NCBI GenBank assembly: GCA_003009755.1
Contig: PXUB01000037.1
Span: forward strand, 64,972-80,915
Direction of reading: 5' to 3'
Length of the DNA: 15,944 bases
From: Thermoplasmatales archaeon SW_10_69_26
GTDB lineage: Archaea > Thermoplasmatota > SW-10-69-26
Part shown: positions 1 to 15,944 of the stretch, in pieces
How positions within the stretch are numbered: position 1 is the first letter of the stretch
Layout of the letters: each line of letters starts with the position of its first letter
Translations under genes and position numbers: made by a program
The notes under the pieces: generated by a model
What the model saw: the letters and a program-made list of their open reading frames with translations, nothing else
Database searches by the model: none
What the model was told of the DNA's origin: nothing

Positions 1-18
1 CTGTCTCGTTAAGCAGGG

Positions 19-136
19 CCGCGAAGGACACGAAGGATCGCCAAGGCCACGAAGGGCCTGTGTACTCGCCGCCGGGCGGCTTTGTCACGGCAGCTGCTCC
101 CCGTTGTGCCCTGGCGTCCCCTCGCGTCCTTGGTGG
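19..136. repeat. Imperfect inverted repeat of ACGAAGG-type tracts
   Basis: The 5' flank before the sulfotransferase holds a purine-rich tract with repeated CGAAGG/CCAAGG units (19-50). A diverged inverted copy lies at 106-136. Aligned as reverse complements, about two thirds or more of ~31 positions match, including shared blocks AAGGAC and CGCCA. The spacer holds a small GC hairpin around 67-80 (GCCGCCGGGCGGC). I see no credible gene in 1-202. Tandem ACGAAGG-like tracts recur as dispersed repeats in many prokaryotic genomes as far as I recall, but I cannot count copies here. Whether this is a mobile repeat or a transcribed hairpin is not decidable from one copy. Confidence 0.5.
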
Positions 137-183
137 TCCCCCCGTTTCTTATCCTTACAGCGCGCCTGAAACCCGCCCCATAC

Positions 184-193
184 CTTCTTTACG
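184..193 (+). promoter_or_regulatory. Possible TATA-like box for the sulfotransferase
   Basis: A T-rich stretch (TTCTTTA, 185-191) is centred about 27 bases before the ATG at 215. That is the archaeal TATA spacing for a leaderless transcript. It is weak and not a canonical TTTAWA box. A second T-rich run (TTTCTTATCC, 145-154) is an alternative. Confidence 0.3.
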
Positions 194-214
194 CCGTTCG
201 CGTTGCCCGCACCG

Positions 215-1114
215 ATGCCCGGGCGTTGGCCCAACGCCTTCATCGCCGGCACCCCCAAAGCCGGCACCACGTCCCTGTACCGCTACCTCGCCCAGCACCC
301 GGCCATCCACATGAGCGAGGAGAAGGAACCGCACTTCTTCGACGACGTCTTCCGCGACACCGACCCCGACACCGAGGCCCGCCGCCAGGCTACGGAGGCC
401 TACCTCGCCCTCTTCGCCGACGCCGAGGAACCGATCGTCGGCGAGGCCACCCCCGGCTACTTCTCCAAGCCCGGTGTCTTCGAGCGCATCGACGAACGCT
501 GCACGGACCCGCGCTTCGTCGTCTCCCTGCGGGACCCGATCGCCGCCATCCACTCCGGCTACCTCATGCGGGCCCGCCGGGGCAAGCAACGCATCGAGGA
601 CGAACCCGAGGGCTTCACCGAGCACGTCCGCACCTCCCTGGCCGCCGACCCCGGGTCCCGGGACCGCTACAACATCGAGGGTCGCTTCTACGGCACCCAC
701 TACGAGCGGTTCTGCTCCGTCTTCGAGGAGGACCGGATCCACCTCCTCACGCTCGACGAGCTCGGCGAGGACCCCCGCGGCGTGCTGCGCGACATCGCCC
801 GCTTCCTCGACGTCGACCCCGGGGCCGTCGACGCGATCGACCTCGACACCCGGCACAACCCCTTCGGCGTCCCCAGCAACGAGCTGTTCCGCTGGCTGTT
901 GACCAGCGATCTGCCTCGCCGGGTCGCCCGGCTCGTGCTCCCGGAACCGGTCCGCGTGTGGCTGGGCGAGCACGCCCTCCTCGAGAAGACCGAGAAACCG
1001 CCGATGGGCGAGGAACCTGTCGAGCTACTCGCCGACGAGTTCGAGCCCGAGATCACCAAGCTCGAGAAGCAGACCGGCCGCTCGTTCGACTCGCTGCGCG
1101 CGAGCTGGAGCTAG
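215..1114 (+). CDS. PAPS-dependent sulfotransferase (P-loop-like family)
   Basis: The 299-residue product is a cytosolic-type sulfotransferase that would transfer sulfate from PAPS to a hydroxyl or amine of a glycan or lipid acceptor. The 5'-phosphosulfate loop is GTPKAGTTSL (residues 12-21, Lys15). It is followed by KEPHFF at about 37-42, a motif typical of bacterial and archaeal members related to heparan-sulfate sulfotransferases. The 3'-phosphate-binding strand is VVSLRDP (about 102-108, Arg106), with a downstream Ser in IHSGY. The C-terminal half has the usual GRFYGTHYERF and FLDVDP segments. The ATG at 215 is preferred over the in-frame TTG at 203 because it starts directly before the first strand and fits a leaderless promoter. 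In archaea such enzymes can sulfate S-layer glycans or glycolipids; the acceptor here is unknown. The stop codon lies inside the left arm of the repeat element at 1111. Confidence 0.87.
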   Translation: MPGRWPNAFIAGTPKAGTTSLYRYLAQHPAIHMSEEKEPHFFDDVFRDTDPDTEARRQATEAYLALFADAEEPIVGEATPGYFSKPGVFERIDERCTDPRFVVSLRDPIAAIHSGYLMRARRGKQRIEDEPEGFTEHVRTSLAADPGSRDRYNIEGRFYGTHYERFCSVFEEDRIHLLTLDELGEDPRGVLRDIARFLDVDPGAVDAIDLDTRHNPFGVPSNELFRWLLTSDLPRRVARLVLPEPVRVWLGEHALLEKTEKPPMGEEPVELLADEFEPEITKLEKQTGRSFDSLRASWS

Positions 1115-1472
1115 ACTGCCGGACGTGTTTTGCTTACGCTCTCGCGCCGGTCTCGGGAGACCGGCCACGGTCTTCCGGGAGTACGGGCGCCAAGCCCGTG
1201 CGAATGAGCGAGGCAAAATCGCGGAGCCCGAGGAAGGAAACCCCCTGTGGGTTGTCGACGGAGGGCGACAACAAGATTGCCCGCCTCAGACCGGCGCCTG
1301 CACGCGAGGCCGGCCTCAGGCGGCGATGATTCGATCTTTGCAAGTTGTGAGGTTTCCAAGCGTTGTCGCCGTCGACATCGACGTAGCCTCCGGCTACTCC
1401 GTCGTCTCGGCTCCGCGCTTTCACCGCCTGAGGCCGAGCGAGAGCTTAACCCAAGCACAGCCGGCAGTCTAG
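1111..1472. repeat. Inverted-repeat-bounded structured element (MITE-like or structured RNA)
   Basis: Perfect 12-bp terminal inverted repeats (1111-1122 CTAGACTGCCGG; 1461-1472 CCGGCAGTCTAG) bound a 362-bp segment. Inward the repeats continue imperfectly for about 45 bases, including a second perfect 8-bp block (GCTCTCGC with its complement). Both termini end in CTAG, which could be a 4-bp or central TA target duplication. Inside are several hairpins: 1147-1164 (CCGGTCT/AGACCGG), 1181-1201 (GTACGGGC/GCCCGTGC), 1251-1272 (GTTGTCG/CGACAAC) and 1383-1397 (GTAGCC/GGCTAC). A 13-bp inverted pair lies at 1311-1323 and 1424-1436. No reading frame in it looks like protein. It fills most of the gap between two convergent genes. 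It could be a transposase-free miniature element or a folded non-coding RNA; I recognise no known RNA family. Confidence 0.55.
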
Positions 1473-1572
1473 GTCGCCCGGTCCCCACGGTCGCTACCCG
1501 ACGCCCGTCGGCGCGCGAGGACCGATCTTGGGTCCGAGATCTCCGCCAGGTTCGGCATGGCTCGAGATCGAG

Positions 1573-1839
1573 CTATCCGTCGTCTGGCCGGTCGCCGAGC
1601 GCTGGTGAGGCTGGATGCGGGCAGTCCGAGGCGGTCACGTCGCTGACTGGAGTCTCCAGCTCGAGCAAGCCCCTCACGGCCATCGGATCGGCGTGCTCGA
1701 CCGAGTCGATCGTCAAGAGGTTGCAGGCGATCTCCTCGGCGTACGGGCTGGCCGGATCCACGAAGTACAGGTGCATGGCGTGGCCGGTGAGCGTCTTCTC
1801 CGTGACGGCCGCCAGCCTATCGTCGTTCTCGGGGCCCAT
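1573..1839 (-). CDS. Small hypothetical protein downstream of the HAD phosphatase
   Basis: The 88-residue ORF starts 11 bases after the stop of the HAD phosphatase gene. A purine-rich GAGAGGGG lies just before its ATG and could act as a ribosome binding site, so co-translation from one transcript is plausible. The product is acidic and neither Arg-rich nor Pro-rich, unlike the out-of-frame shadows in this GC-rich DNA. The central part (TLTGHAMHLYFVDPASPYAEEI) reads like a folded domain, and the last ~20 residues look disordered. There is no signal peptide or membrane segment, and Cys residues are at about 39 and 73. I do not recognise a family. It could be a short regulatory or accessory protein, or a chance ORF; base composition and spacing favour a real gene. 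Confidence 0.55.
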   Translation of the reverse strand: MGPENDDRLAAVTEKTLTGHAMHLYFVDPASPYAEEIACNLLTIDSVEHADPMAVRGLLELETPVSDVTASDCPHPASPALGDRPDDG

Positions 1840-1850
1840 GGCCCCTCTCG

Positions 1851-2519
1851 TCAGCTCCCCCGTCGGGGAGAGACGGTCTGGCTGCTGGTTTCGGTCCTCG
1901 GGGTCGGCGGCTGCTCGGCCAGGATCCGATCCACGGCCGCCGGCAGATCCTGCGCGTGGTGGTCGGCCTCCGGCGCCGTCTTCCAGCGCTCCCACGGGAA
2001 CTTCGACCCCGTGATCTTGATCGTGTCCGCACCGAAGCGGCGGCCAGCCTCGACGTCGCTGGGCTTGTCGCCGACCATCCAGCTCCCCTCCGATGCCAAG
2101 CCCAGCTCCTCGGCCGCGGACACCAGCATCCCGGGCTCCGGTTTCCCGCAGGCGCACTCGTCGAAGAAGCCGTCCCGGCACGATCGGAACGCGTCGACAC
2201 GACCGCCGACCTCCTCGATGGCGGCCTGGATGTCCTCGTGGATGCGATCGAGGTCCTCGCCGTCGATGATGCCCCAAGCGACGGGGCGCTGGTTCGTGAC
2301 GATGACGATCCGGTAGCCGGCCTCGGTCAAGCGAGCGACGGCCTCGGGCACGCCGGGCAGGATCTCGAGCTGGGACTCGTCGCGCACGAGCGTGATGCTG
2401 CGCCGGTTGATCACGCCATCGCGGTCGAGGAACACAGCCGGGTCTCCCTCGGCCTCCTCGTCCCCAACCGTCGGCTTCTCGGCGTTGGCGTGCACCGCCA
2501 CACCCGTGAGGGACCCCAT
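1851..2519 (-). CDS. gmhB: HAD-family histidinol/heptose bisphosphate phosphatase (GmhB-like)
   Basis: The 222-residue HAD phosphatase resembles D-glycero-D-manno-heptose-1,7-bisphosphate 7-phosphatase and the related histidinol-phosphatase branch. It would hydrolyse a sugar or small-molecule phosphate in the cytosol. Motif I is FLDRDGVIN (nucleophile Asp32, general acid Asp34). Motif II is VTNQ (Thr75). Motif III Lys126 sits in CGKPEPGM. Motif IV is MVGDKPSDVEAG (Asp151, Asp155). The GmhB zinc loop, normally Cys-X-His then Cys-X-Cys, appears as Cys114, Asp116 and Cys122-X-Cys124, so the usual His is missing. About 27 residues precede the usual family start, so initiation at one of the GTG codons near 2501 or 2495 is possible. 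The last ~20 residues look unstructured. It is likely co-transcribed with the 88-residue ORF and convergent with the sulfotransferase. The substrate is inferred, not shown. Confidence 0.82.
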   Translation of the reverse strand: MGSLTGVAVHANAEKPTVGDEEAEGDPAVFLDRDGVINRRSITLVRDESQLEILPGVPEAVARLTEAGYRIVIVTNQRPVAWGIIDGEDLDRIHEDIQAAIEEVGGRVDAFRSCRDGFFDECACGKPEPGMLVSAAEELGLASEGSWMVGDKPSDVEAGRRFGADTIKITGSKFPWERWKTAPEADHHAQDLPAAVDRILAEQPPTPRTETSSQTVSPRRGS

Positions 2520-2615
2520 CGACGCAAAAACGTTTCGTGTCCGGTCCCGCTCACCCCGCTCGAAGCCTCCCAGCCCGCGTAGGGTCTATCCGAGGCCCGC
2601 CCCTGGGTGCCGTTG

Positions 2616-4039
2616 ATGGCGAGCCTCCTCTGGCTGGACAACGACCTGCGGATCCACGACCACGAAGCGCTGCGCGCCGCCCTCGCCGATCCCGGGCCCG
2701 TGCTCCCCATGTTCTTGTGGGCCCCCGAGACGCTGGGCGATTGGGCGCCGGGCGGGGCCTCCCGGTGGTGGCTGCACCACAGCCTGCAGGCCCTCCAGGC
2801 CCGGTTGGCCGACCGTGGAGCCAGTCTGCACCTCGCGCAGGGCGACCCCGGACAGCGGTTGCGCGAACTCGCCGAGGCCGTCGACGCCGACACCGTCCAC
2901 TGGACGCGACGGCTGGGACCCGAGCGCGCCCGCAGGGACGAGCGCGCGCGTGAGGTGCTGGCCGAGGCCAGCCTGGACGTCCACGTGCACGATGGCCGCA
3001 TCCTGCACGACCCCGCCGAGGTCGAGACGACCAGCGGGGGCCCCTACCGCGTGTTCACGCCGTTCTGGGACCGCTTCCAGGCCGAGGTGCACGTCCCCCG
3101 ACCCCAACCGGCGCCCGAGGCGATCGCGACCCCGAGCTCGGTCCCCGAGGGCTGCGAGCTCGTGGACCTGGACCTTTTGCCCACGCCCGACTGGGCCCAC
3201 GGCCTCCGCGAGACCTGGCGCCCCGGCGAAGCCGGCGCCCACCAGCGGCTGGCCACCGTCGTCGACGACCGCCTGGACGCCTACCTCGAGGCCCGCGACC
3301 GCCCCGACGTCGAGGGAACCAGCCGGTTGTCCCCCCACCTCGCTTGGGGCGAGATCAGCCCACGCACCGTCTGGTGGCGCGTCAAGGACGCCATCCTCGA
3401 CGGGGCCGTCGACCCCGAGGCCGCCCGCGGCTTCCTGCGCCAGGTCGGCTGGCGCGAGTTCGGCTACCACCTGATCCACCACTTCCCCCAGACCCCGACC
3501 GAGCCGCTGCGCGAGAAGTACGAGAACCTGCCTTGGCGCCGAGCCCCCGACGAGCTCGAGCGCTGGCGCCGCGGCCGCACCGGGTTCCCGCTGGTCGACG
3601 CCGGCCTCCGTCAGCTATGGCACGAGGGCTGGATCCACAACCGCGTCCGCATGGTCGTCGGCGCGTTCCTCGCCAAACACCTGCTCCTCCCCTGGCAGGA
3701 AGGCGCCGAGTGGTTCTGGGATACGCTCGTCGACGCCGATCTGGCGAACAACACGCTCGGCTGGCAGTGGGCGGCCGGCTGCGGCGCCGACGCCCAACCG
3801 TTCTTCCGCATGTTCAACCCGATGACGCAGGGCGAGGACCACGATCCCGACGGGGCCTACGTGCGGCGATGGGTGCCCGAGCTCGCCGATCTACCCGACG
3901 AGTACCTGAACCGGCCCTGGGAGGCCCCGCCCGAGGTGCTCGCCCAGGCGGACGTCGAGCTGGGCGAGGACTACCCCGAGCCGATCGTCGACCACGGCGA
4001 AGCCCGCGCCCGGGCCCAGTCGGCCTACGACCGGATAGG

Positions 4040-4043
<4 letters not shown>
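2616..4043 (+). CDS. phr: Class I-type deoxyribodipyrimidine photolyase
   Basis: The 475-residue flavoprotein repairs UV-induced pyrimidine dimers using blue light. The N-terminal alpha/beta antenna domain begins [17 protein letters not shown] and runs to about 125. The helical FAD domain follows, with [15 protein letters not shown] (about 235-249), the WREF helix near 279-282, [16 protein letters not shown] (320-335) and WIHNRVRM (339-346). The flavin/tryptophan segment is [22 protein letters not shown] (381-402), followed by WVPELADLP. These are the classic photolyase signatures, and the length matches the family. An in-frame GTG at 2607 is possible, but the ATG at 2616 starts exactly at the first beta strand, and a weak AT patch (TCTATC, 2585-2590) lies ~29 bases upstream. 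Antenna chromophore and CPD versus cryptochrome role cannot be read with certainty. The stop codon overlaps the stop of maeB on the other strand by 3 bases. Confidence 0.93.
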
Positions 4044-6301
<2,258 letters not shown>

Positions 6302-6320
6302 GCCTGCCAGACACCGCGGA

Positions 6321-6330
6321 CCTTTTTAAG
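6321..6330 (-). promoter_or_regulatory. TATA box of maeB
   Basis: CTTAAAAAGG on the minus strand is the only strongly AT-rich patch in the 130-base gap before the divergent exported-protein operon. Its centre lies about 25 bases upstream of the maeB ATG (6301), which is archaeal TATA-to-TSS spacing with transcription starting at or next to the start codon. Because the box is nearly symmetrical, it could also drive rightward transcription with a leader of about 80 bases to the ATG at 6432. No separate TATA box is evident for that operon. Confidence 0.7.
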
Positions 6331-6431
6331 CGTTGCCAACCGCGCCCGGCCCACCCGCGTCCGGGAACGGTGCGGTCGCTGGCCCCCGCTTGCGGACAGC
6401 CTTCACGGGCACCAGCGACCACCGGGATCCG

Positions 6432-7523
6432 ATGCCTCACCGCGGCCTCGCCCTGTTGCTCGCCCTCGCGCTCGCCACCGTGACCGCCACGCCCGCCGCC
6501 GTGGGCGGCTCCTCGGCCCGCTCGAGCCCCGACGTGGTCGAGATCGACGCCGCCACCGGCGAGCTCGTCTCCGCGCCCGCCGACCCCGGCACGAACGTCA
6601 CCGTCCGCGTGCACGGGGTCCCGGCCGGCGAGACCGGGTTCACTCTCCACGGACCGCCGGGAGAGCTGTTCGTGAACCAGACCTCCCGCGCCGACGGCGT
6701 CGTCGAGTTCTGGGACGTCCCCGCCGGGCCCGGCACCTACGAGATCGAGACCACCCCAAGCGCGGACGCTGGGACGCTCTCCGTCGAGATCGTGTCCGAC
6801 GACTGCGCCGTGCCCACCGGCTGCCGCACGACGAGCGACTGGTGGTGCAGCTCCACCCGCTCGGAGAAGCTGGCCGACGAGATCCACTGGACGCCGCTGC
6901 TCGGTGTCAACAGCCCCTCGGATGGGCAAGCCGTCGCCTCCAGCGAGTGGTCGCGCACCGAGGCCCTGTTCGTCTCGCCCGGCTCGTGGGAGAGCCGCAC
7001 CCAGCACAGCGAACGCATCGAGGCCACCGACGGGGAAAGCTGGGGCTTCTACCGGCTCGCCAAATGGGGCATCTACGAGCGCACGACCGACCCCTGCTTC
7101 GGTGAACCCGAGACCACGCGCGAAGCCAAGGTGATCGACTGGACGCCTCGCGGTTACGTCTCGGAGACCTCGATCGAGCTGACCCACAACGACCACTACA
7201 CCGACGCCGACAACCTCATCAAGACGGGGAACAACGACGAGAGCACACTCGTCCACGACCTCCGGTACAAGATCAAGGACCGCGAACGCGAAGGCCCCAA
7301 CGAACGTGCCATCAAGAACGAGGAGATCACCGCGATCGCGGGCGGCGTCTCCGCCGGCACCCATTACGTCAGCTTCGACATCATCCGCTTCGAGCTCGCC
7401 CACGAGGAGACGATCTCGTACACGTACACCTTCCCGCAGAAGGGCAGCTGGGCCATCGACGAGCTGCGGGGCAGCGACGGCTGGGCCTTCTGCCGCCCGG
7501 CGGAGGCCGACTGCTCGGGGTGA
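6432..7523 (+). CDS. Exported protein of unknown function, gene 1 of a three-gene exported module
   Basis: The 363-residue product has a Sec-type signal peptide: Arg4, a Leu/Ala-rich core at 6-19, and a likely cleavage after an AXA-like site near 22-29. The mature N-terminal part (about 34-120) reads as a beta-sandwich or carboxypeptidase-regulatory-like fold (NVTVRVHGVPAGETGFTLHG, VVEFWDVPAGPGTYEIET). After it come about 240 residues that I do not recognise, rich in Trp, Glu, Thr and Asp. Six cysteines (125, 131, 139, 222, 354, 361) suit three disulfides in an exported domain. Possible N-glycosylation sequons occur at NVT (55) and NQT (82). No membrane anchor is visible at the C-terminus. 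The ATG at 6432 is chosen because it places the signal peptide at the N-terminus; an upstream in-frame TTG at 6333 would add a Pro/Gly-rich non-signal leader. Only 4 bases separate it from the next gene. Confidence 0.8.
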   Translation: MPHRGLALLLALALATVTATPAAVGGSSARSSPDVVEIDAATGELVSAPADPGTNVTVRVHGVPAGETGFTLHGPPGELFVNQTSRADGVVEFWDVPAGPGTYEIETTPSADAGTLSVEIVSDDCAVPTGCRTTSDWWCSSTRSEKLADEIHWTPLLGVNSPSDGQAVASSEWSRTEALFVSPGSWESRTQHSERIEATDGESWGFYRLAKWGIYERTTDPCFGEPETTREAKVIDWTPRGYVSETSIELTHNDHYTDADNLIKTGNNDESTLVHDLRYKIKDREREGPNERAIKNEEITAIAGGVSAGTHYVSFDIIRFELAHEETISYTYTFPQKGSWAIDELRGSDGWAFCRPAEADCSG

Positions 7524-7527
7524 TCGC

Positions 7528-8199
7528 ATGCTCGGACACGACCACGCCCTCCTCCCCGGCGGGTTAGGGCTGGGCCTCGTCGTCGCCAGCCTGGCGGGTC
7601 TGTTCACCTACGCCGGGTTCGGCCTCGCCGCCGACCCGACGACCGTCACGGCAGACGCCGGCGACCGGCACGAGCTCACGTTCGCCGACGGTGAACCCGA
7701 CCGCCAGCACCGCTCCTGGTCGACCCAGCTCGTCTTGGATGGCCCGCCCGAGGCCTACGAGATCTCCGTCGGCGTCCCCTACACCGTCGACCCCCAGGAA
7801 CCCGACGTCCTCGGCGCCGACGTGTGGACGAACGCGACCGTGAACGGCGAGACCGCCACCCAGCATCGCTACCGCCCCTCCACCACGACGGTCGCCCTCG
7901 TCGTGCCCGGTCCCCACCTCGATACCCCGTCCTTCCAGGAGGGGACCAACACGATCGCCGTCGAAACCACCGCCCACCGCCCGCCCGAGGCGGAGGGCTC
8001 GGCCCAGGTCACGATCGGACCCCTGCAGGCCGAAGCCCAGCCCCAGGACACCGACGGCGACGGCATCGTCGACACCGACCAACCGGTCCACGGTCTCCAC
8101 ACGGCGTGGGTGGCCGCCGCCGGGGCCCTCCTCGCGGGCGTCCCGGCCACGTACCTCCGTCGCCGAGCCCTCGACGACGGTGAGGAGGGACGAGGGTGA
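7528..8199 (+). CDS. Membrane-anchored protein of unknown function, gene 2 of the exported module
   Basis: The 223-residue product has an N-terminal hydrophobic segment (about 9-34, signal or anchor) and an extracytoplasmic beta-rich region of about 135 residues. Next is an Asp-rich loop DTDGDGIVDTD (174-184), like the calcium loops of thrombospondin type 3 or dockerin repeats. A second transmembrane helix (about 190-210) ends in an RRR stop-transfer motif and a short acidic cytosolic tail. It contains no cysteine, unlike its two neighbours. The topology suggests a surface protein held in the membrane, perhaps the anchor for the secreted products on either side. The ATG follows the stop of gene 1 by 4 bases, with GGGGTGAT just upstream as a weak ribosome binding site. 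Its stop overlaps the GTG start of gene 3. No known family is recognised. Confidence 0.78.
   Translation: MLGHDHALLPGGLGLGLVVASLAGLFTYAGFGLAADPTTVTADAGDRHELTFADGEPDRQHRSWSTQLVLDGPPEAYEISVGVPYTVDPQEPDVLGADVWTNATVNGETATQHRYRPSTTTVALVVPGPHLDTPSFQEGTNTIAVETTAHRPPEAEGSAQVTIGPLQAEAQPQDTDGDGIVDTDQPVHGLHTAWVAAAGALLAGVPATYLRRRALDDGEEGRG
8184..8188 (+). promoter_or_regulatory. Ribosome binding site for the 736-residue exported protein
   Basis: GGAGG inside the run TGAGGAGGGACGAGG lies 7 bases before GTG at 8196. It supports that GTG as the start although it overlaps the preceding stop codon (GTGA). This indicates translational coupling within the operon. Confidence 0.7.
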
Positions 8200-10406
8200 A
8201 CCGGATCCTGGCGATCGCCGTGTTGGCCACGGTCGCCATCGCCGGCCTCGCCGCCGGGCACCACCTCAGCGTCGGCGCCTCCCAGGGGAGGGTCGAGGTC
8301 TCCGAGCGGCCCGGCGATCCCTCCGTCGACCGCGAGCTGTACCACCGCGGCGTCGAGACCGACTGCCCGACGCCCCGGTTGGACCCGGCGGACCCCTCTC
8401 GCGGGAAGCAGGACCCGATGTGCGGCCGGCTGGTCTACCACGAGGGCACCGAATTCGAGCGCTGGGCGCCCGCCGACCAGGTGGTCTACGATCCGGTGGC
8501 CATCTTCGACGTCCAGCGCACCCACACCCTCGGCGTGGCCGCCCTGACGACGTGCCAGCCGTGGTGCCTGCAGCCATCCGTGACGTACCCGCTCTACGAC
8601 AGCGTGAACAATCTCGCCTACCGCGCCGGGCTCGCCCACAGCGACCGAGCCGACGAGGCCGATCACGGAACCCAGTCCTACGGAGGGGGCCTCCAACGGA
8701 CCCACGCCCTGACGATCGCCCGAGAGGATGCCGGCCTTGGCGAGGGCAACGGCTGGACGATCGTCTCCCACGACCGCAGCTTCGTCGGGATCCTCGAGGA
8801 CGGGGAGGGCTACCCAGTCGGGCCCCACAGACTGCGAGAGATCGCCGCCGACCGCAACCTCCCCGCCGCCGCCGAGCCGACCGTGTGCGGGTTCTCGCCC
8901 GACATCGACCTCGGTCACGACGGCTGCGAGCTCCCGTTCCGATGGGAAACCGAGGACACCAACCGGGGCGACAACCCCTGTCGCAGCCCCACCTACGTCT
9001 GTGCCCCCGGCGAGGGCAGCTGGCAGGCTCGCCTAACCTGCGCGCCCGCCCACGGCTGCGGCTCCCAGGCAAGCACGCTCACGGACTCGGACCGTCTCGA
9101 GAAGGACCAGGCCCACGACCTGGATCCTCGTCCCCAGGGGACCCGCCCGGTCGTCTGGCACTTCGTCGCCGCGCCCTCCGTCAGCGAGTGCGGCGGCCAC
9201 CGCGAACCCGGGTTCGATCCCTCCCCCGACGCCGCCAGCCGGGGGTTCCTCGGCCACGACCTCGACGTCTACACGACGCTCGACACCCGGCACGATGTCC
9301 ACGTCACCCCGCTCGTCCGCCACGAGACCGCCGCCGGCACCGCCAAGGTGGCCGATCTCGTTCACGAGGCTACGGATCCGGTCTGGCGGGAACCGGCGCC
9401 CGAGCCCAACCAGCCCGGCGAGCTCGGCGGCCTGCGGGACACCTCGGCCACCCACCCGATCGACCGCGACTGGCGGCACTGCCTGACCGTCGCCTCGCCG
9501 GAGACCCGCGACACTTTGGACCCCTGGGCCGACGTCGTCGACGCTCGCCTGGTGCCCGCCGACACCAGTGCCCACGTCGAGGGCACGCTGGAGGCGCCGG
9601 CCGGCACCGAGGGCCAGCGAGCCCGCACGGGCACCTACGTCCCCACCGGTCGCACCGTGTACGCGGCGGACACCGACGACGACGGCGACCGCGAGACCGC
9701 CGCCTGGGGGGACTGGTGGACGACCGACGGTGTGTACCCCGTCCTGTGGGACATGCACGTCACCCCCGAGGGCTGGCCCGACCCGGAGGCCGGCTGCCGC
9801 CTCCACGACAGCGGCATCATCCGTGAAGGCCAAACCCTGACCGAGGCCATGCTCGCCGCCGGCTACGAGGCCGGCACCGGGCTCGTCCAGGCGCTGGCGC
9901 TCGACGAACCCGTCGTCTGGACCCACCGACCCACCGGGACCGAGGTCCCCTTCCCCAGGGGCGGCGTGTTCGTGCTGGGCAGCCAAGCCGTCCACGAGCT
10001 CGGGCTCGGCCCATCCCCCCAGGCACCCATGGCCGAGCACGTCCGCACGGTCACGAACGCCGCCGCCGAGGCCGCCGGGCTCGCGGACCGGGACCCGATC
10101 GTGCTTCGCCAGGCCCTCGACGTCGACCCCGACGGCCAGACCGGATCCGACTGGCAACCCCAATGCGGGGAGCCCGCCGGCGGGTTCACCAGCCGATGGT
10201 CGCTCACCCGCGTCTGCACCGGCCAGGGCGAGTGCACGACGTCCACGGCCGTCACACGGCTCCTGTTCGAGATCTCGGACGGCGAGGACGCGTTCTTCGA
10301 CCACGCGACGTGGGCCCGGCCCTTCCCCGACGACCACACCGACGCCTTCCCCCGCGGCCAGCACAACTGGACCGACGTGGACCGGCTGGGCCCCGTGTCA
10401 CGGTGA
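8196..10406 (+). CDS. Large secreted cysteine-rich protein of unknown function, gene 3 of the exported module
   Basis: The 736-residue protein begins with a clear signal peptide (Arg3, hydrophobic 4-20, AAGHH). It has no later membrane helix, so it is probably released or held by partners. It contains 16 cysteines: 57, 76, 120, 124, 231, 244, 262, 269, 282, 288, 332, 429, 534, 657, 674 and 680. An even count is consistent with up to eight disulfides, and the cysteines are densest between 231 and 288. An acidic loop DTDDDGDRE (492-500) resembles a calcium-binding loop, and DVDPDGQTG (642-650) is similar. Trp and His are frequent. I recognise no catalytic signature; a large adhesin-like or extracellular enzyme scaffold is possible but unproven. 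The GTG start is supported by GGAGG at 8184 and the 4-base overlap with gene 2. Codon use and composition match neighbours, with no frameshift visible across 2.2 kb. Confidence 0.8.
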   Translation: MNRILAIAVLATVAIAGLAAGHHLSVGASQGRVEVSERPGDPSVDRELYHRGVETDCPTPRLDPADPSRGKQDPMCGRLVYHEGTEFERWAPADQVVYDPVAIFDVQRTHTLGVAALTTCQPWCLQPSVTYPLYDSVNNLAYRAGLAHSDRADEADHGTQSYGGGLQRTHALTIAREDAGLGEGNGWTIVSHDRSFVGILEDGEGYPVGPHRLREIAADRNLPAAAEPTVCGFSPDIDLGHDGCELPFRWETEDTNRGDNPCRSPTYVCAPGEGSWQARLTCAPAHGCGSQASTLTDSDRLEKDQAHDLDPRPQGTRPVVWHFVAAPSVSECGGHREPGFDPSPDAASRGFLGHDLDVYTTLDTRHDVHVTPLVRHETAAGTAKVADLVHEATDPVWREPAPEPNQPGELGGLRDTSATHPIDRDWRHCLTVASPETRDTLDPWADVVDARLVPADTSAHVEGTLEAPAGTEGQRARTGTYVPTGRTVYAADTDDDGDRETAAWGDWWTTDGVYPVLWDMHVTPEGWPDPEAGCRLHDSGIIREGQTLTEAMLAAGYEAGTGLVQALALDEPVVWTHRPTGTEVPFPRGGVFVLGSQAVHELGLGPSPQAPMAEHVRTVTNAAAEAAGLADRDPIVLRQALDVDPDGQTGSDWQPQCGEPAGGFTSRWSLTRVCTGQGECTTSTAVTRLLFEISDGEDAFFDHATWARPFPDDHTDAFPRGQHNWTDVDRLGPVSR

Positions 10407-10420
10407 CGCCACGACCGGGG

Positions 10421-10430
10421 CATCTTTGAG
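10421..10430 (+). promoter_or_regulatory. Probable TATA box of the threonine ammonia-lyase gene
   Basis: CATCTTTGAG is the only AT-rich patch between the preceding stop (10406) and the coding region. Its centre lies about 27 bases before GTG 10453, supporting that codon as a leaderless start rather than the TTG at 10426, which falls inside the box. Confidence 0.45.
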
Positions 10431-10452
10431 GGGGAGGCCGGCTGCCCGGCCC

Positions 10453-11694
10453 GTGTCCTTGCCCGTCGGGATCGGGGACGTCGAAGCGGCCCGTCAGACG
10501 CTGGCCGACCCCCTCCAGCGGGGCGTCGTCGAGCACACGCCCACGATGCAATCCGAGGCGCTGTCCGAGGCGACCGGCGCCGACGTGCACCTCAAGCTCG
10601 AGAACCTGCAACGCACCGGCGCGTTCAAGATCCGCGGCGCCTACAACCGGATCTCGGCCCTCGACGAGGCCAGCCGCGAAGCCGGCGTCGTGTGCGCCTC
10701 GGCCGGCAACCACGCCCAGGGCGTCGCGCTGGCCGCCCGCGACCAGGGCGTCGAGGCCGTCATCTGCATGCCCGAGGACGCCCCGATCTCCAAGGTGCAG
10801 GCCACGCGCGAGCTCGGCGCCGAGGTCGTGCTCGAGGGCCGCGACTACAACGAAGCCTACGACCGAGCCCGCGAGATCGAAGCCGACCGCGGCCTGGCCT
10901 TCGTGCACCCCTACGACGATCCCGACGTCGTCGCCGGCCAGGGCACGATCGGGCTCGAGATCCTCGAGGCGGTGCCCGACGTCGACACGGTGCTCGTGTG
11001 CGTGGGCGGCGGCGGCCTGCTGGCCGGCATCGCGACCGCGATCAAGGCCCAGCGCCCCGACACGCGCGTCATCGGTGTCGAACCGACGGGCGCCGACGCG
11101 CTGCACCGCTCGCTGGCGGCCGGCGAACGTGTGGAGCTGGACGCCGTCGACACGATCGCCGACGGCCTCGCGACGCGCTCGTGCGGGGAGATCGCCTTCC
11201 AGGTGGCCCGCGAGCACGTCGAACGCGTCGTCACGGTCGACGACGACGCGATCGCCGGCGCCATCTTGCACTTGCTCGAGGACGAGAAGAGCCTCGTCGA
11301 AGGGGCCGGCGCCGCCGCCGGGGCCGCCCTGCTCGCGGACACCCTCGACGTCGAAGGGGAGACCCTGGCCGCGCTCGTCAGCGGCGGCAACATCGACGTC
11401 ACCCTGCTCGACAACATCATCGACCGTGGCCTGGCGCGCTCGGGCCGGCACCTCGAGATCGAGGTCCCTCTCCCCGATCGTCCCGGTACGCTGCAAAAGC
11501 TGTTGGACGTGATCGCGGCCTCGCGGGCCAACATCCTGGAGATCGAACACAACCGCCGTCGGCTCGACGTGGCGCTCAACGTCGCGCTCGTCCGCGTCTC
11601 GCTGGAGACCCGCGGCCCCGAGCACGTCGACGAGCTGCTCGCGACGCTCGAGGACGCCGGCTACGACGCGCGCGTCCTCTCGCAATCGCGGTAG
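10453..11694 (+). CDS. ilvA: Threonine ammonia-lyase (threonine dehydratase) with C-terminal ACT domain
   Basis: The 413-residue PLP enzyme deaminates threonine to 2-oxobutyrate and ammonia, the first committed step toward isoleucine or the entry to threonine catabolism. The PLP lysine is in GAFKIRGAYNRI (Lys59 in this numbering). SAGNHAQG (83-90) and the glycine loop VGGGGLLAG (184-192), which binds the cofactor phosphate, are intact. EPTGADAL and DGLAT follow, and SGGNID near the end of the catalytic domain is typical of fold-type II dehydratases. The last ~70 residues form a single ACT-like domain (LEIEVPLPDRPGTLQKLLDVI, ANILEIEHNRR), the arrangement of the ~400-residue TdcB/IlvA forms found in archaea and many bacteria; it often carries allosteric control. 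GTG 10453 is preferred to TTG 10426 because of promoter spacing. Biosynthetic versus catabolic role cannot be told from sequence alone. Confidence 0.94.
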   Translation: MSLPVGIGDVEAARQTLADPLQRGVVEHTPTMQSEALSEATGADVHLKLENLQRTGAFKIRGAYNRISALDEASREAGVVCASAGNHAQGVALAARDQGVEAVICMPEDAPISKVQATRELGAEVVLEGRDYNEAYDRAREIEADRGLAFVHPYDDPDVVAGQGTIGLEILEAVPDVDTVLVCVGGGGLLAGIATAIKAQRPDTRVIGVEPTGADALHRSLAAGERVELDAVDTIADGLATRSCGEIAFQVAREHVERVVTVDDDAIAGAILHLLEDEKSLVEGAGAAAGAALLADTLDVEGETLAALVSGGNIDVTLLDNIIDRGLARSGRHLEIEVPLPDRPGTLQKLLDVIAASRANILEIEHNRRRLDVALNVALVRVSLETRGPEHVDELLATLEDAGYDARVLSQSR

Positions 11695-11713
11695 AAGAAG
11701 AGGGACGACGGCG

Positions 11714-11733
11714 GGCGGCCACCGAGGGCCGCC
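11714..11733. terminator. GC hairpin between convergent ilvA and small ORF
   Basis: GGCGGCC (11714-11720) and GGCCGCC (11727-11733) form a 7-bp stem with a 6-base loop in the 52-base gap between two convergent stop codons. There is no U-tract, so it is not a bacterial intrinsic terminator. It may mark or stabilise 3' ends of both transcripts. Confidence 0.3.
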
Positions 11734-11746
11734 GCGCCCAACCGGC

Positions 11747-11995
11747 TCAGATCGGGAAGAACTCGCAGTACACGTAGTCGACGAACTCATCGACCGTGTC
11801 GGAGGCGTACCGCTCGTGGTCCTGGTGGTCGAGGAGCGCCAGCGTGTGGCCGGCCTGATCCTGGGCGGACTCGAGCTCGCAGTCGGGGTTCGTGTCCGGC
11901 TTCGGCGGGAAGCCGGCGGCTGCCGCCGGCGCCACGGTCAATCCCAGCAGGCTCAACGCGATCGCGATCGCCGCGGTTCGTCGCAGGTCCGTCAT
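11747..11995 (-). CDS. Small exported protein of unknown function
   Basis: The 82-residue ORF encodes a textbook Sec signal peptide: MTDLRR, a hydrophobic core from about 7 to 20, and APAAAAG as probable cleavage region at 22-28. The mature peptide is only ~54 residues, strongly acidic, with two cysteines (39 and 77 approximately) that could form one disulfide. The composition (Asp/Glu/His-rich, ending VYCEFFPI) is unlike the Arg/Pro-rich shadows common here, so I judge it real. It lies alone on the minus strand, convergent with ilvA and divergent from fixA. No strong TATA box is evident; ATTGAAG near 12028 (minus strand) is a weak candidate. There is no ribosome binding site directly upstream. 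No family is recognised; an extracellular peptide or small envelope protein is possible. Confidence 0.6.
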   Translation of the reverse strand: MTDLRRTAAIAIALSLLGLTVAPAAAAGFPPKPDTNPDCELESAQDQAGHTLALLDHQDHERYASDTVDEFVDYVYCEFFPI

Positions 11996-12120
11996 GGTTG
12001 CCCACGGCGCGCAGCCTCGCTTCGGGACTTCAATGCTGTCGCGGTCCCGGTCGAACGGCGGGCGCCGGCTCAGGCGGGTCCTCGCCGCCGTCCACGGCGC
12101 AGACGTTGGGTCGGCCGAAC

Positions 12121-12131
12121 CAGTTTTAAGG
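12121..12131 (+). promoter_or_regulatory. TATA box of the fixABCX operon
   Basis: CAGTTTTAAGG, centred near 12127, is the strongest AT-rich element in the 163-base gap before fixA. It predicts a transcription start about 5 bases or fewer before the ATG at 12159, giving a nearly leaderless mRNA. This argues against starting at the in-frame ATG 12132, which would lie next to the box. The same TTTTAAG core appears before maeB. Confidence 0.7.
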
Positions 12132-12158
12132 ATGACGTTTCATCGGCCGCCGACGCCC

Positions 12159-12998
12159 ATGGATATCGCCGTCCTCGTCAAGGGTGTTCCCGACTTCTCG
12201 GAGGGCAGCGTGGAGTTCCACGAGGATAACACGCTGGACCGGGGGTCCACCGAGACCGTGTTGAACCCCAACGACCACTTCGCGCTCGAATGCGCGCGGG
12301 AGCTCAAGGTCAAGCACGGGGCCACCATCCACGTCGTGACGATGGGGCCCCCGAACTACAAGGAGGTCCTGCACGAGGCCGCCGAGTTCGCCGGCGACGA
12401 GTTTTACCTCCTCAGCGACGGCAAGTTCGCCGGCGCCGACACGTGGGCCACCGCGCACGCCCTCCACGCGGGCCTCAACGAGATCGGCGACCTCGATCTC
12501 GTGATCGCTGGCTTCAAGACGGCCGACGGCGAGACCGGGCACACCGGTCCCCAGACCTCGCTTATGCTCGACTGGCCGATCATCACGCACTGCGTCGAGG
12601 TCAACGTCCAGCCCGAGGCCGAGACGATCGGCGCTCGCCGGCAACTGTACGGCGAAGCCGAGCACTGCGAGGGCCCTTTGCCCTGCTTCATCGTGATGGA
12701 CCCCGACTACGAACCGTCCTTCCACACGGCCAGCCAGCGGCTGCGCCTCAAGGACATCCTCGCCGAGCAAGCGGAGATCGTCGAGGCCGAGGACTTCGGC
12801 GAGCACGTCCACACGTGGGGCCTGGAGGACCTGCCCGTCGACGAGCACGTCGTCGGGCTCCGCGGCTCGCCGACGATCGTCTCCGGCGTGGACCCGATCC
12901 CGCAACCGCCGGCCGAGCGCGATGCCGAGGAGTTCGGCACCAGCGAGGAAGAGCTGCGTGAGGTCGCCAAGCTCCTCGTCGAGAAGGGGGGTCTTTGA
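12159..12998 (+). CDS. fixA: Electron transfer flavoprotein beta subunit, FixA type
   Basis: The 279-residue ETF beta subunit pairs with FixB to carry electrons from NADH or an acyl-CoA-type dehydrogenase to the membrane partner FixC. The start MDIAVLVKGVPD is the standard ETF-beta opening. LNPNDHFALECARELK (35-50) and VVTMGPP (59-65) follow. The nucleotide-binding segment is VIAGFKTADGETGHTGPQ (115-132), followed by LDWPIITHCVEV. In bifurcating ETFs the equivalent segment holds the second FAD. GSPTIV (236-241) and PIPQPPAERDAEEFG belong to the C-terminal region that embraces FixB. Upstream in-frame codons would add a GC-rich leader that does not look like protein. The stop TGA shares one base with the ATG of fixB (TGATG). 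Bifurcation is inferred from FixC/X linkage; the AMP-only alternative cannot be ruled out by eye. Confidence 0.92.
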   Translation: MDIAVLVKGVPDFSEGSVEFHEDNTLDRGSTETVLNPNDHFALECARELKVKHGATIHVVTMGPPNYKEVLHEAAEFAGDEFYLLSDGKFAGADTWATAHALHAGLNEIGDLDLVIAGFKTADGETGHTGPQTSLMLDWPIITHCVEVNVQPEAETIGARRQLYGEAEHCEGPLPCFIVMDPDYEPSFHTASQRLRLKDILAEQAEIVEAEDFGEHVHTWGLEDLPVDEHVVGLRGSPTIVSGVDPIPQPPAERDAEEFGTSEEELREVAKLLVEKGGL

Positions 12999-14170
12999 TG
13001 GATTACGACGTGTACGAGGCCACCCAAGACGCCTCCGTCGGGGACATGTGGGTGTTCTGCGAGTCGCGCGACGGTCAGCTTCGCGACGTCTCGCTCGAGA
13101 TGCTGGGCAAGGCCCGCCGGATGATGGACGACTACAACGAGGAGTACGACGCCGACGAGAACGTCGTCGCCCTCGTGCTCGGCCAGGACGCCCGCGGCCT
13201 CGCCGGCGAATGCGTCCAGCACGGCGCCGACGTCGTCTACGTCGCCGAGGACGAACAGCTCGTTCCCTTCCGCCTGCTCCCCTACACCACGGTCGTCGCC
13301 AACGCGGCCCTGATGCGCGACGAGTACAAGGACTACGACAAGCCGCGCTACTTCCTGTTCCCCGCCACGCACAACGGCCGGGACCTGTCCGCGACCGTCG
13401 CCGGCAAGCTCGACACCGGGCTGGCCAGCGACTGCGACGACCTCTACATCGAGGACGCCGAGATCAAGCACCCGTTCAAGACCGAAGGCGAGGAGACGGT
13501 CTTCGAGCGGACCCTCCACATGGTCCGCCCCGACTTCAGCGGGTTCGAGCACTCCACGATCCTGTGCCTGGACAACCCGCACCGCGATTTCCACCCGCAG
13601 TCGGCCTCGGTGATCCCGGGCAGCTTCCCGGTGCCCGAACCCGACCGCGACCGCCTGCAAGAGGGACGCATCCTCCAGCTACCGGTCAAGTTCCGCGAGG
13701 GTGACCTCGACGTGACGGTCACCGAACGCGAGCACCTCGACGACGGCGTCGACCTCACCGACGACGAACGCGTCGTCGCCGTCGGCCGCGGCATCGGGGA
13801 GGACCCCACCGAGGGCCTCGAGCTCGGCCTCGAGCTCTCCGACGCCCTCGGCAGCGGGTTCGGCCTCTCCCGCGGCGTCATCACCGCCAGCTACAACGTC
13901 GACGGCAACGTCGAAAGCTACGTGGCCGAGGAGCGCCAGATCGGCGAGACCGGGCAGATCGTCGAGCCCGACGTCTACATTGCCGCCGGCATCAGCGGCG
14001 CCGTCCAACACAAGACCGGCATGGACGAGTCCGAGTTCATCTGTTCGATCAACACGGACCCCGAGGCGCCGATCAAGGACTTCTCCAACGTGTACATCCA
14101 CGGGGACCTGTTCGAGGTCGTTCCGCGGCTCATCGACGAGATCGAACGCATCCGGGAGGGAGACGAGTGA
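12998..14170 (+). CDS. fixB: Electron transfer flavoprotein alpha subunit, FixB type
   Basis: The 390-residue ETF alpha subunit binds the mobile FAD and shuttles electrons to FixC. The N-terminal domain (WVFCESRDGQLRDVSLEMLGKAR, 18-40) is the alpha-type Rossmann-like fold, with VALVLG and ADVVYVAED following. The C-terminal FAD domain has RVVAVGRGIG (258-267), GFGLSRGV (287-294), QIGETGQIVEPDVYIAAGISGAVQHKTGM (314-342) and INTDPEAPI (351-359), all hallmark ETF-alpha elements. The middle (about 160-250) is long, which explains a length above the usual ~320 residues of plain EtfA and closer to FixB. ATG 12998 is preferred over the preceding TTG because it sits 6 bases after GAAGGGGGG and overlaps the fixA stop. 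Its own stop overlaps the GTG of fixCX by three bases, indicating tight coupling. Confidence 0.93.
   Translation: MDYDVYEATQDASVGDMWVFCESRDGQLRDVSLEMLGKARRMMDDYNEEYDADENVVALVLGQDARGLAGECVQHGADVVYVAEDEQLVPFRLLPYTTVVANAALMRDEYKDYDKPRYFLFPATHNGRDLSATVAGKLDTGLASDCDDLYIEDAEIKHPFKTEGEETVFERTLHMVRPDFSGFEHSTILCLDNPHRDFHPQSASVIPGSFPVPEPDRDRLQEGRILQLPVKFREGDLDVTVTEREHLDDGVDLTDDERVVAVGRGIGEDPTEGLELGLELSDALGSGFGLSRGVITASYNVDGNVESYVAEERQIGETGQIVEPDVYIAAGISGAVQHKTGMDESEFICSINTDPEAPIKDFSNVYIHGDLFEVVPRLIDEIERIREGDE
14154..14160 (+). promoter_or_regulatory. Ribosome binding site deciding the GTG start of fixCX
   Basis: GGGAGGG lies 6 bases before GTG 14167, which overlaps the fixB stop codon as GTGA. This strong Shine-Dalgarno match supports GTG as the start. 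Confidence 0.7.
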
Positions 14171-15840
14171 CCGAGCGCTACGAGGCCGTGGTCGTCGGAG
14201 CCGGACCCTCCGGCCTGGCGACCGCTCTGGAACTGGCACGCCAAGACGTGGAGACGCTCGTCCTCGAACGGGGCAAGTTCCCCGGCTCGAAGAACGCCAC
14301 CGGCGGCATCATCTACGGGCAGACGAACACCGAGCACAACCTCGACGACGTCGTGCCCGACCTCCACGAGAACGCGCCGCTGGAACGCCCGATCGACGGG
14401 TACGAGTTCCACTGCATGGCGAACGAGAAGGTCCAAAGCTTCGACCTGACGGACCTCCACCAACACAACCACAAGTGGAGCTACACCGTGCTGCGCTCCA
14501 GGTTCGACCGCTGGCTCGGCGAGCGCGCCCACGAGGCGTGCCGCGAAGCCGGTGGTGGCCTGCTTTCCGACGTGCGCGTCAACGGCCCCCTCGTCGAGAA
14601 CGGCGAGATCGTCGGCGTCGAGACCGAGGAGCTGGACCCGATCCGCGCCGACATGGTCGTCGCCGCCGACGGTGCCACCAGCGAGATGGTGCGCCAGGCC
14701 GGCCTGCGCGACTGGGAGGAGCCCGAGGACTGGTTCCAGGGCGTCAAGGTCGTGCTCGACGTCCCCGAGGACCTGATCGAGGAGAACTTCGACCTCGACG
14801 ACGAGGGCGAGGCCCACCTGTTCGCCGGCAACATCTTCGAAGGCGTGCGCGGCGGCGGGTTCCTGTACACCAACGACGACACGCTGTCGATCGGCACCGT
14901 GTTCCATCTCGACTCCCTGGCCGAGAACGGCACCGAACCCCACCGCCTGATGGACCGCCTGCTCGAGCATCCGCTGGTCCAGGACTGGGTCGGCCCGGAC
15001 GCCGAGGAGGTCGAGTACTCGGCCAAGCTCATCCCCGACGGCAAGAAGATGCTCGTCGACCAGCCCTACCGCGGCCGGATGGTCGCGGTCGGCGACGCCG
15101 CCGGGCAGCTGCAAGCCCAGGGCCCGATCATCAAGGGCATGAACCTCGGCATCTCCGCCGGCATCCTCGCCGGGCGCTCCTTCGCCGAGGCCAAGGCCAA
15201 GAACGCTCCCGAGACCGTCGGCGAGCGCTACCACGAGGCCCTGCAGGACAGCTACATCCCGACCTCGGTCCGGCCCTCCAGCTACGAGATCGCTGCCTCC
15301 ACGAGCGAGAACGAGTTCGTGAACGGCCTGTTGGAGAGCTTCGCCCGCTCGTGGTTGGGCCGCAAGCTCATCGGCTCCGGCGTCGGCCAAGCCCGCCTGG
15401 AATCGATGATGAACAGCCCGTCCCTGATGGCCAGCGCGCCCGACATCCGGTTCAGCTACGTCACGCTGCCGGAGGTCATCGCCGAGGAAGCCGGCGAGCC
15501 CGTGCACGGCCCGCCCGAAGGCGTCGTGTTCGAGCCGCGCAGCCTCGACGACCGCATCGGTGATCTCACCTACGACGTCGACGCCGGCAACCCGCACATC
15601 GAGCTGCTGGACGACCGGCCCGAGATCTCCGCGACCGCCGTCCACACGTGCCCGGTCAGCGACCGCGAGATCTCCCGCGGCTGCTACCGGTTCGAAACGC
15701 GCAAGGCCAACGGCGGCAAGGAGCGCTTCGTCGCCCTCGACACCCAACCCTGCGTCGAGTGCGGCACCTGCGCCATCGTCGCCGACACCGACTGGGACCA
15801 TCCCAGAGGTGGGAAGGGCGTCGAATACGAGTACGGGTGA
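14167..15840 (+). CDS. fixC: FixC-FixX fusion: ETF-quinone oxidoreductase-like flavoprotein with C-terminal ferredoxin-like domain
   Basis: The 557-residue product joins FixC and FixX in one chain. The N-terminus is a GxGxxG FAD-binding fold (VVVGAGPSGLATALELARQ, 8-26), followed by PGSKNATGGIIYG and RSRFDRWLG, typical of FixC and ETF-quinone oxidoreductase. The second FAD motif is GRMVAVGDAAGQLQAQGPIIKGMNLGI (about 305-331). From about 485 the FixX-like domain has Cys495 (HTCPV) and Cys529-X-X-Cys532-X-X-Cys535 (CVECGTC), then WDHPRGGKGVEYEYG, retaining the four cysteines expected for one [4Fe-4S] cluster plus an extra Cys506. The family oxidises reduced ETF and passes electrons to membrane quinone; in bifurcating FixABCX, ferredoxin is co-reduced. 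The fused layout resembles mitochondrial ETF-QO more than the separate E. coli FixC and FixX. No nif genes are near, so a nitrogen fixation role is not indicated. Confidence 0.93.
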   Translation: MTERYEAVVVGAGPSGLATALELARQDVETLVLERGKFPGSKNATGGIIYGQTNTEHNLDDVVPDLHENAPLERPIDGYEFHCMANEKVQSFDLTDLHQHNHKWSYTVLRSRFDRWLGERAHEACREAGGGLLSDVRVNGPLVENGEIVGVETEELDPIRADMVVAADGATSEMVRQAGLRDWEEPEDWFQGVKVVLDVPEDLIEENFDLDDEGEAHLFAGNIFEGVRGGGFLYTNDDTLSIGTVFHLDSLAENGTEPHRLMDRLLEHPLVQDWVGPDAEEVEYSAKLIPDGKKMLVDQPYRGRMVAVGDAAGQLQAQGPIIKGMNLGISAGILAGRSFAEAKAKNAPETVGERYHEALQDSYIPTSVRPSSYEIAASTSENEFVNGLLESFARSWLGRKLIGSGVGQARLESMMNSPSLMASAPDIRFSYVTLPEVIAEEAGEPVHGPPEGVVFEPRSLDDRIGDLTYDVDAGNPHIELLDDRPEISATAVHTCPVSDREISRGCYRFETRKANGGKERFVALDTQPCVECGTCAIVADTDWDHPRGGKGVEYEYG

Positions 15841-15870
15841 GCGAAGCGAACCCGCACGCAGTATTCGACG
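15819..15870. repeat. Large hairpin spanning the fixCX stop codon
   Basis: A perfect 10-bp outer stem (CGTCGAATAC 15819-15828; GTATTCGACG 15861-15870) and an 8-position inner stem with one mismatch (GTACGGGT 15831-15838; ACCCGCAC 15850-15857) enclose the loop GAGCGAAGCGA. The left arm encodes the last residues of FixX and the stop codon. It could mark the 3' end of the operon mRNA or be a dispersed gene-end repeat. There is no U-tract. Confidence 0.65.
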
Positions 15871-15876
15871 ACCTGA

Positions 15877-15927
15877 GTACGGGTCCGAGCGCCGCATCCA
15901 CCGGAGGAGCCAAGCGAGGACCCGTGC
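15877..15927. repeat. Second GTACGGG hairpin downstream of fixCX
   Basis: GTACGGGTCC (15877-15886) pairs with GGACCCGTGC (15918-15927) over 10 positions with one G-T wobble, enclosing a ~31-base loop containing GAGCG and AAGCGAG halves. GAAATCC follows. The arms match the hairpin at 1181-1201 and the inner stem of the preceding hairpin. I see no gene in the remaining bases to the window end. Confidence 0.55.
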
Positions 15928-15944
15928 GAAATCCGGGATCCAAG

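Follow-up and report, generated by a model that had tools for sequence, protein, structure and literature searches.

A new lineage-restricted family of secreted proteins includes the third product of a predicted three-gene operon in Thermoplasmatales archaeon SW_10_69_26

Do three consecutive genes for exported proteins of no recognisable family encode a cell-surface complex, as an initial annotation of this locus proposed, and how widely are the genes and their order shared? The locus lies in a window of 15,944 nucleotides (the whole stretch analysed here) of contig PXUB01000037.1, and its layout is as follows.

6302..12158: 5,857-bp block holding the genes for products 1-3, ilvA and an 82-aa ORF, between the malic enzyme gene and etfB
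6323..6330, + strand: TATA-like box TTTTTAAG, 8/8 against the archaeal TATA-type consensus
6432..7523, + strand: gene 1; product 1, 363 aa, exported, 6 Cys, residues ~31-110 Ig/filamin-like
7528..8199, + strand: gene 2; product 2, 223 aa, exported, 0 Cys, putative C-terminal membrane anchor
8196..10406, + strand: gene 3, GTG start; product 3, 736 aa, secreted, 16 Cys
10453..11694, + strand: ilvA-type threonine ammonia-lyase (TIGR01127, E 8.7e-151), 46 bp past gene 3

Genes 1 and 2 are separated by a 4-nt gap (7524-7527) and genes 2 and 3 overlap by 4 nt (8196-8199). A promoter-box scan found no TATA-like box as good as TTTTTAAG upstream of gene 2, gene 3 or ilvA, and this spacing, together with a promoter-like box before gene 1 only, argues for the single operon that had been proposed. 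Gene 1 (box at -109) shares this box with the malic-enzyme gene, which is transcribed divergently from the opposite strand (box at -29). All three genes were chosen by codon-usage scoring that was trained on window genes, genes 1 and 3 among them. As ilvA begins 46 bp after gene 3 and is preceded by a weak promoter-like box only (CTTTGAGG at -29), it is a possible fourth operon gene and may be co-transcribed with genes 1-3.

In the class relative G004, the malic enzyme gene and etfB are adjacent, 66 bp apart (L048:2573/2640), compared with 5,857 bp here. Because G004 also lacks products 1-3, a gain is the simpler reading, and the block looks as if it was gained in the present genome, with the thin support of one compared genome. 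The same-family genome G001 carries ilvA (66% identical) with other neighbours. Exported, membrane-anchored pairs, homologous to each other, lie directly upstream of ilvA in G006 (L073:7609-9409) and G003 (L074:9427-11134); the G006 pair was considered as kin of products 1 and 2 and rejected, as it has no sequence similarity to them. Elsewhere in the window, 14167-15840 (+ strand) encodes a FixC-type oxidoreductase with a C-terminal FixX-like ferredoxin in one protein (NF007542 over residues 5-345, NF011993 over residues 457-557).

The annotated cysteine counts (six, none and sixteen in products 1, 2 and 3) were reproduced, as was the absence of a recognisable family: Pfam, NCBIfam, PHROGs and PADLOC gave no match for any of the three, beyond chance Pfam and NCBIfam matches for product 2. 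Predicted N-terminal export signals are clear in products 1 and 3; in product 2 the export segment is a hydrophobic stretch (residues 7-35) without basic n-region residues.

The beta-sandwich-like stretch noted in product 1 appears to be a weak Ig/filamin-like region. A phmmer match to filamin A covers residues 58-108 (E 0.0011), and a single-sequence AlphaFold model, usable for residues 31-110 only, predicts strands only over residues ~31-110 (pLDDT 60-72), with Ig and filamin folds as the best Foldseek matches in a weak list (E 0.025 or worse). Product 2 ends in the hydrophobic segment TAWVAAAGALLAGVPATYL followed by RRR, which is the pattern of the annotated membrane anchor; the anchor is plausible, but with a Kyte-Doolittle hydrophobicity of 1.39 over 19 residues and 1.64 over 16 the segment is modest. 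Products 1 and 2 are single-copy in their own genome, and no convincing relative of product 2 was found.

A search of the archaeon's own genome (2.82 Mb, 49 contigs, 95% complete) revealed that product 3 is one of 11 paralogs on ten contigs. EF-1-alpha and RFC mark the genome as archaeal. The ten further copies lie on nine other contigs (C3, C5, C7, C19, C20, C22, C41, C42 with two copies, and C47) and match over most of their length, product 3 finding them with E values down to 4e-69. The paralogs are pairwise ~28-50% identical, the two C42 copies being the closest, and the mean column identity of their alignment (A1) is 42%. The window copy and the C22 copy are the most divergent members; their pairing in the tree is weak (72/60) and was flagged as unreliable, a possible long-branch join. 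The family accounts for ~0.9% of the genome, and its members measure ~675-830 aa in copies that are not visibly truncated. The family profile does not match product 1 or product 2, which were thus rejected as members.

Several copies are damaged. At L026:7212-7501 lies a remnant that contains a stop and shares 83% DNA identity with the 3' end of the C41 copy; it shows that duplication was followed by decay. In the second C42 copy the signal peptide and the body are in different frames. In the C7 copy, a repeat element with an internal N-run has removed the start of the signal peptide. Like the remnant, these defects are signs of duplicated copies decaying, or partly of errors in the assembly.

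The repeat element, one copy of which abuts and truncates the C7 signal peptide, has imperfect ~40-bp terminal inverted repeats (5'-TAGACTGCCGG...) and occurs at window 1111-1472, L028:8289-8644 and L024:10838-11040. It is MITE-like, with dozens of copies in the genome, often at contig ends, and none in six class relatives. A second repeat of ~165 bp, with sharp ends and unrelated to the first, lies at window 1-165, where no Rfam match was found, and at L028:8724-8897, L030:10764-10929, L027:8193-8361, L027:17464-17631 and L029:5010-5175; at least 41 copies exist, mostly at 91-96% identity, and three of them are within ~350 bp of family members. A link between the short repeats and the family copies was considered and left as unproven: repeats occur within ~350 bp of 4 of 10 loci, yet dozens exist and avoid genes.

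Two features of product 3 were followed through alignment A1.

8196..8258, + strand: signal peptide of product 3, from alignment A1
9669..9695, + strand: loop DTDDDGDRE of product 3; D-x-[DNE]-D-D-G-x-[YR]-[DE] in register in 11/11 paralogs

In the alignment, a family-wide Ala or Gly marks the likely signal cleavage site; it precedes the motif x-H-[LF]-S-x-G, with which the mature protein is predicted to begin in most copies. Cysteine numbers are even throughout the family (12, 14 or 16): optional pairs add to ten core columns, and the core is complete in every copy that is not N-terminally truncated, product 3 included. The optional cysteines come and go together: C120 and C124 are jointly missing in one member (the C3 copy), C674 and C680 in two (C19 and C22), and members with C282 have exactly one extra cysteine within ~7 residues, whereas members without C282 have none. 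Even counts and joint gain and loss make up the pattern left behind by disulfide pairs, and this family-wide pairing supports the disulfide bonding predicted for product 3.

The Asp-rich loops named in the initial annotation are both present, that of product 3 as listed above and that of product 2 close to its C-terminus.

8047..8073, + strand: loop DTDGDGIVD of product 2, DxDxDGxxD type, a putative Ca2+ loop, just before the anchor

All family members are acidic (pI 4.05-4.72), have no hydrophobic stretch besides the signal peptide on the Kyte-Doolittle scale, and share ~60 invariant columns, His, Asp and Glu among them. Product 3 had no Pfam or NCBIfam match, and its profile gave one chance match against the PDB (E 1.3). 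A single-sequence AlphaFold model of product 3 was uninformative (mean pLDDT 33) and no fold was assigned.

Outside this genome, products 1-3 are encoded in none of six same-class relatives. With product 3 as query, no homologue was found in 60 relatives; with the more central C41 copy, none that was convincing was found in 97 phylum genomes, where two matches reached E 0.05; and the family profile, scored against at most two candidates per genome, found no convincing relative in 389 phylum genomes. Two scans with two short patterns each recovered no family member from 84,980 species genomes (GTDB), nor did two scans of viral contigs, and plasmids and phages held no relative of the family. A phage or defence protein was rejected on the lack of PHROGs and PADLOC matches and of phage or plasmid relatives. 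G001, the only same-family genome (75% complete), has no family member, and it is very unlikely that incompleteness would hide all of eleven dispersed copies. A literature search found no paper on the family.

The gene order of the window recurs neither in the six class relatives nor at the ten other paralog loci, so the conserved three-gene complex implied by the initial annotation is not supported; loss of the gene order in relatives is an outcome that the annotation had itself named as speaking against it. At those ten loci, products 1 and 2 are not found beside the product 3 paralogs, no neighbour is common to the loci, and most paralogs stand alone. The C19 copy has hydrolase and rhomboid protease genes upstream. 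Also upstream of the protease gene and the C19 copy lies the gene for an exported 198-aa protein with 9 Cys and no Pfam match (L022:6432-7028, + strand). Genes for exported proteins also lie close to the C19 copy and to the C5 copy; they were considered as kin of products 1 and 2 and set aside for lack of resemblance. The start of the C22 copy overlaps by one base the end of a gene whose product, over its first ~265 aa, is an EfeU/FTR1 iron permease (Pfam FTR1, E 6.9e-33; NCBIfam EfeU, E 1.9e-52). The permease domain is fused to ~490 residues without a Pfam match (L025:9949-12225, - strand), and the fusion protein is not matched by the product 3 family profile.

The real finding at this locus is a new lineage-restricted secreted family that contains product 3. 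Our preferred reading, held with about even confidence, is that of a disulfide-cross-linked, probably Ca2+-stabilised surface family shaped by duplication and decay, whose window copy came to share an operon with product 2, a possible tether. Duplication, divergence and decay would have produced the 11 dispersed copies of the product 3 family, and its members would most likely be ectodomains, structural or ligand-binding, located on the cell surface or close to it. Paired cysteines, a metal-type loop and secretion suggest a rigid extracellular domain, and copies that diverged widely while keeping their frame are what would be expected of surface or binding proteins with differing partners. The window copy may have been recruited into an operon with product 1 (Ig-like, exported) and product 2 (anchored), and product 2 might tether product 3, and perhaps also product 1, at the membrane. 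We infer disulfides, Ca2+ binding, surface location and tethering from these features. Several observations count against this reading: the association of product 3 with products 1 and 2 is seen at the window locus only, the product 2 anchor is of modest hydrophobicity, the AlphaFold model of product 3 gives no fold, and the ~60 invariant columns with their His, Asp and Glu residues could also belong to an enzyme. The comparison within the same family drew on a single genome, 75% complete.

The closest reading to the original proposal is an obligate surface complex of products 1-3, with other family members using other partners, and we consider it unlikely. The tight spacing, the one shared promoter-like box and the export of all three products are in its favour, as are the overlap of the C22 copy with the gene upstream of it and the position of the C19 copy behind other same-strand genes. 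Against it, products 1 and 2 each occur once in the genome and are missing from the relatives, and most paralogs are solitary. What survives of the proposed cell-surface complex is thus the predicted single transcription unit and the export of its products, but not conservation of the three-gene set.

The C22 locus raises the possibility that the family consists of extracellular metal-capture partners, for iron or Ca2+, that hand metal to a membrane transporter, with product 2 as the membrane part. Besides the overlap with the EfeU/FTR1 permease gene, the invariant Asp-rich loop and the weak tree pairing (72/60) of the window member with C22 would fit. However, a transporter lies beside only 1 of 11 members, no FTR1-like gene was seen alongside the window locus, and product 2 itself is not a transporter. 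The pairing in the tree unites two long branches and was flagged as unreliable, and neither EfeO nor EfeB nor a multicopper oxidase was matched by the members; we regard metal capture as distinctly improbable. The same low weight is given to secreted enzymes, such as polymer hydrolases, with copies that differ in substrate. The ~60 invariant columns, which include H322, H354, D357, E403, D442 and D449 and extend over the whole protein, could be read in this way, but the conserved Asp and Cys residues look structural, no enzyme in Pfam, NCBIfam or the PDB is consistently similar, and the members are not clustered with catabolic genes.

Returning to the disulfide-cross-linked surface family, its most far-reaching form is a fold not seen before, in secreted proteins of ~675-830 aa with five invariant core disulfides and a metal loop, that arose and multiplied in one genus of a high-GC archaeal class and makes up much of its surface or extracellular matrix; this we put forward as a long shot. 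Neither the profile libraries nor the PDB nor the species genomes scanned contain the family; should it prove to be a new disulfide-rich surface module, it would be a case of an archaeal lineage inventing and multiplying its own surface proteins. The invariant metal-type loop and the cysteines that come and go in pairs offer direct tests. The locus is also a reminder that genes packed closely into one operon do not always encode a conserved complex.

Compared with known systems, the all-beta, low-confidence model of product 1 and its best matches weakly resemble Ig-like and filamin-type beta-sandwich domains, whereas product 1 stays under every Pfam threshold and its Cys-bearing two thirds carry no domain assignment. 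The loops of product 3 (D-x-[DNE]-D-D-G-x-[YR]-[DE]) and product 2 (DTDGDGIVD) are like the DxDxDG Ca2+ loops of dockerin, EF-hand-like and thrombospondin type 3 proteins; unlike those proteins, each protein here has a single loop, at a conserved alignment position, instead of tandem repeats, and neither product 2 nor product 3 nor any of the paralogs has a Pfam match to dockerin, EF-hand or thrombospondin type 3. The C22 paralog recalls the EfeU/FTR1 partners EfeO and EfeB in that its gene overlaps an FTR1-domain gene, but the product 3 family has no sequence relation to them and the other ten loci showed no FTR1 gene. Lineage-specific expansions of secreted orphan proteins are characterised by many divergent, dispersed copies with signal peptides, a conserved cysteine framework and decayed copies. 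The product 3 family differs from such expansions in its lack of named relatives, its archaeal host and its size (~675-830 aa), which is large for a cysteine-paired family, and resembles them in its dispersed and divergent copies, signal peptides, cysteine framework and decayed copies.
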